Source: an archaeon
GTDB taxonomy: Archaea > Micrarchaeota > Micrarchaeia > Norongarragalinales > UBA97
Assembly: GCA_020057405.1 (NCBI GenBank)
Contig: JAGVFW010000009.1
Span: 1 to 61,366 of the forward strand
DNA: 61,366 bases
Direction of reading: 5' to 3'
Position numbers and translations under genes: made by a program. Under the pieces are notes generated by a model, which searched no databases, was not told the DNA's origin, and worked only from the letters and a program-made list of their open reading frames with translations. Shown in pieces: positions 1-61,366 of this stretch (the stretch's first letter is position 1; every line of letters begins with the position of its first letter).

Positions 1-7
1 CCGCGCG

Positions 8-77
8 GCCGCTAATACCTCAAAAACTAGCGGCAGAGAAAAAGATGCCGATTCATCCCACGACTAAACTCGTGGGG
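8..77. mobile_element. IS200/IS605-like element end (remnant)
   Basis: Two hairpins follow each other. The first pairs bases 8-14 with 28-34 (7 bp). The second pairs 57-63 (CCCACGA) with 70-76 (TCGTGGG) around a 6-base loop. The block GATTCATCCCACGACTAAA is very like the subterminal hairpin of IS605/IS1341-type elements that carry tnpB. No transposase is visible; any tnpB would lie left of the window, and the element's orientation is not certain. The hairpin abuts the 3' end of the truncated gene at 64-402, as if the element inserted into it. The identification is from memory of family ends, not from a search. Confidence 0.55.
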
Positions 78-402
78 TTTCTCGACCAGTAGGCACTAAT
101 TCCGGCGGGTAATGGCCGAGGGCGAATTCTGATGAAAACAAGCCGACCGAACCGTTTGGCAGTAGGTCAAGCCCTTCCTCGAACTCGGCCCGCACCTGAA
201 GCCAATTGGTGTTGTGCGCCTTGACGAAAGGCAGGCTGTGCTCAACCGAAGGCAGCCGCACTCTCTTCAAGTCAATTCCGACAAAATCAAGTGAAGGAAA
301 ACGCTGGGCGTACGCTGCAGTCTTTTCCGCCCTCCCGCGGCGGCCCGCGTTCCCCAAATGCACTATCCAACCAGTCACGAAAAAAGCTAGACGCCAAGAC
401 AT
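64..402 (-). pseudogene. Truncated class I SAM-dependent methyltransferase
   Basis: The 112-residue product starts with ATG at 402 behind a GAGGT ribosome site. It reads like the front half of a Rossmann methyltransferase: a strand plus glycine-rich turn (IVHLGNAGRRG), a helix, then FPSLDFVGIDLKR with the Asp expected to bind SAM ribose, then an N-T-N-W stretch and SVGLFSSEFALGHYP. The wording resembles TrmB-type proteins. A normal domain would need about 80 more residues. Reading instead runs into the IS605-like hairpin at 57-76 and stops there (last residues GRETPRV). I infer loss of the C-terminal half by element insertion or deletion; the SAM site may survive but the protein is probably not active. 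Confidence 0.5.
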
Positions 403-435
403 TTAAACCTCAGCGAAATCACAAGAGTGAGTGAA

Positions 436-921
436 ATGGACGCGGCATTAAGGCAGGAACGGCTGAACAAGGGCTTGGCCATGGCAGTTGACAAGGGAGA
501 CGTCGGTCGGGTCAAGGATTTTCTTAAGCGCGGCGCTGACGCCAACTGCCACACTGGAGACGTTTTTGGCCACGTTCTTCACGCTGCGATAGGCAAGTGC
601 CTCTTCTCCAGAAGCGCGGAGAGCCTTCCCATTGTGGAGGCTCTTTTGGAGCACAAGGCCGACCCTAACTTGCAAGGCGTTTTCGGCAACCGGCCCCTGC
701 ACGTAGTCACCAGTTTCGGCGACTCGCAAGTAGCACTCGACATAGCCCACTTGCTCTTTCAGCACGGAGCCGACGCCAACCTTGGCTCCTCATTCATGAT
801 AGACACGCCAAAAGGAAGCACGCGCGTAAGGCCAATAGACGACCTCACCATGTTTCCAAAAAGCGGCCCCCACGCCGAAGCACTTCTAAAACTCCTCCAA
901 AGCAAAACGAAAAAAAGCTAG
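436..921 (+). CDS. Small ankyrin-repeat protein
   Basis: This 161-residue protein shows three to four ankyrin-type units: AVDKGDVGRVKDFLKRGADAN, then HVLHAAIGK...IVEALLEHKADPN, then NRPLHVVTSFGDSQVALDIAHLLFQHGADAN. The repeating G/KADxN turn after a two-helix unit is diagnostic. There is no signal peptide or membrane segment. Ankyrin proteins mediate protein-protein contacts, so no reaction can be assigned. I place the start at ATG 436, about 30 bases after an ATTTAAA box near 403-409; an in-frame GTG at 427 is the alternative. The next gene follows 5 bases downstream, suggesting co-transcription. Confidence 0.72.
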   Translation: MDAALRQERLNKGLAMAVDKGDVGRVKDFLKRGADANCHTGDVFGHVLHAAIGKCLFSRSAESLPIVEALLEHKADPNLQGVFGNRPLHVVTSFGDSQVALDIAHLLFQHGADANLGSSFMIDTPKGSTRVRPIDDLTMFPKSGPHAEALLKLLQSKTKKS

Positions 922-926
922 ATTTT

Positions 927-2111
927 ATGGTTGGAACTAAAGCGGTCGCGCCGGAAGGGCACTTGATGGTTTCTGACGCGGCGGAGCGCATCGGCGTAAA
1001 GCCCGGCAGAATAATTTCCTGGATTCACCTTCCAAAGCCGCGCATTGCTTTCAAGGTAGTGAATCGTGGAAAGCTGCAGTTTTACGCAATCCCGGAGGAG
1101 GAAGCTGAGCGCATGGGCCGCGTGTTCAGGGGGAAGAAGACGGTAGAGGAGATGGTTGACGAGGTCAACGGGCTTTACCCGGACACCATCTCCAAGTCCG
1201 GCCTGCGCGCGTGGCTCGTGCGTGGCGTGATTGCGCCGGGATTCAAGCAAAAGCTCGCCCTCGATCCTAGGGGCGAGTACCTCTTCTCGGAGGGGGACCG
1301 GGCCAAGGTCAGGGCGTACGTGAGGAACCGCAGGCTGATTGAGGAAAACACTCACTCGACTTCCGACATCGCAAGCGCTGTTGACGAGAAAGTGCGCCCA
1401 AGCGAAGTCCGCGTCAAAAGGTGGGTACGTACCGCAAAAAAGCTCGGCCTGCCCGTCTACACGCTGGAACAAGACCACATCCGCATCCCCACTTGGGCTT
1501 CGCCGCATTTGGTTCGTGCACTCAACGAAGGCCCAGCCAACCGGTGGAGGGGCGGGCAGGAAAAAGCCCTTTCAGAGGCGGTCGGCCTGGCTATCAGGGA
1601 ACATGAGCGGCACGAACTGCGACCCAAGCTTGACGCGGCGCAAAAGGCGCTCGACCGCGCTTACGCCTCCCCGACCTACGTCTCAAGAGACAGGTCGAGG
1701 AAATTCACGCAGGAGGAAGTCAACGCCAAGCTGGGGCTTCCCGGCGGCCAGACGCCGGCGTTCCTTTCGGCAGTCAACAGCCTAAGGAAGCACGAGCACA
1801 AAGTCGAGCTGTTCAAGGCTGCCAAGCTAGTGCTCCAGGCCGCCAACGGCAATTCGGTTGAAATATTCGCACGCGTCTTTACCTCGATCTACGGCAACGA
1901 CGCGGAAAAGGCAAAGCCGTTTTTTGGCTTACTGCGAAAAGCCAGCCAAGGAAAGGCCGAAGACCGCCTCCACCGCATTACGGCGGTCTTTTCCCACTTC
2001 GCAACCAACCCGGAAAACATCAGCCGCGTACTAGAAGAAAACGGCCACCTCAAGTTCGATGCAATCCTGAAAAAAGCACGCGAAAAACTCGAAGAAGACC
2101 GCGTGCACTAA
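927..2111 (+). CDS. Protein with tandem helix-turn-helix-like (MerR/excisionase-type) units
   Basis: I do not recognise this 394-residue protein as a named family. It appears to contain three successive MerR/excisionase-like units: VSDAAERIGVKPGRIISW followed by a wing ending in FYAIPEEEAERM; a unit around ISKSGLRAWLVRGVIAPGF ending in YLFSEGDRAKVRAYV; and one from TSDIASAVDEKVRPSEVRVK ending in RIPTWASPHLVRAL. A fourth helical block (TQEEVNAKLGLPGGQTPAFL) follows near residue 260, then a charged helical tail. Each unit has a helix-turn-helix followed by a hydrophobic wing. It could be a multi-domain DNA-binding regulator. It lies 5 bases after the ankyrin gene. Role unknown. Confidence 0.6.
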   Translation: MVGTKAVAPEGHLMVSDAAERIGVKPGRIISWIHLPKPRIAFKVVNRGKLQFYAIPEEEAERMGRVFRGKKTVEEMVDEVNGLYPDTISKSGLRAWLVRGVIAPGFKQKLALDPRGEYLFSEGDRAKVRAYVRNRRLIEENTHSTSDIASAVDEKVRPSEVRVKRWVRTAKKLGLPVYTLEQDHIRIPTWASPHLVRALNEGPANRWRGGQEKALSEAVGLAIREHERHELRPKLDAAQKALDRAYASPTYVSRDRSRKFTQEEVNAKLGLPGGQTPAFLSAVNSLRKHEHKVELFKAAKLVLQAANGNSVEIFARVFTSIYGNDAEKAKPFFGLLRKASQGKAEDRLHRITAVFSHFATNPENISRVLEENGHLKFDAILKKAREKLEEDRVH

Positions 2112-2173
2112 AAAAAGAATAGCGAATGAAAGCCGAGAAGAAAGCTAGCGGCTTTTGGCGTTTGCCGCTGGCG

Positions 2174-2902
2174 CTAGGGCTTGCCGCCGACTTTGCGGTA
2201 GTGTTCTTCGAGAAAGATTTTCTCGGCCGCGCTAAGGGCGTCGTTGAGCTTCTTGAGCTGGGTTTTTGCGCTTTGTGGCAGGGTCATTTCCATCCTTCGG
2301 TGGATGGTGTTTTGCACGAAGTCGGCGTGCGTGATGGCGCTGTCTGAAGGCGCGTTTGCCGGAATCAGCATCTTTTCGCCCGCTCTTTGGGCAGCCTGGG
2401 CGAAGCGAACTAAGCCGTCTGTTGTCTCCTCCATGTGCGCAAGCACCGCTTGCCAGTCTTTTTTCGTGCCGCCGACGTAGACTTTTCTGGCAGCCTCTGG
2501 GTCGCCGACCGCCTCTTTCGCTATTGCGTTGAACTCGTCGAGGTGCTTGGTTGGAATGGGGTAGAGCTCCTGGAACGCGTACATCACGGCCATGCAACGC
2601 GCCTGCTTTGCCATGGTTTCGCGCACGAGCTTCTTGACGCTAGCCTCCTGCGGCCATTCACTTAACTCGTCCTCGACAACGGCGGAAACGAACTTCCTTC
2701 TCGCCTCAAGAACAGCGGCAAACGCGTTGCCGTGAGCAACTAGCTTGAGCCGGGCAGGCTCCCGCTCGTAACTAATGGTTTTGGGATTGTTGTAAACGTC
2801 AAGCAAGCCCTTGACTTTATTCGAATAAGAGAGCCTAAGCTGCCTTTGGCCGACCTTGCCAAGCTCACTTTTAGCAAGCTCTCGCATCCGCGTCAATTCC
2901 AT
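2174..2902 (-). CDS. Hypothetical helical protein
   Basis: The 242-residue product begins at ATG 2902, 29 bases from the centre of an AATTATTAA box at 2927-2935 that also serves the divergent gene at 2960. The protein is predicted almost wholly helical and rich in Lys, Glu and Ala, with long charged helices at the C terminus (TLPQSAKTQLKKLNDALSAAEKIFLEEHYRKVGGKP). There is no signal peptide and no motif I recognise. Reading upstream of 2902 would run into the oppositely oriented gene, so longer versions are unlikely. Confidence 0.6.
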   Translation of the reverse strand: MELTRMRELAKSELGKVGQRQLRLSYSNKVKGLLDVYNNPKTISYEREPARLKLVAHGNAFAAVLEARRKFVSAVVEDELSEWPQEASVKKLVRETMAKQARCMAVMYAFQELYPIPTKHLDEFNAIAKEAVGDPEAARKVYVGGTKKDWQAVLAHMEETTDGLVRFAQAAQRAGEKMLIPANAPSDSAITHADFVQNTIHRRMEMTLPQSAKTQLKKLNDALSAAEKIFLEEHYRKVGGKP

Positions 2903-2926
2903 GTTAATCCCAATCAGGCAAGAGGC

Positions 2927-2935
2927 AATTATTAA
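2927..2935. promoter_or_regulatory. Shared bidirectional TATA-like box
   Basis: AATTATTAA lies centred at 2931, exactly midway between the divergent starts at 2902 (minus) and 2960 (plus), 28-29 bases from each. This spacing fits leaderless archaeal transcripts in both directions. Confidence 0.5.
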
Positions 2936-2959
2936 GGCCGACGGCACGATTATTTGCTC

Positions 2960-4066
2960 ATGGCCCGCACTCAGTTCTTCATCGCACCCTTCCACATGGA
3001 AAGCGGTTCGCAAATCAGCCGGAAGGCCGAGATATACGAGGATACGCGCAGGCGCATGGCGGAATTCAACCGCAAGACAGCCGGCGAGGGCGGCATGCCG
3101 GTGCTGCTTAGGCAGTACGGGATTGGCGAGGGCAGGAAGTTCGGTACTATCGTAAGCGTAGAGCGCTTGATGGACGCTTTCATGAGGGACCCAACTGATT
3201 CGACGACTAATTTCCTTTGGGGCCTGATGCAGGCTTCCGACCCGAGGGAAGTGCTTAAGTCGCACAAGGAAGCCCTCGCGCTTGTAAAGCAGCTGCACGA
3301 CTTGGGCCACGATGTGTTCGTGCAGGACCACGATGATCCCGCAAGGGCGAAGTTTGTTAGCGCGGCCAGGATGGCTGGAGCGGACGTGATTGAGCCAACC
3401 GAAAGAGAGCAAAGTGAACGGGAAGAGCGAAGCTTACTTTCTGGCCTTTACAGTGGTTTTGCGTGGGCGCGCGACCAGCACGTGAAAATTGACGACAGCT
3501 ATGAGCGGCCGATCAAGGACTTTCTTTCACTGGCACGTGGCGTCCAGCACATGTTCGGCGAGGGCGGGGGCATGCTGCAGGTGGCGCCGAAGGGCTGGCT
3601 GGTGCTCAACCACGTGCTTTCAGACCCGCGCGTGCTCAAGTACGCAAAGAATGGCCACGACTTCCACCCCATGCCAAACGGCCTGCAGTACGATACTACC
3701 TTTAGCCAAATGTTTGGCACGCCCTTCTACAATTCCGTTCCCCATCTTGACTTTAATTTGGGCGCCGTTCCTGAAAAGAAAGTCCTCGCCGTCTGCCCCC
3801 ACTACTATTCCGAAAACGAGAAGGCAGTCGACTTGGCAGTAAGACATTTTGGCCTGACTAAAGTCATGGTCCCCGAAGAGGAAGCCAGCCGACACCCGGC
3901 CGGATTCCTACCCCTTGGCAACGGCGCGGCCCTAGTCGACTCCGGCGCACCCAAGTTCATTGCCCGCTTAAGAAAAGCTGGCGTTAAAGTCGTGCCAACC
4001 GCACTGCCCCTCGACTCGATGATAGTCAACAAGGCGACGCTACACTGCCTGTTCAACGAGCTGTGA
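2960..4066 (+). CDS. Amidinotransferase/DDAH-like (pentein-fold) enzyme
   Basis: The 368-residue protein has the landmarks of the guanidine-modifying (pentein) superfamily, which includes dimethylarginine dimethylaminohydrolase, arginine deiminase and amidinotransferases. FAWARDQHVKI resembles the F-x-R-D substrate loop. EGGGMLQVAPKGWLVLN follows. PHLDFNLGAVPEKKVLAVCP supplies the His-Asp pair, and the C-terminal NKATLHCLFNEL carries the His-Cys expected for the nucleophile. These enzymes attack the guanidinium carbon through a Cys-amidino intermediate. The C-terminal Gly-Gly that normally precedes the catalytic His is replaced here, so the substrate is uncertain. The start is ATG 2960, with the shared TATA 28 bases upstream. 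Confidence 0.62.
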   Translation: MARTQFFIAPFHMESGSQISRKAEIYEDTRRRMAEFNRKTAGEGGMPVLLRQYGIGEGRKFGTIVSVERLMDAFMRDPTDSTTNFLWGLMQASDPREVLKSHKEALALVKQLHDLGHDVFVQDHDDPARAKFVSAARMAGADVIEPTEREQSEREERSLLSGLYSGFAWARDQHVKIDDSYERPIKDFLSLARGVQHMFGEGGGMLQVAPKGWLVLNHVLSDPRVLKYAKNGHDFHPMPNGLQYDTTFSQMFGTPFYNSVPHLDFNLGAVPEKKVLAVCPHYYSENEKAVDLAVRHFGLTKVMVPEEEASRHPAGFLPLGNGAALVDSGAPKFIARLRKAGVKVVPTALPLDSMIVNKATLHCLFNEL

Positions 4067-4186
4067 AAAAAACTGAAGCCCCCGGCAAGCTCGGCAAGCC
4101 ACCCTTCCAATAAGCGCTTAAGCCGGCCTGCACTAATTTAATATACCACTTTGCGTATTAACTTATTGTGACTACGGTGCGTTTAA

Positions 4187-4468
4187 ATGATTTCTTGGAA
4201 GGGCAGGGAAGTCCGTTACTCGACTTCCGCCTATCACGAGATGTCACGATACAATCTAGGCCAGCACGACATTCTGGGCGTGCTCGAACTGGGAATGGAA
4301 ACAGGGGAGAGGAGAACCGAGGGAGTGGTGGAAAAGTGCCTGCAAAAAAAGCAGGGCTTGCTCAAAGTGGTGGTCGCCGAGTCTTTCGACTACTCGAGCA
4401 AACAAGTAGTCTGGACCGTAATTCACGTTGCAATTATAAAATCGCCTAAAGGGAGTGAGCTGAAATGA
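4187..4468 (+). CDS. DUF4258-like toxin of a type II toxin-antitoxin module
   Basis: The 93-residue basic protein fits the DUF4258 pattern of RelE/MqsR-like toxins: VRYSTSAYHEMSRYNLGQHD (the 'YS.HA..EM..R.I' opening), then a G-x-E...G block, then LLKVVVAESF and VVWTVIHVAI strands. Such proteins are usually ribonuclease-like. Its stop overlaps the next start by four bases (ATGA at 4465-4468), and the partner has an MqsA-like zinc finger; the pairing supports the call more than sequence alone. A TTTAATATA box near 4136-4144 precedes it. A second frame open at 4168-4449 has no such features and is a shadow. Confidence 0.65.
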   Translation: MISWKGREVRYSTSAYHEMSRYNLGQHDILGVLELGMETGERRTEGVVEKCLQKKQGLLKVVVAESFDYSSKQVVWTVIHVAIIKSPKGSELK

Positions 4469-4770
4469 AAGGGATGAAGTGCGTCGCGTGCGGAAAAACT
4501 GCCAAGCCCGCTACGCTGCGCGTTGACAAAACTGCCGTGCCAGGCTGGAAGTGCGCCTCCTGCGGCGAAGAATACCTCGATGGAGCAGCAGTCGAGACAC
4601 TCCTTGCAGTCAGGAAACTCAAGACCGAGCACCTCACCGCTAAAGTCAGCAAGCAAGGCAACTCCTACTCCATCCGCGTACCGATGAAAATAGTGGACGC
4701 CTACCACCTAAAGGACAAAAAACAACTCAAAATCCTTCCAGAAGAAAGCAGGATAGTGCTGGAAATCTAG
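4465..4770 (+). CDS. MqsA/YgiT-type zinc-finger antitoxin with AbrB-like tail
   Basis: The 101-residue protein starts inside the toxin stop codon. Residues 5-36 hold two Cys pairs, CVACGK and CASCGEEYLDG, the YgiT/MqsA-type zinc ribbon. The C-terminal half (VSKQGNSYSIRVPMKIVDAY then KILPEESRIVLEI) reads like a SpoVT/AbrB beta-hairpin DNA-binding domain. MqsA itself carries a Cro/XRE domain, so this zinc-ribbon plus AbrB pairing is a variant. It should bind the toxin and repress their shared promoter. The overlap implies translational coupling. Confidence 0.7.
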   Translation: MKGMKCVACGKTAKPATLRVDKTAVPGWKCASCGEEYLDGAAVETLLAVRKLKTEHLTAKVSKQGNSYSIRVPMKIVDAYHLKDKKQLKILPEESRIVLEI

Positions 4771-4775
4771 CCGGC

Positions 4776-5054
4776 TCATAGCCCCAGCCGCTTACTCCTG
4801 CGCTCTACAATAGCCTCGATTTCAGTTTTCTTGACGGGGTTTAGTGACCACTGCCACTCATGGCCGCTTGCGCGCTTGTAAAGAATGCCTTGCTTGAGAA
4901 GATTTTCGGCAACCCTCTCGACAAGCTTGCCGCTCACGTGGCTGGGAAAGCCCTTGGTGAAGAGAGGCGTCTGTGAGTGGTGGCCGGCTCCCCAGCAGCC
5001 GTCACGGTAAAGCTTCCAAACAAGCGTCTCCTCGATGAGTTCCTCAAGCGACAT
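4776..5054 (-). CDS. Hypothetical small winged-helix-like protein
   Basis: The 92-residue product (MSLEELIEETLVWKLYRDGC...) has a helix-rich front, a middle GKLVERVAENLLKQGILYKR resembling a recognition helix plus wing, and a basic tail (EIEAIVERRSKRLGL). It may be a small DNA-binding protein, but I recognise no family. The start is ATG 5054; a longer reading from 5093 exists. It lies tail to tail with the toxin-antitoxin pair. Confidence 0.5.
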   Translation of the reverse strand: MSLEELIEETLVWKLYRDGCWGAGHHSQTPLFTKGFPSHVSGKLVERVAENLLKQGILYKRASGHEWQWSLNPVKKTEIEAIVERRSKRLGL

Positions 5055-5198
5055 TGCACCACACTCAAAACCAGCCGGAATTAGTGGCGCCAAGATCGTT
5101 CTTAAACGAAGCTAGAGTGGTTTGCCGACCAGGACAACAGTATAGAAACTAGGCAATTAATGCATAACTATTAATAGTTCGCTCGTCATTTCTTTTGT

Positions 5199-5525
5199 AT
5201 GACAAAAAGCAGCTTGCTTGAAGTGATTGGCGACTCTCCCCGGGCGCGCGTGCTCGACTTTCTGTTGACATATGCCGGTTTCGACTACTCGAAAACCCAG
5301 GTAGCCCGCGAGGCCGGCGTCTCGCGCGTGACAATAGACGCCATTTGGCGCAACCTCGAGAAGCAGGGCTACATCAAGCAAACCCGCTCGATTGCGAATG
5401 CCCAGCTCTACGCGCTAAACACACAAAACCCGCAAGTAAAGGCCCTTGTACAGCTTGAAATGGCGCTAGCAAAAGCAAAAAGTGAGAAAGCGATGGAAAG
5501 GCAGACGGCGAAAGCCAGAACTTGA
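5199..5525 (+). CDS. Winged helix-turn-helix transcriptional regulator
   Basis: This 108-residue protein is a single winged-helix domain. SPRARVLDFLLTYAGFDYSKTQVAREAGVSRVTIDAIWRNLEKQGYIKQTRSIANAQLYALN shows the three helices, the recognition helix (RVTIDAIWRNLEKQG) and a wing. A short charged helix follows (LVQLEMALAKAKSEKAMERQ), perhaps for dimerisation. An ATTAATAG box near 5168-5175 lies 27 bases before the ATG, so the mRNA is probably leaderless. The target is unknown. Confidence 0.72.
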   Translation: MTKSSLLEVIGDSPRARVLDFLLTYAGFDYSKTQVAREAGVSRVTIDAIWRNLEKQGYIKQTRSIANAQLYALNTQNPQVKALVQLEMALAKAKSEKAMERQTAKART

Positions 5526-5556
5526 GCTTGAGCGCGGGAAGATATCGGCTACTATT

Positions 5557-5934
5557 TCAGCGCGGTTTGGTTTGTAGTAACCGGGCAAACTCTGCTTCAA
5601 TTTCAGTCAATCGACGGATTAACGCGGCTTCTTTGTTCCAGCCAAAATGATCTTTTTTTACTATTGCATATATGCAAACCGCTAGACCAACTAAGAATAG
5701 CAAACCGTGGCCTATAGCACGAATACCTGGACTAACTTGCATAGCTGCATAAATCATACTGTAGAATCCAAAAATCATCGCTACAAATAGCGCAGAAAAC
5801 TGAAACTTAATCGAAAAGGAATTAGAAATTGCAGTCAGCCCCCGATTATGCAAAAGCTTCAGAACTTCAAGCTTGCCTTTGGATGACAGCTTCGAGTAAA
5901 CTTCGGGATGAGCTAACTCTAAACTTGTGTCCAC
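5557..5934 (-). CDS. Small two-helix membrane protein
   Basis: The 125-residue product starts at GTG 5934, which shares one base with the stop of the upstream lipoprotein gene (TAGTG), so the two are translationally coupled. It has two hydrophobic segments at about residues 45-66 and 75-92, a charged N-terminal region, and a C-terminal amphipathic helix (AALIRRLTEIEAEFARLLQ). No family is recognised. Confidence 0.55.
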   Translation of the reverse strand: MDTSLELAHPEVYSKLSSKGKLEVLKLLHNRGLTAISNSFSIKFQFSALFVAMIFGFYSMIYAAMQVSPGIRAIGHGLLFLVGLAVCIYAIVKKDHFGWNKEAALIRRLTEIEAEFARLLQTKPR

Positions 5935-6419
5935 TAGTTATCCCGGGTTTTGACTTTCGTTACATCAAGATAGTAAATTTCGTTGATTGAATCGCACTCG
6001 AATTTTCGCGAAGGGTTTTCTTGAGCTGCTTGTTGACACGCTACAACCGTAGTTTTGCCAATACCTATTCTAGTTTCCCCACTACCGCCAAGATTGGTAT
6101 CATAACATCCGCAAACACTTACTTTTCTTACAACACCAGTAAGTTCGCAATTTAGGCAGTAAAAGTAGTCATATTTTACAAGAACGCCTACTATTCGACC
6201 CTCTTCGTTTCGGGCAGTTATGCAGTACTTAATCTGATTGGACGTAAATCCAGAATCGCAAAAATAGCTAGCGGAAGGCATTCCGACTATCGTAACCGAT
6301 TGACCGAGATAGTTTTCTGAATGTTCGATAAGATCCAACGTGCTCACGCCGCCGAACGTACCAAGGCATCCAGTAAAGAGAATGGCGAGGCTTCCGACAC
6401 TCAACAAAAGTAATTTCAC
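5934..6419 (-). CDS. Cys-rich lipoprotein with possible OB-fold
   Basis: I start this 161-residue protein at GTG 6419. That gives a clean lipoprotein signal (MKLLLLSVGSLAILFTGC, lipobox Cys18), and an ACTTAATAG box is centred 25 bases upstream. An in-frame ATG at 6560 would add 47 charged residues before the signal and has no promoter at the right distance. The mature part (NYLGQSVTIVGMP..., then strands ending in IYYLDVTKVK) looks like a small OB-fold similar to tRNA_anti-like domains. About ten Cys (YFCDSG, YCLNCE, VCGCYD and others) suggest disulfides or metal. Predicted to be anchored outside the cell membrane. Confidence 0.6.
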   Translation of the reverse strand: MKLLLLSVGSLAILFTGCLGTFGGVSTLDLIEHSENYLGQSVTIVGMPSASYFCDSGFTSNQIKYCITARNEEGRIVGVLVKYDYFYCLNCELTGVVRKVSVCGCYDTNLGGSGETRIGIGKTTVVACQQAAQENPSRKFECDSINEIYYLDVTKVKTRDN

Positions 6420-6439
6420 AAAAGAACTTAGCCAAGCCA

Positions 6440-6448
6440 ACTTAATAG
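6440..6448 (-). promoter_or_regulatory. TATA-like box of the lipoprotein gene
   Basis: CTATTAAGT on the minus strand is centred 25 bases before the GTG at 6419 and is the reason for preferring that short start. Confidence 0.4.
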
Positions 6449-6715
6449 AATATCGCCAAATTTCCTTCCACTTTTTTCGAACACACGCCTCATTTTTCTG
6501 AAACGGCCTTTGTTCATACTTTTCCGAACTACCTGTTTTCTCTTTCCGCAACTGTCTCATTAAATTCGGAAATGAGCCTCGGGTGGGATATGCCCCTGCC
6601 CAAACACTAGCTTTCTACTCGTAAAAACGCAAAATGGCCCTTTTGGCACCAAAAGCTGGGCAAAAAATTGAGACGGGCGTTTTGGGGTAGTTTACGATAG
6701 TGCGAAAAAACGAGA

Positions 6716-6997
6716 CTAAACACCTGGGAGTTTGGTCCATGGAACGTGATGAGTTGCAATAAGGAAAGAGCCCGCGCTCGTCTGTTGGCCGGAAAATTCA
6801 ATAGAAGCGGGAAAGCCCATGCCTTGCAGCTTTGAAGCCGTCGCGCGTACCTTGCTGAAGTAACTCAAGTTAGGCTTTACATTTTTGGGGGTGAAAACGT
6901 GAGATACTTTGGCATCCTGCCTAAGGCCGCCAGTAATTTCGGTTCTGACGAAATCAAAGCCCGTCTCGCGCTTGATGCGCGCTATCAACGCCCTCAT
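6716..6997 (-). CDS. Hypothetical basic protein
   Basis: The 93-residue product (MRALIARIKRETGFDFVRTEITGGLRQD...) is basic, mixed alpha/beta and has no signal peptide. Repeated hydrophobic strands (KVSHVFTPKNV, GFPASIEFSG, GSFLIATHHVPW) suggest a compact domain. The start is ATG 6997 behind CAGGT; a reading from 7066 would overlap the upstream gene. The gene upstream ends 20 bases before, so the two are probably one transcript. No family is recognised. Confidence 0.45.
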   Translation of the reverse strand: MRALIARIKRETGFDFVRTEITGGLRQDAKVSHVFTPKNVKPNLSYFSKVRATASKLQGMGFPASIEFSGQQTSAGSFLIATHHVPWTKLPGV

Positions 6998-7017
6998 TGG
7001 GTTCTTACCTGTACGAA

Positions 7018-7350
7018 CTATCTTCTGGCGCGGTAGCTGCTTTTTGGCAGTGCATCGCGCACCCAAACGAGGATGCTGGCGACGATGTAGAGGTAGACTG
7101 CGGCAAGCAAGAGCGCAATGCCGAGCTCGACGATGAGGAAAAGATCTCCAGTCATGCCACCGGGCACGCGCATGCCTGAAGCCATTTGAATAAAGGCGTT
7201 AGCGGGAAACGTGAGGACGGCAACTAGAGTGCCGGTCCAGGGCCTAACTGAAATGACTACCGCGGAGACTGCAGCAAGCACGATGGCCGTTGCAAAGAGC
7301 GCGTACGCGAGGACGAATTTCTCGTGGGACGGCGACAACAATGAACTCAC
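7018..7350 (-). CDS. Three-helix membrane protein
   Basis: The 110-residue product has hydrophobic segments at about residues 13-33, 38-55 and 70-95, with a basic C terminus (DALPKSSYRARR) predicted to lie inside. The start is GTG 7350, 27 bases from a CTTTAATACT box centred near 7377, consistent with a leaderless mRNA. Function unknown. Confidence 0.55.
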   Translation of the reverse strand: MSSLLSPSHEKFVLAYALFATAIVLAAVSAVVISVRPWTGTLVAVLTFPANAFIQMASGMRVPGGMTGDLFLIVELGIALLLAAVYLYIVASILVWVRDALPKSSYRARR

Positions 7351-7429
7351 GCAGCGTATTTCGGAATCAAAGTATTAAAGCGTATTGTTAGCACTAACGA
7401 AAAAAACCTGCGTTCTTAGACGTAAGAAA

Positions 7430-7789
7430 CTAGCGGCCGTTAGCGACCTTGATTCCGGCCTGCTTAAGCGCGCTCCTTACTGCATCAGAGCCAATGGCAG
7501 CGCCATCGCCGTCTTTGTCGGGAACCGCATAGTAAATGCGCTTTGAAACAGCATCGAACTTAAGCTGCGCGGGAGTCGAACCATTGGCAGACCTAGAGCT
7601 AATGTCCCGCGCAAAGTGCTGCAACTCGTCAACCTGCGAGTCACTCACTTCACGCGCCTCGAGGCGAACCATCACTTGGCCGAACTCCTCATGGACAACA
7701 GTAGAGTCAAGCGCGGGGCCGAGAATACCCGCCACGCGTCTGACGTCGTCTACGCACTGCTTCATATTAGACACCTTGAATTGCCCCAT
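7430..7789 (-). CDS. Hypothetical cytoplasmic protein
   Basis: The 119-residue product (MGQFKVSNMKQCVDDVRRVAGILGP...) alternates helices and strands. QVMVRLEAREVSDSQVDELQHFARD and KRIYYAVPDKDGDGAAIGSDAVRSALKQAGI resemble a small alpha/beta domain with an Asp-rich loop, but I know no family. The start at ATG 7789 is favoured by an AATAAAACT box centred 26 bases upstream; a longer reading from 7846 exists. Confidence 0.5.
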   Translation of the reverse strand: MGQFKVSNMKQCVDDVRRVAGILGPALDSTVVHEEFGQVMVRLEAREVSDSQVDELQHFARDISSRSANGSTPAQLKFDAVSKRIYYAVPDKDGDGAAIGSDAVRSALKQAGIKVANGR

Positions 7790-7838
7790 ATAGATAGCAG
7801 GAACGGAAGTTAATAAAACTAACGAAGGTCGTCCAAAA

Positions 7839-8138
7839 TCAGTCAAAATAATCCGGTTCAGCCAGAAAAAGCTGGTTCTTACGAGTATGAACTAAACTAG
7901 TTGGCTTTTTCACTCTCAGCTTTGCCAAAATCCTCCTCTCGGGCCCCCGGCCGACCAAATGCCGCTTTTCCTTCATCTGCTTGAAAAACGTCCGCGCCTT
8001 TCCGGCACGCTTGTAAAGCAAATAATCGAGAGCGTCTGAGAGCGACACCCTGTGGCCCAGGCGCGCCTGGAGTTTTCCGGCAGTCTGGGCCAAGCGCAAG
8101 TAGGCGGAATTTGAGGCACGAATCAAGCGATGCACCAT
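7839..8138 (-). CDS. Hypothetical small basic protein
   Basis: The 99-residue product begins MVHRLIRASNSAYLRLAQTAGKLQARLG. It is strongly basic and helical; the SLSDALDYLLYKR segment could be part of a ribbon-helix-helix or other DNA-binding fold. ATG 8138 has a GAGG site 7 bases upstream and a TATAATAAG box about 43 bases upstream, leaving a short leader. Its product is not recognised. Confidence 0.5.
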   Translation of the reverse strand: MVHRLIRASNSAYLRLAQTAGKLQARLGHRVSLSDALDYLLYKRAGKARTFFKQMKEKRHLVGRGPERRILAKLRVKKPTSLVHTRKNQLFLAEPDYFD

Positions 8139-8402
8139 ATTTTTTCCTCTGACGAAATAGAGTAATGTAAACAAAGTATAATAAGTTTACTATTAGGTTC
8201 GCCACAGTTTTTTGTGCGGGAAAAAAAGCGGCTGCGGAAAAAAAGTCGGAGAAACGGACAGGCTTGCTGCGCTGGTGACAAAAGCTGGCCGGGTGCGCAA
8301 GAGCGAGGAAAAATTAAAATAGTCGATTGCACTAAATACATTAAATCCCAAAAAGGCTGTTTTTAGCGCCCCCCTGGGGGTATTATTCGAGATGAAAAAC
8401 TC

Positions 8403-8513
8403 ATGCACGGTACTTGGAGCGATGCGCGCGAGCTGCGCAACATCATGATGGTTTCCCTCTTGTTCATGCTAGTGCTCTACATCCTTCTTGCAGCAGTGCG
8501 CGGCATAGGCTAG
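8403..8513 (+). CDS. Possible single-span mini-protein
   Basis: An open frame of 36 codons encodes a charged start (MHGTWSDARELRN), one clear membrane helix (MVSLLFMLVLYILLAAV) and a short tail (RGIG). Such mini membrane proteins are common in compact genomes, but the ribosome site is weak. The membrane helix and lack of any other gene here are the only support. Confidence 0.4.
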   Translation: MHGTWSDARELRNIMMVSLLFMLVLYILLAAVRGIG

Positions 8514-8592
8514 CGTCCCCCTAGACGCTTCAGAAGCTATTTCCACCCACTCTAGGCCCTAAAGGACCAAAACGCATGTTCTGCGTCTTGCG

Positions 8593-8616
8593 TTTGGAGC
8601 AAAACCTGCCTAGTCG
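8593..8616 (+). repeat. Dispersed intergenic repeat A, copy 1
   Basis: Consensus: a T-run, three or so bases, an A-run, then CCTGCCTAGTCG. The 16 bases AAAACCTGCCTAGTCG recur exactly at 31510-31525. The T-run and A-run can pair into a mini-hairpin. It lies 77 bases after one small gene and 43 before the next. Confidence 0.5.
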
Positions 8617-8658
8617 GGCCTCCGGAAGGGTTTAAACCGCGCTTTGAGAAACGAATTG

Positions 8659-8928
8659 GTGAAATACCCCGTTATTTTCGCCATAAGCGCGTTTTTCATT
8701 TGGAAAACGCTGTCGGAGTTCGTTCCGGAGGCGGGCTTTGGGGAAATGAACTTGCCAGTAATGGTGGCTCTAGCGAGCGTGGTTTGCGCGGCTGGACTTA
8801 CGTTTTTAATCTACCAAGTAGAGAAAGCACTCGCCCATGACCGCGTCGAGCCGGAAAAATACTCTGCTCCGGGCCGCAAAAAAGAGTCCGAACCCAAATT
8901 CGAGGACATTTACCGTCCAAAAAGCTGA
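8659..8928 (+). CDS. Small two-helix membrane protein
   Basis: The 89-residue product starts at GTG 8659, about 26 bases after a TTTAAA box near 8630-8635; an in-frame TTG at 8644 is the alternative. Hydrophobic segments lie at about residues 4-22 and 34-54, followed by a charged cytoplasmic tail ending YRPKS. Function unknown. Confidence 0.5.
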   Translation: MKYPVIFAISAFFIWKTLSEFVPEAGFGEMNLPVMVALASVVCAAGLTFLIYQVEKALAHDRVEPEKYSAPGRKKESEPKFEDIYRPKS

Positions 8929-8950
8929 ATCCAAGCTAAGCATAACTCGC

Positions 8951-8975
8951 TTGGAGCGAAAACCGGCCTAGTTGG
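8951..8975 (+). repeat. Dispersed intergenic repeat A, copy 2
   Basis: TTGGAGCGAAAACCGGCCTAG matches copies 1 and 3 around GGAGC-AAAACC and CCTAG. It follows a 6-bp inverted repeat (CCAAGC...GCTTGG, 8932-8955) just downstream of the previous stop codon. Confidence 0.4.
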
Positions 8976-9050
8976 GTGCTAAAAGAGGCAAAACTGGTTG
9001 CGGGCGACCGCTTGCGGTGCGCTTAAAGCTTTGAAGAAACAAATCTTACT

Positions 9051-9218
9051 ATGGCACACGGTCTCGACCCGCGTTACTTCGACATCAAGCCAGTCAAGAT
9101 TAAGCCTAGCCTGTGGCCTGCAAAGCCGTCGGGAATGCCCGACGGGCACTATTACCTCTGCAACACCGAGTTCAACGGGCGCAAAATATGCTGGGGAACC
9201 GTCATAGAGCGAAAATGA
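9051..9218 (+). CDS. Hypothetical 55-residue protein
   Basis: The frame opens at ATG 9051, 27 bases after a CTTAAAGC box, and closes at TGA 9216-9218. The product (MAHGLDPRYFDIKPVKIKPS...) is basic and rich in Pro and aromatic residues, with two Cys (YYLCNTEFNGRKICWG) eight apart that might form a disulfide or half a metal site. It is short, but codon use and promoter spacing match its neighbours. Confidence 0.5.
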   Translation: MAHGLDPRYFDIKPVKIKPSLWPAKPSGMPDGHYYLCNTEFNGRKICWGTVIERK

Positions 9219-9234
9219 GTCATTAGAGAGCTGC

Positions 9235-9260
9235 TTTTGGAGCAAAACCTAGTCAGGTCG
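9235..9260 (+). repeat. Dispersed intergenic repeat A, copy 3
   Basis: TTTTGGAGCAAAACCTAGTC contains a 5-bp mini-hairpin (TTTTG/CAAAA) followed by CCTAGTC. It sits between the 55-residue gene and the HAD gene. Confidence 0.4.
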
Positions 9261-9268
9261 ATTAAATT

Positions 9269-9886
9269 ATGGCGCGCAATGTGATTTTTGATTGGTCGGG
9301 CACTTTGAGTGACGACTTTGGGATGGTACACTCGACTACTTGCGCAATTTTCGCGCGCTTGGGGCTGGGCGCAATCTCGCTAGAGGAGTACAAGCGCGAG
9401 TGCGAAATGCCTTACATGGAATTTTGGAAAAAATACACGCCAATTAGCAAAGAAGAGCTCGACGTGATGTGGCTAGAGGAAGTTTTCAGCGCGCCAAATG
9501 CAGTTTCGTTCCCAGGAATACGCCAGGAGCTGGAAACGCTCTATAAGCAGGGCGTCAGCATGGTCGTTCTAAGCGGCCAGGCGAGCAAAAAACTCAAGGC
9601 CGAAGCCGCGGAATTCGGTTTTAGCGATTTCTTCGACGGCATTTACGGGGGCGCGCACGACAAGAGGCACTCCGTTAGCCAAATCATGGCGGAGCACGGC
9701 TTCGATGCAGGAGAAACCTGCCTAGTAGGCGACATGGAACACGATTTGGACACCGCAAAGCACGCCGGAGTCACACCAGTGGCAGTCACCTGGGGCTACC
9801 ACGCTCGCCAAAGGCTCGAGAAATCAAATCCTAGAGCTATTCTAGACGACGTGAGCGAACTCGCAAGCGCAGTTAGTCTAGTCTAA
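9269..9886 (+). CDS. HAD-superfamily hydrolase with DxS catalytic motif
   Basis: The 205-residue protein has the HAD motifs in order: motif I FDWSGTL at the N terminus (nucleophile Asp8), a helical cap, motif II VVLSGQ, a Lys near AHDKRHS, and motif IV GDMEHDLDTAKHAG. The overall layout resembles phosphoglycolate phosphatases. In motif I the second Asp, the usual general acid of phosphatases, is Ser10. Phosphonoacetaldehyde hydrolases have Ala at this place (DWAGT), so the enzyme may not be a simple phosphatase. The substrate is unknown. Confidence 0.75.
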   Translation: MARNVIFDWSGTLSDDFGMVHSTTCAIFARLGLGAISLEEYKRECEMPYMEFWKKYTPISKEELDVMWLEEVFSAPNAVSFPGIRQELETLYKQGVSMVVLSGQASKKLKAEAAEFGFSDFFDGIYGGAHDKRHSVSQIMAEHGFDAGETCLVGDMEHDLDTAKHAGVTPVAVTWGYHARQRLEKSNPRAILDDVSELASAVSLV

Positions 9887-9907
9887 ACCGAGTGGCTTGC
9901 TGCAAAA

Positions 9908-11470
9908 TCAGTATTCCGCCTCTATTTTGCGACGCACGCGATTGTATTTGAGAGCGAAACGATGCGCTTCGTCCCTGCAGGCCATGAGCAAGCGCAATCC
10001 TGCGCTCGTTTTGGGGAGCTTAATTGGCGTCATTGAGTCTGGCACGTAGAGCTCTTCCTCGCGTTTGGCGAGCGCGGCTATCGGGAATTCGAGAGACAAG
10101 TCTTGCAGCGCCTGCATTGCGGCGTGAAGCTGCCCAATACCCCCGTCGATGAGCACTAGATCGGGCAGCGGCTCGTTTTTCTCAAGCGCACCACGATAGC
10201 GGCGGTAGACTATTTCCTTCATCGAGGCGAAATCGTCTTGCGTCGGCGTTGACTTGACTTGGAAGCGCCGGTAGAATGACTTTTCGGGAGTGCCGTCGAG
10301 GAATCGCACGCAGCTGCCCACGATTTGCTTGCCTGCGAGGTTGCTTGCGTCAAAGCAGTCTATTCTCGCAGGCGGCTTTGAAAGGCCGAGAGATTTTTGC
10401 ACTGCAAGTGCCGCTTGAGACGAGCCGGCGACGCCGCTAGAGAGCGCCGCGTTCTTTTCAGCGAGGGCTACCAGCTCTAGCTTGTCGCCTTTCTGCGGTA
10501 TTGCAAAAATGCAGCCCCCTGTTGCTAGCAATTGAGCGAGAGCCTGCCCATCTGCAGCATTTTGGAGGGCTGCGAACGCTTTTTCGGGCATGGCGCGGCT
10601 CTCGTAATAACGGAGGATGAATTCCGCCTGCGGCGACTCACCGATTGCGTCTATGGTAAACGATTCTCGCTCGCGAATGACTCCTTCGCGGCTCTTTAGC
10701 ACGCACACGCGCATCTTGGCACCGTCAGTGACAAAGCCGAAGAAGTCCTCGTTGCCGGAATGGTAAGTCTCCATGAGCTGGCGCTGCTTGATGCGGGAAA
10801 TGGCTGCCAAGCGGTTTCTCAACTCTAGGGCGCGCTCAAAATTCTCTTCCCTCGAGGCAACCTTCATTTCCTCGCCAATGCGCTTCTCAACATCCTCGGT
10901 TTTTCCCGAAAGCACGTTAGTCGCCGCTTTCACGTTCTCGCCGTAATCTTTTTCGCGTATTTTTCCTATGCATGGGGCAGTGCAGAAGCCAAGGCGGTAC
11001 TGCAGGCACGCCTGGTGCGGCAGTTCATTGCAGATGCGGATGCCGAATGAGCGCGTTGCCTCGCGCAGCGCAACGAAGCGGCCCTCGCCGCTAGTGAATG
11101 GGCCCAGGAGCTTCTCGCCCCTCTTGGCAGAGCGCTTGCGCGTGACTAGGATGCGCGGGAACTTTTCGTCAGTCACTTTGAGGTACGCGTACTGCTCGCC
11201 GTCCTTTAGTGAAATGTTGTAGTCGGGCTTGTGCTGCTTGATGAGCGTGTTCTCGAGAACAAGTGCCTCCGCCTCGTTGCGGCAAGCAATGAATTCAACT
11301 GAATGCGCCAGGCGCATGAGGACCGCGGTCTTCGCGTCAGTCGGATTTCGGTAGTGGGAAACGCGATTGAAGATATTCTTGGCCTTTCCCACGTACAAAA
11401 TCTGCCCACTTGCAGCCTTGTAGATGTAGACGCCGGGCGCCTTCGGTGCGGAAGAGAAGTCGATTGCCAC
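9908..11470 (-). CDS. uvrC: Excinuclease ABC subunit C
   Basis: UvrC makes the 3' and 5' incisions of nucleotide excision repair. The 520-residue protein has an N-terminal GIY-YIG nuclease domain (PGVYIYKAASGQILYVGKAKN, residues 12-32), a central Cys-containing region (ACLQYRLGFCTAPCIG), a UVR motif that binds UvrB (ENFERALELRNRLAAI), and the RNase H-like endonuclease domain (RIDCFDASNLAGKQIVGS; VLIDGGIGQLHAA). Bacterial UvrC has about 600 residues; this one ends at KYNRVRRKIEAEY and lacks the C-terminal tandem helix-hairpin-helix. The start is GTG 11470. It lies apart from uvrB-uvrA, with a toxin-antitoxin pair between. Confidence 0.95.
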   Translation of the reverse strand: MAIDFSSAPKAPGVYIYKAASGQILYVGKAKNIFNRVSHYRNPTDAKTAVLMRLAHSVEFIACRNEAEALVLENTLIKQHKPDYNISLKDGEQYAYLKVTDEKFPRILVTRKRSAKRGEKLLGPFTSGEGRFVALREATRSFGIRICNELPHQACLQYRLGFCTAPCIGKIREKDYGENVKAATNVLSGKTEDVEKRIGEEMKVASREENFERALELRNRLAAISRIKQRQLMETYHSGNEDFFGFVTDGAKMRVCVLKSREGVIRERESFTIDAIGESPQAEFILRYYESRAMPEKAFAALQNAADGQALAQLLATGGCIFAIPQKGDKLELVALAEKNAALSSGVAGSSQAALAVQKSLGLSKPPARIDCFDASNLAGKQIVGSCVRFLDGTPEKSFYRRFQVKSTPTQDDFASMKEIVYRRYRGALEKNEPLPDLVLIDGGIGQLHAAMQALQDLSLEFPIAALAKREEELYVPDSMTPIKLPKTSAGLRLLMACRDEAHRFALKYNRVRRKIEAEY

Positions 11471-11489
11471 GATTATTCCTTATGGCGGC

Positions 11490-11879
11490 TCAAAGTATTA
11501 TTGCGTTTGCAAAAGCCTTGAAGTGCGGGTCACCGGTGACGACAATGGCATCGCTTGCTAGGGCGCTTGCGGCAATCACGCAGTCAATGAGGCCAATGTT
11601 TTGCTTGGAATGAAATTTTGCCCAGTACTCGCCGGCCTTGGCGGCGATTGACTCGTCGATTTCCACTTTCGTTGCCCTAGTAGATATTGCGGAGAGCACG
11701 TGATGAACATCGGCAGTCCGCCCTGCAGAAGTTAGTCTTGCAGATACTTCAGCAAGCGAGAGTGATGAAATTAGTATTGTCGCATCCGTCTCCGCTAAGA
11801 TGCGCTTTACAGCTGGCTTTTTCGGGCCGTTTGTAAAAAGCTCTAGCCAACAGAAAGTGTCAAGCAAGTAGCGCTTCAT
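11490..11879 (-). CDS. vapC: PIN-domain ribonuclease, VapC-like toxin
   Basis: The 129-residue PIN protein shows the acidic residues expected to bind metal: Asp7 (YLLDTFCWLELF), Glu in SLAEVSARL, Asp in IGLIDCVIAASAL, and Asp in VVTGDPHF. VapC toxins cut tRNA or rRNA. Its start overlaps the stop of the upstream AbrB-type gene by four bases (ATGA), the classic antitoxin-toxin order. Confidence 0.85.
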   Translation of the reverse strand: MKRYLLDTFCWLELFTNGPKKPAVKRILAETDATILISSLSLAEVSARLTSAGRTADVHHVLSAISTRATKVEIDESIAAKAGEYWAKFHSKQNIGLIDCVIAASALASDAIVVTGDPHFKAFANAIIL

Positions 11880-12094
11880 CGGTTCTCATCCGCCCACAGC
11901 TCTTTTCTGGAAGGCCCATTCTTCAATTCTGGAAACTTTCCTTCAAGGTCTAGAAGGGAAGGCACGACAATCAGGCGCAAGTCCTTGCCCTCGGGCTCAA
12001 AGACCACCCGCTGGCCCTTCTTTATGCCCATCTTCTTTCTGACTCCTTCCGGAATCACAACCTGAAACTTAGACGAAACTACTGCAGACTCCAT
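11876..12094 (-). CDS. vapB: AbrB/SpoVT-type antitoxin
   Basis: The 72-residue protein has the swapped-hairpin AbrB domain: VVSSKFQVVIPEGVRKKMGIKKGQRVVFEPEGKDLRLIVV. The tail (DLEGKFPELKNGPSRKELWADENR) is the likely toxin-neutralising segment. The start is ATG 12094, with a CTTAAATAC box about 36 bases upstream on the minus strand. It should bind and repress its own promoter. A longer reading from 12190 would place translation across that promoter and is rejected. Confidence 0.82.
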   Translation of the reverse strand: MESAVVSSKFQVVIPEGVRKKMGIKKGQRVVFEPEGKDLRLIVVPSLLDLEGKFPELKNGPSRKELWADENR

Positions 12095-12216
12095 CGAACC
12101 CTCACCGTAAGACGAATGGCTATCGATGTATTTAAGGGTTACTGGCACCGGAATCACTGAAGAAGTTTGCGCTTTCGAGTAGTTAAACAAAAGGAGAGTG
12201 GCTTGCCGGGCAAAAG

Positions 12217-12236
12217 CACTCCCCCTGCACTTAGAC
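12217..12236 (-). repeat. Repeat B, copy 1
   Basis: GTCTAAGTGCAGGGGGAGTG on the minus strand is identical over 20 bases to 12926-12945. This copy lies in a gene-poor stretch, 219 bases past the end of the minus-strand gene at 12455-12829. Confidence 0.5.
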
Positions 12237-12368
12237 CTGGTCTAGAAGCAGACCTTGTCTCCAACGACTTGTTTTCATATCCAGAGACACAATTCCCGAG
12301 GTTATAACCTCTGCCCCACTTAGGCAATGAACGATAGCACTTTAGGCAATATATAAACAAAAATCAGA

Positions 12369-12458
12369 ATGCTAAAAGAAGTCGAATACGACACAATTTT
12401 GTCTTTTGCGGGGGTTGTAATCCGCAGGACTGCATTTTACTTGTGGAAAGTAGTCTAA
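12369..12458 (+). CDS. Possible 29-residue protein or small RNA
   Basis: A strong ATATATAAAC box at about 12347-12356 precedes this frame by 18-22 bases. The frame encodes MLKEVEYDTILSFAGVVIRR and nine more residues. It overlaps the end of the convergent gene by four bases. The promoter is more convincing than the protein, so a small non-coding RNA is equally possible. Confidence 0.25.
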   Translation: MLKEVEYDTILSFAGVVIRRTAFYLWKVV

Positions 12459-12829
12459 AACCGATCATCCTCGTGCGGATGACCAAGTAGCTTAAGTTCT
12501 TCCAGAAGCGCGTGAGCGAACAAGTGGTCTGGGTCGTTCCGAAGGTCGGTAAAGTTCACACTCAGGGTATTATTTTTATCCTTGGGCAGATGCAGCTGAG
12601 GTGTTGAATGTTCTGGAAAAGCAGACTTAAGCAAATCCGTTGCCTTTGCCATTGAGTCCATGGCCCCTTTAACCTTTATGCCCAATGCACTTTTTGGTTC
12701 TATGATGATGGTGTTAGAAACAATCCGGCCTACGCCAGGTGTATTTTTGTACGCTGTTGTTACCATTCGAATTTTCAAACCATTCAAATCGTGCAATTTT
12801 CGTGCAAATTCTTGTGCAGGTCTAATCAT
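12455..12829 (-). CDS. Hypothetical protein
   Basis: The 124-residue product (MIRPAQEFARKLHDLNGLKIRM...) is mixed alpha/beta without signal or membrane segment. The C-terminal part (FTDLRNDPDHLFAHALLEELKLLGHPHEDDRF) is acidic and His-rich. ATG 12829 has a GAGAGG site and a CTTAAATAAG box about 35 bases upstream. An extended reading from TTG 12844 is less likely. Family unknown. Confidence 0.5.
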   Translation of the reverse strand: MIRPAQEFARKLHDLNGLKIRMVTTAYKNTPGVGRIVSNTIIIEPKSALGIKVKGAMDSMAKATDLLKSAFPEHSTPQLHLPKDKNNTLSVNFTDLRNDPDHLFAHALLEELKLLGHPHEDDRF

Positions 12830-12925
12830 AAGATCGCCTCTCAATTTATACTGGATTCGAGCTTATTTAAGCATTGAGACTCAATCGTGTCTCTTCACCT
12901 ACTGCACCTAGACGTAGCCTACGTT

Positions 12926-12945
12926 CACTCCCCCTGCACTTAGAC
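12926..12945 (-). repeat. Repeat B, copy 2, downstream of uvrA
   Basis: Identical 20-mer to 12217-12236. In minus-strand orientation it begins 11 bases after the uvrA stop codon, so it lies in the uvrA 3' untranslated region. Confidence 0.55.
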
Positions 12946-12955
12946 TAGTGTTGCG

Positions 12956-15787
12956 CTATTGCCGCAGGTATTCCTTCAAGTACTTGCCCGTCTCGCTGTT
13001 CCTATTTGCTGCGATTTGTTCGGGCGAGCCGCTTGCGATGATGCGGCCGCCTTCGTTGCCCCCGGCCGGGCCCATGTCAACAACCCAGTCGGCGCTTTTT
13101 ATGACGTCGAGGTTGTGCTCGATGACGAGGACAGTATTGCCCTTGTCGACCAAGCGCTGGAGGACGACGAGGAGTTTCTTCACATCGTCGAAGTGAAGGC
13201 CTGTTGTCGGCTCGTCAAGAATGTAAAGCGTCTGTCCCGAATCGCGCTTGGTGAGCTCGGCTGCAAGCTTGATGCGCTGAGCCTCGCCACCCGAGAGCGT
13301 TGTCGAAGGCTGGCCTAGCTTGATGTAACCCAAGCCCACGTCAAAAATCGTCTGGAGTTTTTTGCGCGCTTGCGGAATGTTCTCAAAAAACAAAAGCGCT
13401 TCTTCCACGCTCATGTCGAGAACTTCGGCAATGTTCTTTCCCTTAAAGCGGATTGAGAGAGTAGACGGCTCGTAGCGCTTGCCCTTGCACTGCTCGCACT
13501 GAACATAGACGTCGGGAAGAAAGTGCATCTCAATTTTGATGAGGCCGTCGCCAGCGCAGTTTTCGCACCGCCCGCCGACGACATTGAATGAGAAGCGGCC
13601 GGGACGGTAGCCGCGCGCTCGGGCTTCCGGCGTTTCGGTGAAGATGTCGCGAATGATTGAGAAGACGCCAATGTAGGTTGCTGGGTTGCTGCGGGGAGTG
13701 CGGCCGATTGGAGTCTGGTCGACGGTGACGACGTGCTCGATTTTGTCAACGCCCTCGATTAAGCCGTGCGGCAATGGCGCATCACCGAGGCCGTACTTGA
13801 GGCGGAAGAGAGACTTTTGTAGGGTGTCGACAATTAGTGTGCTCTTGCCCGAGCCGGAAACGCCGGTGACGCAAGTGAAGCTGCGAACCGGGAATCGTGC
13901 GTCAATGTTTTTGAGGTTGTTGCCAGTGCAGTTGCGGACCGTGATGAAGTCAACGGGGTGTCGCCGCTTGGTGGGCAAGTCGATTTTCTTGTCGCCGCGC
14001 AAGTAAGCGGCGGTGATGGAATCCTTGGACTTGAGGAATTCCGTTGGAGAACCACTTGCCACAATGCGTCCGCCGTGCTCGCCTGCACCGGGGCCCAAGT
14101 CAACGAGAAAATCTGCTGCAAGCATGGTGTCCTTGTCATGTTCGACAACAATTAGCGTGTTGCCCAAATCGCGCAGGCGCTTGAGGGTTGCCAGGAGCTT
14201 GTCATTGTCCTTTTGGTGCAAGCCAATTGACGGCTCGTCGAGGACGTAGAGCACGCCAGTGAGGCCCGAGCCGATTTGCGTTGCCAGGCGAATGCGCTGT
14301 GCTTCGCCGCCCGAGAGCGTACCTGCGCTCCGCGAGAGCGTAATGTAGCCAAGACCCACATCGCAGAGGAAAGTCAGGCGCGCTTCGAGCTCGCGCATGA
14401 TGAGCTTGCTGATTTCAAGTTGCGTTGGCGTTTGCTTGAAATTTCGCAACCGCTCCCGGCCGTTTGTCGCGTCAAGTGCAGTGAATTGCGCGATGTTTAG
14501 AGAGTCTAGTTTGACTGCAAGCGCTTCTGCCTTGAGGCGAAGGCCGTGGCAGGCTGGGCACTCGGTGCTAATCATGTACTGCGCAAGGTCCTCACGCCTG
14601 CTCTCGGATTGAGTTTCGGCAAGCATTCGCTTTAGGTTGGGAATGACGCCCTCGAATCCACCAGTGTGCGTGAAGGTCGCGTCACCGTCGCGGCTCACGT
14701 GCTTGTACTTGACTTCCTTTTCATAGCCATAGAGAATTGCGGCAATGTGCTCTTTCTTGAGCTTCTTGATTGGAACATCGACCGAAAAGCCTATTGTCTT
14801 GCCTAGTGCAGCCAGTTGCGATATGCGGTAGCTCTTGAACATTCCGCCCCAAGGTGCAACTGCGCCTTCTGCAATAGTTTTTTCAGTGTTTGGAATTACG
14901 AGGCTTTCGTCAAATTCGCTTTTCACGCCCAAGCCATGGCAGTCTGGGCACGCGCCGAATGGCGAGTTGAATGAGAAGAGGCGGGGTTGCAGTTCCTCAA
15001 ATGAAGTGCCGCAGTTCGAGCAGCTGTTCTTCTGGTTGAAGAGCTCGGATTGCTTGAAGTCGGAGTCGGCAACTATTGCCAGGCCGCCTGCGAGGCTGCA
15101 AGCCGACTCGAGTGCCTCAGTCACGCGGGGTGCGGAATCTTGAGAGCACTCGAACTTGTCGGCTTCCACCCAGATTTCGTGCTTTTCGTAGCGGCCGAGT
15201 TCAGGCACCTTGCCCGAATCGTCGAGCATGACGTCATGGCCATTGACGCGGAAGGAAACAAATCCCTTGGAATAGAGTTCGGAAAAGAGCGCTTCGTAAG
15301 TGCCTTTCTTGCCGCGGACCATGGGTGCAAAGACGCGGATTTTCTTGCCTTCAAATCGGTTGATGACGTGGCTTGCCATCGAGGCAATGCTTGAAGCTGC
15401 GATTGGAGTGTTGCAGTTGGTGCAATGCGGCGTGCCAATGCGGGCGTAGAGGAGGCGGAGGTAGTCGTAAATTTCGGTCACGGTGCCGACTGTCGAGCGC
15501 GGGTTGTGGCTGCCGCTCTTTTGGTCAATTGAAATTGCTGGCGAGAGGCCCTCGATTGAGTCAACGTCGGGCTTGTCCATCACTCCCAGAAACTGGCGGG
15601 CATAAGAGGAGAGACTCTCGACGTAGCGGCGCTGGCCCTCGGCGTAAATCGTGTCGAAAGCAAGGGTACTCTTGCCTGAACCCGAGAGGCCGGTGAAGAC
15701 TGCGAGAGCATTTTTGGGAATGGTGAGGTCAATGCCCTTCAGGTTGTGCTCGCGTGCGCCGCGAATGACGATGTTTTCTAGAGCCAT
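12956..15787 (-). CDS. uvrA: Excinuclease ABC subunit A
   Basis: UvrA is the damage-sensing ATPase of nucleotide excision repair. The 943-residue protein has the full bacterial layout: first Walker A GLSGSGKSTLAFDT near residue 31, ABC signature LSGGEAQRI twice, zinc modules (CPDCHGLG; CPACHGLRLKAEAL; CENCAGDGLIKIEMHFLPDV followed by CEQCKGKRYEPSTL), and a second Walker A GVSGSGKSTLIVDT. Length is normal. It starts 6 bases after uvrB ends, so uvrB-uvrA form one operon. Archaeal uvr genes are generally thought to come from bacteria by transfer. Confidence 0.97.
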   Translation of the reverse strand: MALENIVIRGAREHNLKGIDLTIPKNALAVFTGLSGSGKSTLAFDTIYAEGQRRYVESLSSYARQFLGVMDKPDVDSIEGLSPAISIDQKSGSHNPRSTVGTVTEIYDYLRLLYARIGTPHCTNCNTPIAASSIASMASHVINRFEGKKIRVFAPMVRGKKGTYEALFSELYSKGFVSFRVNGHDVMLDDSGKVPELGRYEKHEIWVEADKFECSQDSAPRVTEALESACSLAGGLAIVADSDFKQSELFNQKNSCSNCGTSFEELQPRLFSFNSPFGACPDCHGLGVKSEFDESLVIPNTEKTIAEGAVAPWGGMFKSYRISQLAALGKTIGFSVDVPIKKLKKEHIAAILYGYEKEVKYKHVSRDGDATFTHTGGFEGVIPNLKRMLAETQSESRREDLAQYMISTECPACHGLRLKAEALAVKLDSLNIAQFTALDATNGRERLRNFKQTPTQLEISKLIMRELEARLTFLCDVGLGYITLSRSAGTLSGGEAQRIRLATQIGSGLTGVLYVLDEPSIGLHQKDNDKLLATLKRLRDLGNTLIVVEHDKDTMLAADFLVDLGPGAGEHGGRIVASGSPTEFLKSKDSITAAYLRGDKKIDLPTKRRHPVDFITVRNCTGNNLKNIDARFPVRSFTCVTGVSGSGKSTLIVDTLQKSLFRLKYGLGDAPLPHGLIEGVDKIEHVVTVDQTPIGRTPRSNPATYIGVFSIIRDIFTETPEARARGYRPGRFSFNVVGGRCENCAGDGLIKIEMHFLPDVYVQCEQCKGKRYEPSTLSIRFKGKNIAEVLDMSVEEALLFFENIPQARKKLQTIFDVGLGYIKLGQPSTTLSGGEAQRIKLAAELTKRDSGQTLYILDEPTTGLHFDDVKKLLVVLQRLVDKGNTVLVIEHNLDVIKSADWVVDMGPAGGNEGGRIIASGSPEQIAANRNSETGKYLKEYLRQ

Positions 15788-15793
15788 TTTACT

Positions 15794-17743
15794 TCATCTC
15801 ACCATTTTCTCCCGCATTTTGCGGATTTGCTCCCTTAGTTCGATTGCGCGCTCGAAGTCAAGCGTCTCTGCAGCGCGCTTCATTTCAGTCTCAATCTCAA
15901 TCATTTGCTTGCGCGACGGGGCGCGGCCGGATTTCGTCGCCTCAGCCAGCTCGCCCTCCAGGGCAGCGACTTTCTTGATGATTGAGGCAGGCGTGATGCC
16001 ATGGCTCTTGTTGTAGTTTAATTGATAGGCGCGGCGACGATTGGTCTCGGAGAGCGCTTTCTTGATTGAAGCGGTTTCGCGCTCGCAATAGAGGATGGCG
16101 CGGCTCTGGGAATTTCTTGCAGCGCGGCCGATTGTCTGGATGATGCTAGTTTCGTTGCGCAGGAAGCCCTCCTTGTCAGCATCGAGGATGGCGACTAAGC
16201 CTACTTCGGGAATGTCGAGTCCTTCCCGCAAGAGATTAATGCCAACGAGGCAATCGAATTCTCCGAGGCGCAGGCGGCGGATGATGTCGGTGCGCTCGAG
16301 AGTCTCGATTTCAGAGTGCAAGTAACGCGCTTTCAGGCCCTTCTTGAGGAGAAATTCGGTTAAGTCCTCGGACTGGCGCTTGGTGAGCGTGGTGATGAGA
16401 GTGCGGAAGCCGGCTTTCGTCGTTGCAACGACTTCATTGCACAAGTCCGCGATGCTGCCCTCGGTGGGCCGGACGATAACTTGCGGGTCGACAATGCCTG
16501 TTGGCCGCACGAGTTGCTCGACGACTTGGCTGCTGACTTTACGCTCGTATTCGCCCGGTGTTGCGGAAACGAAAATCGTGGGGCGCACGAGGGAGATTTT
16601 TTCGAATTCGGCGTACTTTAGCGGCCGGTTATCAAAAGCGCTTGGCAGGCGGAAGCCGTAGTCAACTAGGTTCTTCTTGCGCGAGAAGTCGCCGTTGTAC
16701 ATGCCGTGAAGCTGCGGAATGGTGACGTGGCTCTCGTCGATGACGATGAGCGAGTCGTCGGAAAAGAAGTCCATCAGGCAATACGGCTTTTCCCCGGGCT
16801 TTCGGCCATCGAAAAAGCGCGAGTAGTTTTCGATGCCCTTGCAAAAGCCGGTATTCTCAATCATTTCCGCGTCATAGTTCACGCGCGTTTTCAGACGATG
16901 CACGGCCATCTCGTCTTTCACGTGCGGCAGGCGCTCTTTCAGTTCTGCACGGATTGCGGCGACAACGGGCTTGACTCTTTCCTGCGGCACGACGAAGTGG
17001 CGGGCGGGGAAAATGCGCACAAAAGGCAGTTTTCCTAATGAGGCGGAATTGGTAGTTGAGAATGCAGTGATTGAGGCGATTGCGTCGTTCTCGAGCTGGA
17101 TGCGATAGTAAACGTGCTTGTAGGAAGGGAAGATGTCAACAATATTTCCGCGCGAACGCACATCACCCGAACCTGGAGCAGAGTCATTGCGCTCGTACTG
17201 GATTGCAGAAAGGGCCGCGATTAAGTCCCCGCGGCTCATCGAGTCGCCGGGCTTGAGTTCAACCGCCAGTTCCATATAGTCTTTGGGGCTGCCAAGGCCG
17301 TAGATGCAGGAAACGCTGGCGACAACAATAGTCGGCTCGCCTGAGAGGAGGGAGGCAGTTGCGGAAAAGCGCAACTGCTCGATTTTCTCATTCACCATCG
17401 CAGTCTTCTCGATGTAAGTGTCTGAGGACGGCAGGTAGCTCTCGGGCTGGTAGTAATCGTAGTAGGAAACAAAATACTCGACGTTGTTTTGCGGGAAGAA
17501 CTCCTTGAACTCGGAGTAAAGCTGGCTTGCTAGAGTCTTGTTGTGGCTGATGACAAGCGCGTTTTTGCCCGTTTGCGCGATGACGTTGGCGATTGTGAAA
17601 GTCTTTCCTGAGCCGGTGACGCCGAGGAGAGTCTGACGCTTGCCCTTGAGGACGCCGGACGAAAGCTCCGCTATTGCCTCTGGCTGGTCGCCGGTAGGCG
17701 AGAATCCCGACTGCAGGCGGAAACTCATCAGGTAAGACCGCAT
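15794..17743 (-). CDS. uvrB: Excinuclease ABC subunit B
   Basis: UvrB is the helicase-like damage-verification subunit. Seen in order: FSPTGDQPEAIAELSSG, Walker A GVTGSGKTFTIANV, the damage-probing beta-hairpin YYDYYQPESYLP, DESHVTIPQLHGMYNGD, helicase motifs GINLLREGLDIPEVGLVAILDADKEGFLR and QTIGRAARN, and the C-terminal UVR helix pair (AAETLDFERAIELREQIRKM) that binds UvrC. About 649 residues, a normal length. I use ATG 17743; ATG 17728 (MSFRLQSGFS) is also possible, and no clear TATA box decides between them. Confidence 0.95.
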   Translation of the reverse strand: MRSYLMSFRLQSGFSPTGDQPEAIAELSSGVLKGKRQTLLGVTGSGKTFTIANVIAQTGKNALVISHNKTLASQLYSEFKEFFPQNNVEYFVSYYDYYQPESYLPSSDTYIEKTAMVNEKIEQLRFSATASLLSGEPTIVVASVSCIYGLGSPKDYMELAVELKPGDSMSRGDLIAALSAIQYERNDSAPGSGDVRSRGNIVDIFPSYKHVYYRIQLENDAIASITAFSTTNSASLGKLPFVRIFPARHFVVPQERVKPVVAAIRAELKERLPHVKDEMAVHRLKTRVNYDAEMIENTGFCKGIENYSRFFDGRKPGEKPYCLMDFFSDDSLIVIDESHVTIPQLHGMYNGDFSRKKNLVDYGFRLPSAFDNRPLKYAEFEKISLVRPTIFVSATPGEYERKVSSQVVEQLVRPTGIVDPQVIVRPTEGSIADLCNEVVATTKAGFRTLITTLTKRQSEDLTEFLLKKGLKARYLHSEIETLERTDIIRRLRLGEFDCLVGINLLREGLDIPEVGLVAILDADKEGFLRNETSIIQTIGRAARNSQSRAILYCERETASIKKALSETNRRRAYQLNYNKSHGITPASIIKKVAALEGELAEATKSGRAPSRKQMIEIETEMKRAAETLDFERAIELREQIRKMREKMVR

Positions 17744-17836
17744 AGTTTTGGGGGCGCAAAGCATTAGATGCTTTCCTACAGCAGTTTGCCGGCCCAACGT
17801 GGCAGGAAAATCGGCCACTTGCGAACCGGGAGGCAG

Positions 17837-18667
17837 CTATGCTTTTCTTTCAAGCGCTTGCCTGTGACGCAAATACTCGTCGAGGAAGCGCTTTTCATCC
17901 GCTTCAGTCTCGAAAAGGCCGTTGGTGCCGAAATAGTCGTGCTTGCGGCTCAATTCCACAAAGCGCGTCGCCTCTTCAAGGCCGAACCTCTCGCTAGGCC
18001 TTTTGGCAAGCCGCTCGACGTACCCGAAATTCGTCAGGTGCGCGTGGTTCTTGCTGCTGTTGAAGACTATGTGCGCCGGATCGAGATTGAGCCTGAAATA
18101 GCCCGCGTGATGGTAGCTTGCAATCTCCCTGGCAACGGCGGTTATCACCTTATTGCGCAGGTTCCTGGGCTTGTTGGAAAAATCTGCGTACAAGCCGATG
18201 CCTGCAACCAAGCGAGTGTAAAGTGTGGACGAGTCGGACGCCGAGAGGAAGCCCAGGGGTTCCGGAGCTGCAAGCCCTTTTTGCCGCATTTCGAGAAGCA
18301 ACTTCATCATCTCGGGCGCGGGGTACCCTAACGGAATGACCGGCGAACGGCTTAATCCGGATTGCGGCAAAACCGCTTCTGTCAGCTCGGGAAATTCGAT
18401 TTCCAGTTGCTCTAGGGAAGTCGGGAGAAGGACTTCCCTTTTTGGGGCGAGTTTGGCAACAATGCGCAATCGCGCCCTTCCCCGCTTTGGCCTGACCTCG
18501 TAAACGACCGTCCCGCTCTTGAGCACCGACTTTCCCAGCTCCGGGTCGTGGCCATACCGAGCGACAAGCGTGCTCTTCTGCTCGTGCACGCCCGTGGTGA
18601 AAAGGCGTACCAAATCCTTCCTGAAGGTCAGCCTCCCGTTGCGGAAGGGAACCGTGACGAATTTCAT
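17837..18667 (-). CDS. Protein kinase-fold protein, probably inactive
   Basis: The C-terminal half resembles the catalytic lobe of small kinases (Bud32/RIO or Kdo-kinase type): ASYHHAGYFRLNLDPAHIVF corresponds to the catalytic loop H-x-D-x4-N, and HLTNFGYVERL to D-F-G. The loop Asp is kept, the loop Asn is His, and the metal-binding Asp of DFG is Asn, so catalysis is doubtful. The first 130 residues are a beta-rich part without a clear glycine loop. 276 residues from ATG 18667, with a GTTTAAAC box 29 bases upstream. The partner or substrate is unknown. Confidence 0.5.
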   Translation of the reverse strand: MKFVTVPFRNGRLTFRKDLVRLFTTGVHEQKSTLVARYGHDPELGKSVLKSGTVVYEVRPKRGRARLRIVAKLAPKREVLLPTSLEQLEIEFPELTEAVLPQSGLSRSPVIPLGYPAPEMMKLLLEMRQKGLAAPEPLGFLSASDSSTLYTRLVAGIGLYADFSNKPRNLRNKVITAVAREIASYHHAGYFRLNLDPAHIVFNSSKNHAHLTNFGYVERLAKRPSERFGLEEATRFVELSRKHDYFGTNGLFETEADEKRFLDEYLRHRQALERKA

Positions 18668-18777
18668 CAAGGAATTGTTCGAATCAGACTGTTTAAATCT
18701 GTTCTTTGGCCCAAGCATTGCAGAGGCCGCGGGCACATTGTTGCTTGCGGCCAACTCCATGAATGTAGTGCCTAACT

Positions 18778-21624
18778 ATGACCGAAAACGCGTTTGACTT
18801 GCTGCACCCGAAAATCGCGGCCCTAGCGAAAGCGCGCTTTGGCGAGCCAAGCGAAGTGCAGGCGGCAGCTATTCCGCTTGCAATGGCGGGCGAGAATGTC
18901 CTGGCAATCGCGCCTACTGGAAGTGGCAAGATGGAGGCGGCATTCCTTCCCGTCGTTAGTCGACTACTCGAGAGCACTGAGGCAGGGGACAAGGAAGGCA
19001 TCCGTTTTCTTTACATCACGCCCCTGCGTGCCCTCAACCGCGACATGCAACATAGAATGGAGTACTGGGCGCATTTGCTGGGGCTCTCGCTTGGCGTGCG
19101 CCACGGTGACACGAAACAAAGCGAGCGCGTCAAGCAAAAAATCAAGCCCCCCCAAATCATGGTCACCACTCCCGAGAGCTTAAGCACGATTTTGATTTCC
19201 CCAGGCATCCGCGACGCCCTGCGCAATGTCAAGTGGGTTGTTGTTGACGAGATACACGAGCTAATCGACAGCAAGCGCGGCGTGCAGCTATCGCTCGCCC
19301 TTGAGAGGCTGCGGGAGCGCGTGAAAGAAAAGGGCCCTGTGCAAAAAACACCGCGCGATTTCCAAATCATCGGGCTTAGCGCGACTGTGGGCGACGAGGC
19401 GAAGGCAGCTGAGTTTCTTTCCCCCAAGACTAAAGTCGCGCGGGCGGACCTCAAGCGCAAGATTGAGCTCAAAGTCGAGTTTCCCACGGTTGTCAAGGAC
19501 GCCGAGTTTGCGGCAAAGTGGCGCCTTGAGGGAGAGGCGGCTGCGCGAGTAGAGCGCTTGTCCCAGCTCATTGAGGAAAGCAAGAGCATTCTCGTTTTCG
19601 TAAACACGAGGAGCATGGCTGAAAGCCTGAGTGCATTGCTTTTCCAAGTCGAGATATTGCGGGGAAAGGTGGGCGTGCACCACGGTTCGCTCGCTCGCGA
19701 AAGCAGGATTGCGACCGAAGCGGAATTCAAGCGCGAGGGAACTGAAGGCGAGAAGAAACTAAAGGCGATTGTGTGCACGAGCAGCCTTGAGCTCGGCATC
19801 GATGTTGGCCGCATCGACATGGTGGTGCAGTACCACTCGCCCCGGCAGGTGACGCGCCTGCTGCAGAGAGTGGGGCGAAGCGGGCACAGAAAGAACCTCG
19901 TGCCAAAAGGAATTGTGCTTGCTGTCGCCGGCGGGGACTGCGTTGAAACTGCGGTACTGGCGCATCGCGCGCTTGGGGGAAAACTCGAGGCCATCAGGCT
20001 GCCAATAAACTGCCTTGACGTGCTTGGCGCCCAAGTGTCGGGATTTGTGCTTGACAAGTGCATCAATCCCGACGACAAGCTTGACACGAAAAGCGTCTAC
20101 GAGATTTTCAAGCGCTCGCCCTACTACCGCACGCTAGAGTTTTCCGAGTTCATCATGGTCTGCAAACAATTGTCGCAACAGCGGCTCCTCGCCTTAAGCG
20201 AGGACTTTGCAAGCCTGGCTCCAGCAAGGGCGACGAAGCTCTATTACTACGAAAACTTGAGCACCATCCGCGACCTGAGGCGATACTTTGTCAAGGACGC
20301 GGAAAAGCGGCGCAATGTCGCCGTCCTCGACGAGGAGTTTGTCGCCGAGTACCTGCAGAAGGGCGTGACGTTCATTTCGCGGGGCGTGCCTTGGAAAGTG
20401 CTAAGCATCACAGACGACGAAGTCATTGTGGAGCAGGCCCAAGACTTTACCGCAAGCATTCCGGATTGGGTGGGCGAGGAGATTCCCGTTGTCTTTGACG
20501 CGACGCAGGAATTCGCCGAGCTTCTTGAGAAGACGGGCAAGGGGCTTTTGGGAAAGTACGAACTTCTGCGCGACTACTCGTGCGCAGGAAGCGCTGCTGA
20601 CCAGATTCTTGCTTATGCGGAAAAGCAGCGCAAGTACTTTTTGCCCCAGAAAGGAAAATTCTTCCTCGAGGAGAGCGGCAAGACCCTGCTTCTGCACACT
20701 TTTGCGGGCAACGAGGCAAACGAGGCCCTCGCGCGGGCCATAGCGGCGATGCTGTCGGCAAGCCGCGGGGAAAGCACGAGGACGCGCGCGAGTGCCTACT
20801 CGATTGCATTCGAATTTTCCCACCCGCCCGACTCGAAGAAATTCCTCAAGATACTTGCTGAACTCGACGCGGACTCTGTTGAAAAAATCTTGCGCAACGC
20901 CATCCCCCACACTGCGATTTTCAGGAGCAGGTTCGTTGACGTGGCAAAGCGGTTCGGCATGATTCGGCGGGACGCTGACCTGAAGAGCATCAACATCAAG
21001 CGGTTGGTTGAGGCGAGCACTGAGACTCCAATTTGGCGCGAGGCTCTAAGCGAAGTGCTCACCGAGAAGATGGACATCCCGCGGCTGCGGCAAATCATCA
21101 AGTGGCCAGTCGAGCAAGTGATTCGCAGCGACTTGTCGCCATTGGCTTCCGAGTTCGTCGACCTGTATGCCAGCAGGGAACTCCTCGCAGCCGTCGAGCC
21201 TACCGCGCAGCTAATTGATGCGTTCAAGAAAAATTTGCTCGGCCAGCGGATGAAGCTCGTGTGCAACTACTGCCTCAACACTTTCAGCATTTACCTCAGG
21301 GAAGCGCCGGAAAAGATTTCCTGCCCTCACTGCCAAAGCACGCAGTCAACTCTCGCCGAGTACAGAAAAGTGCTGGAAAAGTCCGCGAAGGGAGAGAAAT
21401 TAGAGAAAGGCGAGGGCAAGCTTCTTGAGGACGCACGGCGAGTGGAGTCGCAAATCGGCGCGTACGGAGGAAAGGCGCTCATCGCGCTTGCAACTTACGG
21501 AGTCGGCCCCGACAGCGCAAGCCGCGTGCTCTCAAGGCTCCGCGACGACGAAGCGGAGTTCTACAGAGACCTCCTAGAGCAACAAAAGCAGTTCATCGCC
21601 AACCGCAAGTACTGGAAGGCCTAA
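18778..21624 (+). CDS. lhr: Lhr-family superfamily 2 helicase
   Basis: The 948-residue protein is a large DEAD/DEAH ATPase: Q-like motif EPSEVQAAAIP, Walker A APTGSGKMEA (Met in place of the usual Thr/Glu after the Lys), TPLRAL, TPESL, DEIHEL, GLSATVGD, then FVNTRSMAE, SSLELGIDVG and QRVGRSGH. A long Lhr-specific winged-helix and beta-barrel region follows, and near residues 825-860 two Cys pairs (CNYCLNTF ... CPHCQST) form a zinc finger. Lhr proteins unwind nucleic acids and act in repair or RNA quality control. The stop overlaps the convergent gene. Confidence 0.88.
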   Translation: MTENAFDLLHPKIAALAKARFGEPSEVQAAAIPLAMAGENVLAIAPTGSGKMEAAFLPVVSRLLESTEAGDKEGIRFLYITPLRALNRDMQHRMEYWAHLLGLSLGVRHGDTKQSERVKQKIKPPQIMVTTPESLSTILISPGIRDALRNVKWVVVDEIHELIDSKRGVQLSLALERLRERVKEKGPVQKTPRDFQIIGLSATVGDEAKAAEFLSPKTKVARADLKRKIELKVEFPTVVKDAEFAAKWRLEGEAAARVERLSQLIEESKSILVFVNTRSMAESLSALLFQVEILRGKVGVHHGSLARESRIATEAEFKREGTEGEKKLKAIVCTSSLELGIDVGRIDMVVQYHSPRQVTRLLQRVGRSGHRKNLVPKGIVLAVAGGDCVETAVLAHRALGGKLEAIRLPINCLDVLGAQVSGFVLDKCINPDDKLDTKSVYEIFKRSPYYRTLEFSEFIMVCKQLSQQRLLALSEDFASLAPARATKLYYYENLSTIRDLRRYFVKDAEKRRNVAVLDEEFVAEYLQKGVTFISRGVPWKVLSITDDEVIVEQAQDFTASIPDWVGEEIPVVFDATQEFAELLEKTGKGLLGKYELLRDYSCAGSAADQILAYAEKQRKYFLPQKGKFFLEESGKTLLLHTFAGNEANEALARAIAAMLSASRGESTRTRASAYSIAFEFSHPPDSKKFLKILAELDADSVEKILRNAIPHTAIFRSRFVDVAKRFGMIRRDADLKSINIKRLVEASTETPIWREALSEVLTEKMDIPRLRQIIKWPVEQVIRSDLSPLASEFVDLYASRELLAAVEPTAQLIDAFKKNLLGQRMKLVCNYCLNTFSIYLREAPEKISCPHCQSTQSTLAEYRKVLEKSAKGEKLEKGEGKLLEDARRVESQIGAYGGKALIALATYGVGPDSASRVLSRLRDDEAEFYRDLLEQQKQFIANRKYWKA

Positions 21625-22049
21625 TCGACGAGTATGCGTTCGGGAGAACGGCCATGGTGCGGTTGGTAGTGGGTGCATCCGCGCTCGTTTAGCAAGTGCG
21701 CTTTGATTGCATCCTTGACAAGCTCGTCGAATTTCGCTTTACTTTGCGGGTTTGAAAAAATCTTTGCGTCGTGGACAAAAAAGGACTTGATGGCGACATT
21801 TTTGAGGTTTTCATAAACAGCTTTGATGACTCGAACTGGCCGGCTGTGCTCGTCCTTGAGGCGGGGCTCTTCGCCAAGCTCCTTTGGAAACTCGAAAACT
21901 TGAACCAAGTGCATGCCGCCCCGGTGCTCGAGTGCCTCTAAAATTTCCCTGCTATCGTGAACGCGAACCTCGTAGTGTTCATGCGCAGGCAAGGCCGAAC
22001 TTGCCGGCTCGTGCCTATGATAGAGCGCATAGTGCGTCAGCGTGTGCAT
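21621..22049 (-). CDS. Hypothetical His-rich protein
   Basis: The 142-residue product (MHTLTHYALYHRHEPASSAL...) carries many His, including clusters at both ends (HRHEP, HEHYEVRVHD, HYQPHHGRSPERI). VRVIKAVYENLKNVAIKSFFVHDAKIF looks like a strand-helix-strand unit. No family is recognised. A CTTAAACTCC box lies about 24 bases before ATG 22049 on the minus strand, so it may have its own promoter. It overlaps the lhr stop by four bases. Confidence 0.5.
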   Translation of the reverse strand: MHTLTHYALYHRHEPASSALPAHEHYEVRVHDSREILEALEHRGGMHLVQVFEFPKELGEEPRLKDEHSRPVRVIKAVYENLKNVAIKSFFVHDAKIFSNPQSKAKFDELVKDAIKAHLLNERGCTHYQPHHGRSPERILVD

Positions 22050-22105
22050 ACTGAACTCTGGGCTTAAGGAGTTTAAGAGCGTTTGGGGGACGCAGGCGCG
22101 AAAAA

Positions 22106-22327
22106 TTAGCGCAAATCTTTCCTTCCAAACGCACCCAGGACAAAGCAATGCGAGAGGACTGCTTCGGCAATTGCGACAACGCCAGCAAAAGCCATGATGA
22201 ACTTGACAACGACATCCGGAACGAGGACGGCAATAACTATTGCCCCAGCGCCAATTGCGAGGCGAAAGAGGCGGTTGTCGGGCCCGATGTTTGGCGGACA
22301 GACTTTTTCAACGGGTTTCAATGCCAT
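22106..22327 (-). CDS. DUF2892 (YgaP-type) small membrane protein
   Basis: The 73-residue protein matches the DUF2892 pattern: CPPNIGPDNRLFRLAIGAGAI (N-x-G-x2-D-R-x2-R), a hydrophobic stretch, and a second helix ending VLSHCFVLGAFGR, where the C-x4-G-x2-G close is typical. Two membrane helices. The role of the family is not well known; in YgaP it anchors a rhodanese. It starts 6 bases after the 180-residue gene ends, so it is probably the last gene of the E2 operon. Confidence 0.7.
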   Translation of the reverse strand: MALKPVEKVCPPNIGPDNRLFRLAIGAGAIVIAVLVPDVVVKFIMAFAGVVAIAEAVLSHCFVLGAFGRKDLR

Positions 22328-22333
22328 CACTCT

Positions 22334-22876
22334 TCACGCTGCCTTGCCTAGTGGATAAACGCCCCTGCAAATGCGGCGGTGGTAAACGGTTAGGGGAATC
22401 TCGGTATTGAATGATATGCCCACTAGGGCGAGCTGCTTTTTGCGGGGCGTGGATGCTCCGACCGTGGTGCTAAAAGACTTGTAACCTAGGACTTTGAGCT
22501 TGTGGGCGGCGTGCTTCTCGGCAAAATAGCTCATCCCGATTATTGTCCCAGAATAGGGAGCCCGGTTCAAAATCTGGTAATCATCGGAAACTGCCTTAGA
22601 CCCCGCTCGTTCATAGGATACAAAGCCTAGGGCACGCTGGAAGCTGGACGGGTAGGACGCCTCCTGCAACGGCTTCAAAATGTGCTTTGGGATGCGCACG
22701 TGCTTTATCAAGGTAAGCGGCAACTCGCTGCTGCCTGACGCCTGGTTGTCGTCTGAAAACACGATGGTCGGGCTAGCCTTTCCGGAAGTCAGGTCAAACG
22801 CGAAAACCTCGTGGCCGCGCGTAGTGGTATGGTAAACCGCAAGATGCGTGATTGGCTTTGGTTCGGGCAACATCAT
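22334..22876 (-). CDS. Unknown protein of the E2 operon
   Basis: The 180-residue product (MMLPEPKPITHLAVYHTTTRGHEVFAFDLTSGK...) is beta-rich and basic, with no signal or membrane segment. Its start overlaps the stop of the 56-residue gene (ATGA at 22873-22876), which in turn overlaps the E2 gene, so the three are translationally coupled. I recognise no family. Features that may matter: a Ser/Thr-rich middle (GYKSFSTTVGASTPRKK) and a C-terminal Cys (RRICRGVYPLG). It could be a dedicated substrate, adaptor or regulator of the conjugation system; this is inference from position only. Confidence 0.6.
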   Translation of the reverse strand: MMLPEPKPITHLAVYHTTTRGHEVFAFDLTSGKASPTIVFSDDNQASGSSELPLTLIKHVRIPKHILKPLQEASYPSSFQRALGFVSYERAGSKAVSDDYQILNRAPYSGTIIGMSYFAEKHAAHKLKVLGYKSFSTTVGASTPRKKQLALVGISFNTEIPLTVYHRRICRGVYPLGKAA

Positions 22877-23043
22877 TTCACACCAATCATGGCTTTGAGC
22901 CTATCGATAAAAGAGACTTGCCTTGAATCGGCTACGCGTCCTTCAGGCTCCCACTTTTCAATGAACTGAACATCTTTTTCACTCGGCGGTGCCCGCTCCT
23001 CTAGAGCCAATTCCTTTACCGACAGCACGCGGGGTTTTGCCAT
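22873..23043 (-). CDS. 56-residue protein coupled to E2
   Basis: A short frame runs from ATG 23043 (overlapping the E2 stop as TAATG) to TGA 22873-22875 (overlapping the next ATG as ATGA). The product is acidic in the middle (EERAPPSEKDVQFIEKWEPEG) and ends QVSFIDRLKAMIGVK. That last part matches the C-terminal helix of the 254-residue protein at 24100-24864 (SFFYRLQKMLGLVK): SF-x2-RL-x2-M-[IL]-G. The tight coupling on both sides and the shared motif argue that it is real. A docking peptide or helper of the conjugation system is my inference. Confidence 0.65.
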   Translation of the reverse strand: MAKPRVLSVKELALEERAPPSEKDVQFIEKWEPEGRVADSRQVSFIDRLKAMIGVK

Positions 23044-23519
23044 TAGAGCACTATCCTCGGCTTGCCTGGCTTTGGCGCGAGTGCGCCTGGGGCGGCGAGG
23101 CCGTGTTCGACGAAATACTTTGCAGCTGATTTGTTAAGAGGGTCCGATGGGTTGGGGTGATCAAGCAGGTGGCGCAGTCCTTTGGCAAGCGAAACTAGAG
23201 TGAGGCCCTCGCTCCAGGCGTTGAGAATCTGGATGCACACTTTGCCGTCCTCGGCCCGGATGTTGGGGTGGAAAATTGGAGTCACCCACGTCACGTCGAT
23301 GCCACCCGCGTAAGGATAGTCGCGCAAAAGCTGCACGCGAACCTTGTGTGAATCGATTGTCTTTACCGTCCCGCCGTCAAGAAAGTAGCCTCGGCCGGAA
23401 AACTCGAGCACGTAGTCGGTGCGGTCGGCACTCGCAGTAAACTTGATGCCTGTGCGCGACAGCTCGGCAAACTCGTTGTCGATGCGGCGTTTCCAAATCG
23501 CTTGCGGAAGGCGGGGCAT
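23043..23519 (-). CDS. Ubiquitin-conjugating enzyme (E2)-like protein
   Basis: The 158-residue protein has a complete UBC fold in eukaryotic style. Helix 1 is at residues 6-22 (QAIWKRRIDNEFAEL), followed by the beta-meander with the P-x-x-x-P-like turn (RDYPYAGG). The HPN triad is at residues 84-86 (IFHPNI). The active cysteine is Cys95 in GKVCIQILNAWSEGLTL, with the Trp after it kept (Trp102). The helix block LAKGLRHLLDHPNPSDPLNKSAAKYF corresponds to the canonical 'L..PNP.DPLN..AA' segment. It should accept the modifier from E1 as a thioester. The start is ATG 23519, with the shared CAATTTATTG box 27 bases upstream; an ATG at 23540 would ignore that promoter. Confidence 0.9.
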   Translation of the reverse strand: MPRLPQAIWKRRIDNEFAELSRTGIKFTASADRTDYVLEFSGRGYFLDGGTVKTIDSHKVRVQLLRDYPYAGGIDVTWVTPIFHPNIRAEDGKVCIQILNAWSEGLTLVSLAKGLRHLLDHPNPSDPLNKSAAKYFVEHGLAAPGALAPKPGKPRIVL

Positions 23520-23541
23520 AGAAGAAAACCAGTATCGCAAG

Positions 23542-23551
23542 CAATTTATTG
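23542..23551. promoter_or_regulatory. Shared symmetric TATA-like box, E2 operon and divergent gene
   Basis: CAATTTATTG is centred at 23546.5, midway between the divergent starts at 23519 and 23573, about 27 bases from each. It reads as a TATA box on both strands (CAATAAATTG on the minus). Confidence 0.5.
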
Positions 23552-23572
23552 CCTGCGGCTGTTCGTTTTTGC

Positions 23573-23806
23573 ATGGACTTGCCTGAAGGCCTAGGATGGT
23601 ACGGCATTGCCGCCGTTTTTGCGGCCTACGCGGGCAACAGCCTCGCTTATTTCAACGCACAAAACCCACTCTACCCTGCGCTCAACTTCACGGGCGCCCT
23701 TGCGCTTATCGTCGACACGCGAGCGAAAAAAGACTGGCCCCTGTTCGCACTAAACCTTGTTTGGGCTGCGATTGCGGCTTACTCGCTTGCGAGAATCTAC
23801 TTTTAG
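23573..23806 (+). CDS. Small two-helix membrane protein
   Basis: The 77-residue product (MDLPEGLGWYGIAAVFAAYAG...) has hydrophobic segments at about residues 9-24, 33-47 and 56-75, the first and last clearly membrane-spanning. It is divergent from E2 and its stop codon overlaps that of the ubiquitin-like gene. ATG 23573 is favoured by the shared TATA box. Function and any link to the conjugation system are unknown. Confidence 0.55.
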   Translation: MDLPEGLGWYGIAAVFAAYAGNSLAYFNAQNPLYPALNFTGALALIVDTRAKKDWPLFALNLVWAAIAAYSLARIYF

Positions 23807-24045
23807 CCGCCGGTAGGATCGGGCATCAGAATTAGCTTGGCGCCCTCGGCCACTCCGGCTTCCTTTAGCGAGAGGTCGGGGTTGAGGATCTTGTTGTCGG
23901 CAGTTGCAAGCACGAAGCGGTCCTTGAGTTGGAGGTTCTCGGCCAGCACTTCAAGCACGCTGCCGACCGTGAACTGTGGCTCGACCGCCATAGTGATTTC
24001 CTTGCCGCTAGTTGAATGAGTCACCGTAACGTTGTATTCGACCAT
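23803..24045 (-). CDS. Ubiquitin-like modifier protein ending in Gly-Gly
   Basis: The 80-residue protein reads as a beta-grasp fold: strand 1 YNVTVTHS, strand 2 KEITMAVE, helix TVGSVLEVLAENLQL, strand FVLATAD, a turn with NKILNPDLSLKEAGVAEGAKLILM (the 'L..D.tL.E.Gi..g..l.l' pattern of ubiquitin). The chain ends DPTGG and then stop, so the Gly-Gly is exposed without processing. Placed between E2 and JAMM/RING genes, it is the obvious modifier. It starts at ATG 24045 with a GAGGGG site and the shared TATA 27 bases upstream. Lysines 15, 41, 52 and 61 could in principle carry chains. Confidence 0.85.
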   Translation of the reverse strand: MVEYNVTVTHSTSGKEITMAVEPQFTVGSVLEVLAENLQLKDRFVLATADNKILNPDLSLKEAGVAEGAKLILMPDPTGG

Positions 24046-24067
24046 CGCCGTTAGCCCCTCTGAAAGC

Positions 24068-24076
24068 TATTTATTA
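24068..24076. promoter_or_regulatory. Shared TATA-like box, modifier gene and JAMM/RING operon
   Basis: TATTTATTA is centred at 24072, midway between the divergent starts 24045 (minus) and 24100 (plus), so the modifier and the JAMM/RING operon are probably fired from one region and may be co-regulated. Confidence 0.5.
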
Positions 24077-24099
24077 CGCCCGATTAATAACCTTGCTGC

Positions 24100-24864
24100 A
24101 TGGACAAGCCAAAAATCGTTGCAATCCACCGGCCCGAGGACGAAAGCGAAGTCCCGCCAGAGCGCGAACCGCAGCAAGAGCCATCGGCAGAGCAACAGAA
24201 AACTCCGACAAATGTTGAAACGCAGCCGGTTGAAACTCCCCAAACCGGCGGGGCAAACCCCGAAGCTGCGGTTCAAACGGCACCACAAGCTGAAGCAAAG
24301 CCCGAGCGGCCGGAAAAGCAGGCTGTGGGCCCCGACGGGCTCACCGACCTCGAACGCAGCGTGCTTGACGAGATGAGAAAACGCGGGGAAATAAGCCTCA
24401 ACGAAGAACGCGCAATAGCGCAGGAGGCAAGGGCCAGAAACGACGCGCTTAGCCAACCCACGGCGCCACCCGCACCGAAAACCGAAAGGCCAGTGGGCGC
24501 AATCGAAGCTCCCGCGGAAAAGCCGGCTGGCGAAATGGAAGTCGCTTCAGAAGAACAGCATCCCCGCGTGATTGCGGGGGCCCCGCCTTGGGTGAGCAGG
24601 CAGGCAAAGCCCATCATCAAGCAGACGCGAGTAAACGGCGTCGTCGTAAGCGAGCGGGGAGAAAGCGCAGGCAAGCAAACCGAAGACCACTTGGCCCAAC
24701 CCCAGGCGAGCGGGGACCACACGCAAGACGAACGCGAGCGCGCAGCCGACTTGGCGCGAAAGATTTACGCGCGCAAACAACGCGAAAAGAGTTTCTTTTA
24801 CCGCCTACAGAAAATGCTTGGCCTTGTGAAGGAAGAACCGCTGGTGACCCAACGGAATGATTGA
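24100..24864 (+). CDS. Disordered Pro/Glu/Gln-rich protein of the ubiquitin-like locus
   Basis: The 254-residue protein is mostly low complexity (PPEREPQQEPSAEQQKTPT and so on), broken by one helical block (LTDLERSVLDEMRKRGEISLNEERAIAQEARAR, about residues 81-113) and a basic C-terminal helix (AADLARKIYARKQREKSFFYRLQKMLGLVK, about 217-246). That helix shares SF-x2-RL-x2-M-x-G with the 56-residue protein of the E2 operon. Its stop overlaps the JAMM start by eight bases. It might be a scaffold or adaptor holding the conjugation parts together; no named family. Confidence 0.6.
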   Translation: MDKPKIVAIHRPEDESEVPPEREPQQEPSAEQQKTPTNVETQPVETPQTGGANPEAAVQTAPQAEAKPERPEKQAVGPDGLTDLERSVLDEMRKRGEISLNEERAIAQEARARNDALSQPTAPPAPKTERPVGAIEAPAEKPAGEMEVASEEQHPRVIAGAPPWVSRQAKPIIKQTRVNGVVVSERGESAGKQTEDHLAQPQASGDHTQDERERAADLARKIYARKQREKSFFYRLQKMLGLVKEEPLVTQRND

Positions 24865-25315
24865 AGCTTATTTCGAGGAGCCCGTGATGCGGGCGGCCCA
24901 AGAGCACTGCAAAAAAGCTGCGGGCTTGCGCCTTGAGGCAATGGGCCTGCTTTCGGGCACTGCAGCCAAATGGCAGGGCACCACTTACGTCGTAATTGAC
25001 GAGTACATCACCGCAGAGAACGACGCGACTGCAGTGAGCGTACGGTTCGGCAGGGAAGCGTTCGGCGCCCTTGCGGCAAGAATAAACGAGGCTGCAGGCC
25101 GGGGCAAGCTCGTCGTGGGCTGGGCGCACGCGCACCCAAACTACGGGTGCTTCCTCTCGTCGACAGACGTGCGAACGCAGCGCCAGTACTTTGCCGAGGA
25201 ATTCAACATCGCCCTCGTAATCGACCCCGTGCGCGGGGAAAAGCGAGTCTTCAAGCTTTCGCAAGATGCAAAAGGATACCGGCCCGCCGGCTATGCCGTT
25301 GTTGCCAGAAAGTGA
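24857..25315 (+). CDS. JAMM/MPN+ metalloprotease, Rpn11-like deubiquitinase
   Basis: The 152-residue protein is a lone MPN+ domain. Catalytic Glu27 lies in EAMGLLSG. The zinc motif is at residues 91-104, HAHPNYGCFLSSTD: two His, the Ser at 101 and Asp104. This stretch is very close to eukaryotic Rpn11 (HSHPGFGCWLSGVD), including the Cys. The domain would cut isopeptide bonds after Gly-Gly. As the modifier here needs no trimming, release of the modifier from targets is the likely job. It overlaps the preceding gene by 8 bases and the RING gene by 23-50 bases. Confidence 0.9.
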   Translation: MIEAYFEEPVMRAAQEHCKKAAGLRLEAMGLLSGTAAKWQGTTYVVIDEYITAENDATAVSVRFGREAFGALAARINEAAGRGKLVVGWAHAHPNYGCFLSSTDVRTQRQYFAEEFNIALVIDPVRGEKRVFKLSQDAKGYRPAGYAVVARK

Positions 25316-26111
25316 GCCGACCGCGCCGGCAATACAGCAAGCGCAACCCACAAAAGGAGAAAAGAAATTGAAATCGCCAAAGCCCCGAAAGGCACGAAAA
25401 ACACGCCTGAAGCTCACGCGCTTTGACAAGGACGCAATCGAACTAATGCGCAAGGGCACCCGAAGCGCAGGGAGGCTCGCTGCACTCATGGGCCTTGACT
25501 CGACGCAAGTGCGAGGCAGGCTCCTCGAGCTAGAGTCCCACGGCATCATCGCGTTTGACGCAAGCGAACCCGACAAAGTCAGCCTCACGGTCAAGGCATA
25601 CAATGACCTCAAGCTCTCGCCAATAGAGGAAAAAAAGCAGGAACCGGCACCAAACGTTCCAGTAAGACACCCCCCCGCTATTGAAGCGCCGCAAGCCCCG
25701 ACCCAAAAGCCTCCCGCTCAAACTTCCGGCATCAGCGAACGCATCGACTTGGCCGAGCTATTGCGCCGGGGCGCGCCAAAAGACCCGCTTTTTGTCCGAA
25801 GGAAAGTCGGCGGAGACGAAGTGATTGAGGAGAAGAAAATCGACGCGCAAACCACTGAGCTTTTGAAGAAAACCATTGCCGAATACGAGGGCGAAAAATG
25901 CGAACTATGCCGAGGCGAGTTCCGCCTCGCGCTTGCAGACGGCCACCCGAAATACGGGCATTGCTTCTGCGGCGCCGCCTACCACCAGGACTGTTACGAC
26001 AGCCTCTTGGACGACAAGGGCAGCTGCGCGCGCTGCGGCAGGACAATGGAAATCATTTTAGACAGGCAAAGCGAAGAAGCAGTCAGGGCGATTAGAAAGT
26101 TGTTTGAGTAG
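25266..26111 (+). CDS. Winged-helix plus RING-like zinc-finger protein, candidate E3
   Basis: The 281-residue protein (272 if ATG 25293 is the start) has three parts. Residues 48-116 form a winged helix (RFDKDAIELMRKGTRSAGRLAALMG then STQVRGRLLELESHGIIAF). A Pro-rich linker follows. Residues 211-260 form a RING-like finger with ligands Cys212, Cys215, Cys233, Cys235, His240, Cys243, Cys254 and Cys257, including C-x-CG-x3-H-x2-C. RING proteins recruit the loaded E2 to a target. The DNA-binding-like half could recruit it to chromatin. No ribosome site separates the two candidate starts; both overlap the JAMM gene. Confidence 0.78.
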   Translation: MQKDTGPPAMPLLPESEPTAPAIQQAQPTKGEKKLKSPKPRKARKTRLKLTRFDKDAIELMRKGTRSAGRLAALMGLDSTQVRGRLLELESHGIIAFDASEPDKVSLTVKAYNDLKLSPIEEKKQEPAPNVPVRHPPAIEAPQAPTQKPPAQTSGISERIDLAELLRRGAPKDPLFVRRKVGGDEVIEEKKIDAQTTELLKKTIAEYEGEKCELCRGEFRLALADGHPKYGHCFCGAAYHQDCYDSLLDDKGSCARCGRTMEIILDRQSEEAVRAIRKLFE

Positions 26112-26122
26112 AGGTGGATAAA

Positions 26123-26440
26123 ATGAGGAATATACTTAGACCGAAAACGCTGAGGGCAGCGGAACAGGCATTCAAGCGCCTTCACGGGACGGTTTACTAC
26201 GGGTCCAGCGGACTGTCTTACGAAGTAACCGAGGGTCCGCAAGAACTGGAAAACGGGGAAGGGCATTACATCCACCTAGCGCCCAACAAACACCCCGCAA
26301 GTAGCGCGGAACACTCATCCTACGAAATTATCCTTAACTCGGAAATCCAGCGCCTTGCGAAAAATATGAAAGTTGGCCTCGGAATAATCACCCATCCATC
26401 TGAAAAACGCGATCTGCGAATAGCCTTCCTTAAAGACTAG
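26123..26440 (+). CDS. Unknown protein of the JAMM/RING operon
   Basis: The 105-residue product (MRNILRPKTLRAAEQAFKRLHGTVYYG...) starts at ATG 26123 with a clear GAGGTGG site 5 bases before it; a GTG at 26114 lies inside that site and is rejected. It follows the RING gene by 11 bases. A helix leads into strands (YIHLAPN, SYEIILNSE, VGLGIITHP, RDLRIAFLKD), suggesting a compact alpha/beta domain. Not recognised. Confidence 0.6.
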   Translation: MRNILRPKTLRAAEQAFKRLHGTVYYGSSGLSYEVTEGPQELENGEGHYIHLAPNKHPASSAEHSSYEIILNSEIQRLAKNMKVGLGIITHPSEKRDLRIAFLKD

Positions 26441-26451
26441 CCGTGAACCGA

Positions 26452-26769
26452 ATGCCTTGGAAACTGTGGGGAAATAAACCGGCCGAAACGCCCAAGCTTA
26501 AGCCCCTCCAACAGAGTGCAAGGGAAGCCAAGCTTTCGGCTTTCCGCAGCCTAAGGGAAAGCAACGTGCTTGTTGAAGACCATCTTTCAACAGACAACGA
26601 GCATTGCCTCAAAGTGACCCTTAAAACGCACGACGACGACCTTACCCGGGAGCTTGCCAACACTATTGCAGACAAGCACGCAAGCGAAAAGCAGGTAAAT
26701 AACAACTCGAGCGTGATTGGTACCGAAATGATCCTCGCGTTTAAAGCAACTGCCAGAAAAGCGCGCTAG
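26452..26769 (+). CDS. Unknown protein of the JAMM/RING operon
   Basis: The 105-residue product (MPWKLWGNKPAETPKLKPLQQ...) follows the previous gene by 11 bases; a GTGA site lies 5 bases before ATG 26452 (an in-frame GTG at 26443 is possible). After a Pro/Lys-rich leader come a helix (AREAKLSAFRSLRESNVL), a strand (HCLKVTLKTHD), a helix (LTRELANTIADKHASEKQV) and a strand (SVIGTEMILAFKATA). It ends against the E1 gene. Not recognised. Confidence 0.58.
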   Translation: MPWKLWGNKPAETPKLKPLQQSAREAKLSAFRSLRESNVLVEDHLSTDNEHCLKVTLKTHDDDLTRELANTIADKHASEKQVNNNSSVIGTEMILAFKATARKAR

Positions 26770-27620
26770 CCGTGCACCGGACAGCTCTCCCGCTTTGCAA
26801 TCTCAAAAACAGCGCTCTCGTTAGTCAGGCCATTGTAGAACCAGTACTTGCCAGCTAGGCCGGACTCCGGCAGGTCGAACTTGCGGGGCTTGTTTTCGCG
26901 CGCTACGCGCTTTTGCGTCAAGTGGTTGACCACGCCACCGACAGGCGGCTCCTCGCTTTTCGCGTGCGCCATTTTGACAAACTCGCTTGCCATCACGCCA
27001 GCGACTATGCTCGTCGTGGTCGGAAGCGCGGGCATTTTGGGGTCGACGAACTCAAGCATCTCGCCGGTGCAGCTGTACTTTCGCCACAAAAACGAATAGT
27101 CGCGGGGGCTAAGGCCGCACTCAAGGCAACTGCCGCCGTCGACAACCTGCACTTTGCCGTTAAAACCCGCCGTGCCGCCGTCGACGAGCGGAGTTTTTCC
27201 ATAGCAATGCGCATTCGCGTGCAGCCGCGCGCCAAGGTTGTCAAGGCAGCTAAAGGCGTAATCGAATTTTGAAAAGAAATCCTCGTCGAGAGTCTCGACG
27301 CGCTCGAGGACGGGTTCGATTTGCGCAGACGGGTTAAGCCGGCCGGCGGATGCTGCAAGAGCCTCGGCCTTCTTCGCGCCCTTTTGCGCGTCCTCGTGAG
27401 TGAAGAACACGCAGCGGTTGAGGTTTGCGGTGACGACCGTGTCAAAGTCGACTATCGAAATTTTTCGCACGCCAAGCTGCAGCAAGAGCTTCGCCGCCTC
27501 GTTGCCAAGGGCGCCCGCACCTATTAGCACGCAATGCGACTGCTCGACTGCAGTCTGCTGCCAGCCGCGGATGCGCCGCTGCCTGTCCCATTGGTCCGCG
27601 TCGATGAGGTCCATTGCCAT
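26766..27620 (-). CDS. E1-like modifier-activating enzyme (ThiF/MoeB/Uba family)
   Basis: The 284-residue adenylating enzyme has: nucleotide loop GAGALG (34-39), D58-x-D60 of VDFDTVV, NLNR (66-69), the SCLDNLGARLHAN stretch typical of E1 proteins (Asp127, Arg132), and GTAGFNGKVQVV. Cys165/Cys168 (CLEC) and Cys280/His283 (ESCPVH) look like one zinc site with His in place of the fourth Cys. Cys184 in KYSCTGEM is the best candidate for the thioester cysteine, followed by MPALPTTTSIVAG. It should adenylate the modifier's C-terminal Gly and pass it to E2. The start is ATG 27620, with a CTTTAATGC box 28 bases upstream. Confidence 0.85.
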   Translation of the reverse strand: MAMDLIDADQWDRQRRIRGWQQTAVEQSHCVLIGAGALGNEAAKLLLQLGVRKISIVDFDTVVTANLNRCVFFTHEDAQKGAKKAEALAASAGRLNPSAQIEPVLERVETLDEDFFSKFDYAFSCLDNLGARLHANAHCYGKTPLVDGGTAGFNGKVQVVDGGSCLECGLSPRDYSFLWRKYSCTGEMLEFVDPKMPALPTTTSIVAGVMASEFVKMAHAKSEEPPVGGVVNHLTQKRVARENKPRKFDLPESGLAGKYWFYNGLTNESAVFEIAKRESCPVHG

Positions 27621-27625
27621 CAAGA

Positions 27626-27652
27626 GTTTTAACCGCGGCCGTGCTTTAATGC
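27626..27652. promoter_or_regulatory. Crossed divergent promoters of E1 and dtdA
   Basis: A plus-strand box GTTTTAAC (centre about 27630) lies 27 bases before dtdA ATG 27657. A minus-strand box centred at 27648 (CTTTAATGC read on the plus) lies 28 bases before E1 ATG 27620. Each box overlaps the other gene's start region, so simultaneous firing would interfere. Confidence 0.45.
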
Positions 27653-27656
27653 ATTT

Positions 27657-28484
27657 ATGCCAGGAGCAATAATCGCATACACCACCGAAGACCCTGCCGG
27701 AAGCAACGTCGCCAGGCGATTGCACGAGCTCTACGGCTTTAAGCCCTCGGAAATGATTCTCGAGGCGGGAACCGAATTGCGCGCTTGGGAGTACCATAGC
27801 GTCAAGCTTGTTGAATTGCACACTCGGCTGTCTAACGCAAGCGAGTACCTCTCGCAAGTCCCGTCATTTGCTGCTGGCCTGGTTATCTTCGCCTCAAGAC
27901 ACAAGGCCGAGAGCGGCAGGCCCTCGTTTACAGTCCACTCTACGGGCAATTGGGGTGACGACCCGCAATGGGGCGGCAACCCGCACGAGCTTGGCAAGAC
28001 AAGCGCCAAGGCGATTGCCTCTGCCTACCGCTGGTTCAAGGACAATCCTCACGATGGATTCGAACTCTCGCTTGAGGCGACCCACCACGGTCCCACGTCA
28101 CTGCATTCGCCAAGCGTGTTTGTAGAGCTTGGCAGTTCGGAAAAAGAATGGAAGAAGACCGACGCAGGCGGGCACCTGGCAAGCTGCGTGATGGCAGTTG
28201 CGCAGAATTGGTCGTCAGAACAAGGCCGGACCGCCCTCGGCATGGGCGGCACGCACTACGCAAGCAAGTTCAACCCGCTTGAGGGAAAAGAGTTCAACTT
28301 CTCATTCATTTGCCCCAAGCACGCCCTCGATAATTTCTCAACGCAGATGCTCAAGCAGGCGATTGCCAAAACTGCTGAGAAAGTCGAGTGCATAGTGCTT
28401 GACTGGAAGGGAACGACGCTGCCCCAAAGGGACGCCGTGCGCGCGGCTGCGCAAGAGTGCGGACTCGAAGTCGTGCGCGAGTAA
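27657..28484 (+). CDS. dtdA: D-aminoacyl-tRNA deacylase, archaeal type (DTD2)
   Basis: DtdA removes D-amino acids wrongly loaded on tRNA. The 275-residue protein carries the family hallmarks: AIIAYTTEDPAGSNVA at the N terminus, LEATHHGPTSLHSPSVFVELGSSEKEW in the middle, and the strongly conserved ALGMGGTHYASKF. Length is typical. A TATA box 27 bases before the ATG suggests a leaderless mRNA. It is divergent from the E1 gene and not obviously part of the ubiquitin-like system. Confidence 0.93.
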   Translation: MPGAIIAYTTEDPAGSNVARRLHELYGFKPSEMILEAGTELRAWEYHSVKLVELHTRLSNASEYLSQVPSFAAGLVIFASRHKAESGRPSFTVHSTGNWGDDPQWGGNPHELGKTSAKAIASAYRWFKDNPHDGFELSLEATHHGPTSLHSPSVFVELGSSEKEWKKTDAGGHLASCVMAVAQNWSSEQGRTALGMGGTHYASKFNPLEGKEFNFSFICPKHALDNFSTQMLKQAIAKTAEKVECIVLDWKGTTLPQRDAVRAAAQECGLEVVRE

Positions 28485-28529
28485 AACAAGTATGAGGCGT
28501 TAAAAGCTTCGCGGGTGCAACTAATTCCT

Positions 28530-29093
28530 ATGGCTTGGCTACAGATAATCGCGGCTTGCGTTGCAGTGTTTTTCCTCCAGATGGCGCTGCCTGGGCTCAC
28601 CAATTCCTTCGCGTTCGTTCCCGCAAACGCATTCTCGCACCCCTGGACTTTCGTCACCTCGCTCTTTTTGCACGGCGGCATCACGCACCTTTTCTTCAAC
28701 ATGTGGGCGCTCTTCATGTTCGGCCCCCTACTCGAACGGCGCATTGGCGAGAGGAAATTCTACGCGCTTTATTTCATTAGCGGCATCGTCGGCAACCTTG
28801 CATTCGTGTTCTTCTACCCTGCGCACGTGCTTGGTCTTGGGGCTTCGGGAGCGATTTTCGGAGTCATCGGCGCGCTTGCGGTCCTGATGCCCAGCCTGCC
28901 GCTCTTGTTCTTCTTCATACCGACGCAGCTGTGGGTTGCGGCGATATTTTGGGTAGCCATTGATTTGTTCTTGACCGGCTCTGCCGACGACGTGGCGCAC
29001 TACGTGCACCTAGCTGGAATCGCCGTCGGAGTGGGATGGGGAATGCTGCTTAAGAAGCAAGAGCCGCCCGAATACTATTTCGGGCAAGGGTAA
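28530..29093 (+). CDS. Rhomboid-family intramembrane serine protease
   Basis: The 187-residue protein has six likely membrane helices. The catalytic Ser is in GASGAIFG, the catalytic His in HYVHLAGIAVG, and the conserved L1 loop and H-x2-x3-N are seen in GGITHLFFNMWALFMFGPLLE. Rhomboids cut single-span proteins within the membrane. The start is ATG 28530, 27 bases after a GTTAAAAGC box; a GTG at 28515 is less likely. The next gene follows 20 bases downstream. Confidence 0.9.
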   Translation: MAWLQIIAACVAVFFLQMALPGLTNSFAFVPANAFSHPWTFVTSLFLHGGITHLFFNMWALFMFGPLLERRIGERKFYALYFISGIVGNLAFVFFYPAHVLGLGASGAIFGVIGALAVLMPSLPLLFFFIPTQLWVAAIFWVAIDLFLTGSADDVAHYVHLAGIAVGVGWGMLLKKQEPPEYYFGQG

Positions 29094-29113
29094 GACTAAA
29101 CGGGAGTGGTAAA

Positions 29114-29368
29114 ATGATTTTGAAGAAAGTAAAGTGCATCGGCATCGGGCCGGCCATGACGCCAGAAGGAAAGCGAAAGACGCAAATCACTTTCGGCAGG
29201 GACCTCGACCCCATGAAGCACAGCACGCCCCAAGGCGTGCCAATCCACTACGACAACGAAATCATCGTATTTCTAGACGAGGACGCGTTTAAGACAGTCA
29301 AACGCAAGTTCATCGTTGGCGAGGAATTCAACTTCACCGTCAGCGACAAGGGAATTGAAATCAAGTAA
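29114..29368 (+). CDS. Hypothetical small beta-rich protein
   Basis: The 84-residue product starts at ATG 29114 with a GGGAGTGG site. The layout is strands with a charged turn: ILKKVKCIGIGPAM, KRKTQITFGRDLDPM, EIIVFLDEDAF, FNFTVSDKGIEIK. It follows the rhomboid gene in the same operon and ends tail to tail with nreA. I do not recognise the family. Confidence 0.6.
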   Translation: MILKKVKCIGIGPAMTPEGKRKTQITFGRDLDPMKHSTPQGVPIHYDNEIIVFLDEDAFKTVKRKFIVGEEFNFTVSDKGIEIK

Positions 29369-30634
29369 CTAGAGCCACGCGCTCATGCGCTTCTGCGCAA
29401 GCACTTGGCTTCTCTTCACATACTCGCTTACAGGATGGCGCAGGCGGCTCGAGAGAATCTGCAGCGCCTCCTGAAGTGAGCCGCACTTGACAGGCGTTGA
29501 CCGCATTGCCTGACGCACATTCTCACGCACTTGCCACACGCCCATCGGCACTACGTAACCCTCGCTCACTTCTCGGAAAACGACCGCGCGCGCCTGCTTG
29601 CGCATTGAATGCAATCCTTCAATTACGCCAAGCCTTGACGCGTAGTAGCCGCCGCCCTCTAGTTCCGCATACCGCGTGCGCCCCTCGAAGGGTTCGTGCT
29701 CCTCGATGATGTCGGGCGCAGCTTCGGCCCACGGCGTCGACGGGGCCCAGCTCTCGAAGTTTTCAAACTCCCACTTGCCGGGCATCAGGAGGACTTCAAA
29801 GTGGTTGTGCAGAAAATCGCTCGAGTAAATTCGGTACTGGCCGAGCTCGTCAAAATTCCTTATCGACTCGAGCAAGTGCTTGCCGATGATGTCGTCGGCA
29901 CCCGTGATGCTCCACTTCGTCGGCACAAGGCGCCGCTCTTTTCCAAGCACGCCGGCACTCAAGAGTTTCTGGACGTAATAGTAGTCGAGGCCGTGCTGCA
30001 GCATTTCGGGAACAGCCTCACGCACGAGCAGCTTGTCCTCGATTAAGTCGTCCACAATTGACGGAATGCGAGGGTTGTCGGCTAAATCAAACTTGCGCAG
30101 CTGCCCGCTTGGGCCGCTTGGCTGCGATTGGGGCGAGAACATCATCGAGAACGCGGGCTTTGTCTCAAAACCGACTTCGACATCAACGGGCTTAAATGAA
30201 ATCACCGCGTCCTGCACATCAGAAAGATAACGCGAACTACCCTTTACCGAATGCGCGCGCCTCCCCGTGACGAGGGACGAGCGCATGCGAATTATTTCTC
30301 CGTAATCTAGGCTCGTCCATTTTGATGGCGAGTCGATGAAATCCGCATTCGCAGTCTCGTCAACGCTGATGAGCGGCCCGACTGAAACGTTTGGATAACC
30401 GTACTCGCCGACGAAAACACCAGGCGGCGACGGGCCGAACATCTCTTGGGAAAGCTTGGATTCAACAACAGGCGCGGCAAGCAATTTAGCAAGCACGGGC
30501 GAAGTCTGTTCGAGGTTAGAGAAAAGCTGATTCTTGTACTTGATTGCGGCACGGCCGTTGATGCGCACTATCTCCAGGTCCTTGAATACGGAACGCTTTG
30601 GAAGGGGAAAGCGGGCGATTGCGCGGCCAGCCAT
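29369..30634 (-). CDS. nreA: NreA-type DNA repair protein
   Basis: The 421-residue protein belongs to the archaeal Nre family (DUF650/DUF651), known to aid survival after DNA crosslinking damage and to bind PCNA. The diagnostic PGVFVGEYGYPNVSVGPL lies near residue 70-90, then SPSKWTSLDYGEIIRMRSSL and KPVDVEVGF. The C terminus QKRMSAWL fits a PCNA-interacting box (Q-x2-[MLI]-x2-aromatic-hydrophobic). Some relatives carry an N-terminal zinc finger; this one starts directly at the core. It follows the upstream gene by 7 bases. Confidence 0.88.
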   Translation of the reverse strand: MAGRAIARFPLPKRSVFKDLEIVRINGRAAIKYKNQLFSNLEQTSPVLAKLLAAPVVESKLSQEMFGPSPPGVFVGEYGYPNVSVGPLISVDETANADFIDSPSKWTSLDYGEIIRMRSSLVTGRRAHSVKGSSRYLSDVQDAVISFKPVDVEVGFETKPAFSMMFSPQSQPSGPSGQLRKFDLADNPRIPSIVDDLIEDKLLVREAVPEMLQHGLDYYYVQKLLSAGVLGKERRLVPTKWSITGADDIIGKHLLESIRNFDELGQYRIYSSDFLHNHFEVLLMPGKWEFENFESWAPSTPWAEAAPDIIEEHEPFEGRTRYAELEGGGYYASRLGVIEGLHSMRKQARAVVFREVSEGYVVPMGVWQVRENVRQAMRSTPVKCGSLQEALQILSSRLRHPVSEYVKRSQVLAQKRMSAWL

Positions 30635-30641
30635 ATTTTCA

Positions 30642-31277
30642 CTAGTCTCTTGGAAAATCTTGCGGAAGTTTCAGCCCATGCAATTCGCTAAGCTCCCTTA
30701 CGCGATTTGCGGATTTCAAATACCCGTCTTGCAACGTCTCGACAAATCGATTGGCGGCCGACAAGCGAGACCTTTTTATAAATCGATTGGCGGCCGGCAA
30801 GCGGGACATCTTTATCAGAGACGCCCTACGCTCTGGGGACATGTCAGCGGCGTGTCCGACCTTTTGTCCAGGCTCGAAATGTCCCAGCAGGTGGCCGTAA
30901 GCCTTGAAATCAAATATTGCTCCGAAACCCTCGCCGCCCACGGGTAGCTTGTTTTCTCCGAAATAATTCGAACCACCCGATACCTCCACCTTCTCGCTAA
31001 TCGAGAGGTAAGGCTCATGGTTTTGGTGCTCAAGCACACTATTTTCAGTGTGGTAGTGAGAAAACATCTGGAACGGGAAACGCACGCGCTTACCATCGAC
31101 GATACGTTTGTAGGGCGTTTTGTGAGTACCGCTCCATTCCTTAATCGGCGCGTCCAAAAGCTCCTGAGCCGTGAAACTAGCCTTGGACATGAAGTAGAAA
31201 TGGTGCACAGGACGCGATTTCTCTTTGCCCAACTCTTCAGTATAATGGTAGACCAATAGTTTACCCACACCCAGCAT
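30642..31277 (-). CDS. Hypothetical protein upstream of nreA
   Basis: The 211-residue product (MLGVGKLLVYHYTEELGKEK...) is mixed alpha/beta, with HKTPYKRIVDGKRVRFPFQM and GGEGFGAIFDFKAYGHLLGHF as the most structured parts. Its C-terminal region contains a duplicated unit (SRLPAANRFIKR / SRLSAANRFVET) from a 36-bp tandem repeat at 30744-30815. The start ATG 31277 is supported by a TTTTTTATTC box 29 bases upstream. It is co-transcribed with nreA (7-base gap), hinting at a repair-linked role. Family unknown. Confidence 0.58.
   Translation of the reverse strand: MLGVGKLLVYHYTEELGKEKSRPVHHFYFMSKASFTAQELLDAPIKEWSGTHKTPYKRIVDGKRVRFPFQMFSHYHTENSVLEHQNHEPYLSISEKVEVSGGSNYFGENKLPVGGEGFGAIFDFKAYGHLLGHFEPGQKVGHAADMSPERRASLIKMSRLPAANRFIKRSRLSAANRFVETLQDGYLKSANRVRELSELHGLKLPQDFPRD
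30744..30815. repeat. 36-bp tandem duplication inside a coding sequence
   Basis: Two adjacent 36-base units (30744-30779 and 30780-30815) begin AAATCGATTGGCGGCCG and differ at four positions. The length is a multiple of three, so the frame is kept and the protein gains a 12-residue repeat. Confidence 0.85.
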
Positions 31278-31346
31278 AGGCCCGCGGGCGAATAAAAAAC
31301 ACACCCCGCCAATCTGCCGGGCTGGAGGCATTTAAAAAAATCCGTC

Positions 31347-31371
31347 TTTTTCGCAAAAACCTGCCTAATTG
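31347..31371 (+). repeat. Dispersed intergenic repeat A, copy 4
   Basis: TTTTTCGCAAAAACCTGCC followed by TAATTG; T5-CGC-A5 can pair and is followed by the family core CCTGCCTA. Confidence 0.45.
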
Positions 31372-31501
31372 CAAAATTCGCGGCTGGAAAAACAGCCGGC
31401 AAGCAAGGCCGCAAAAAACTTGGCAAAAAAACCAGCCCACTTGCCCCGCCACGGCGTTATAAGGCGGGAAAACAAGCTTGCTTTTCGGGTCACTTCCGGC
31501 G

Positions 31502-31525
31502 TTTTTCAAAAAACCTGCCTAGTCG
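31502..31525 (+). repeat. Dispersed intergenic repeat A, copy 5
   Basis: TTTTTCAAAAAACCTGCCTA followed by GTCG; the last 16 bases are identical to copy 1 at 8601-8616. Confidence 0.5.
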
Positions 31526-31596
31526 CCTACTTTTCGCTAGATTTTGAGCCTCAAATTGGAGGCGAAATAGTGGAAGAAAGGTAGTATATCCCACTT

Positions 31597-31619
31597 ATAG
31601 TGAATCTCCACTATTTTTT
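31597..31619 (+). terminator. Hairpin followed by T-run
   Basis: ATAGTG-AATCTC-CACTAT is a 6-bp stem with a 6-base loop, followed at once by six T. It looks like a factor-independent terminator, but no plus-strand gene lies just upstream, so it may instead belong to the repeat-rich control region. Confidence 0.35.
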
Positions 31620-31633
31620 ACTCTTTTCCAAAA

Positions 31634-31660
31634 GCCTGCCTTTTACCGTAAAAGGCTGGC
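31634..31660. repeat. 27-base imperfect palindrome
   Basis: The arms are GCC-T-GCCTTTTA and TAAAAGGC-T-GGC around CCG, with one T-T mismatch: 11 of 12 pairs. Its left arm forms part of repeat A copy 6 (31623-31645). It is a candidate binding site for a dimeric protein, about 170 bases before the Orc1-like start. Confidence 0.5.
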
Positions 31661-31830
31661 GCCCGCGTATGCCTCTTACTACTATCATACATACCTCTTA
31701 CGCTAGCCTCGCATGCCTTTTACTAGCCACTTACGGAAACCCGAATCTGGCAAGCGACCCCTTAGAAGGCTTGCAAAGGCATTAGGGGAAGCGTAACCCT
31801 TTTATATGACACTTGAGAGAATAATGCGCG

Positions 31831-33048
31831 ATGAACCAACCTTCTGAAAATGCAGATGTCTTTGGCGCTAAGGAAAAGCTCTTGGGCGACCTCGGCTGGC
31901 AGGAAAACCCGTTTGTCAAGGATTTGCGCATTTACGACCGCGAGAGCTTCCTAAGGTACTATTGCCCCCTTGACGGCGGCAAGGTGCTTGAGCGCCTGGC
32001 ATTTGACGCAAAAGCTTGCATGCTGGTCGGGCCCAAGGGCGTCGGCAAGACGAGCGCACTTTACTTTGCCTACTACAACCTGCCGGGGAGCGAGTTTGAC
32101 ACCATCATGCTCAAGCAACCGGCGGCAGACTTGACGGCTTTGGCAGAAGAATTGGGCCTCCGCAAAGGAGAATCGGCCTTGGACGGCCTCTTTTCGGCAA
32201 TCGGGGGCCTCTGGGGCGCCAAGAAGCCCAAGCGGACTGTCTCAAGGCAGGAGCTGGTCGAGTTCTTGCGAGGCCGGGGCAGGAAGCTGGCAGTGTTTGT
32301 CGATGAGGCTCACTTGGCGGCCGATCCCGGAATGTACATGGAATTCAAGTACTTGCTTGACGAGGTACCGAACCTGCGGATTGTCTTCTCCGCCCTTAGC
32401 CGGGAGGGCTTCCCCGACAGCCTCGTGCAGCTGGTCGGCGAGAACAACGTTTTTGCCCGAAAGGGCTTCTCTAGGGAGGAAATGCTCGAAATCATAGCGC
32501 ACCGCATTGCAAGCGTTGGGGGCAAGGAAACCCATCCCTTTTCGCGCGGTGCGCTTGACGAGATTCTGACCGAACAGAACCTCTTGACGCCCCGCTATGT
32601 CTTTGACGAGCTAAACGGCCGGCTTGCAGAAATGGCGCTGGGCAAGCGCAAGCTAGCCCACGAGTCGGTGCGCCTGGGCCACGACGACGAGCTTGTAAAG
32701 GCGGCAGTGGCGTCCAGCCGCGAGGCGTCGGGAGCGGCCGGAAAGCTTACCAAGATCCACGCCGACTGGTGGGTGGCGCTCTCGCCAAGCCAGCAGTCAA
32801 TCATGCAGCTGCTCCTTGAGGGCGGCGACGGGCTGACTTTGGCTGAAGTGTGCAAGTCGGTTTCGTTAGCCGAGAACACGGCGTTCAACGCCCTCTACCA
32901 GCTGCGGGGAGATGACAAGCGCGAGCTTGAGCGCAAGAAGGACGTGCCTTTCCCGCTTGTCGAAGTCAAGGCCAGGATGGTAGGCGGCCGCAAGAAAAAT
33001 ATGTACTATGTCGCCGAGAAAGTCAGGAACTTGTTTACAGTCAACTGA
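31831..33048 (+). CDS. Orc1/Cdc6-like AAA+ ATPase
   Basis: The 405-residue protein has Walker A GPKGVGKT (67-74), Walker B LAVFVDEA (153-160), a sensor-1-like LRIVFSALSREG, and an arginine-rich lid. The C terminus (from about 310, SPSQQSIMQLLLEGGDGLTLAEV...NTAFNALYQLRGD) is a winged helix with a wing ending KNMYYVAEKVRN. This order matches Orc1/Cdc6 origin-binding proteins, though similar AAA-wHTH ATPases exist, so initiator function is inferred. A CTTTTATATG box lies 27 bases upstream. The repeat-rich region before it would be a natural origin. Confidence 0.6.
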   Translation: MNQPSENADVFGAKEKLLGDLGWQENPFVKDLRIYDRESFLRYYCPLDGGKVLERLAFDAKACMLVGPKGVGKTSALYFAYYNLPGSEFDTIMLKQPAADLTALAEELGLRKGESALDGLFSAIGGLWGAKKPKRTVSRQELVEFLRGRGRKLAVFVDEAHLAADPGMYMEFKYLLDEVPNLRIVFSALSREGFPDSLVQLVGENNVFARKGFSREEMLEIIAHRIASVGGKETHPFSRGALDEILTEQNLLTPRYVFDELNGRLAEMALGKRKLAHESVRLGHDDELVKAAVASSREASGAAGKLTKIHADWWVALSPSQQSIMQLLLEGGDGLTLAEVCKSVSLAENTAFNALYQLRGDDKRELERKKDVPFPLVEVKARMVGGRKKNMYYVAEKVRNLFTVN

Positions 33049-33064
33049 GAGGGGGATGGGGAAA

Positions 33065-33226
33065 ATGGACGTTGGAAGCATGAGTTATTCGCAAGTTGTC
33101 GCTGCCCTTGGCGGGGCAAGCACGGGCTACAAGCTCGAGGCGCGCGGTGGCAAAGTTACCCTCGCAGTTGACGGCATTTACGGCTCAATCAGGCGCAACA
33201 GCCGTCGCAAGGCATTTATTCGTTAA
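33065..33226 (+). CDS. Hypothetical 53-residue protein
   Basis: The frame starts at ATG 33065 after GAGGGGGATGGGG, 16 bases past the Orc1-like stop. The product (MDVGSMSYSQVVAALGGAST...) forms a short helix then a beta-hairpin (YKLEARGGKVTLAVDGIYGSI) and ends in a basic tail (RRNSRRKAFIR) that could touch nucleic acid. Not recognised. Confidence 0.5.
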   Translation: MDVGSMSYSQVVAALGGASTGYKLEARGGKVTLAVDGIYGSIRRNSRRKAFIR

Positions 33227-33306
33227 GCAACAGGAAAGTAACTCCGGCCAGCAGTACCAGGGTGGGGACTTGGGCTGCTGGAAGGCACATGGGTGGGGTG
33301 AAAAGA

Positions 33307-33528
33307 GTGGGTAAGAGAGTATTCTCGATGTTCGACATGGACGACTTCTTACGAGACGCAGGCGCTGAGCGCGTCGACGAGTCGGCCTGCGCCAAGCTAG
33401 GTGAGCTTTTGGAAGACAACGGTTCTGCAGTGCTCTTCCGCGCCGCCCAATTGGCAAGGTATGCCGGCCGCCGGCGCGTGCTGCGCAAGGATGTTATGCT
33501 GGCTGCAAGGCTCCTCAAAGTGGCTTAG
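33307..33528 (+). CDS. Archaeal histone
   Basis: The protein aligns with HMf-type histones: FLRDAGAERVDESACAKLGELLEDNGSAVLFRAAQLARYAGRRRVLRKDVMLAARLLK. It has helix 1, the AGAERV loop, the long central helix, the RRR-V loop and helix 3 with the usual KDV. It would wrap DNA as dimers or longer stacks. Differences from HMf include Asp-Phe near the N terminus in place of IGRI and Cys in helix 2. I use GTG 33307 behind GGTGGGGTG; ATG 33289 and ATG 33328 are in-frame alternatives. Confidence 0.85.
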   Translation: MGKRVFSMFDMDDFLRDAGAERVDESACAKLGELLEDNGSAVLFRAAQLARYAGRRRVLRKDVMLAARLLKVA

Positions 33529-33749
33529 AAGCCCAGTACAAGCAAACAGCGTTTAACCGCCAAAAATAAGCGAGAAATGGGCGGCTTTCGATTGGCAAAC
33601 TAAGGCTCTAGCGGACGCAAGGTGCGCTTTCAAGCCGTAAAAAAGCTCAAAATCGTCTTAGAAGGGAGGAAACCCGTTTTGGGCATCCGAAGCGGCTTAA
33701 GATTAAAATAGGCCCTGGGGCTTGGAACTACTCAAAGGAATCAAAGAGC

Positions 33750-34502
33750 ATGGCCAGGCTAAGAAGTAGACGCAGTCAGCCAGTGGAGCCCGAAAGGCTC
33801 TACGATGAGATTGCCCCGGATTACGCGGAACACGTCGAAAGGCACGCCAAGTTCAATAGTGCTATAGACGAGCTGATTGCCAAGGATGTTGCCGATGGCT
33901 CTAGCGTGGCCGACATAGGGACCGGCACCGGCTTGAGGGCAGCGCAACTAAAGCGGCGCAGGCCGGGGGTGCGCGTGACTGGTTTTGACATTTCGAACGA
34001 GATGCTTCGCCGGGCCATGCCGAGCCTAGACGGGGGAATTCGGGCGAGCCTCCCCAACTTGCCGGTAAGGGACAACTCTTTTGACCACGCCCTATGCCTG
34101 TACAACACGTTCGGCTACCTTCGAACTTACGACGCCAGGGTTAAGGCACTCAAGGACATGGCCCGGATACTCAAGCCCGGCGGGAGGCTGTACATTGACG
34201 TGGTGAACCGCACGAACATGGGCGAGCAGGGGGAATACAAGCGAGGCGCGCTAACCCGCCGATTGCTCTCGGCAATACCCGCCTACGGGTTTTCAAAGCC
34301 AGGCGACTTGAAATTCACCATGAACGTGAAAGGCAAACAATTTACGGGAGACACTCACGCCTTCACCCTCAAGGAACTAAACCACTTGTTCAAAAAAAGC
34401 GGGCTTACGGTCGTGCATAAACAAGTCATTGGCTACACGAGCGGCAAACCGCAAACTGACCCCAATCGGGGACAATTCTTTTTCGTGCTGGAAAAAGCTT
34501 AG
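33750..34502 (+). CDS. Class I SAM-dependent methyltransferase
   Basis: The 250-residue protein has the Rossmann methyltransferase series: motif I VADIGTGTGLRAAQL, motif II acidic residue in VTGFDISNEML, post-II LPNLPVRDNSFDHALCLYNTFGYL, and motif IV-V KDMARILKPGGRLYIDVVNRTN. The C-terminal half has AFTLKELNHLFKKSGLTVV, typical of UbiE/Methyltransf_11-type enzymes. The substrate cannot be named. A GATTAAAATAGG box lies about 45 bases upstream, leaving a short leader. Confidence 0.85.
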   Translation: MARLRSRRSQPVEPERLYDEIAPDYAEHVERHAKFNSAIDELIAKDVADGSSVADIGTGTGLRAAQLKRRRPGVRVTGFDISNEMLRRAMPSLDGGIRASLPNLPVRDNSFDHALCLYNTFGYLRTYDARVKALKDMARILKPGGRLYIDVVNRTNMGEQGEYKRGALTRRLLSAIPAYGFSKPGDLKFTMNVKGKQFTGDTHAFTLKELNHLFKKSGLTVVHKQVIGYTSGKPQTDPNRGQFFFVLEKA

Positions 34503-34609
34503 GGCAAGCAACACCTCCCCCGCAAGTTACCCAAGTTAGTGGAACTGTCGCACACACACTCCGCTGATGAGCACTTAGGTATTTATGCAAAACCAGCTTA
34601 CCTAAAGCA

Positions 34610-35506
34610 ATGAAGACTTTCCTGTTAGGTTTGTTACTAGTTTCTGTCCTGGCGGTAGGGTGCATTGAAGGCCCTGACGAAAGTCGAGAAGCTGCCCCAT
34701 CGCCTACAGGCGCTGAGGTTCAGGCAACGCCTGAAACGATTCCGACTCCTGAAGCCTCACCGCTGCCCACGCTTGAAGTTAAGGCAACACCCATCGCCAC
34801 TGCAAGCCCGTCACCACAGCCCACAATTGTGCCTGACTCCAAGCCCATAGTCTGGGATTACCTTGACGGCAAGTGGGTTTCGTCAGGAACGCCGCCCGAA
34901 TGCCCGGCCTTGGTTTTTTCCAGCCCAGTTGACATTGGCAAGGCGACTTCAATCCTCTACCCGGGCCAGCGTCGTGGCGAATACAAGCCCCACGGCGGCT
35001 TCCGCTTTGACAACCAAAACACTAACGCAATCGATGTTAGGGCTCCTTTTGACGGGTACGTTTGGCGGGGAGCCCGCTACCTTGAAGGAGGGCAAGTGCA
35101 ATACTCGATTGACATCGTAAACGGATGCGGGATTATGCACCGGTTTGACCACCTGCTGGAACTGTCTCCCGAATTTAAGAAACTGGCCGAAAAGCTTCCC
35201 GAACCCAAGGAGGCGGACTCCCGCACCACCGTGCTTGAGCCTTTCTTGTACGTGAAGAAGGGCGACTTGATTGCAACTAAAGTTGGAAAGGGCGGGAATG
35301 TTGGCATGGACTGGGGCGTCTATGACTTGAGGAAGGAAAACGCTGCTTCCAAGGCCGCTTCCTACAGGCAAGAATTCCAGACCCTCGGCTGGTCTGCCTT
35401 CCACGCGCTTTGCTGGCTCAACTACCTTCCCGAGCAGGAAAAATCAGTTGCAACAAGCCTGCCCGGCGGGGACGGAGTTTCCGGCAAGAAAAGCGACTAC
35501 TGCTAA
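34610..35506 (+). CDS. Lipoprotein with M23 peptidase-like domain
   Basis: The 298-residue protein begins with a lipoprotein signal (MKTFLLGLLLVSVLAVGC, lipobox Cys18), then a Pro/Thr/Ser-rich stalk (about residues 20-80) expected to span the cell surface. The folded part has YKPHGGFRFDNQN, VRAPFDGYVWRG, QYSIDIVNGCGIMHRFDHL and FLYVKKGDLIATKVG. This order mimics LytM/M23 domains (H-x-G-x-D, the AP-x-DG-x-V turn, H-x3-H, V-x-KGD-I), but the metal ligands are not canonical, so peptidase activity is doubtful. A TATTTATG box lies 27 bases before the ATG. Confidence 0.6.
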   Translation: MKTFLLGLLLVSVLAVGCIEGPDESREAAPSPTGAEVQATPETIPTPEASPLPTLEVKATPIATASPSPQPTIVPDSKPIVWDYLDGKWVSSGTPPECPALVFSSPVDIGKATSILYPGQRRGEYKPHGGFRFDNQNTNAIDVRAPFDGYVWRGARYLEGGQVQYSIDIVNGCGIMHRFDHLLELSPEFKKLAEKLPEPKEADSRTTVLEPFLYVKKGDLIATKVGKGGNVGMDWGVYDLRKENAASKAASYRQEFQTLGWSAFHALCWLNYLPEQEKSVATSLPGGDGVSGKKSDYC

Positions 35507-35524
35507 ACAATACCCGCATGCAAG

Positions 35525-35542
35525 CTAAGTGCAAGTGAAGTG
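35525..35542 (+). repeat. Repeat B-like, downstream of lipoprotein 1
   Basis: CTAAGTGCAAGTGAAGTG begins 18 bases after the stop at 35506. It matches the uvrA copy (CTAAGTGCAGGGGGAGTG) at 15 of 18 positions. Confidence 0.4.
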
Positions 35543-35624
35543 AACACGGGCTAAAGCTAGACGTGGACTTTGGAACCGGATTCCAAACACCCCGTTTTTT
35601 AAGCGATTTCGCCTTGTTTTTGTC

Positions 35625-36467
35625 GTGAGAAATTCGGGCGCTTTGATTGCTCTCTTTGCGTTTGCATTTTTTGTTACTGGTTGCGTTTCCCAATCGCCTA
35701 TTGCTGATGAATCCGGGACCGCTTCACCCCCGGTTGCTGAAGCGACGATCACCGAACCTGCGACCCCGACGCCTTATGCAACTGCCAAGCCGACTGATTC
35801 CGCCGCAAGCGATGGTGGGGAACAAGCCGCAGAAATCGAGGAACCCTTGATTGAGCACATAGGCGTGGAAATTGGCGATTACGACCCATCAACTCGTTCG
35901 GCAGGGGATTTCGTATTCACCAGATCGCCCGTTTTCTTGGGAAAAATTTTCCACGATTACGGCGAGCTCCTCAACGCGACAGCGGACGGGAGTAAAACCA
36001 AACTCAACGTGCAACCCACATACCTCCTCCCCATGGGAACGAAGGTTCGGGCGCTTACAAGCGGCACGGTCGAGCGGATTGTAGAGCTTTACAGCGGCGA
36101 CTACTCGGTCATGATTATGAAAAGCCGGGATTCGCCGTGGCGGTACGAGCTCGAGCACGTGATTAACCCCGTTGTGAAGCCCGGCGACAAGGTTGTTGCC
36201 GGCCAAGTGGTGGCGGAAGTGAGCACTCACATGTCCCAATATAATTCGGGGTATGGCTTTGTTGAAATCGGGATACTCAAGGGCGGCAACCCCCCGATTC
36301 ACTATTGCCCTTACGCCTACCTCGACCCGAAAGTCAAGGGCAACCTGACCGCAAAAATATCGGCCTTGTACAAAGCATGGGAAGCGTACCGGGAAGACGA
36401 CAGCCTCTACGAGGAAAACGACTACGCTACACCCGGCTGCCTCACACTTGACCCACTTGAAGGCTAG
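35625..36467 (+). CDS. Second lipoprotein with M23-like domain
   Basis: This 280-residue protein resembles its upstream neighbour in plan. It has a lipoprotein signal (FAFFVTGC), a Pro/Thr/Ala stalk (PATPTPYATAKPTDSAAS), then a beta-rich domain with YLLPMGTKVRALTSGTVERIV, ELEHVINPVVKPGDKVVAGQVVAEVS and GYGFVEIGIL. The 'V-x-PGDKV-x-AGQ' and preceding GTV turn are classic for the M23/biotinyl-like barrel, but the HxH zinc site is missing. GTG 35625 lies 26 bases after a TTTTTTAAGC box. It is probably an old duplicate of the upstream gene. Confidence 0.58.
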   Translation: MRNSGALIALFAFAFFVTGCVSQSPIADESGTASPPVAEATITEPATPTPYATAKPTDSAASDGGEQAAEIEEPLIEHIGVEIGDYDPSTRSAGDFVFTRSPVFLGKIFHDYGELLNATADGSKTKLNVQPTYLLPMGTKVRALTSGTVERIVELYSGDYSVMIMKSRDSPWRYELEHVINPVVKPGDKVVAGQVVAEVSTHMSQYNSGYGFVEIGILKGGNPPIHYCPYAYLDPKVKGNLTAKISALYKAWEAYREDDSLYEENDYATPGCLTLDPLEG

Positions 36468-36482
36468 TGTCTGTGAACTGAC

Positions 36483-36500
36483 CTACGTGCAGGGAAAGCG
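36483..36500 (+). repeat. Repeat B-like, downstream of lipoprotein 2
   Basis: CTACGTGCAGGGAAAGCG begins 15 bases after the stop at 36467. It matches the consensus CTAAGTGCAGGGGGAGTG at 13 of 18 positions. Confidence 0.3.
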
Positions 36501-36547
36501 ACGCTAGAAAGATACTGTGCACAGGGAGAGCAATTTGAACCCCGCAA

Positions 36548-37963
36548 TTAGTGCAGCTGGCTTTTCGCAATTTCGGCCGCCTTGCGCAGGAAAACATCCT
36601 CGCCTCCTGGCGGGAAGGAAGCGCCGGCCGCAATCTTGTGCCCGCCCCCAAGGCCGCCTGCAGCTTTGGCCGACTCGCGCATGAGCGCGTTCAAATCCGT
36701 GCCTGCTGCGACCAGAGTTTTGTTGGCCCGGCCGCTTGCCTTCACGTTTCCCTTCTCGTCAAGCGAGAAGCCAAGGATTGGTTTGGTGCGCTCGACAACG
36801 CCGGAGTTGAAGTAGCTGCCAATGACCGTGCCGATTATCGAGTCCTCGACCTTGCCTTTGGCGTCAAGGAAGTAAAACGCGCCTAAGTCGCTCGTGTTCT
36901 TTTTTGCAAATGAAATGCCCTTGCTAATCATGGTGCGGTGAAGCCGCAGCACGGTCTCAGCGCGCTCGAGTGCACCCGGCACGTTCATCGTCACGTCAAT
37001 GCCAACCTGCACTTGCTCGTGGCGGCCGCAGGCGTTTAGTAAAGTAGAGTACTCGTGCGCGTCGTAAAGAACGCTGTGCGGCGGGGCGTGAGGGAACTCG
37101 TAGACTTCGCCTGCAAGCTCGGCAACTGCCTCCTGCGCAACTCCCTTTGAAAGCAGGTGGAGGATAATGGCGCTTGCGAGCTTCTTTTGCACCTCGGCGG
37201 GAAGGTCGTTGTAGTGGAACCACTCGCCGTTTGGACCGCGGATGGGAATGCCGTTGTCGTCGAGGAACAAGGCGCACGCCTTTTCATCGCCAGTCAGGCC
37301 GGGCATGAAAGGCTCGCTTGCATAGCAGAGGAATCCGACTAGCGAGCGGGATACGCGACCGAAAAGCTTGAGGTCCTTCTTGATTTGCACAATGCCGGAA
37401 GCCGCGCCTCCCTCAACCAAAACGCGATTGAGCTCGATGAGTCCCGAAGAGTCCTGAATGTCTCCAACTGCGCCTACTATTGCAAGCTGCACCAAATCCT
37501 CGTTTCCGGCTTTGTGGCGGAAGCAATAGTACGCCGTGCTAGCAGCCGACGCGTCAGTGCCGCCCTCAAAGCCAAAGTCCATGCAGTTGGCCTGCAAGTA
37601 AAGCGGGGAGTCGATTTGCTTTTGGGGCACGTGGTGGTCGATGACAACCGTCATCACGCCCTTTGCAACAAAAACTTCCTCAAGCATTGCGTTCTGCCCG
37701 CTGCCGAGGTCGACAAAGACAATGCCGCCGTGGCCGCCTGTTGAAAGCAAGTCAAAAGCCCGTTTGAGGCCATCGTCGTCAATCTTCTTGAGCACCAGGC
37801 GGCCGAACTTTCGGCCCGCACGCGTGAGGGCATTTGCAACTAGCCCTCCTGACGAGAGGCCGTCGGCATCGTAATGGTGAACGAGCAGGGGATTGTCCAT
37901 GCTAAGGACAAAGTCGCCAACTTTCTTGGCTTGCTTGCAAAATGAGTCGTAGTCGCCTCGCAT
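36548..37963 (-). CDS. DHH-family phosphoesterase, RecJ-like
   Basis: The 471-residue protein has the DHH domain: LVHHYDADGLSSGGLVANAL (motif I, D-x-D), GIVFVDLGSGQN (motif II), VIDHHVPQK (motif III, the DHH signature) and IVGAVGDIQDSSG (motif IV). The C-terminal DHHA1 domain ends GGLGGGHKIAAGASFPPG. Archaeal RecJ-like proteins are nucleases or bind GINS/Cdc45-type complexes; length and order agree with that group. ATG 37963 lies 29 bases from the shared TTATTAATTT box. Which RecJ subgroup it belongs to I cannot say. Confidence 0.85.
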   Translation of the reverse strand: MRGDYDSFCKQAKKVGDFVLSMDNPLLVHHYDADGLSSGGLVANALTRAGRKFGRLVLKKIDDDGLKRAFDLLSTGGHGGIVFVDLGSGQNAMLEEVFVAKGVMTVVIDHHVPQKQIDSPLYLQANCMDFGFEGGTDASAASTAYYCFRHKAGNEDLVQLAIVGAVGDIQDSSGLIELNRVLVEGGAASGIVQIKKDLKLFGRVSRSLVGFLCYASEPFMPGLTGDEKACALFLDDNGIPIRGPNGEWFHYNDLPAEVQKKLASAIILHLLSKGVAQEAVAELAGEVYEFPHAPPHSVLYDAHEYSTLLNACGRHEQVQVGIDVTMNVPGALERAETVLRLHRTMISKGISFAKKNTSDLGAFYFLDAKGKVEDSIIGTVIGSYFNSGVVERTKPILGFSLDEKGNVKASGRANKTLVAAGTDLNALMRESAKAAGGLGGGHKIAAGASFPPGGEDVFLRKAAEIAKSQLH

Positions 37964-37987
37964 GGAAGAATTCTTGGCGGGCAACGG

Positions 37988-37997
37988 TTATTAATTT
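37988..37997. promoter_or_regulatory. Shared bidirectional TATA-like box
   Basis: TTATTAATTT is centred at about 37992, 28-29 bases from both the DHH start (37963, minus) and the wHTH start (38020, plus). Confidence 0.5.
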
Positions 37998-38019
37998 GGG
38001 GGAAGTGACTTTCCATAGT

Positions 38020-38289
38020 ATGCCACGCATTTCGCAAAACACGCGCCACAGGATTGCCGAGCAGGTGCTTGGACTATTGCTTGAGAAGTACCCCGTGCCG
38101 ATGACCACCCGCGAAGTGGCAAAGGAACTCATTAGGGACAAGGAGTTTACCAAGACGCTCCTTGAGATGCTTCGCGGCCACGGGCTTGTCAAGACTTTCG
38201 GCAAGCCGCAAGGCGTCGGCTACGCGCGGTGGCTCAAGTGGCAGCTGACTGATGAAGGAAAGAGAAAGATGGAGAGCGCGCAGGCCTAA
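38020..38289 (+). CDS. Small winged-helix protein
   Basis: The 89-residue protein (MPRISQNTRHRIAEQVLGLLLEKYPVPMTTREVAKEL...) is a single winged helix. Helix 2-turn-3 is TTREVAKELIRDKEFTKTLLEMLRGHGLV, with the wing GYARWLKWQLTDEGKRKM. ATG 38020 is set by the shared TATA box. It may regulate the divergent DHH gene. The stop overlaps the convergent GNAT gene by four bases. Confidence 0.62.
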   Translation: MPRISQNTRHRIAEQVLGLLLEKYPVPMTTREVAKELIRDKEFTKTLLEMLRGHGLVKTFGKPQGVGYARWLKWQLTDEGKRKMESAQA

Positions 38290-38720
38290 ACTTGGTACTC
38301 AAGGTCGATGTGCGTTTGCCCATACATTTCGTATGGCACGCTCACCTGCTTGAAGCCATTTCTTTCGTAGAAGCCAGCGGCGTCTACTTTGCTGCGGCAC
38401 CAAATTCGCTTTGGCTTCTTTGCAAGCGTTTCCGTAATCGCGTAGGTCAGGAGCTTCTCGCCGATTCCTTTTCTGCGGAAGTTCTTTAGCGTCGCCATCC
38501 GCTCAATTTTGAACTCGCGACCGGGCAGCGGGTTGACCCGCAATGTCGACACTACAGTTTTGCCGTCGACTGCAATGTAGGAGACGGCCGTCTTGTCTTC
38601 CTCGTCGGGCTCCCAGCCTGGGGCGAAGCCTTGCTCGACGATAAAGACGCTTGCGCGGACGCGCACTGCGTCGATGAACTCGGAGAGTGACTCTGCTTTC
38701 TTGAGTACGAGGCGGCCCAT
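38286..38720 (-). CDS. GNAT-family N-acetyltransferase
   Basis: The 144-residue protein has the GNAT core: VRVRASVFIVEQGF at the N terminus (ElaA-like 'R..VF..EQ'), VSTLRVNPLPGREFKIERMATLKNFRRKGIGEKLLTYAI with the R-x2-GIG acetyl-CoA loop, and GFYERNGFKQV near the end. The acceptor is unknown. ATG 38720 has an ATTATTAAG box 28 bases upstream; a longer reading from 38918 crosses the neighbour's terminator and is rejected. Confidence 0.85.
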   Translation of the reverse strand: MGRLVLKKAESLSEFIDAVRVRASVFIVEQGFAPGWEPDEEDKTAVSYIAVDGKTVVSTLRVNPLPGREFKIERMATLKNFRRKGIGEKLLTYAITETLAKKPKRIWCRSKVDAAGFYERNGFKQVSVPYEMYGQTHIDLEYQV

Positions 38721-38798
38721 GGAAAAAGGAATGGCTGGGAAATTATTAAGCCTGACGGAAACGGTAGTTTCAGGAAAGTGAAAAAAGAGAAAGAGGAG

Positions 38799-38814
38799 GC
38801 GGCCAAAAGGCCGC
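38799..38814 (-). terminator. Terminator hairpin of the DUF4870 gene
   Basis: GCGGCC-TTTT-GGCCGC on the minus strand is a perfect 6-bp GC stem, followed by CTCCTCTTTCTCTTTTTTC, a pyrimidine/T-rich tract. It lies 76 bases after the stop at 38890. Confidence 0.55.
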
Positions 38815-38889
38815 GTTTTGGTGAAGCTTTGCAAGGCCGAGAAGCGAGCCGCCAAAAGGGCGGGAGCCTCGCAGGCCGCAGCAAAGGTT

Positions 38890-39234
38890 CTAGCTGTACT
38901 TTTGCGCCCACTCGCCAACGATTGGAAGCATGTACTTCTCGCCGTTGAGGGCCTTGTACATCATGAAGAGCCATGAGACAAAGCCGATGATGCCGACGAC
39001 GACTGAAAGGACAGCACCGACGACGCTAATGAGCAGTGCAAAGTTGAGCACGAAGAGGCCTAGGAACCAAATCGTGCTTTGCGCGGCGTGGAACTTGACA
39101 TAGCGGTCGTTGCCTGCAAGCAGGTAGAGGATGATGCCAGAAATGAAGCCGAATAGATAGCTTACTGCGCCAAGAATGTTTGAATTGCTCGTCTTGCTTG
39201 AAGAACCTGTCGACTTGCTCACTGATTTTGCCAT
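38890..39234 (-). CDS. DUF4870 membrane protein
   Basis: The 114-residue protein has a Ser/Lys-rich cytoplasmic start and three membrane helices. Its sequence follows DUF4870 (Tic20-like): ILGAVSYLFGFISGIILYLLAGNDRYVKFHAAQSTIWFLG, then two helices and YKALNGEKYMLPIVGEWA. The FHAxQS and 'P.i...a' marks are characteristic. The family's role is poorly known. It ends in a GC hairpin with T-rich tract at 38799-38814. Confidence 0.78.
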   Translation of the reverse strand: MAKSVSKSTGSSSKTSNSNILGAVSYLFGFISGIILYLLAGNDRYVKFHAAQSTIWFLGLFVLNFALLISVVGAVLSVVVGIIGFVSWLFMMYKALNGEKYMLPIVGEWAQKYS

Positions 39235-39291
39235 TTCAAAAGCACCTCTATAATTGATTTTAGTTGATGTAACCGCCCGCGGTTTTTAAGG

Positions 39292-39747
39292 CTAATGCTT
39301 GAGCCAAAAGCCGCTTTTTAGGCGGGCGACCACGCCGCCGATGCCCGAAAAGACCCCACCAAGCGCACTTGAGACTCCAAGGGAGAAAACTAGAGCGTCA
39401 AGGCCGAAGAAGGGGCCGCCGGAAACGAAGTAGGCAACAAAACCAAGCGCCGCGGCGGCAAACGAAAAGATTGCGCCAGCGACTATTGCCGTAAACGCGG
39501 TGCCATTGGCGCGGACAACCACGTCAAAGCCAAGCCACGCGAGGACTGCAAAGGATGCGAAGAGGAGGGCGTAGCTTGCTGGCTCAAGGACGCTGTTGTC
39601 GCCACCGGTAAGGGCCCAACGCGCGAGCATCTGCTGAAGGACGTCGATTGCGAGGAGGATTGCCGCCTGCCTCCAAAGTAGGCCTAGGTCGCGGCTGCCG
39701 AATTTCGCTATGCGTTCTGAAAGGGCCGACTTGGAAAGAAGGGTCAT
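39292..39747 (-). CDS. Integral membrane protein, unknown
   Basis: The 151-residue product starts with a charged helix (MTLLSKSALSERIAKFGSRD) and has about four membrane segments (AAILLAIDVLQQML, SYALLFASFAVLAWLGF, FTAIVAGAIFSFAAAALGFVAYF, LDALVFSLGVSSALGGVFSG), ending VVARLKSGFWLKH. No family is recognised. It is followed on the same strand by the aCPSF2 gene upstream, 24 bases apart, so they may be co-transcribed. Confidence 0.6.
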   Translation of the reverse strand: MTLLSKSALSERIAKFGSRDLGLLWRQAAILLAIDVLQQMLARWALTGGDNSVLEPASYALLFASFAVLAWLGFDVVVRANGTAFTAIVAGAIFSFAAAALGFVAYFVSGGPFFGLDALVFSLGVSSALGGVFSGIGGVVARLKSGFWLKH

Positions 39748-39771
39748 TAGTGGAAAAGAGCGGGGTTGAAT

Positions 39772-41103
39772 TTAAATTGCGTGCGTCTCGCCGAGTTCGG
39801 GCACTATTGCCTCGACGCGGTTGCCGCGGGTGGAGCACTGGCGGGAAATGTCGATAGCCAGCTCGTCGCTGCTTGCGCCCTCGCCGTGCACTACGAAGAC
39901 TTTTTTCAGTCCGCGGATGGTTTTTGCAAACTGGAGGAGCTCATCGTGGTCGCTGTGTGCGGAAAATGGCGCCTGCATTACTGACATGTTGACTTGCACT
40001 TGCCTGCCTCCGACTTCGACTTCTTTTGCGCCGTCCAACATTTGCCTGCCGCGGCTGCCTTCTGGCTGGTAGCCCACGAGAATCATCGCGTTTTTTGGGT
40101 CGGGACCGAGCTTCTCGAGGTAAGTCATCACCGGCCCACCCGTCAGCATGCCGCTGGTTGCGATGATGACGCACGGGCCGCCTTCTGTCACGTCGCTTCG
40201 GTCCTTCGTCTTGGGAGTACGGTAGTGCAGGCTCTTGAACGGGTCGTCGTCGCTGGTTAGGATGCGGCGCTTTATCTCGTCTTTTAGGTAAATCGCGTTG
40301 TGGCGGTAGATGCGGAGAGCCTTTGTCACCATGCCGTCAAGGTAGATTGGGACTTCGGGGAGCGCCTTTGAGCGCATGAAGCTCTCGATGGTGAAGAGGA
40401 TTTCTTGCCCGCGGCCGATTGCGAAGGACGGGACGATGACTTTGCCTCCGCCTTCGAGCGTCTTTTTCACTTCGGCGATAAAGTCGGTCACGGTCTTCTT
40501 CGACGACTGGTGGCGCTTTTCTTTTGCTCCGTAAGTGCTTTCGATGATGAGCGTGTCGGCTTCCATGCCGGTCTTGCTGCCTGCAAGCAGGCGCGTCTCG
40601 CGCATGTTGAGGTCTCCGGTGTAGAGCACGCGGTGGCCGGCGGTGTTCACGCGCACAATCGCGCTTCCGAGGATGTGGCCGCTTTCGAAAAACGAGATGC
40701 CCGTTTTCTTCTCTGCCGTGCTGTCCTCAAACTCGAGGATTTCGGTGTTCTTGAGCAGTTTTAGCACGTGCTCTTGGGTGAACTGCGCGTTGCCGCGCTC
40801 TTTTGCCAGGCGCAGGTAGTCGCCGTAAAGGAGTTGGATGATGTCGCGGGTGGGCTTGGTGAGAAACGTCTTTCCGCGGTAGCCCTTTGAATAGAGTGCC
40901 GGGGCGTAGCCCGTGTGGTCGAGGTGCGCATGCGAGAGTATGACTTTGTTGAGCGTGCGGATTTGCTTTTGTTCAAGGAGCGGGTATTCCTCGGTCGCGC
41001 CGAACTTCACTCCGCAGTCTAGAAGCACATTCTCGTCGCCGTTAAGGAGAAAGCAGCTACGGCCGACTTCGCGCACTCCGCCAAGGAAAGTGATTTGAGT
41101 CAT
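39772..41103 (-). CDS. Beta-CASP metallo-beta-lactamase ribonuclease (aCPSF2-like)
   Basis: The 443-residue protein begins directly with the beta-lactamase fold (MTQITFLGGVREVGRSCFLL) and lacks the KH domains of aCPSF1. Metal motifs are SHAHLDHTGYAPAL (motif 2), SGHILGSAIV (motif 3) and YTGDLN (motif 4). Beta-CASP motifs A-C follow: IIESTYGAKEKRH, SGMLTGGPVMTYLEKLG and APFSAHSDHDELLQF. Such enzymes cut or trim RNA in archaeal mRNA processing. ATG 41103 lies 29 bases after a CTTTTATTG box; the longer reading from 41217 is rejected. Confidence 0.88.
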   Translation of the reverse strand: MTQITFLGGVREVGRSCFLLNGDENVLLDCGVKFGATEEYPLLEQKQIRTLNKVILSHAHLDHTGYAPALYSKGYRGKTFLTKPTRDIIQLLYGDYLRLAKERGNAQFTQEHVLKLLKNTEILEFEDSTAEKKTGISFFESGHILGSAIVRVNTAGHRVLYTGDLNMRETRLLAGSKTGMEADTLIIESTYGAKEKRHQSSKKTVTDFIAEVKKTLEGGGKVIVPSFAIGRGQEILFTIESFMRSKALPEVPIYLDGMVTKALRIYRHNAIYLKDEIKRRILTSDDDPFKSLHYRTPKTKDRSDVTEGGPCVIIATSGMLTGGPVMTYLEKLGPDPKNAMILVGYQPEGSRGRQMLDGAKEVEVGGRQVQVNMSVMQAPFSAHSDHDELLQFAKTIRGLKKVFVVHGEGASSDELAIDISRQCSTRGNRVEAIVPELGETHAI

Positions 41104-41208
41104 AGGACATGATTTGCGCACCACTAGGCAATAAAAGAGTAGGGAGGACGTTAGGCCGGGGGGGCATTTGGAGGAGGCTTTGCCGCAGCCCAGTAACTGG
41201 ACTGCCGG

Positions 41209-41232
41209 TTTTCGCAAAAATCACCCTAAACT
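41209..41232 (+). repeat. Dispersed intergenic repeat A, divergent copy 7
   Basis: TTTTCGCAAAAATCACCCTA keeps the T-run, CGC, A-run and a diverged core. It lies between two divergent genes. Confidence 0.3.
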
Positions 41233-41290
41233 CCCCGCGCCTTGCCTTTTCGGCGCCTTTTTAGGCGGGCTTGCGCCTAATTACTAGCGG

Positions 41291-41911
41291 GTGAAATGTA
41301 TCGGCCCTGACGAGCCGGCTCTCTGGAAGGCGAGGGCGGGCTTTTACAAGAAAATAATCGAGCGCTACGGACAAGCGATTGACGAAGGCGAGCGCAAGAC
41401 AATTCCGGACTTAAAGGCCCTAGTCGACGCCAAGGACGCCAGCGTGCTTGCAGTCAAGGCAAAGGCCCTCGAGTCGGCCGGCCTTGCGGAAGGCTACTCT
41501 TTCGAGCGCGACTTTTTGGCTTACGCCGAGGCGGCCTTTAGTTATGTAAGGTCGCTTTCGAGGATTGACAGTGAAATCGAGCCGAGCTTCTGGTTACGGC
41601 CTGCCGAAATCGTCGAGCTTGGCGCGGCAGACGCTTTTGACCGGGCAATCTTTCTGTGCTCCCTGCTCACGGCAGGGGACTGCGAGACGGCACGGGTCCT
41701 CGTCCTTGAGCTTGAGGGCGGGGCGCGCCACCCCGTCGTCGTCTTCTACTACTTAGAGCGCCAGCACTTCCTTGACCCGAGTCAGGAAGCGGCCTTCTCG
41801 ACCTACACTGGGCTCCTTGAGGAAGTGTTCCGCCACTACACTTACGAAGGCAAGCGGGTGCTCAAGTCTGCATTTGAGTTCAACGCAACTGACTACAACG
41901 AATTCGAATAA
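41291..41911 (+). CDS. Hypothetical protein, possibly transglutaminase-like fold
   Basis: The 206-residue protein has a helical front half and then DAFDRAIFLCSLLTAGDCETARVLVLEL...HPVVVFYYLERQHFLDPSQ. That order (helix with Cys, strand, His-strand, Asp) recalls transglutaminase-like cysteine proteases of the NlpC/TGc type, but the match is loose. The start is GTG 41291, 27 bases after a CTTTTTAGGC box. The function is not known. It lies just before the glycogen operon, 114 bases upstream. Confidence 0.5.
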   Translation: MKCIGPDEPALWKARAGFYKKIIERYGQAIDEGERKTIPDLKALVDAKDASVLAVKAKALESAGLAEGYSFERDFLAYAEAAFSYVRSLSRIDSEIEPSFWLRPAEIVELGAADAFDRAIFLCSLLTAGDCETARVLVLELEGGARHPVVVFYYLERQHFLDPSQEAAFSTYTGLLEEVFRHYTYEGKRVLKSAFEFNATDYNEFE

Positions 41912-42025
41912 CACGGCTAGAAAACCCCCAAGCGAGCAAATATATTCCCCCGCACCCTCATTTTGCCTAGTGCGGCTTTTTCACGGCTCATTTTCCGTAA
42001 CGCAGGATTTCTGGAAGGATATCCT

Positions 42026-43228
42026 ATGAAAGTGGCGATGTTGGGTTGGGAGTTGCCTCCCTTTGTTAGCGGCGGCCTTGGGGTTCACTGTTATTACTTG
42101 ACGCGCGAGCTTGCGGCACTGGGGGCAGAGATTGATTTTTACATGCCAAAGACGCGCCTGCCGGTCCGCGTGCCGTGGATGAACGTAATCGAGGTAGTGC
42201 CTCCGGCAAGCGAGTTGACCCGCACTGTGCTTGCGACAATCGGGCCCTACTCGACGTCGGTTTCAGTAACCGGCGGGACTAGCGCCACCGGTCAGCTGAC
42301 CGGACCGCCTTCGGGGTTCTTCGAGTCAGTCGCTTTCTACAACGAGTTTGCAGCCGGCCTCGTCGCAGCCAACCACAAGCGTCGGCACTACAACCTGATT
42401 CACGGCCACGATTGGCTTACTGCTCGGGCCGCGGGTGGCGGAAAGCGGGAGACTGGCTTGCCATTGGTCGAGACGATGCACAGCACCGAGTTTGACAGGA
42501 CCGGCAACGTCGGCCCGTGGGAGTGGATAGTTGGCTTTGAGCGCGAGGCAGTCTTGCAGGCCGACAGGGTGATTGCGGTCAGCGGCATGCTTCGCGACAT
42601 TCTCGTAAACAAGCTGGACTGTCCTGCAGGCAAGGTGCGGGTGGTGCACAACGGAGTTGACTCGGGCAGGTTCTGGCCAAGGAATGGCGGGCGGCTTGGC
42701 CCTAAGGTAGTGCTTTTCCATGGCAGGCTTAGCGTGCAAAAGGGGCCAGAGTTTTTCCTTCGGGCGGCTAAGCTCGTGCTTGAGGTCGAGCCCGACGCGC
42801 TTTTCGTGGTGAGCGGCAAGGGTGAGCTTCTAGAGCGCCTCGTGCACCTTAGCATTGACTTGGGCATTTCGGACAGGGTGCTTTTCGCCGGCTACGTGCC
42901 TGACGAGCTTTTGCAGGAGGCTTACGCGAGTGCGAGTGTCTATGTCATGCCAAGCGTGAGCGAACCTTTTGGCATCACCGCCCTTGAGGCAATGGCAAGC
43001 GGGGTGCCCTGCATTGTCTCAAAAACCAGCGGGGTGACTGAAGTTGCGCGCCACTGCATGCGGGTTGACTTTTGGGACACTGTTGCGATGGCCGATAGGA
43101 TTGTGGGCGTACTTCGCCACGAGCCATTGCGCCGCATGATGTCTGAAAACGCGGTTGTCGAAGCGTCGGCGGTCACGTGGAGAAAGGCTGCCGAGCAGAC
43201 GATGAGGGTTTACGGGGAAATTGCATGA
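42026..43228 (+). CDS. GT4-type glycosyltransferase (glycogen synthase-like)
   Basis: The 400-residue protein opens with MKVAMLGWELPPFVSGGLGVH, the nucleotide-sugar loop of starch/glycogen synthases and related GT4/GT5 enzymes. It has VIAVSGMLRDIL, HNGVDSGRFWPR, VLFHGRLSVQKGPEFFLRAAKLV and the donor motif SEPFGITALEAMASG (E-x7-E). It likely transfers glucose to an alpha-glucan. ATG 42026 has a GGAAGGATATCC site; the TATA box (AATATATT, about 41938) lies well upstream, so this operon has a leader of about 55 bases. The stop overlaps the GH57 start (ATGA). Confidence 0.85.
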   Translation: MKVAMLGWELPPFVSGGLGVHCYYLTRELAALGAEIDFYMPKTRLPVRVPWMNVIEVVPPASELTRTVLATIGPYSTSVSVTGGTSATGQLTGPPSGFFESVAFYNEFAAGLVAANHKRRHYNLIHGHDWLTARAAGGGKRETGLPLVETMHSTEFDRTGNVGPWEWIVGFEREAVLQADRVIAVSGMLRDILVNKLDCPAGKVRVVHNGVDSGRFWPRNGGRLGPKVVLFHGRLSVQKGPEFFLRAAKLVLEVEPDALFVVSGKGELLERLVHLSIDLGISDRVLFAGYVPDELLQEAYASASVYVMPSVSEPFGITALEAMASGVPCIVSKTSGVTEVARHCMRVDFWDTVAMADRIVGVLRHEPLRRMMSENAVVEASAVTWRKAAEQTMRVYGEIA

Positions 43229-44424
43229 CAGCGGGGATTTGCCTTTACTTTCACGTGCACCAGCCGATGAGGCTCAAGCGGCACTCGGTTTTTGCACCGC
43301 CTAACGGCGGGAGCTTCGAGGATGAGATTTTTGACGCTCGCCTCTCGCGCGAGTACTTCGAGCGCGCGGCGGCCAAATGCTACCTGCCGACAAACGCGGC
43401 GCTCCTTGAGCTGATTGGCGAGACAGGACTCAAGGTGAGCTTCAGCGTTTCTGGCGTTTTTCTCGAGCAGGCAATGCGTTGGCAACCCGCGGTTGTCGAG
43501 AGTTTTAGGAAACTCGCGCAGACAGGCAACGTCGAGTTCGTCAACGAGACTTACTACCATTCTCTATCGTCGCTTTGGTGGGACAAGCGCGAGTTTCGGG
43601 AGCAGGTGCTCATGCACAGGAATGCGGTTGAATCGCTTTGCGGGAACGCGCCAACGGCATTTAGGAACACGGAATTGCTTTACTCTGATGACATTGCGGC
43701 CGAGGCGGGCCGGCTTGGGCTTGGCACCGTGCTTGCCGAAGGCGCCGACAGGGTGTTGGCCGGCCGCTCGCCCAACTTTGTTTACTCCGCTGCTGGGACT
43801 AATGGCAAGGTGAAAGTGCTTTTGCGGAACTACAGGCTTAGCGACGACCTGGGTTTCCGATTCGGCGCAAGGGGATGGCCAGAGTGGCCCCTGACTGCAG
43901 ACAAGTATGCCGACTGGATTGCGGCTAGTGGCGGGGACACGGTGAACCTCTTTCTTGACTTTGAAACTTTTGGCGAGCACCACTGGGCAGAGAGCGGAAT
44001 ATTCGATTTCCTGCGCAGGTTCCCGAAAGCCGCGGGCGAGCGCGGGCTGGTCTTTCGAACTATTTCTGAAACGGCCCGCGACTGTCCGTCCGCCGGGGAG
44101 TTGTCGGTACCGTCGGTTGTATCTTGGGCCGATGCCGAGCGTGACGCTAGCACGTGGCTCGGTAACCGCATCCAACAACACGCGTTTAGCGAGCTCATGA
44201 AAGCGCGGCCTGAGGCCGACGGCCCCGCGCTTGCTGCGCACCGGATGCTGCAGACGAGCGACCACTTCATGTACATGAGCACCAAGGGGATGGGAGACGG
44301 CGAGGTGCACAAGCACTTCTCGCCATACAAGGACTGGGGTCCTTACGAGAATTACATTAATTTCATGAACTCGCTTTCGTCGTTTAGGCGAAAAGCGGTA
44401 GGCAAGGAGGTGTTGGTGAGATGA
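43225..44424 (+). CDS. GH57 alpha-amylase/glucanotransferase
   Basis: The 399-residue protein is a glycoside hydrolase family 57 enzyme: LYFHVHQP at residues 7-14, GVFLEQAMRW, EFVNETYYHSLSSLW, AFRNTELLYSDDIA (likely nucleophile Glu), and FLDFETFGEHHWAESGIFDFL (likely acid Asp). GH57 members cut or transfer alpha-1,4-glucan. It is coupled to the genes on both sides by four-base ATGA overlaps, so it should act on the same glucan. Confidence 0.9.
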   Translation: MTAGICLYFHVHQPMRLKRHSVFAPPNGGSFEDEIFDARLSREYFERAAAKCYLPTNAALLELIGETGLKVSFSVSGVFLEQAMRWQPAVVESFRKLAQTGNVEFVNETYYHSLSSLWWDKREFREQVLMHRNAVESLCGNAPTAFRNTELLYSDDIAAEAGRLGLGTVLAEGADRVLAGRSPNFVYSAAGTNGKVKVLLRNYRLSDDLGFRFGARGWPEWPLTADKYADWIAASGGDTVNLFLDFETFGEHHWAESGIFDFLRRFPKAAGERGLVFRTISETARDCPSAGELSVPSVVSWADAERDASTWLGNRIQQHAFSELMKARPEADGPALAAHRMLQTSDHFMYMSTKGMGDGEVHKHFSPYKDWGPYENYINFMNSLSSFRRKAVGKEVLVR

Positions 44425-45959
44425 GTAAGGCATTGTTCTTGATTACGGAACTGCACAAGCCAGTCGGTGGCCTCTACCGGTTCACTACCGAGCTATTGCC
44501 CGCCTGGCGTGCCGCTTTTGCAAGAGGAGAATGCACCTACGAACCGCTTGTGCTTAGCGTGCGCGACCCGCGCGCACCGTTAGGCGACCTTCGCGAGAGC
44601 AAGAAGATGAAGGCAGTTGCTGACGGGGCCGGAGTGGAAATCTTTGAGGCGGTCCGCGGCGGCGAGACTTGCTACTTCATCGACAAGACAATGGACGGCC
44701 CTGAGCGAAACGACTTCCACAAACTATTGTGGGACAAGTACCGCATTCAGAGCGAGAAAGCAAGCGGCTGGGCGGACTACGCCGTTCTCAACACGTTTTG
44801 GAAGTACGCGCCTATCGTTGCGACCGCGCTTGTAAAGGAGGGCGAGAAGATTAGCGTGATTGACGCGCAGGATTGGCTTGCGTTCCCCGCCGGCTTCCTT
44901 TGCGCCGAGGCGCTTGGAAAGGCGCTTAACTGTAGGTTCCACAGCGGCGAGTTCGGCCGCTCGCTTGGGAATCCCGACCTGTCTTCGGCACCCGTGCAAA
45001 TCGAGAGAGCGGCGCTCCAGGAAGCGGATTTCGTCCAGGGAGTCAGCGTTGGTGAGGCGAAGTTCGAGCTCTACCACCTCTTGCCGCTCAAAAACGAGTT
45101 GTACAACCAACTCAAGGACTCTCGGTCCGCGGCGTGGCGGGAGGAGCAGGAATGGAAGACCGGGCTTTACGAGGAGTTCTTGTTGCTTGAGTCAGAGGGC
45201 TTAGAGCTTCTTGGCAGAAACGCCGGCGGCTTGCCCAACGGCATCATCATCGACGGTTGGGACACGGTGACAAAGGCGGATGTGAAAAAAGGCCGAAAGG
45301 CGCTCGAGCGGCTTTTGCCCGGAAAGAAAAAGTACGTGCTCTTCATCGGCCGCGCGGAGTACCGAAAAGGCATCGACCACTTGCTTGAGGCATTCGCCTT
45401 GCTTGGCGATAAAGACACGGGACTCATCATCAGCTCGGTCCTTAGCGAGCCGGAACTAAACAGGTTGCTTCTAAAGGCGTCAAACCTCGGCATTGCTGAA
45501 CGGGTGCGCGTGTCTAACGGCTGGTTGGACGAGGAAATGAAGAAGCCCATGTTCTGCGCTGCCGAAGTGATTGCGCTGCCGTCGCTTTACGAGCCGTTCG
45601 GCATCGTCACCCTCGAGGGCCTCGCGGCCGACTTGGCTTGCGAGAAAAACGGGCTTCGCGGTCCGGCAGTCATCGTTGGCGACACGGGGGGCATGCGCGA
45701 GGTCATCAAAAACGGCGTCAACGGCTTTAAAGTGCCGCTAGAGGAAGGCCGGTTTGACATGAACCCGGCGTTCATGGCCAAGATTCTCTCAATTGTGCTA
45801 ACAAACGAAGAGATTGCGCGCAACATTTCAAAGGGCGGCGGACAGCGCGTGATGAACCCGGACTTCAACTGGGAGCATGTTGCAACGCGGGTCTCCGAAA
45901 TCTACAAGCGCGCCATCGCCAACCACGCAAAATGGGAAGCGGCACTGAGGGTGAAATGA
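44421..45959 (+). CDS. Glycogen synthase-like glycosyltransferase
   Basis: The 512-residue protein begins KALFLITELHKPVGGLYRFTTELLP, with LIxE-x-x-KPxGG as in the nucleotide-sugar loop of glycogen synthases. The middle carries SVIDAQDWLAFPAGFL and FHSGEFGRSLG. The second domain has VLFIGRAEYRKGIDHLLEAFALL and the donor motif YEPFGIVTLEGLAAD (E-x7-E). It is longer than the GT4 protein two genes upstream and distinct from it. GT3/GT5-type synthase is my best reading. Coupled by ATGA overlaps on both sides. Confidence 0.82.
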   Translation: MSKALFLITELHKPVGGLYRFTTELLPAWRAAFARGECTYEPLVLSVRDPRAPLGDLRESKKMKAVADGAGVEIFEAVRGGETCYFIDKTMDGPERNDFHKLLWDKYRIQSEKASGWADYAVLNTFWKYAPIVATALVKEGEKISVIDAQDWLAFPAGFLCAEALGKALNCRFHSGEFGRSLGNPDLSSAPVQIERAALQEADFVQGVSVGEAKFELYHLLPLKNELYNQLKDSRSAAWREEQEWKTGLYEEFLLLESEGLELLGRNAGGLPNGIIIDGWDTVTKADVKKGRKALERLLPGKKKYVLFIGRAEYRKGIDHLLEAFALLGDKDTGLIISSVLSEPELNRLLLKASNLGIAERVRVSNGWLDEEMKKPMFCAAEVIALPSLYEPFGIVTLEGLAADLACEKNGLRGPAVIVGDTGGMREVIKNGVNGFKVPLEEGRFDMNPAFMAKILSIVLTNEEIARNISKGGGQRVMNPDFNWEHVATRVSEIYKRAIANHAKWEAALRVK

Positions 45960-46174
45960 TGGAAAGCACTTCCGGGGACTATTTTGGCAAGAAAGCCGGC
46001 GCAGTGTGGAAGGCGCTAAAGGAAAACGGGCCGATGGGAATCGCAGGCCTCAAGAAAAAGACCGGGCTTGCCGAGCGCGACGCTTACGCCGGCCTCGGGT
46101 GGCTTGGCCGCGAAGGGAAAATCCGCATAATCGGCGATAGGCCGATGAACTACAAGTTCTCGCTGATAGAATGA
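45956..46174 (+). CDS. DUF2582-type winged-helix protein
   Basis: The 72-residue protein follows the DUF2582 pattern: KKAGAVWKALKENGPMGIAGLKKKTGLAERDAYAGLGWLGREGKIRI. The 'G..W..L...G' and 'A.GWL.REGKI' segments are the mark of the family, a small winged helix. It lies between glucan genes with ATGA overlaps on both sides, which suggests it may regulate or assist them. ATG 45956 or 45959 may be used (ATGATGG). Confidence 0.72.
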   Translation: MMESTSGDYFGKKAGAVWKALKENGPMGIAGLKKKTGLAERDAYAGLGWLGREGKIRIIGDRPMNYKFSLIE

Positions 46175-48216
46175 AAGAAACCGAAGCCGAGATTGACATC
46201 CGAGAAAAACGCGACTGGAGTTACGGCCGCAACACTCGCGTGCTTTTGCGAAACGCTGTTGCCGAATTCGGCGCAAGCGCGTTTAGCGTGCGGCTTGGCG
46301 ACTACTGGTGCCCCAACCGCGACTACGGTCACGAGGGACTTTGCGCAAACGAGGACGGCGAGAACTGGAAGTACGCAGACGCAATTGCATTTTGCCTCCT
46401 AAAGGAAGGCCACGCGCTTGAGCTTGCGCCGCAAAAAGTCGTCGCGTCGCCGCTGAAAGCCGACTACCACTACGAATTCGACGGCGGCAGCCTTGTCGTC
46501 AGCTACTATCTTCTTGAAAAATCAAGCGAGCCGACGCTAAGCGTTGCCTTTAGCGTCACGGGCGGCCGCGGCCTGTGCTTAAGGCTAAAGCCAATTGCAG
46601 ACATCCGCTCCATGAACGCTGACAGCGCCCCGCTTGAGACCGCGGTTACTGCGGAAGCAAATGGTCTGCGCATCAGCCGGGCGGGAAGGTCGATGGCGGT
46701 GCGCTCGCTTAACACTTGTGCCGAGCCAGTTGCAACCCCGCAAGTTATCGAGTGGTCCTACAAGCTCGGCAGTGGGGAGCGGACGCAGACGGCCAATGGT
46801 ACTGAATTCATTGGCGAGAAAAGGCAAGTTGTCGTCGCCGGAATGATGGAATGCGAATTCAAGCGCGGGGCAGTCGAGGTGCTCGTCTCCTGCGATGGCG
46901 CGAAAAAGAACGCCGGATGGCCAGGACGAAAGGACGACTACAAAAACGAGGTTGCAAAATACCTGCTTTTCAAAAAGCAAGTTAGGAACCTCAGGGAAGC
47001 CGCCTCGCAGGAGTGGGGCGCGGCCAAGGCAATGCAGCTTGAGGCGCGCGCCTATTGCCTTGCAAACAAGTTCGCGTGGAAAGTCGGTGGAAAAAACGCC
47101 CTTGACGCGGGCGCATTCTGGTTTCGGAACGCGTGGCTCAGGGACGCGGCGTTTGCCCTAGCTGCCGACGCGAAGTTTTTCAACTTAACTGAAAAGCGCT
47201 GGGCAACGCAACTAATTTCCGAAATATTTTCGCAGGCGACCGACGGCGTCGTGCCGTCGATGGCGGGGGGGAACGCGTGCGTTGACGCAACGCCGCTTGC
47301 GGCACTGGCGGCATTCGGGGCGGGTAACGAAAAACTCGCGCGGACCGCGGGTAAAATGCTTACGCAATTTGCGCAAAATTCGCACGAGCACGGAATTTTC
47401 GTTTGCGAAAACGGGTTGCTCTCGTGCCCGCCGAGCTACTCGTGGCGGGATTCAAGGCCGTGGGGCCAACACGCAGGCCTTCGCGTGCAGGTGCCAACTG
47501 CCCTGCCATCCGAGTGGGTCGAACCCATTCTCAGCAAGGCGCGTGACGCGGTCCACGGGCAGGAATTGCTTGACGCGCCCGTTTACTTGCTTGACGCTAA
47601 TGCTCTTTGGGCCGCGGCCATCGAGGCGGCAGAAGCTGCAGGCGTTGCGGAGGGCTTGCCGCACCCGCTTGACGTGCTCCAGTCAATCAAGGAGAACTTC
47701 CGCTCGGATGGGTTTTTGTCGCATATTGCAAGCGAGGAATTCGGGCCTGCCGGAATTGAGAACAGTTCCTGCATTCAGGCGATGGCGCTTTTGCCGCACG
47801 TTTTTTCTGAAGAGGACAAAAAGCGCGCGCTTGCGGTAGCCGAGGAAAAACTTTTCGTCAAGAGGCAGGGCAAGCTCTTCGGGCTCTTGTCAATCAACTC
47901 TGACGAGCGCGTGTTTTACGGCGACGGGCAGTACCACGGCGCGGTCGTCTGGCCGCGGGAAAGCTACTATCTCGCAAAGTTCTTGCTCGAAATGGGCGAG
48001 ACGAAACTCGCGGGAGAGTTGTTGGAAGCGCAACTCGAACACCAGACGCAGGAAGGAACAATGTTCTACAACGCCGAGCTCTTCGCGCTGCCAGAGGGAA
48101 GGAACCTGTTTCCCGAAGAAGAAACTGCAAGCGACCCCGTGCCGGTGAAGAACCCCGCGCAAATGTGGAGCGGCTGGATGGCGCCGTACTACGACTATCT
48201 CGCAGTCAAGGATTGA
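46171..48216 (+). CDS. Amylo-alpha-1,6-glucosidase/glucoamylase-type glucan hydrolase
   Basis: The 681-residue protein has an N-terminal beta-sandwich domain (to about residue 270) and a C-terminal (alpha/alpha)6 barrel. Barrel marks are AFWFRNAWLRDAAFAL, the aromatic-RxxWLRD signature of glycogen debranching and GH15 enzymes, DGVVPSMAGG, FYGDGQYHGAVVWPRESYYLA, and MWSGWMAPYYDY at the end. It should remove alpha-1,6 branches or terminal glucose. It completes a synthesis-and-breakdown set with the two synthases and GH57. GH15 and GH133 are not separated by what I can see. Confidence 0.83.
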   Translation: MKETEAEIDIREKRDWSYGRNTRVLLRNAVAEFGASAFSVRLGDYWCPNRDYGHEGLCANEDGENWKYADAIAFCLLKEGHALELAPQKVVASPLKADYHYEFDGGSLVVSYYLLEKSSEPTLSVAFSVTGGRGLCLRLKPIADIRSMNADSAPLETAVTAEANGLRISRAGRSMAVRSLNTCAEPVATPQVIEWSYKLGSGERTQTANGTEFIGEKRQVVVAGMMECEFKRGAVEVLVSCDGAKKNAGWPGRKDDYKNEVAKYLLFKKQVRNLREAASQEWGAAKAMQLEARAYCLANKFAWKVGGKNALDAGAFWFRNAWLRDAAFALAADAKFFNLTEKRWATQLISEIFSQATDGVVPSMAGGNACVDATPLAALAAFGAGNEKLARTAGKMLTQFAQNSHEHGIFVCENGLLSCPPSYSWRDSRPWGQHAGLRVQVPTALPSEWVEPILSKARDAVHGQELLDAPVYLLDANALWAAAIEAAEAAGVAEGLPHPLDVLQSIKENFRSDGFLSHIASEEFGPAGIENSSCIQAMALLPHVFSEEDKKRALAVAEEKLFVKRQGKLFGLLSINSDERVFYGDGQYHGAVVWPRESYYLAKFLLEMGETKLAGELLEAQLEHQTQEGTMFYNAELFALPEGRNLFPEEETASDPVPVKNPAQMWSGWMAPYYDYLAVKD

Positions 48217-48219
48217 AAG

Positions 48220-48239
48220 CACTCAACCTGCACTTAGAC
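48220..48239 (-). repeat. Repeat B, downstream of gatA
   Basis: GTCTAAGTGCAGGTTGAGTG on the minus strand differs from the uvrA copy only at two central bases and starts 6 bases after the gatA stop. Confidence 0.55.
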
Positions 48240-48244
48240 TAAAC

Positions 48245-49669
48245 TTAAACTTTTTCAGCAGCGGCCATCACTTGGAGCGCGAGCAGGTCGTTGCCCCAGC
48301 CGGTTGAGATTTGGAGGCCAACGGGCATCTTCTCTTTTGCGTGCAGCCCTGCGCTTACCGAACCTGCTGGCGTGCCAGCGCAGTTTGCGGGCGTGGTCAG
48401 CACGTCGGCTAAGTACATTTGAATCGGGTCCTGCTGGCGTTCACCCATTTTCCACGCGACCATCGGCGCGGTCGGGCCTAGGATGACGTCGTAGTTGGCA
48501 AACGCCTTTGCGAACTCTTTTTTGAGCACGCTTCGCGCGTGAAGCGCTTTGGTGTACCACGCGTCGCGGAACTCTTTTGAAGTCACGTAAGAGCCTAGAA
48601 GGATGCGGCGCTTGACTTCGGGACCGAAGGCCCTGTCGCGCACGGTGCTTACTGCCTCAGCGAGGTCCTTGCTTTCCTCCCACTTCATGCCGAACTTGAG
48701 GCCGTCGTACTTTTGCATTGCTGAGGAGAATTCGGAAAACGCGAGCAGGAAGTAGATGGGGAGGGAGTACTTGAGCGACGGGAGGGAAAACTCCTCGATG
48801 GAAAAGCCGTCGTGGGCGGACTCGAGAGCCTTGATTTTTTTCCACACGAGGTCTGCAACGCCCTCGTCGCAACCTGAGAAGAATTCCTTTGGCACGCCAG
48901 CGCGGATTTCTCTCGGCATCGAGTCAAGCTTGTGGACAAATTCCGTGCGTTTGGTGCCCTTGGTCGTCGCATCGTGCCAGTCCTCTCCCGAAATGGTGTC
49001 GACGAGCATCGCGCAGCTAAGCGCGTCGGGTGCAAGGGGGCCGAGCTGGTCAAAGCTCATTGCGAGGTCGATTATGCCGTAGCGCGAAACTGTGCCATAG
49101 GTTGGCTTGAAGCCGGCGGCGCCGACGAAAGCCGCGGGCTCGCGGATGCTGCCGCCAGTGTCCTCGCTAAGCGTCAGGTCGCAGAAGCCCGCCGCGACTG
49201 CTGCGGCACTCCCGCCGCTTGAGCCGCCGGGAACGCGCGTCTCGTCAAGGGGATTGTGCGTCACGCGAAGGGCGCTTTTGCTGCAGTCGCTGCCGCAGGA
49301 AAACTCGTCGAGGTTTGTTGAGCCGATGATGATGCCGTCTTCCGCGATGATGCGCTCGACTGCGGTTGCGCTGTAGGGGGCGACGTAGTGCTCAAGCATT
49401 TTCGAACCGCAGGTGAGACGATGGCCCTTGATGGCGACGCTGTTCTTGATTGCGATTACGAGGCCGCCTAGGGCGCCGAGTGGCTTGCCGCTTTTCAGTT
49501 TGGAATCAACGCGAGCAGCGTGCTCGCGGGCCATTTCTGGAAAGACGTCAATGAAGGCACCTAGGCTATGGTCGCGTTTTTCGATTTGCGTAAGGAAGTG
49601 CTCGAGACGCGCAGAAGCTCCCTTTGACTTGATTTCGCCAAGCGCTTTTGCGGTTCTTGATTCGTGCAT
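48245..49669 (-). CDS. gatA: Asp/Glu-tRNA amidotransferase subunit A
   Basis: GatA supplies ammonia by splitting glutamine for tRNA-dependent Asn/Gln formation. The 474-residue amidase shows the Ser-cisSer-Lys triad: GLVIAIKNSVAIKGHRLTCGS (Lys), TRVPGGSSGGSAAAVAAG (cis-Ser) and LSEDTGGSIREPAAFVGAAGFKPTYG (nucleophile Ser). Length is normal. It follows gatC by 6 bases in the herA-gatC-gatA operon; gatB is not in the window, so the tRNA specificity cannot be told from here. Confidence 0.95.
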   Translation of the reverse strand: MHESRTAKALGEIKSKGASARLEHFLTQIEKRDHSLGAFIDVFPEMAREHAARVDSKLKSGKPLGALGGLVIAIKNSVAIKGHRLTCGSKMLEHYVAPYSATAVERIIAEDGIIIGSTNLDEFSCGSDCSKSALRVTHNPLDETRVPGGSSGGSAAAVAAGFCDLTLSEDTGGSIREPAAFVGAAGFKPTYGTVSRYGIIDLAMSFDQLGPLAPDALSCAMLVDTISGEDWHDATTKGTKRTEFVHKLDSMPREIRAGVPKEFFSGCDEGVADLVWKKIKALESAHDGFSIEEFSLPSLKYSLPIYFLLAFSEFSSAMQKYDGLKFGMKWEESKDLAEAVSTVRDRAFGPEVKRRILLGSYVTSKEFRDAWYTKALHARSVLKKEFAKAFANYDVILGPTAPMVAWKMGERQQDPIQMYLADVLTTPANCAGTPAGSVSAGLHAKEKMPVGLQISTGWGNDLLALQVMAAAEKV

Positions 49670-49675
49670 TGAAAA

Positions 49676-50035
49676 TCACATGCTTTTTGGCGAGAGCATT
49701 TCGCCGGAATCTTTCTTCTTGGCGAATTGCGAGCGGATGCCGGCGGTGTTGTCGAAAGCCTTGGGCTCATCCTTTCGAAGAACCGTGTTCTGGTTTTTGA
49801 CGTAGTAGAGCTCGCCCTCGCCAGCCCCCTGGACTTCGCTTATTGTTGAGAGGTAGTCGAGTATGAGGTTGAGGTCTTTTCCGAACTTTTCGGCTTCGGC
49901 GTCGGAGAGCTTGAGGCGCGAGATTTCTGCAGTGCGCGCTAGCGTCTCTGCGTCAATTGCTTGGGCTGCCCCGGGTTTTGAAGCGGGCTTGGATTTGGGA
50001 GCTGGGGTGGAGTTTGCGGCTGTTTCTTTTTTCAT
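49676..50035 (-). CDS. gatC: Asp/Glu-tRNA amidotransferase subunit C
   Basis: The 119-residue protein has a Lys/Pro/Ala-rich N-terminal extension of about 28 residues, then the GatC core: DAETLARTAEISRLKLSDAEAEKFGKDLNLILDYLSTISEV. It ends with the belt segment (NTVLRKDEPKAFDNTAGIRSQF) that wraps GatA and GatB. Start ATG 50035 overlaps the herA stop by four bases. Confidence 0.88.
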   Translation of the reverse strand: MKKETAANSTPAPKSKPASKPGAAQAIDAETLARTAEISRLKLSDAEAEKFGKDLNLILDYLSTISEVQGAGEGELYYVKNQNTVLRKDEPKAFDNTAGIRSQFAKKKDSGEMLSPKSM

Positions 50036-51555
50036 ACAAATGCCTCCACGTCCTCGGCGCTCACTTGCCTTTTCGCGCCTTCCTCGAACTTCTTCGCAAG
50101 TTCCTCTAGCCCGGCGCCTTTTCTGCCCTGCGAGGTCTTGCGCCTGCGGACTTGGATGAACACGGGTTGGTTGACGGCTTCGCCGAATAGGATGCCCTCG
50201 CCGACTGCTAGAGTTGTGATTTGTCCGGACAGGTCGGAATCGATTGACTCGCAGCTTTGTGAAATGTGCTCGATGTCGTACGGGTTGGTGACGCGGAAGA
50301 TTAGGAAAGTGTTTAGCTGCGAGAGGGCGGTTGTCGAGAGCTGCACCGGCCTTTGGCTCACGAGGCAAATGGAGCAGCCGAACTTGCGGCCCTCGCGGGC
50401 TATCTTGTTGATGATGGAGCGGGCGATTGCCGCGCCCTTTGGCACTTGGTTGGGCGCGAAGTTGTGCGCCTCTTCGACGATTAGGAGGACGGGTGGAATT
50501 TTTTCTTCCTGGCGGAACTTGAAGAGTTTTTGGGCGAAGTAGGATACGATGACTTGCTTTCTCTTCTGGTCGGTCAGGCCGCTTAAGTCAAAGACGACGA
50601 GCCTGCCGGGCTTGACTAGCTCCTTGACTGCGGGGTAGTCGGCGAGGCCGAAGAGACGCAGGAACTTTAGTTCGGAAAGCCAGCCGACAAGCGGACCTTT
50701 CACGTTCTTGTCCATGTCGGAAGCCTCGACAGAAGCGATTACATCGCGAAGCGAGTACGCCTTTTGCTCGGTGCGCATGCGCTTTTTGAGGCCGAAGAGG
50801 AGTTTTGAAAGCTCGCGGCGCGCTGCGGGGCTCATGTCTGGCATGAACTCTGAAAGCATGCCGGGCGAGACTTTGTGGAGCGCAACTTGCAGTTTGCTCG
50901 CGTCGATTACGGTCGTCTTTGACGCATACTGGGGGTTGGCTCGCTTGTCGCCAAAGCACGAGTACTCGCCGTGCACGTCGAAAATGACTACTGCGATGCG
51001 GCCGTTCTCGATAGGCCGGTCTAGGAGCTCCTCGACGAGGACTGTCGCGGCGTTGCTCTTGCCGCTGCCACTTTTGCCAAGCAAACCGAAGTGTTTTTGG
51101 AGAAGGCCGTTTAGGCTGACGCGCGCGGCCAGGTCGTGCTGGAGCACTTTGCCGAACTCGAGGCCTTTGTCGTCGATGCCGACGAATTGCTTTAGCATGC
51201 TAAGCTCGACTTCGGATACTTTAGTGCCAGGCGAGGGCGGGTAGGTTGCTCGCACGAAGCCTTCGTTCCAGGCGCCCATCACGCGGCATTGCGCCACTAC
51301 GTACTCCCATTCGGCAGTCGGGAGTTCTGCCATGAATGCCTTGCCGCCGTTTTTTTCGTAGACACTCACGCTTTCCGGGCGTTCGAAGTAGCGGTTGGCG
51401 CGGAAGAGGTCCTTCACAAGCGCGATTGTAGTGCCTAACTCTGTCTCAAGAGCCACGAACTGGCCGCGCCTAACGCCGTCGGCCGTGACGACGAAGGAGA
51501 ACTCCTGCGTGCTGGGGCCCTCTGGAGTTGCAACGACTAAACCGAGTTCCTTCAC
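50032..51555 (-). CDS. herA: HerA-type DNA translocase/helicase
   Basis: HerA is a hexameric FtsK-like ATPase that works with NurA and Mre11-Rad50 at DNA ends. The 507-residue protein has the N-terminal HAS barrel (GVRRGQFVALETE...), Walker A GLLGKSGSGKSNAATV, IFDVHGEYSCFG, Walker B PPVLLIVEEAHNFAP, and KIAREGRKFGCSICLVSQRP. GTG 51555 lies 29 bases after a TTATTTAAAG box; upstream lies the tRNA-Arg. No nurA or mre11 is in the window. Confidence 0.9.
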   Translation of the reverse strand: MKELGLVVATPEGPSTQEFSFVVTADGVRRGQFVALETELGTTIALVKDLFRANRYFERPESVSVYEKNGGKAFMAELPTAEWEYVVAQCRVMGAWNEGFVRATYPPSPGTKVSEVELSMLKQFVGIDDKGLEFGKVLQHDLAARVSLNGLLQKHFGLLGKSGSGKSNAATVLVEELLDRPIENGRIAVVIFDVHGEYSCFGDKRANPQYASKTTVIDASKLQVALHKVSPGMLSEFMPDMSPAARRELSKLLFGLKKRMRTEQKAYSLRDVIASVEASDMDKNVKGPLVGWLSELKFLRLFGLADYPAVKELVKPGRLVVFDLSGLTDQKRKQVIVSYFAQKLFKFRQEEKIPPVLLIVEEAHNFAPNQVPKGAAIARSIINKIAREGRKFGCSICLVSQRPVQLSTTALSQLNTFLIFRVTNPYDIEHISQSCESIDSDLSGQITTLAVGEGILFGEAVNQPVFIQVRRRKTSQGRKGAGLEELAKKFEEGAKRQVSAEDVEAFV

Positions 51556-51636
51556 GCAAGAAATTAGTTTCCCAAGCTTTAAATAACGGGCGAGGGGAGT
51601 TTGCCGGGGAGGGGGGTAAAATGGTTGAAGGAAAGG

Positions 51637-51744
51637 CGGGGCCACGGGGATTTGAACCCCGGACTGAAGCTGTTTGCCTCACGGGCTTGCCTAAACCGCG
51701 TGAATTCGCAAGCTCCTGTTTTATCCAGGCTGAACTATGGCCCC
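51637..51744 (-). tRNA. tRNA-Arg (anticodon GCG) with 34-nt intron
   Basis: Read on the minus strand: acceptor GGGGCCA/TGGCCCC (7 bp), T8-A9, D arm GTTC...AAAC (one mismatch), anticodon stem GGAGC/GCTTC, loop TTGCGAA, T arm CGGGG-TTCAAAT-CCCCG. The intron is 51705-51672, between positions 37 and 38. A textbook bulge-helix-bulge is present: central helix TTGC/GCAA, 3-base bulges GAA and ACA, and inner helix TTCACG/CGTGAG. The spliced tRNA has 74 bases and reads CGC. No CCA is encoded after discriminator G, so the CCA enzyme at 58788 is needed. Confidence 0.9.
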
Positions 51745-51845
51745 GCGTAAAGACGGGCGTAGTAATAGTGGTTGGAAACGTATAAAAGCCTCCTGCGGGC
51801 TCAATTATTTTGCTGGTTCTATTTCAGCAAGAGAGTGGTTTCAAA

Positions 51846-52013
51846 ATGACTAAACAAAGGACTGTGTGCAAGAGCTGCGGTCGCAGCGACTTTTCCCTAG
51901 TGTCTTTCGCCTGCCCGGCAGAAGGGTGCAGCGGCAAGATTGTGCGCTGCAAGGCATGCAAGGAAAACGAGAATCCCTACAAGTGCAGCGAGTGCGGCTT
52001 CAACGGCCCATAG
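51846..52013 (+). CDS. Zinc-ribbon protein (DUF1610/HVO_2753 type)
   Basis: The 55-residue protein holds four Cys-rich knuckles: CKSCGR, CPAEGC, CKAC and CSECGFNGP. The ending 'C..CGF.GP' is characteristic of a short archaeal zinc-finger family commonly found next to aEF-1beta, as here. It probably binds RNA or ribosomal parts. ATG 51846 follows GAGTGG; a GTATAAAAG box lies about 62 bases upstream, giving a leader of roughly 36 bases. Confidence 0.82.
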   Translation: MTKQRTVCKSCGRSDFSLVSFACPAEGCSGKIVRCKACKENENPYKCSECGFNGP

Positions 52014-52026
52014 AGACTCAAAGCAG

Positions 52027-52488
52027 ATGGCGAAGCAAAAGCCCGTCGTGGTCTTCGTTGCCGGCACTTTCGACGGCCTTCACGCGGGACATGTCAAGCT
52101 CTTCGAGTTTGCGCGAAAGAAGGGCGCACAGCTGCAACGCAAGCTCAAGCGCCGGGGCACCAAACTCCACGTTATTGTCGCTCGTGATTCAAGCGTGCGC
52201 AAGTGGAAGGGTAAGCCTCCGGTGCAGAACGAGCGTGAGCGGCTGTCGGTTGTAAGCGCACTTAAGGGCGTCAATGCGGCAATGCTCGGCCACCCGTCTG
52301 ACTTCTTTGAGAGTGTAAGAAAAATCAGGCCTGACTTGATTGTCTTGGGCCATGACCAGGGCGGGGCTCAAATCGTCAAGCGGCTAAGCGCCCTTGGCTT
52401 TGGCCTTGTCGTGCGCTGCAAGCCGTTTAACCGTGCACGATTGCATTCAAGAAACTTAAGAGAAAGAAAATTCCACAAGAATATTTGA
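52027..52488 (+). CDS. ribL: Archaeal FAD synthase (nucleotidyltransferase)
   Basis: RibL adenylates FMN to FAD. The 153-residue protein is a HIGH-type nucleotidyltransferase: VFVAGTFDGLHAGHVKLFEFA (GTFD-x2-H-x-GH), HVIVARDSSVRKWKGKPP, NERERLSVVSALKGV and RPDLIVLGHDQ. Length and motifs fit the archaeal enzyme. It starts 13 bases after the zinc-ribbon gene and is followed 10 bases later by aEF-1beta, so all three probably share one mRNA. Confidence 0.82.
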   Translation: MAKQKPVVVFVAGTFDGLHAGHVKLFEFARKKGAQLQRKLKRRGTKLHVIVARDSSVRKWKGKPPVQNERERLSVVSALKGVNAAMLGHPSDFFESVRKIRPDLIVLGHDQGGAQIVKRLSALGFGLVVRCKPFNRARLHSRNLRERKFHKNI

Positions 52489-52498
52489 GGTGCTGTAA

Positions 52499-52744
52499 AT
52501 GGGTAAAGTCATCACAGTAATGAAAGTCTTTCCCGACGAGGGCGTCACGCTAACTGAACTCTTGACTAAAGTCAAGATGGTTGACGGCTGCATCAAGGCC
52601 GAAATCGCCGAATACGTCTTTGGCGCGAAAATCATCCAGGCGAGCTTCCAGTGCGAGGACGCGGCACCACGTGATTTCGAAGAGGAAGTCACCAAAATCG
52701 CGGGCGTCAGCGGCTGCCAAGTTGATGAAGTCGGGCTAGTCTAG
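52499..52744 (+). CDS. ef1b: Elongation factor 1-beta (guanine-exchange factor)
   Basis: The 81-residue protein is the archaeal EF-1beta: MGKVITVMKVFPDEGVTLTELLTKVK, IAEYVFGAKIIQASFQCED and the C-terminal VTKIAGVSGCQVDEVGLV. It exchanges GDP for GTP on EF-1alpha. The size is normal for archaea. Its position after a zinc-ribbon gene is conserved in many archaea. Confidence 0.9.
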   Translation: MGKVITVMKVFPDEGVTLTELLTKVKMVDGCIKAEIAEYVFGAKIIQASFQCEDAAPRDFEEEVTKIAGVSGCQVDEVGLV

Positions 52745-52845
52745 GCTCTCCGCCTGATTTCGCCGCATTATGTTAGAACTGCGAGCCGGCAGGCTGGTTG
52801 GGCATAGCATAATTAATTTCGGCCGGGAACTAACACCCGAGGACA

Positions 52846-55461
52846 ATGATAAAGCAACTGCGCTTGCGCCACTGGAAGAGCCACGAGCAGACCGAAGTGA
52901 CGTTCGGCAAGGGCACCAACTTGCTCGTCGGGGCGATGGGCAGCGGCAAGACTAGCGTGCTTGAAGCGATTTGCTTCGCGCTCTTCGGCACTTTTCCGGC
53001 GCTAAAGAGCAAGCGCGTGAAGTTGGCCGAAGTGGTGATGCAGCGGCCCACGAAGTACGAGGAGGCTAGCGTCGAGCTTTGGTTTTCAGTAGGCGAGGTC
53101 GACTACAGCGTCGAGCGAACGGTGAAGAGCGGCGCTAGCGAGGCGTTCCTTCGCGCCGGGGGTCGGATGCTTGAGTCGGGCAGCGAGCGGGTGACCGAGA
53201 CTATCGGCCGCATTCTTCGCATGGACTACGACCTCTTCACGCGAGCGATTTACAGCGAACAAAACAGGGTAGACTACTTTCTTTCGCTTGGCAAGGGCGA
53301 ACGCAAGAAGCAGATTGACGCGCTTTTGGGCATCGACCAGCTTGAATCCGCGCGGGCAAACGCGGGCACGCTTTCAAACCGCATCCGAACCATAAAGACT
53401 GCGGACGAGGCGTTTTTGCAGGGAATCGGTTTTGAGGAAGTGGAGACTGAGCTTTTGCGCGTGAGAGTCGAGCTCGAGGGAGCCATCACTTTGGGCGAGG
53501 AACTCAAGAAAAAACACGCCGGACAGGAGCGCGAGCTTGGTCAAACGCAAAAACTCGTCGCGCAACTCGATGCTGCTGAGAAAAAATTCAACGAGCTCTC
53601 GCGCCAGGCTGCCGCTGTCGAGTCGCTTGTTACATCGACGAAGGAAATGGCTGGGGCGCTTGAAAAACAGCTTGAGAAAAAATACTCGAAAACGGACTTG
53701 CAAGCCGCAGTGGCGGCGACTGAAAAGTCGCTCGAGTCCCTCAAAAACGCGCGAAGGGCGCTTGAGGAAGTGCGCGGCAACTTGGGCATGGCACGCGGCG
53801 AAAAGCAGGCGCTTGAAAAGCGGCTTTCGGCCCTTCCCGACGGCTCAAAGCCGATTGGCGAAGTCGAGGCAGCCCTTAACGGCCTTGAAAAGCAGGTGGC
53901 GGACGCAAAGGCAATTGCCAAGAAATCCGTCGAAGAGCACGGTCAGACTGGACAGCAGGCGGCAGACCTTTCAAGAAAACTTGAGGAAGCAAAGGCCGCA
54001 GTGTTACGGGCAACCGAGCTTGAAAAGCAGTTAAGCGAGCTAAGGCAATCCGCCTCGGCAATCGGGGAAGCGGCGGCCATTAAGCAATCCGAACGCGAGC
54101 TTGAGGAAACGGCGGCGGGGCATAACGCCCGCGCGCTTGAACTGGAAAAAGCAATCAGCGCGCTTGACACTGCGGATTCAAAGTGTCCCGTGTGCGGCCA
54201 GTCGCTTGACGAGGAGCACCGAAAGCACACGTTCCAGGAAAAAAGCATTGCGCTTGGCATCGCGCGCGCGGGGGCAAAGGCGGCCGGCTCGCAGGCAATT
54301 CAAGCGAGGGAAAGACTGGCGAAGCTCGACGGCCTTTCGCGCACTTCGATGGAACTCGAGCAGCGATTGGCCATACTAAAGCAAGCGCCAGCCGCAGGCG
54401 AAGTCGAGGGCCAGCTAACCGCGGCAAAAGCGGGCCTTGTCGAACTGATTCAGAAAGTGGCGGCTGGCGAAAGCCGGTTGCTTGCTCTTGAAAAAGAACT
54501 TGCTTCAATGCGCGAAGTGGTTGGGGCGGCCCGCGAGAGAGCACAAGCGCTAAAAACGCTTTCCGAAATTGAGGCGAAGCTTAGGCAGTTCTCGGAAGCT
54601 GAAGAAAGGCTTTTGGTAGCTTTTAGCGAGGAGAAAGTCGGTCACGCGCAAGCGCTGCTAAAGCAGCTTGAGAAGGCGGGGCGGCTTTTGGCGCTTGAAG
54701 AAAAGCTTGCTCTTGAGGAAGGAAGGCTTGCGGGCCTGAGAAAGGAGCTTGACGCGACTAAATTTGACTCCGCAGAACTACAGTCTAGCCGCGAGAAGCT
54801 CACTGGCATCGAACGCGAGGAAGCGCGCACTGAAGGCGACGTTGCGGCAATGGCGCTTAAGGTCACTGAAAAGCGCGTGGCGCTTGCGGAGCTTGAGAAG
54901 AAGCACGGGGCGGTCCGGGAGCGGCTCGCGCGCGTAAAGTCGCTTGAGAAGAAAGTCATTGGCGTTACCAAGTTCCAGGAAGCGCTTTTTGAAACGCAGG
55001 CTGCCCTGAGGGGAGAACTCGTTGGCGGCATCAACGAGGCTATGGCGGGGCTGTGGAAGACAATCTATCCCTATCGCGACTATCCTGCGGCGAGGCTGCT
55101 TGCAAGCGAGGACGATTACGAGCTGCAGCTCCAAACAATCGACGGGAATTGGGTGAGCGTCGATTCTGCATCGGGAGGCGAAAGGGCGTGCGGGGCGCTG
55201 TCGCTGCGCACGGCATTCGCGGTCGTGCTCGCACCATCGCTTTCCTGGCTTTTCCTTGACGAGCCTACGCACAACCTCGATTCAACCGCGGTGCAGATGC
55301 TCTCGCACGCGCTTCGTGACGAAGTGCCGCGCATCGTCGAGCAGACGTTCATCATCACGCACGACGAGAACCTGCGCGAGGCTGCAAGCGCAAAAATCTA
55401 CCGCGTCGAGCGCGACAAGGATTCCGGGGACAAGAGCACGGTCGAGGAAGTGACTGTATGA
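52846..55461 (+). CDS. rad50: Rad50 DNA double-strand break repair ATPase
   Basis: The 871-residue SMC-like protein has Walker A GAMGSGKT (29-36), long coiled coils on both sides of the zinc hook CPVCGQSL (447-454), the ABC signature DSASGGERACGALSLR and Walker B SWLFLDEPTHNLD. It tethers and opens broken ends together with Mre11. Unusually, no mre11 lies next to it; the downstream gene, coupled by an ATGA overlap, is unknown. A CATAATTAATTT box lies about 31 bases before ATG 52846. Confidence 0.93.
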   Translation: MIKQLRLRHWKSHEQTEVTFGKGTNLLVGAMGSGKTSVLEAICFALFGTFPALKSKRVKLAEVVMQRPTKYEEASVELWFSVGEVDYSVERTVKSGASEAFLRAGGRMLESGSERVTETIGRILRMDYDLFTRAIYSEQNRVDYFLSLGKGERKKQIDALLGIDQLESARANAGTLSNRIRTIKTADEAFLQGIGFEEVETELLRVRVELEGAITLGEELKKKHAGQERELGQTQKLVAQLDAAEKKFNELSRQAAAVESLVTSTKEMAGALEKQLEKKYSKTDLQAAVAATEKSLESLKNARRALEEVRGNLGMARGEKQALEKRLSALPDGSKPIGEVEAALNGLEKQVADAKAIAKKSVEEHGQTGQQAADLSRKLEEAKAAVLRATELEKQLSELRQSASAIGEAAAIKQSERELEETAAGHNARALELEKAISALDTADSKCPVCGQSLDEEHRKHTFQEKSIALGIARAGAKAAGSQAIQARERLAKLDGLSRTSMELEQRLAILKQAPAAGEVEGQLTAAKAGLVELIQKVAAGESRLLALEKELASMREVVGAARERAQALKTLSEIEAKLRQFSEAEERLLVAFSEEKVGHAQALLKQLEKAGRLLALEEKLALEEGRLAGLRKELDATKFDSAELQSSREKLTGIEREEARTEGDVAAMALKVTEKRVALAELEKKHGAVRERLARVKSLEKKVIGVTKFQEALFETQAALRGELVGGINEAMAGLWKTIYPYRDYPAARLLASEDDYELQLQTIDGNWVSVDSASGGERACGALSLRTAFAVVLAPSLSWLFLDEPTHNLDSTAVQMLSHALRDEVPRIVEQTFIITHDENLREAASAKIYRVERDKDSGDKSTVEEVTV

Positions 55462-56384
55462 AGGCGCCTGAAAGAAACGACCCTCGGGAATATGCTGCCT
55501 TGCATCGGCTCCACGACGCGGTTGCAAGCGGGTTAAAGGATCACGTCAGCGAGCACGCGATCAAGTACCCGTGGTCGAGCGACCCGTTTAGGGAAAAAAA
55601 AGACGCGGATGACCTTGCCAAAAGATTCATGGCGGGGAAAATTCCGGCCACGCTCATGCTAAAACCGGACTTTAAGGCTGGCGAATTGCACGTACTCGCG
55701 CGCCTGCCTGGAGATGCCATTAGTGTGGCGACGTTTAAGCTGAAGAAAACTGCCCGCCCCGATCCCGAGATTCATTTTTCAATTTTCTACGTTCCGGGCT
55801 ACGAGAAAATAGGGCTGGAAAAAATGGCGGGGGCGCTTAGAGATAAGACGCTCATCGAGTTGGTCGGATCCGCAACTGAACCGATTCTTTCAAAGCCCGC
55901 TCTTGAAAAACTGCGGAAAAAAGACGACCCGTTTTTGTCAGTAGTCGGAAAGGCCATAGACCACGCACGCCTAGAAAACGAGCCGGAATACGTGCGCGTT
56001 CCCCACGGTAAACAGTCGACGATAATTGTCACGCGCAGGTACTACGACACCAAGCAAATAAAGGAGAAAACTGAGAAAGAGGACTCGATTTCGGTTGCAT
56101 TCACTGCCTTTGAGGACTCGCAAGGCAAGCTGCACGAGATGGATAAGGCAGCGGGACACGACGCCGTCAACTCCAACTTCATCAGCGAGGTTAACGGCAA
56201 GGGAGTCAATCCCAAAGACCTGCTTAGGTTCAGGACGCACTTCGCTGGGGGCGAACAGCACGTCATCGAGGTCTATTCGCAAGAGGGTATGCGCGTTGCG
56301 GAGGCGCTTCAAAACATCATGGAACACGTCAGGCCGACGCACGAAGTTACCATAGAATTGCGTTTCCCGGAGAAAAAGGCCTAG
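55458..56384 (+). CDS. Unknown protein translationally coupled to rad50
   Basis: The 308-residue product starts inside the rad50 stop codon (ATGA). It is soluble, alpha/beta and charged: helices at the front (PREYAALHRLHDAVASGLKDHVSEHAIKYPW), a beta-rich middle (IPATLMLKPDFKAGELHVLARLPGD; EIHFSIFYVPGYEKIG) and a C-terminal FRTHFAGGEQHVIEVYSQEG. No nuclease, ATPase or zinc motif is visible and it does not look like Mre11 or NurA. Coupling suggests it forms part of, or modulates, the Rad50 machinery. Confidence 0.65.
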   Translation: MKAPERNDPREYAALHRLHDAVASGLKDHVSEHAIKYPWSSDPFREKKDADDLAKRFMAGKIPATLMLKPDFKAGELHVLARLPGDAISVATFKLKKTARPDPEIHFSIFYVPGYEKIGLEKMAGALRDKTLIELVGSATEPILSKPALEKLRKKDDPFLSVVGKAIDHARLENEPEYVRVPHGKQSTIIVTRRYYDTKQIKEKTEKEDSISVAFTAFEDSQGKLHEMDKAAGHDAVNSNFISEVNGKGVNPKDLLRFRTHFAGGEQHVIEVYSQEGMRVAEALQNIMEHVRPTHEVTIELRFPEKKA

Positions 56385-56391
56385 AGCAATG

Positions 56392-56402
56392 CCTGCACTC
56401 AG
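56392..56402 (-). repeat. Repeat B core, downstream of kbl
   Basis: CTGAGTGCAGG on the minus strand lies 11 bases after the kbl stop and matches the core CTAAGTGCAGG at 10 of 11 bases. Confidence 0.35.
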
Positions 56403-56413
56403 AAAAGAAGAAG

Positions 56414-57607
56414 TTAGATGATTGCCAGCTGCTTGCCGGCTTTTTCAAAAGCGCCAAGCGCCACGGTAAGGTCTTCGCGGGAAAGTTCGGCATTCATCAT
56501 CGTGCGAATGCGCGCCTTGTCCTTTGCAACCATCGGAAACACTATGGGCAGGGCGAAAACGCCTTGTTCGAAAAGCAGTTCGCTTAACGCTTTTGCCTTT
56601 GAGCTCTCGCCGACAATCACGGGGGTGATCGGGGTTTGGCTGATGCCGGTGTCAAAGCCAAGCGACTGCAGCTCCTTCTTGAAGTAACGCGTATTTTCCC
56701 ACAAGCGGGCCAGGTGCTCGGGTTCGGTCTCAAGCACTTCAAGTGCCGCAATGCATGCGGCAACGGTTGCGGGCGGGGCTGAGCCGCTTAGGAGCCACGT
56801 GCGCGACTTGTTGAGGGCAAAATTGACCAGGTCGCGGCTCCCTGCAATGCTTCCGCCGACCACGCCAAACGCCTTTGAGAACGTCCCCATATCGACGTGC
56901 ACGCGCCCCTCAAGGCCGAAGTGGTTGACGATGCCTCGGCCTTTTTCCCCGAGGACGCCGTCGCCGTGCGCGTCGTCAACGTAGACCATGGCGCCGTGCG
57001 CTTCGGCAAGTCCGGTAATTTCCTTTAGCGGCGCGATGTCACCATCCATTGAAAAGACGCCGTCGGTCAAGATTAAAATCCTTCGCGGGGGAGTCGGCCT
57101 GGCGTCAAGTTCATTTAGCACGCGCTCGAGGTCGGATGGATTGGCGTGCTTGAAAATTGCGCGCTCTGCCTTGCAGAGGCGCACGCCGTCAATGATTGAG
57201 CCGTGGTTGAGCTCGTCGCTGATTACGGTGTCGCCCTCGCCGACAAGCTGCGGGATGAGGCCGGCGTTTGCGGCAAAGCCCGTTTGATAGTAAAGTGCCG
57301 CCTCGGTGTGCTTGAAGCTCGCGATTTTTTTCTCAAGAGCGGCGTGCAAGTCCATCGTGCCTGCAATTGCGCGGACGCTTCCCGAACCGGCGCCGCGCGC
57401 GTTGACCGCGTCGATTGCAGCCTGCCTTAAGCGCGGGTGGTTTGAGAGGCCGAGGTAATTGTTCGAGCAAAGGACGAGCACTTTTTTTCCGTCAACGGTT
57501 GCACGCGGCTGGCTCGGGTCCTGTAGCACGCGGATTTTCCAGTCGATGCTCGCGGCTACCATTGCGGCGTATTCAAGCTTAAGAAATGAAGTAGAGTCTC
57601 TAGTCAC
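56414..57607 (-). CDS. kbl: 2-amino-3-ketobutyrate CoA ligase (glycine C-acetyltransferase)
   Basis: Kbl splits 2-amino-3-ketobutyrate with CoA to glycine and acetyl-CoA. The 397-residue alpha-oxoamine synthase shows VLCSNNYLGLSNHPRL, RAIAGTMDLHAALEKKIASF, DELNHGSIIDGVRL, VYVDDAHGDGVLGEKGRG (PLP-binding Asp-x-x-His) and GTFSKAFGVVGG (PLP Lys). The start is GTG 57607, 26 bases from an AGTTTTATTC box. It is divergent from tdh, the enzyme before it in the pathway, so both should be controlled together. Confidence 0.9.
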   Translation of the reverse strand: MTRDSTSFLKLEYAAMVAASIDWKIRVLQDPSQPRATVDGKKVLVLCSNNYLGLSNHPRLRQAAIDAVNARGAGSGSVRAIAGTMDLHAALEKKIASFKHTEAALYYQTGFAANAGLIPQLVGEGDTVISDELNHGSIIDGVRLCKAERAIFKHANPSDLERVLNELDARPTPPRRILILTDGVFSMDGDIAPLKEITGLAEAHGAMVYVDDAHGDGVLGEKGRGIVNHFGLEGRVHVDMGTFSKAFGVVGGSIAGSRDLVNFALNKSRTWLLSGSAPPATVAACIAALEVLETEPEHLARLWENTRYFKKELQSLGFDTGISQTPITPVIVGESSKAKALSELLFEQGVFALPIVFPMVAKDKARIRTMMNAELSREDLTVALGAFEKAGKQLAII

Positions 57608-57747
57608 GATAAGATTTCAGTGCGACAAGAATAAAACTGCGCGCAACATCGACGCGCGTCGAAAAGACTGGTTTTGTGTTACTGGTTTTTATTGCCGGAT
57701 TCGCCCCTTTAACTAGATTAGATTAATACTGCGAGTTGATGGCATCT

Positions 57748-58791
57748 ATGAAAGCTGTAATGAAAAAGAAGCCCGCAAAGGGGTTTGAGCTTGGCGATGT
57801 CGAAGTCCCGGAAGTTAAGGACGGCGAATTGCTGGTTAAAGTCAAGGCGACGAGTGTTTGTGGAACTGATGTCCACATTTGGAAGTGGGACGAGTGGGCG
57901 CAAAAGCGCATCAAGACTCCCCGAATCATCGGCCACGAGTTTGCAGGCGAAGTCGTCGAGCTTGGAAAGGGCGTCGAAGGGTTCAAGAAAGGCGACATGG
58001 TGAGCGGCGAGACGCACATCAATTGCGAACACTGTTTCCAGTGCAGGACCGGCAACGGCCACATTTGCGAGAATGTCAAGCTCCGTGGCATTGATGTTGA
58101 CGGGTGCTTTGCAGAGTACTTGACGATGCCTGCGGGAACTGCTTGGAAGAACGACCCCAAGATTCCGCTTGAAGTGATGAGCGCGCAAGAGCCTTTCGGA
58201 AACGCGGTGCACACGGTTTATTCGGGCAAGGTGGCTGGGCAGACCATCGTAGTAATGGGCTGCGGGCCCATCGGCATGTGCGCAGCTGCGTTGTGCAACG
58301 CAACGGGCGCGGAAAAGATTTTTGTTGTTGACATCAATGACTACCGCCTCGGGCTGGCGCAAAAGTTGGCGGGAAATTCCTCAAGCATAACGCTTGTGAA
58401 CGCTGCCAAAGAGGATCCGGTAAAGGCCGTCCTTGCGGCAACCGGCGGCCGCGGTGCTGATGTCGTTTTAGAAATGTCGGGCATCGGCGAGTGCCTGCGC
58501 CAGAGCTTCAAGATGGTGAGGGCCGGAGGGCGCGTGTCAATCCTCGGCGTTTATTCGGGCGAAGTGCCGCTTGACGTCACTGATGGGATAGTGTTCAAGG
58601 GCGCGATTGTCAACGGGGTTAACGGCAGGCTCATGTTTGACACCTGGTTTAGGAGCGCGGCGCTACTACGCAGCGGGAAAGTCGACTTGAGTCGGATAAT
58701 CACGCACAAGTTTAATGGCCTTGACAAGATGGATGAGGCAATCGAGGTAATGGCTTCGGGAAAAAGCGGCAAAGTCGTCGTGTTTCCTTAG
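57748..58791 (+). CDS. tdh: L-threonine 3-dehydrogenase
   Basis: Tdh oxidises threonine to 2-amino-3-ketobutyrate with NAD+. The 347-residue zinc alcohol dehydrogenase has catalytic zinc ligands in VCGTDVHIWKWDEWAQ and GHEFAGEVVELGKGV, structural zinc Cys in CEHCFQCRTGNGHIC, and the NAD fold VVMGCGPIGMCAAAL followed by VVDINDYRL. ATG 57748 lies 27 bases from a TTAGATTAA box; ATG 57739 is also in frame. The stop overlaps the convergent CCA gene by four bases. Confidence 0.9.
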   Translation: MKAVMKKKPAKGFELGDVEVPEVKDGELLVKVKATSVCGTDVHIWKWDEWAQKRIKTPRIIGHEFAGEVVELGKGVEGFKKGDMVSGETHINCEHCFQCRTGNGHICENVKLRGIDVDGCFAEYLTMPAGTAWKNDPKIPLEVMSAQEPFGNAVHTVYSGKVAGQTIVVMGCGPIGMCAAALCNATGAEKIFVVDINDYRLGLAQKLAGNSSSITLVNAAKEDPVKAVLAATGGRGADVVLEMSGIGECLRQSFKMVRAGGRVSILGVYSGEVPLDVTDGIVFKGAIVNGVNGRLMFDTWFRSAALLRSGKVDLSRIITHKFNGLDKMDEAIEVMASGKSGKVVVFP

Positions 58792-60185
58792 AGCCATGCT
58801 GCCTTTTTTCGCACGAACGCGTCGAGCTTCTTTAGTTCAGCGGCATCCATTTCCGAAGGGATTTTTGCGCCCTCGACCAACCGGGCGCGCTTGAAAGCCG
58901 CCTCTAGGTGGCCTCCGACTGCCAACCCCTTGCCGGTCTTTAGCAGTAACTGCAATAACTCTTTCGCCAAAACTGGAGTGCGCTTTTCCTCGGCATACCA
59001 GCGCTCGCCCTTTAGGTACGGTCCGCGCACAGCGCGCTTATGGCCTGCGGCAAAATCGATCGAGTCCTTTGAAAACCACGCGGGTGGCCCTTGGAACACT
59101 TTAACTGCGGGCCGCGAGGCCGACGGCAGTTCAACGAGGAGCCAAAAGCGCCGCTCGTCCATCATCAAGTGGCAGTCCATTATTGGAAATTCCTCGCGCG
59201 CAAGCACGTCGCAGAGCGATTGCATTAGTTTTCTCGCCTGGGGAAACACGGTGTCCTCGACTGAACCGCGCGGTCGGGGCAACTCGACTGCAAAGAACGC
59301 GGTGCCGCGCGAGGTGATGGCGGTAGCGATTGCCGAGGGCAGCGGCGGTTTTTGTTCCGAGGCGGTGAAGAACTCGCGGGAGGGTGATGCGGCAAACGCC
59401 TGGCTGATTGCGGAAAGTATCGCGAGGCTCTCGTTGCTTACTGCGGCAGCGGCGTTGCGGTTTCGGTCAATCGCGTCGACCATGACTAGGGGCGAGCCTT
59501 CGAACTTTTTGGCCAGCTCGGCTTCCTTGCCGCGCCAAGCGGATTCGATGTCGATAACAACCGGCGGCCGCCATTGCGCAGCAGCAGTTAGGAGGCCCCA
59601 AAGCGAGCGGTAGTTTAGCACAAGATACTCGCAAAGGAGGCCGGAGAAGCCGCCTATGGTTGCCTCTGCGCCGTAGACGCCGGCGCGCTTGAGTATCGCC
59701 TTTAGCAGGCGCACGTCGCGCTTTTGCCGAAAGTTAAGCCGCTTTTGCAGGTAATCCATGTGCAGGGGCGACCTATCGACCGCGCTTTTTATCGGCTCGT
59801 GAGGCACTATCTGGAAGCAGGGGATGACTTCGACTTTGTAGTTTCCGACAACTCCTGCGAGATACGGGTGCTCGGCGTAGTGCGTCTCCCATTTTGCGGG
59901 AATGCCGGCGCGCGTTGCGGCAAAAGTCTTTTCCGCAATTTCCTCGCGCGAGTATTTTTGGGGAAAGGCGATGAAGAGGTCGATGTCTTTTTCAAGATGC
60001 AGGCCGGTGTCCCGGGCGGTTGAGCCGATGAAGTAAACGCGTGCGGATGGCAAGCGCAGGGCGTCTTCAAGCTTCTCGACTAGCTCCATGGCGAAGGCTT
60101 TTTCGGCCGCGGACTCTTTTGCAGTGGGGGTTATGCCCACCGAAACTTCAGCAAAGAGCTTCTCCGCCTTTTCAGATGCCTTCAT
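58788..60185 (-). CDS. cca: CCA-adding enzyme, archaeal class I
   Basis: The enzyme adds CCA to tRNA 3' ends. The 465-residue protein has the class I nucleotidyltransferase site ARVYFIGSTARDTGLHLEKD and IDLFIAF (D-x-D), YLAGVVGNYKVEVIPCF with a third acidic residue, HMDYLQKRLNFRQKRDVRLLKAIL and GGFSGLLCEYLVLNYRS, all typical of the archaeal enzyme. The tRNA-Arg in this window lacks an encoded CCA, so the enzyme is needed. ATG 60185 lies 28 bases after a CTTTAAATCC box. Confidence 0.93.
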   Translation of the reverse strand: MKASEKAEKLFAEVSVGITPTAKESAAEKAFAMELVEKLEDALRLPSARVYFIGSTARDTGLHLEKDIDLFIAFPQKYSREEIAEKTFAATRAGIPAKWETHYAEHPYLAGVVGNYKVEVIPCFQIVPHEPIKSAVDRSPLHMDYLQKRLNFRQKRDVRLLKAILKRAGVYGAEATIGGFSGLLCEYLVLNYRSLWGLLTAAAQWRPPVVIDIESAWRGKEAELAKKFEGSPLVMVDAIDRNRNAAAAVSNESLAILSAISQAFAASPSREFFTASEQKPPLPSAIATAITSRGTAFFAVELPRPRGSVEDTVFPQARKLMQSLCDVLAREEFPIMDCHLMMDERRFWLLVELPSASRPAVKVFQGPPAWFSKDSIDFAAGHKRAVRGPYLKGERWYAEEKRTPVLAKELLQLLLKTGKGLAVGGHLEAAFKRARLVEGAKIPSEMDAAELKKLDAFVRKKAAWL

Positions 60186-60210
60186 AAGCAGGGTTACGCA
60201 GGCTGCGGAT

Positions 60211-60738
60211 TTAAAGCAAAGCAAACTCCGCCACAATCGAGTGCACGGCGCCCTTGGAGGAGAGCTCGCTTTTCATCAGGTAAAAGGAATTGACTTGAAA
60301 CGGGCCGAAGTCTGCGGGTGATTTGGAAAGCGCAACGAGCTTGTCGGAATTGTGCTGTGAGCGGATTCTTGCCAGGGTGACGTGCGGGTGGAAAGGCCGG
60401 TCTTCGCGGTAGTTGAGGAAGGAGGAAACTTGTTTTTGCAGTTCCAGTAGTTCCTTGCTCTCAATGCCCGCCCAGAATACTTGCGGGGACTTTTCGTTTG
60501 GGAAAACTCCGAGACCTAAGGCGGTTGCGCTGAAGCGCGGAAAGCTTATGGAGCTAAGGGCTGCGATAAGCTCCTTTGCTTGTCCTTCGCTTTTTTCGCC
60601 AAGGAAGGCGAGGGTGCAGTGGAGTTGGTTTGGGTCGGCGAAACCGGCGTCTGCGCCGGTTTGGATGGCTTTTTCAATCGTCTGCGCCAGGCTATCGCAA
60701 GCCGGCGGGGTCACGGGAATTGAGACGAACAAGCGCAT
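60211..60738 (-). CDS. thpR: RNA 2',3'-cyclic phosphodiesterase (ThpR/LigT)
   Basis: The 175-residue protein is a 2H phosphoesterase: first motif LHCTLAFLGE and second HPHVTLARI give the two H-x-T-x active-site pairs. LigT/ThpR proteins open 2',3'-cyclic phosphates or ligate tRNA halves in vitro. Length is typical. It lies 25 bases before cca on the same strand, a pairing that makes sense for tRNA end processing. Confidence 0.9.
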   Translation of the reverse strand: MRLFVSIPVTPPACDSLAQTIEKAIQTGADAGFADPNQLHCTLAFLGEKSEGQAKELIAALSSISFPRFSATALGLGVFPNEKSPQVFWAGIESKELLELQKQVSSFLNYREDRPFHPHVTLARIRSQHNSDKLVALSKSPADFGPFQVNSFYLMKSELSSKGAVHSIVAEFALL

Positions 60739-60791
60739 TTCAATAACCTTTTAAGCCACTCTGGGCCTCTGGATAACTGCAGGTGTGTTTT

Positions 60792-61366
60792 GTGTTCAAA
60801 AAGGCTTTGTTTTTGGCAGTTTTGCTCCTCGTCGTAGCCGGCGCGGGGGCCTCGCAGGTTGACATCATCGACCCCGTTAGGGAAACCATTGCGGCCCAGA
60901 ATGCGCTTTTGCCCGACAGGGCGGTTGACTTGGGCGTAGTTGGGCCGGGCCAGAAGCTTGAGCTCATTGCCTATACTGACACTGGCGAGATTAGCCGCGG
61001 CAACGAAACGATTAGCAGGCGCAATGCAGTCTGGGACCGGATGGAAGTGGTTTCTGACAGCGTGCCAAAAGGCTGGGTCGGCCAGGACAGCCTGCGCTAC
61101 GAGTCACCCATGAAGGCGTTTATCGTCGTTGACAGAAACGCGGCAAACGGGGACTACAACTTTTTGCTAAAGACCGTTGACGAATTCGAGGGAGTCGCAC
61201 CCCTCACTTTCCGCGCAAAGGCGACGGTAACTAGCGCGGTGTTCTCCTTGCGGATTTCGGGCGAGCCGGTTAAAGTGCCGTCACGCTCCACCGCAGTCTA
61301 CCAGCTTGAGCTTGAGAACAAGGGCAGCGCGAGCGATGTGTTTGAAGTCAAGGTCACGGGGCTGCC
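60792..61366 (+). CDS. Secreted or surface protein, N-terminal part
   Basis: The frame runs off the window after 191 codons. The N terminus is a signal peptide (MFKKALFLAVLLLVVAGAGAS, likely cut after GAGA or so), followed by beta-rich sequence (DLGVVGPGQKLELIAYTDTG; SLRISGEPVKVPSRSTAVYQ; LELENKGSASDVFEVKV) that reads like NEW3/CARDB-type Ig-like repeats of archaeal surface proteins. The start is GTG 60792 behind GGTG; GTG 60783 is also in frame. Partial at the 3' end. Confidence 0.6.
   Translation, partial: MFKKALFLAVLLLVVAGAGASQVDIIDPVRETIAAQNALLPDRAVDLGVVGPGQKLELIAYTDTGEISRGNETISRRNAVWDRMEVVSDSVPKGWVGQDSLRYESPMKAFIVVDRNAANGDYNFLLKTVDEFEGVAPLTFRAKATVTSAVFSLRISGEPVKVPSRSTAVYQLELENKGSASDVFEVKVTGL

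What the first reader, a model, noticed from the sequence alone, without database searches (positions are those of the whole stretch)
22334..27620. A complete eukaryote-like ubiquitin conjugation locus in an archaeal genome
Within 5.3 kb lie an E2 with HPN triad and active Cys95, a beta-grasp modifier ending in Gly-Gly, an Rpn11-like JAMM protease, a RING-like zinc-finger protein and an E1-like adenylating enzyme. Seen directly: all the motifs. Known: Caldiarchaeum-type archaea encode a ubiquitin operon with E1, E2, RING and JAMM, and bacteria have related sets. Inferred: this locus is a working system and differs in gene order (three units on both strands), has no modifier precursor tail, a RING part fused to a winged helix, and five or more unknown companion proteins. 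I cannot tell whether this lineage has been reported to carry it.
Basis: partly seen in the sequence, partly recalled or inferred. Interest (0 to 1): 0.96.

Follow-up and report, generated by a model that had tools for sequence, protein, structure and literature searches.

The report
A separate archaeal ubiquitin-like pathway
A small-genome archaeon and most sequenced members of its order carry the genes for a likely ubiquitin-like protein-tagging pathway, whose enzymes group with those of two other archaeal lineages and which carries a short repeated motif that likely docks its parts together.

Summary
Within 22.9-27.6 kb lie a ubiquitin-fold modifier ending in Gly-Gly, a minimal E1, an E2 (HPN, Cys95), an Rpn11-like JAMM protease with the full metal motif, and a winged-helix protein with an eight-ligand RING-like end. 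The host is a Micrarchaeota member (DPANN), most likely Norongarragalinales. E2 and modifier occur in the same 26 of 29 genomes of the order; UQ_con was found in 0 of the 272 other genomes of the phylum. Unlike the published Caldiarchaeum operon, the E1 lacks a C-terminal extension and the RING part is fused. E1 and E2 group with sets from one Asgard family and from a methanogen-containing class, apart from canonical Asgard enzymes; no Caldiarchaeum sequence was in my trees. Two companions are conserved: a 56-residue microprotein and a disordered adaptor. The microprotein's ~22-residue box (PRIV...ExxPP) is fused to JAMM in many loci of the third group; PRIV also ends the E2 tail and recurs in most adaptors. 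Predicted: E1-E2-RING conjugation reversed by JAMM, with PRIV peptides as docking tags, perhaps for the modifier. Nothing is biochemically tested. I found no report of it in the listings and passages seen.

The parts
22873..23043 (-). 56-residue microprotein 'B56'; start codon overlaps the E2 stop
   Evidence: Homologue in 23 of 26 order loci, window included, and 19 of 21 Asgard loci; HMM searches both ways; third codon position the most changed in 7 of 8 pairs compared
22984..23034 (-). PRIV-ExxPP box in B56 (PRVLSVKELALEERAPP; the window reads PRVL)
   Evidence: Same box at the JAMM N-terminus in many loci of a third archaeal class; coordinates checked
23043..23519 (-). E2 conjugating enzyme, HPN 84-86, Cys95
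   Evidence: UQ_con 62.8 bits; invariant residues 26 of 26; profile matches UBE2H at 1.4e-18
23049..23060 (-). PRIV motif in the E2 C-terminal tail
   Evidence: In the last 20 residues in 26 of 26 order E2s; coordinates checked
23803..24045 (-). Ubiquitin-fold modifier ending exactly in Gly79-Gly80
   Evidence: Model and fold search; GG invariant in 24
24100..24864 (+). Disordered-looking adaptor: PRIV motifs at 24109-24120 (PKIV) and 24562-24573 (PRVI), Pro/Glu-rich linker, C-terminal region with a basic amphipathic-looking end; the window copy lacks the RDxxP-like motif that others have
   Evidence: Adaptor ORF beside JAMM in 23 loci plus L070; strict PRIV in 20 of 24
24857..25315 (+). JAMM metalloprotease (Rpn11-like)
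   Evidence: JAB 36 bits; full motif invariant; profile matches Rpn11
25266..26111 (+). Winged-helix protein with C-terminal RING-like zinc domain (candidate E3); first Met overlaps JAMM, true start may lie later
   Evidence: Eight invariant ligands in 21; model and fold search
26766..27620 (-). Minimal E1 (ThiF), conserved Cys184, zinc-type Cys/His set
   Evidence: ThiF 153.9 bits; profile matches yeast Uba1 7e-35; tree
22334..22876 (-). 180-aa protein downstream of B56, not found in the other loci
   Evidence: No Pfam match; no match in 25 other loci
26114..26769 (+). Two 108-aa proteins after the RING gene, not found in the other loci
   Evidence: No Pfam match; no match in 25 other loci

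Best explanation
This locus encodes a set of ubiquitin-type parts (a modifier ending in Gly-Gly, E1, E2, a RING-like protein and a JAMM protease), conserved in most genomes of its archaeal order, which is predicted to tag proteins with the modifier and to remove it again. Predicted steps: E1 adenylates Gly80 of the modifier and carries it on Cys184; E2 takes it on Cys95; the winged-helix RING-like protein would act as E3 towards substrate lysines; the JAMM protease would cut the modifier off and, in relatives whose modifier has a tail, mature it. E1 and E2 group with sets from one Asgard family and a methanogen-containing class, apart from canonical Asgard enzymes (shown, with few canonical rows and no Caldiarchaeum row). 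A ~22-residue PRIV...ExxPP box is fused to JAMM in many loci of that class and is a free microprotein (B56) in the other two groups (shown), so B56 likely acts with the protease in trans (inferred). PRIV alone also ends the E2 tail and recurs in most adaptors (shown). I read PRIV as a docking peptide, most likely a SUMO-interacting-motif-like strand that grips the modifier, so that E2, deconjugase and adaptor share it (inferred, about 0.4).
For: Domains and active sites. Modifier fold. E2 and modifier in the same 26 of 29 order genomes; E1 in 25 of 29; recurrent gene order. Grouping: E1s of the three groups together 100/97 in 67 rows, E2s 99/96 in 72 rows. Box: an HMM of 11 JAMM N-terminal segments against 6763 ORFs of the 26 order loci has B56 as its eight best ORFs (3.9e-6 to 8.6e-3; window 4.6e-5), the ninth being the L048 adaptor; against 3474 ORFs of 21 Asgard loci the best 16 are all the B56-like protein, though only three are below 0.01. 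PRIV: E2 tails 26 of 26 in the order, 11 of 22 in class T; adaptors 34 motifs against a shuffled mean of 0.98, maximum 6 in 500. Proteasome family match in 29 of 29 order genomes.
Against: No biochemistry. The RING domain is weak by profile and by fold search (no match at E<=0.001; RING chains at about 0.02-0.04), so E3 activity is a guess. Asgard E2 tails have no PRIV (0 of 21; 18 of 21 end in an acidic-hydrophobic stretch), and most class-T loci of family f59 lack it on E2. A strict box pattern fits only 7 of 22 class-T JAMMs, and the 11 segments used for the HMM were picked after I had seen them. Four of 24 adaptors have no strict PRIV. PRIV is proline-basic, unlike the usual acidic SUMO-interacting motif (recalled). 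Nothing tests what PRIV binds. The trees hold only three canonical rows, all from one Asgard phylum.
Confidence: 0.7

Rival explanations
1. It is an ordinary member of the Caldiarchaeum-type archaeal ubiquitin operon, merely rearranged.
For: Same kinds of parts; the modifier's first fold match is Caldiarchaeum ubiquitin; JAMM matches Rpn11, Caldiarchaeum's included; JAMM lies next to the operon there too (PMC5654768, passages).
Against: E1 and E2 fall outside the canonical Asgard rows with support; no C-terminal E1 extension; RING fused to a winged helix; B56 and adaptor conserved. No Caldiarchaeum E1 or E2 was in the trees.
Confidence: 0.16
2. The PRIV peptides dock onto an enzyme (JAMM core or E1), not onto the modifier; B56 would be a split-off regulatory segment of JAMM, and the E2 tail would recruit JAMM or E1.
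For: The box is fused to JAMM in class T; the adaptor gene overlaps the JAMM gene.
Against: Does not by itself explain several PRIV copies in one adaptor or PRIV on E2 in cis.
Confidence: 0.4
3. Sulfur carrier or SAMP/Urm1-like role, with E1 alone doing the chemistry.
For: E1 is small, as in ThiF/MoeB; its profile also matches MoeB and ThiF.
Against: E2 with an intact active site is kept in the same genomes as the modifier; full JAMM motif and eight-ligand RING-like domain.
Confidence: 0.05
4. A phage-defence conjugation system of the bacterial Bil kind.
For: E1 matches the E1 part of PADLOC E1-E2 models (7.5e-16).
Against: E2, modifier, RING-like protein, adaptor and B56 match no PADLOC model at E<=0.01 and JAMM only weakly (6.3e-5); syntenic inheritance in the order.
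Confidence: 0.04

Closest known systems
Caldiarchaeum subterraneum / canonical Asgard ubiquitin operon (PMC5654768, PMC6043591)
   Same: Ubiquitin-fold modifier, E1, E2, RING-type protein and Rpn11-like JAMM encoded together
   Different: E1 ends at its zinc motif CPVHG; E1/E2 apart from canonical Asgard rows; RING-like domain fused to a winged helix instead of a small separate RING protein; no residues after GG in the window; PRIV box, B56 and adaptor
'JAMM-3' group and 'Cluster III' named in PMC6043591 and PMC5654768
   Same: JAMM-3 is a third prokaryotic JAMM group nearer Rpn11; that paper notes operons with ubiquitin, E1 and E2 homologues among Rpn11-near JAMMs. Either group may include some of these sets
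   Different: Members not seen: supplements were not readable here; the box, B56, adaptor and this lineage are not mentioned in the passages read
SUMO with SUMO-interacting motifs (recalled)
   Same: Modifier family matches Rad60-SLD in 20 of 24; short hydrophobic strand motif shared by several pathway proteins
   Different: PRIV is proline-basic; no binding shown
UFM1 E1 UBA5 (function recalled; profile match)
   Same: Small single-domain E1
   Different: Profile matches Uba1 and the NEDD8 E1 better
Bacterial Bil conjugation (recalled)
   Same: E1, E2, JAMM and ubiquitin-like protein together
   Different: Only E1 clearly matches defence models, JAMM weakly; no RING in Bil (recalled)

Membership tests
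Ubiquitin-type conjugation set | Modifier with ubiquitin fold and C-terminal Gly-Gly | tested here: met
Ubiquitin-type conjugation set | E1 ThiF fold with a conserved candidate catalytic Cys | tested here: met
Ubiquitin-type conjugation set | E2 UBC fold with HPN and active Cys | tested here: met
Ubiquitin-type conjugation set | RING E3 | tested here: inconclusive
   Eight invariant ligands; weak Pfam and fold matches
Ubiquitin-type conjugation set | JAMM isopeptidase motif | tested here: met
Ubiquitin-type conjugation set | Covalent modification of proteins | not testable with these tools
   Needs purified proteins or cells
Caldiarchaeum-type operon | E1 with a C-terminal ubiquitin-like extension (figure legend of PMC5654768) | tested here: not met
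   Window E1 ends at CPVHG; the canonical E1 of L071, an Asgard-phylum genome, runs on past its zinc motif
Caldiarchaeum-type operon | Small separate RING protein | tested here: not met
   RING-like domain fused to a winged helix
Caldiarchaeum-type operon | Modifier made as a precursor with residues after GG | tested here: not met
   Ends at GG in the window and in 18 of 24 family members, window included; 6 have a tail
Caldiarchaeum-type operon | E1 and E2 group with Caldiarchaeum enzymes | tested here: inconclusive
   Apart from three canonical Asgard rows; no Caldiarchaeum E1 or E2 was available
Bil defence system | Match of all four components to defence models | tested here: not met
   Only E1 well and JAMM weakly
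SUMO/SIM reading system | Motif binds the modifier | not testable with these tools
   No complex prediction or assay available

The most novel reading that the evidence does not exclude
Archaea have a third ubiquitin pathway, separate from the canonical Caldiarchaeum/Asgard one and from SAMP/Urm1, spanning DPANN, Asgard and a methanogen-bearing class; it uses SUMO-like logic, in which short strand motifs on the E2, on a JAMM-partner microprotein and on a multivalent disordered adaptor read the modifier, so that writer, eraser and reader share one docking code.
Probability: 0.27. Interest if true: 0.92.

Novelty: new variant of a known kind. Interest (0 to 1): 0.77.

Why it matters
It puts a ubiquitin-type gene set into small-genome DPANN archaea as a trait of nearly a whole order, and suggests that archaeal ubiquitin enzymes come in at least two lineages. 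The PRIV-ExxPP box gives a concrete, testable handle on how a minimal E1 without an E2-binding extension, an E2, a deconjugase and an adaptor find each other. If the third group is Methanomassiliicoccales-like, cultured members may exist, so the pathway could be studied in living cells (inference).

Tried and rejected
Rejected: an accidental or contaminant locus (synteny in the order). Rejected: pick-up by one genome alone (26 of 29 genomes). Rejected: all unknown companions being parts; four stretches had no match in the other 25 loci. Rejected: PRIV as a conjugation site, because the Lys before the Pro is not conserved.

Corrected on checking: the comparison locus L071 (genome G309), which my scripts label 'Caldi', is not Caldiarchaeum; one search lists G309 in the same phylum as the Asgard genome G391. 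So the trees hold no Caldiarchaeum row. For this I lowered the best explanation from 0.72 to 0.70 and the novel case from 0.30 to 0.27, and raised the rival 'ordinary Caldiarchaeum type' from 0.12 to 0.16.

Led nowhere: a PRIV-like DNA pattern in the own genome (6 hits, 1 in E2; the other five, read, look unrelated or chance; the pattern covers Arg/Ser forms only). Viral contigs with the modifier profile: 19 pattern matches, none confirmed. The full-length RING model is poor overall (pTM 0.36) and gave no PDB match at E<=0.001. The class of G341 could not be named; McrA in 6 of 13 of its genomes tested only suggests Methanomassiliicoccales/Thermoplasmata. Paper searches showed no report of this set in Norongarragalinales or of the box, but several lists were capped (15 of 308; 12 of 41; 30 of 63) and most papers were seen only as listings; subscription papers, preprints and supplements were not searched. 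An automatic pick of adaptor ORFs mis-picked L037 and missed L038 and L047, so one search used ORFs read by eye.

Rows dropped: in the E1 tree 3 of 8 other-ThiF loci (L127, L131, L137) gave no ORF passing my filter; in the E2 tree one second E2-like ORF of L071 was left out; the JAMM N-terminal HMM used 11 of 22 class-T loci, chosen after viewing; of 24 Asgard genomes with a strong E2 match 21 loci were examined (not G521, G532, G546).
Full report
Lineage. The window is contig 1 of a 1.22 Mb, 17-contig genome, 90.6% complete. Where named, protein relatives of its E2 are Micrarchaeota or Norongarragalinales archaea, and the one named genomic locus found is Micrarchaeota archaeon UBA95. I take the host to be a Norongarragalinales member (inference).

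The parts are real. Pfam finds UQ_con, ThiF and JAB over threshold. Alignments of relatives from the order show invariant active residues: E2 H84 P85 N86 C95 (26 sequences); modifier G79 G80 (24); E1 C184 plus a C165/C168/C280/H283 zinc-type set (20); JAMM E27 H91 H93 S101 D104 (23); RING-like C212 C215 C233 C235 H240 C243 C254 C257 (21). The modifier alone is sub-threshold in Pfam, but its family matches SUMO-like, YukD and ubiquitin models, and its model has Caldiarchaeum ubiquitin first in a near-tie with other ubiquitins and SUMOs. The JAMM profile matches yeast Rpn11 best (5e-22) and Caldiarchaeum Rpn11 at 2e-19. The RING-like end is the weakest call: 3 of 21 members match zf-RING_2 and 3 of 21 Prok-RING_1 at E<=0.1, and RING chains appear in the fold search only at about 0.02-0.04 beside MarR-type winged helices.

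The set is nearly universal in the order. E2 occurs in 26 of 29 order genomes, own included, the modifier in the same 26, E1 in 25; a proteasome-family match occurs in 29 of 29, two or more in 27. G008, G022 and G024 lack E2 and modifier; they are 79, 61 and 62% complete, and G024 has the E1. In the phylum UQ_con is found in 26 of 301 genomes, all in this order. Of 26 loci (window plus 25), 26 hold E2, 24 the modifier, 23 B56, 23 JAMM, 23 RING-like and 20 E1, mostly in the same order and orientation. Exceptions: in G010 the E1 is on another contig, in G014 it is on another contig while the E2 contig ends nearby, in G005 modifier and E1 lie about 11 and 18 kb from E2 on the same contig, and in G004 the set is spread over three contigs. 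The genes at 22334-22876, 23549-23806 and 26114-26769 have no match in the other loci.

Two companions are parts. B56 is a 56-residue protein whose start overlaps the E2 stop. The adaptor (24100-24864) precedes JAMM and overlaps it. Adaptors vary greatly in length. In 24 of them 20 hold at least one strict P[RK][IV][IV] and 14 at least two; 34 in all, against a shuffled mean of 0.98; 20 fit an RDxxP-like pattern and 20 a C-terminal helix-like pattern. L034, L035, L037 and L038 have no strict PRIV, and the window's own adaptor lacks the RDxxP-like motif. The same four-residue motif lies in the last 20 residues of E2 in 26 of 26 order loci and opens most B56 proteins; the window's own B56 reads PRVL.

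The box crosses phyla. A search of 395 relatives gave four more genomes with E2: G309, G341, G361, G391. G391 is Asgard by the names of its E2 relatives, and G309 belongs to the same phylum. The related E2 occurs strongly in 24 of 227 genomes of that phylum, 22 of them in one family. In 21 of those loci there are E2 (21), E1 (19), JAMM (19), modifier (19), a B56-like protein (19), a GTPase-like protein (18) and multi-pass membrane proteins with a RING-like end (15) (the last two named by eye). An HMM of the Asgard B56-like proteins, run on all ORFs of the 26 order loci, returns 17 ORFs, of which 16 are B56, the best twelve included (best 6.5e-7; the window's B56 is not among them). In the class of G341, E2 occurs in 77 of 200 sampled genomes; 22 loci hold E2 22, modifier 22, JAMM 22 and E1 20. 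There the B56 box sits at the N-terminus of many JAMMs. An HMM of 11 such segments (of 22 loci, chosen after viewing), run on 6763 ORFs of the order loci, has B56 as its eight best ORFs (window 4.6e-5) and an adaptor ninth; on 3474 ORFs of the Asgard loci its best 16 are all the B56-like protein, three of them below 0.01. The B56 HMM against the class-T ORFs gives four rows at E<=0.2, all JAMM, and none on reversed ORFs. This is a Rosetta-stone fusion: B56 likely works with JAMM.

Results against a universal motif. Asgard E2 tails of this kind carry no PRIV (0 of 21); 18 of 21 end in an acidic-hydrophobic stretch such as DDIIIIDD. Class-T E2 tails carry strict PRIV in 11 of 22 (13 relaxed); methanogen family f59 mostly lacks it. 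A strict box pattern fits B56 in 20 of 23, the Asgard protein in 17 of 19 and class-T JAMM in 7 of 22.

Trees. In an E1 tree of 67 rows the order, class-T and Asgard-B E1s form one group (100/97), apart from three canonical E1s of the Asgard phylum (two of G391, one of G309) and five other ThiF-family rows; order and class T are sisters (99/91); the bootstrap had not quite settled. In an E2 tree of 72 rows the same three groups stand together (99/96); relations inside are unresolved. Canonical rows are few, some are long-branched, and none is from Caldiarchaeum, so the split should be redone. The canonical E1 of L071 runs on past its zinc motif, this one does not.

Mechanism. Shown: fold or family matches, invariant catalytic residues, co-occurrence, synteny, shared box. 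Inferred: the E1-E2-E3 relay, JAMM reversal, B56 acting with JAMM, PRIV as docking peptide. I favour the modifier as receptor because writer (E2), eraser-linked peptide (B56 or JAMM N-terminus) and a multivalent adaptor all carry the motif, the modifier family scores as SUMO-like in 20 of 24, and the Asgard E2 tail looks like a SUMO-interacting motif (resemblance recalled, not tested). Docking on JAMM or E1 is about as likely.

Known work. PMC5654768 (passages) and PMC6043591 (abstract, sections 6 and 15, passages) describe the Caldiarchaeum system; the former tells of an E1 with a C-terminal ubiquitin-like domain, a small RING protein and a nine-residue pro-peptide. They name a 'Cluster III' and a 'JAMM-3' group whose members I could not read. 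PMC4327156 (passages) reports ubiquitin-related genes in Crenarchaeota, Aigarchaeota and one euryarchaeote. PMC11354881 (passages) has no hit for Micrarchae or DPANN. PMC12892359 and PMC8561730 (passages) treat Norongarragalinales; the word search finds only 'ubiquitously' in the first and nothing in the second. Searches (mostly seen as capped listings) gave no report of this set or of the box.

Verdict. It is a new variant of a known kind.

Noticed in passing
window 51637-51744 (-): Rfam tRNA match of 108 nt, 45.1 bits, where ARAGORN finds no tRNA: probably an intron-bearing archaeal tRNA.
   Followed up: no
window 18778-21624, 27657-28484 and 29369-30634: The locus sits between an Lhr-type helicase and an Nre protein, with a D-aminoacyl-tRNA deacylase: found in 15, 14 and 16 of 26 loci respectively. 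A link to DNA repair is possible (Nre role recalled).
   Followed up: partly
L076-L096 (Asgard): GTPase-like genes (18 of 21) and multi-pass membrane proteins ending in a RING-like zinc domain (15 of 21) flank the related set, named by eye: candidate membrane E3s.
   Followed up: partly
Asgard E2 C-termini, L076-L096: E2 tails end in an acidic-hydrophobic stretch such as DDIIIIDD in 18 of 21, unlike PRIV.
   Followed up: partly
L094 and L095: In Asgard family f95 the E2 was found without the other parts nearby; both fetched stretches reach a contig end.
   Followed up: no
G024:C41:2501-3253: E1 present although E2 and modifier were not found; the genome is 62% complete.
   Followed up: no
L038:10828-11589 and L053:1282-1944: Extra ORFs between modifier and JAMM, of kinase-like and methyltransferase-like look by eye.
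   Followed up: no
window 22873-23043 and 24100-24864; L030, L032, L036, L039, L040, L046, L048, L049: By eye, some B56 proteins end in a basic amphipathic-looking helix like that ending the adaptor (for example SFIDRLKAMIGVK), suggesting a common target or membrane contact.
   Followed up: partly
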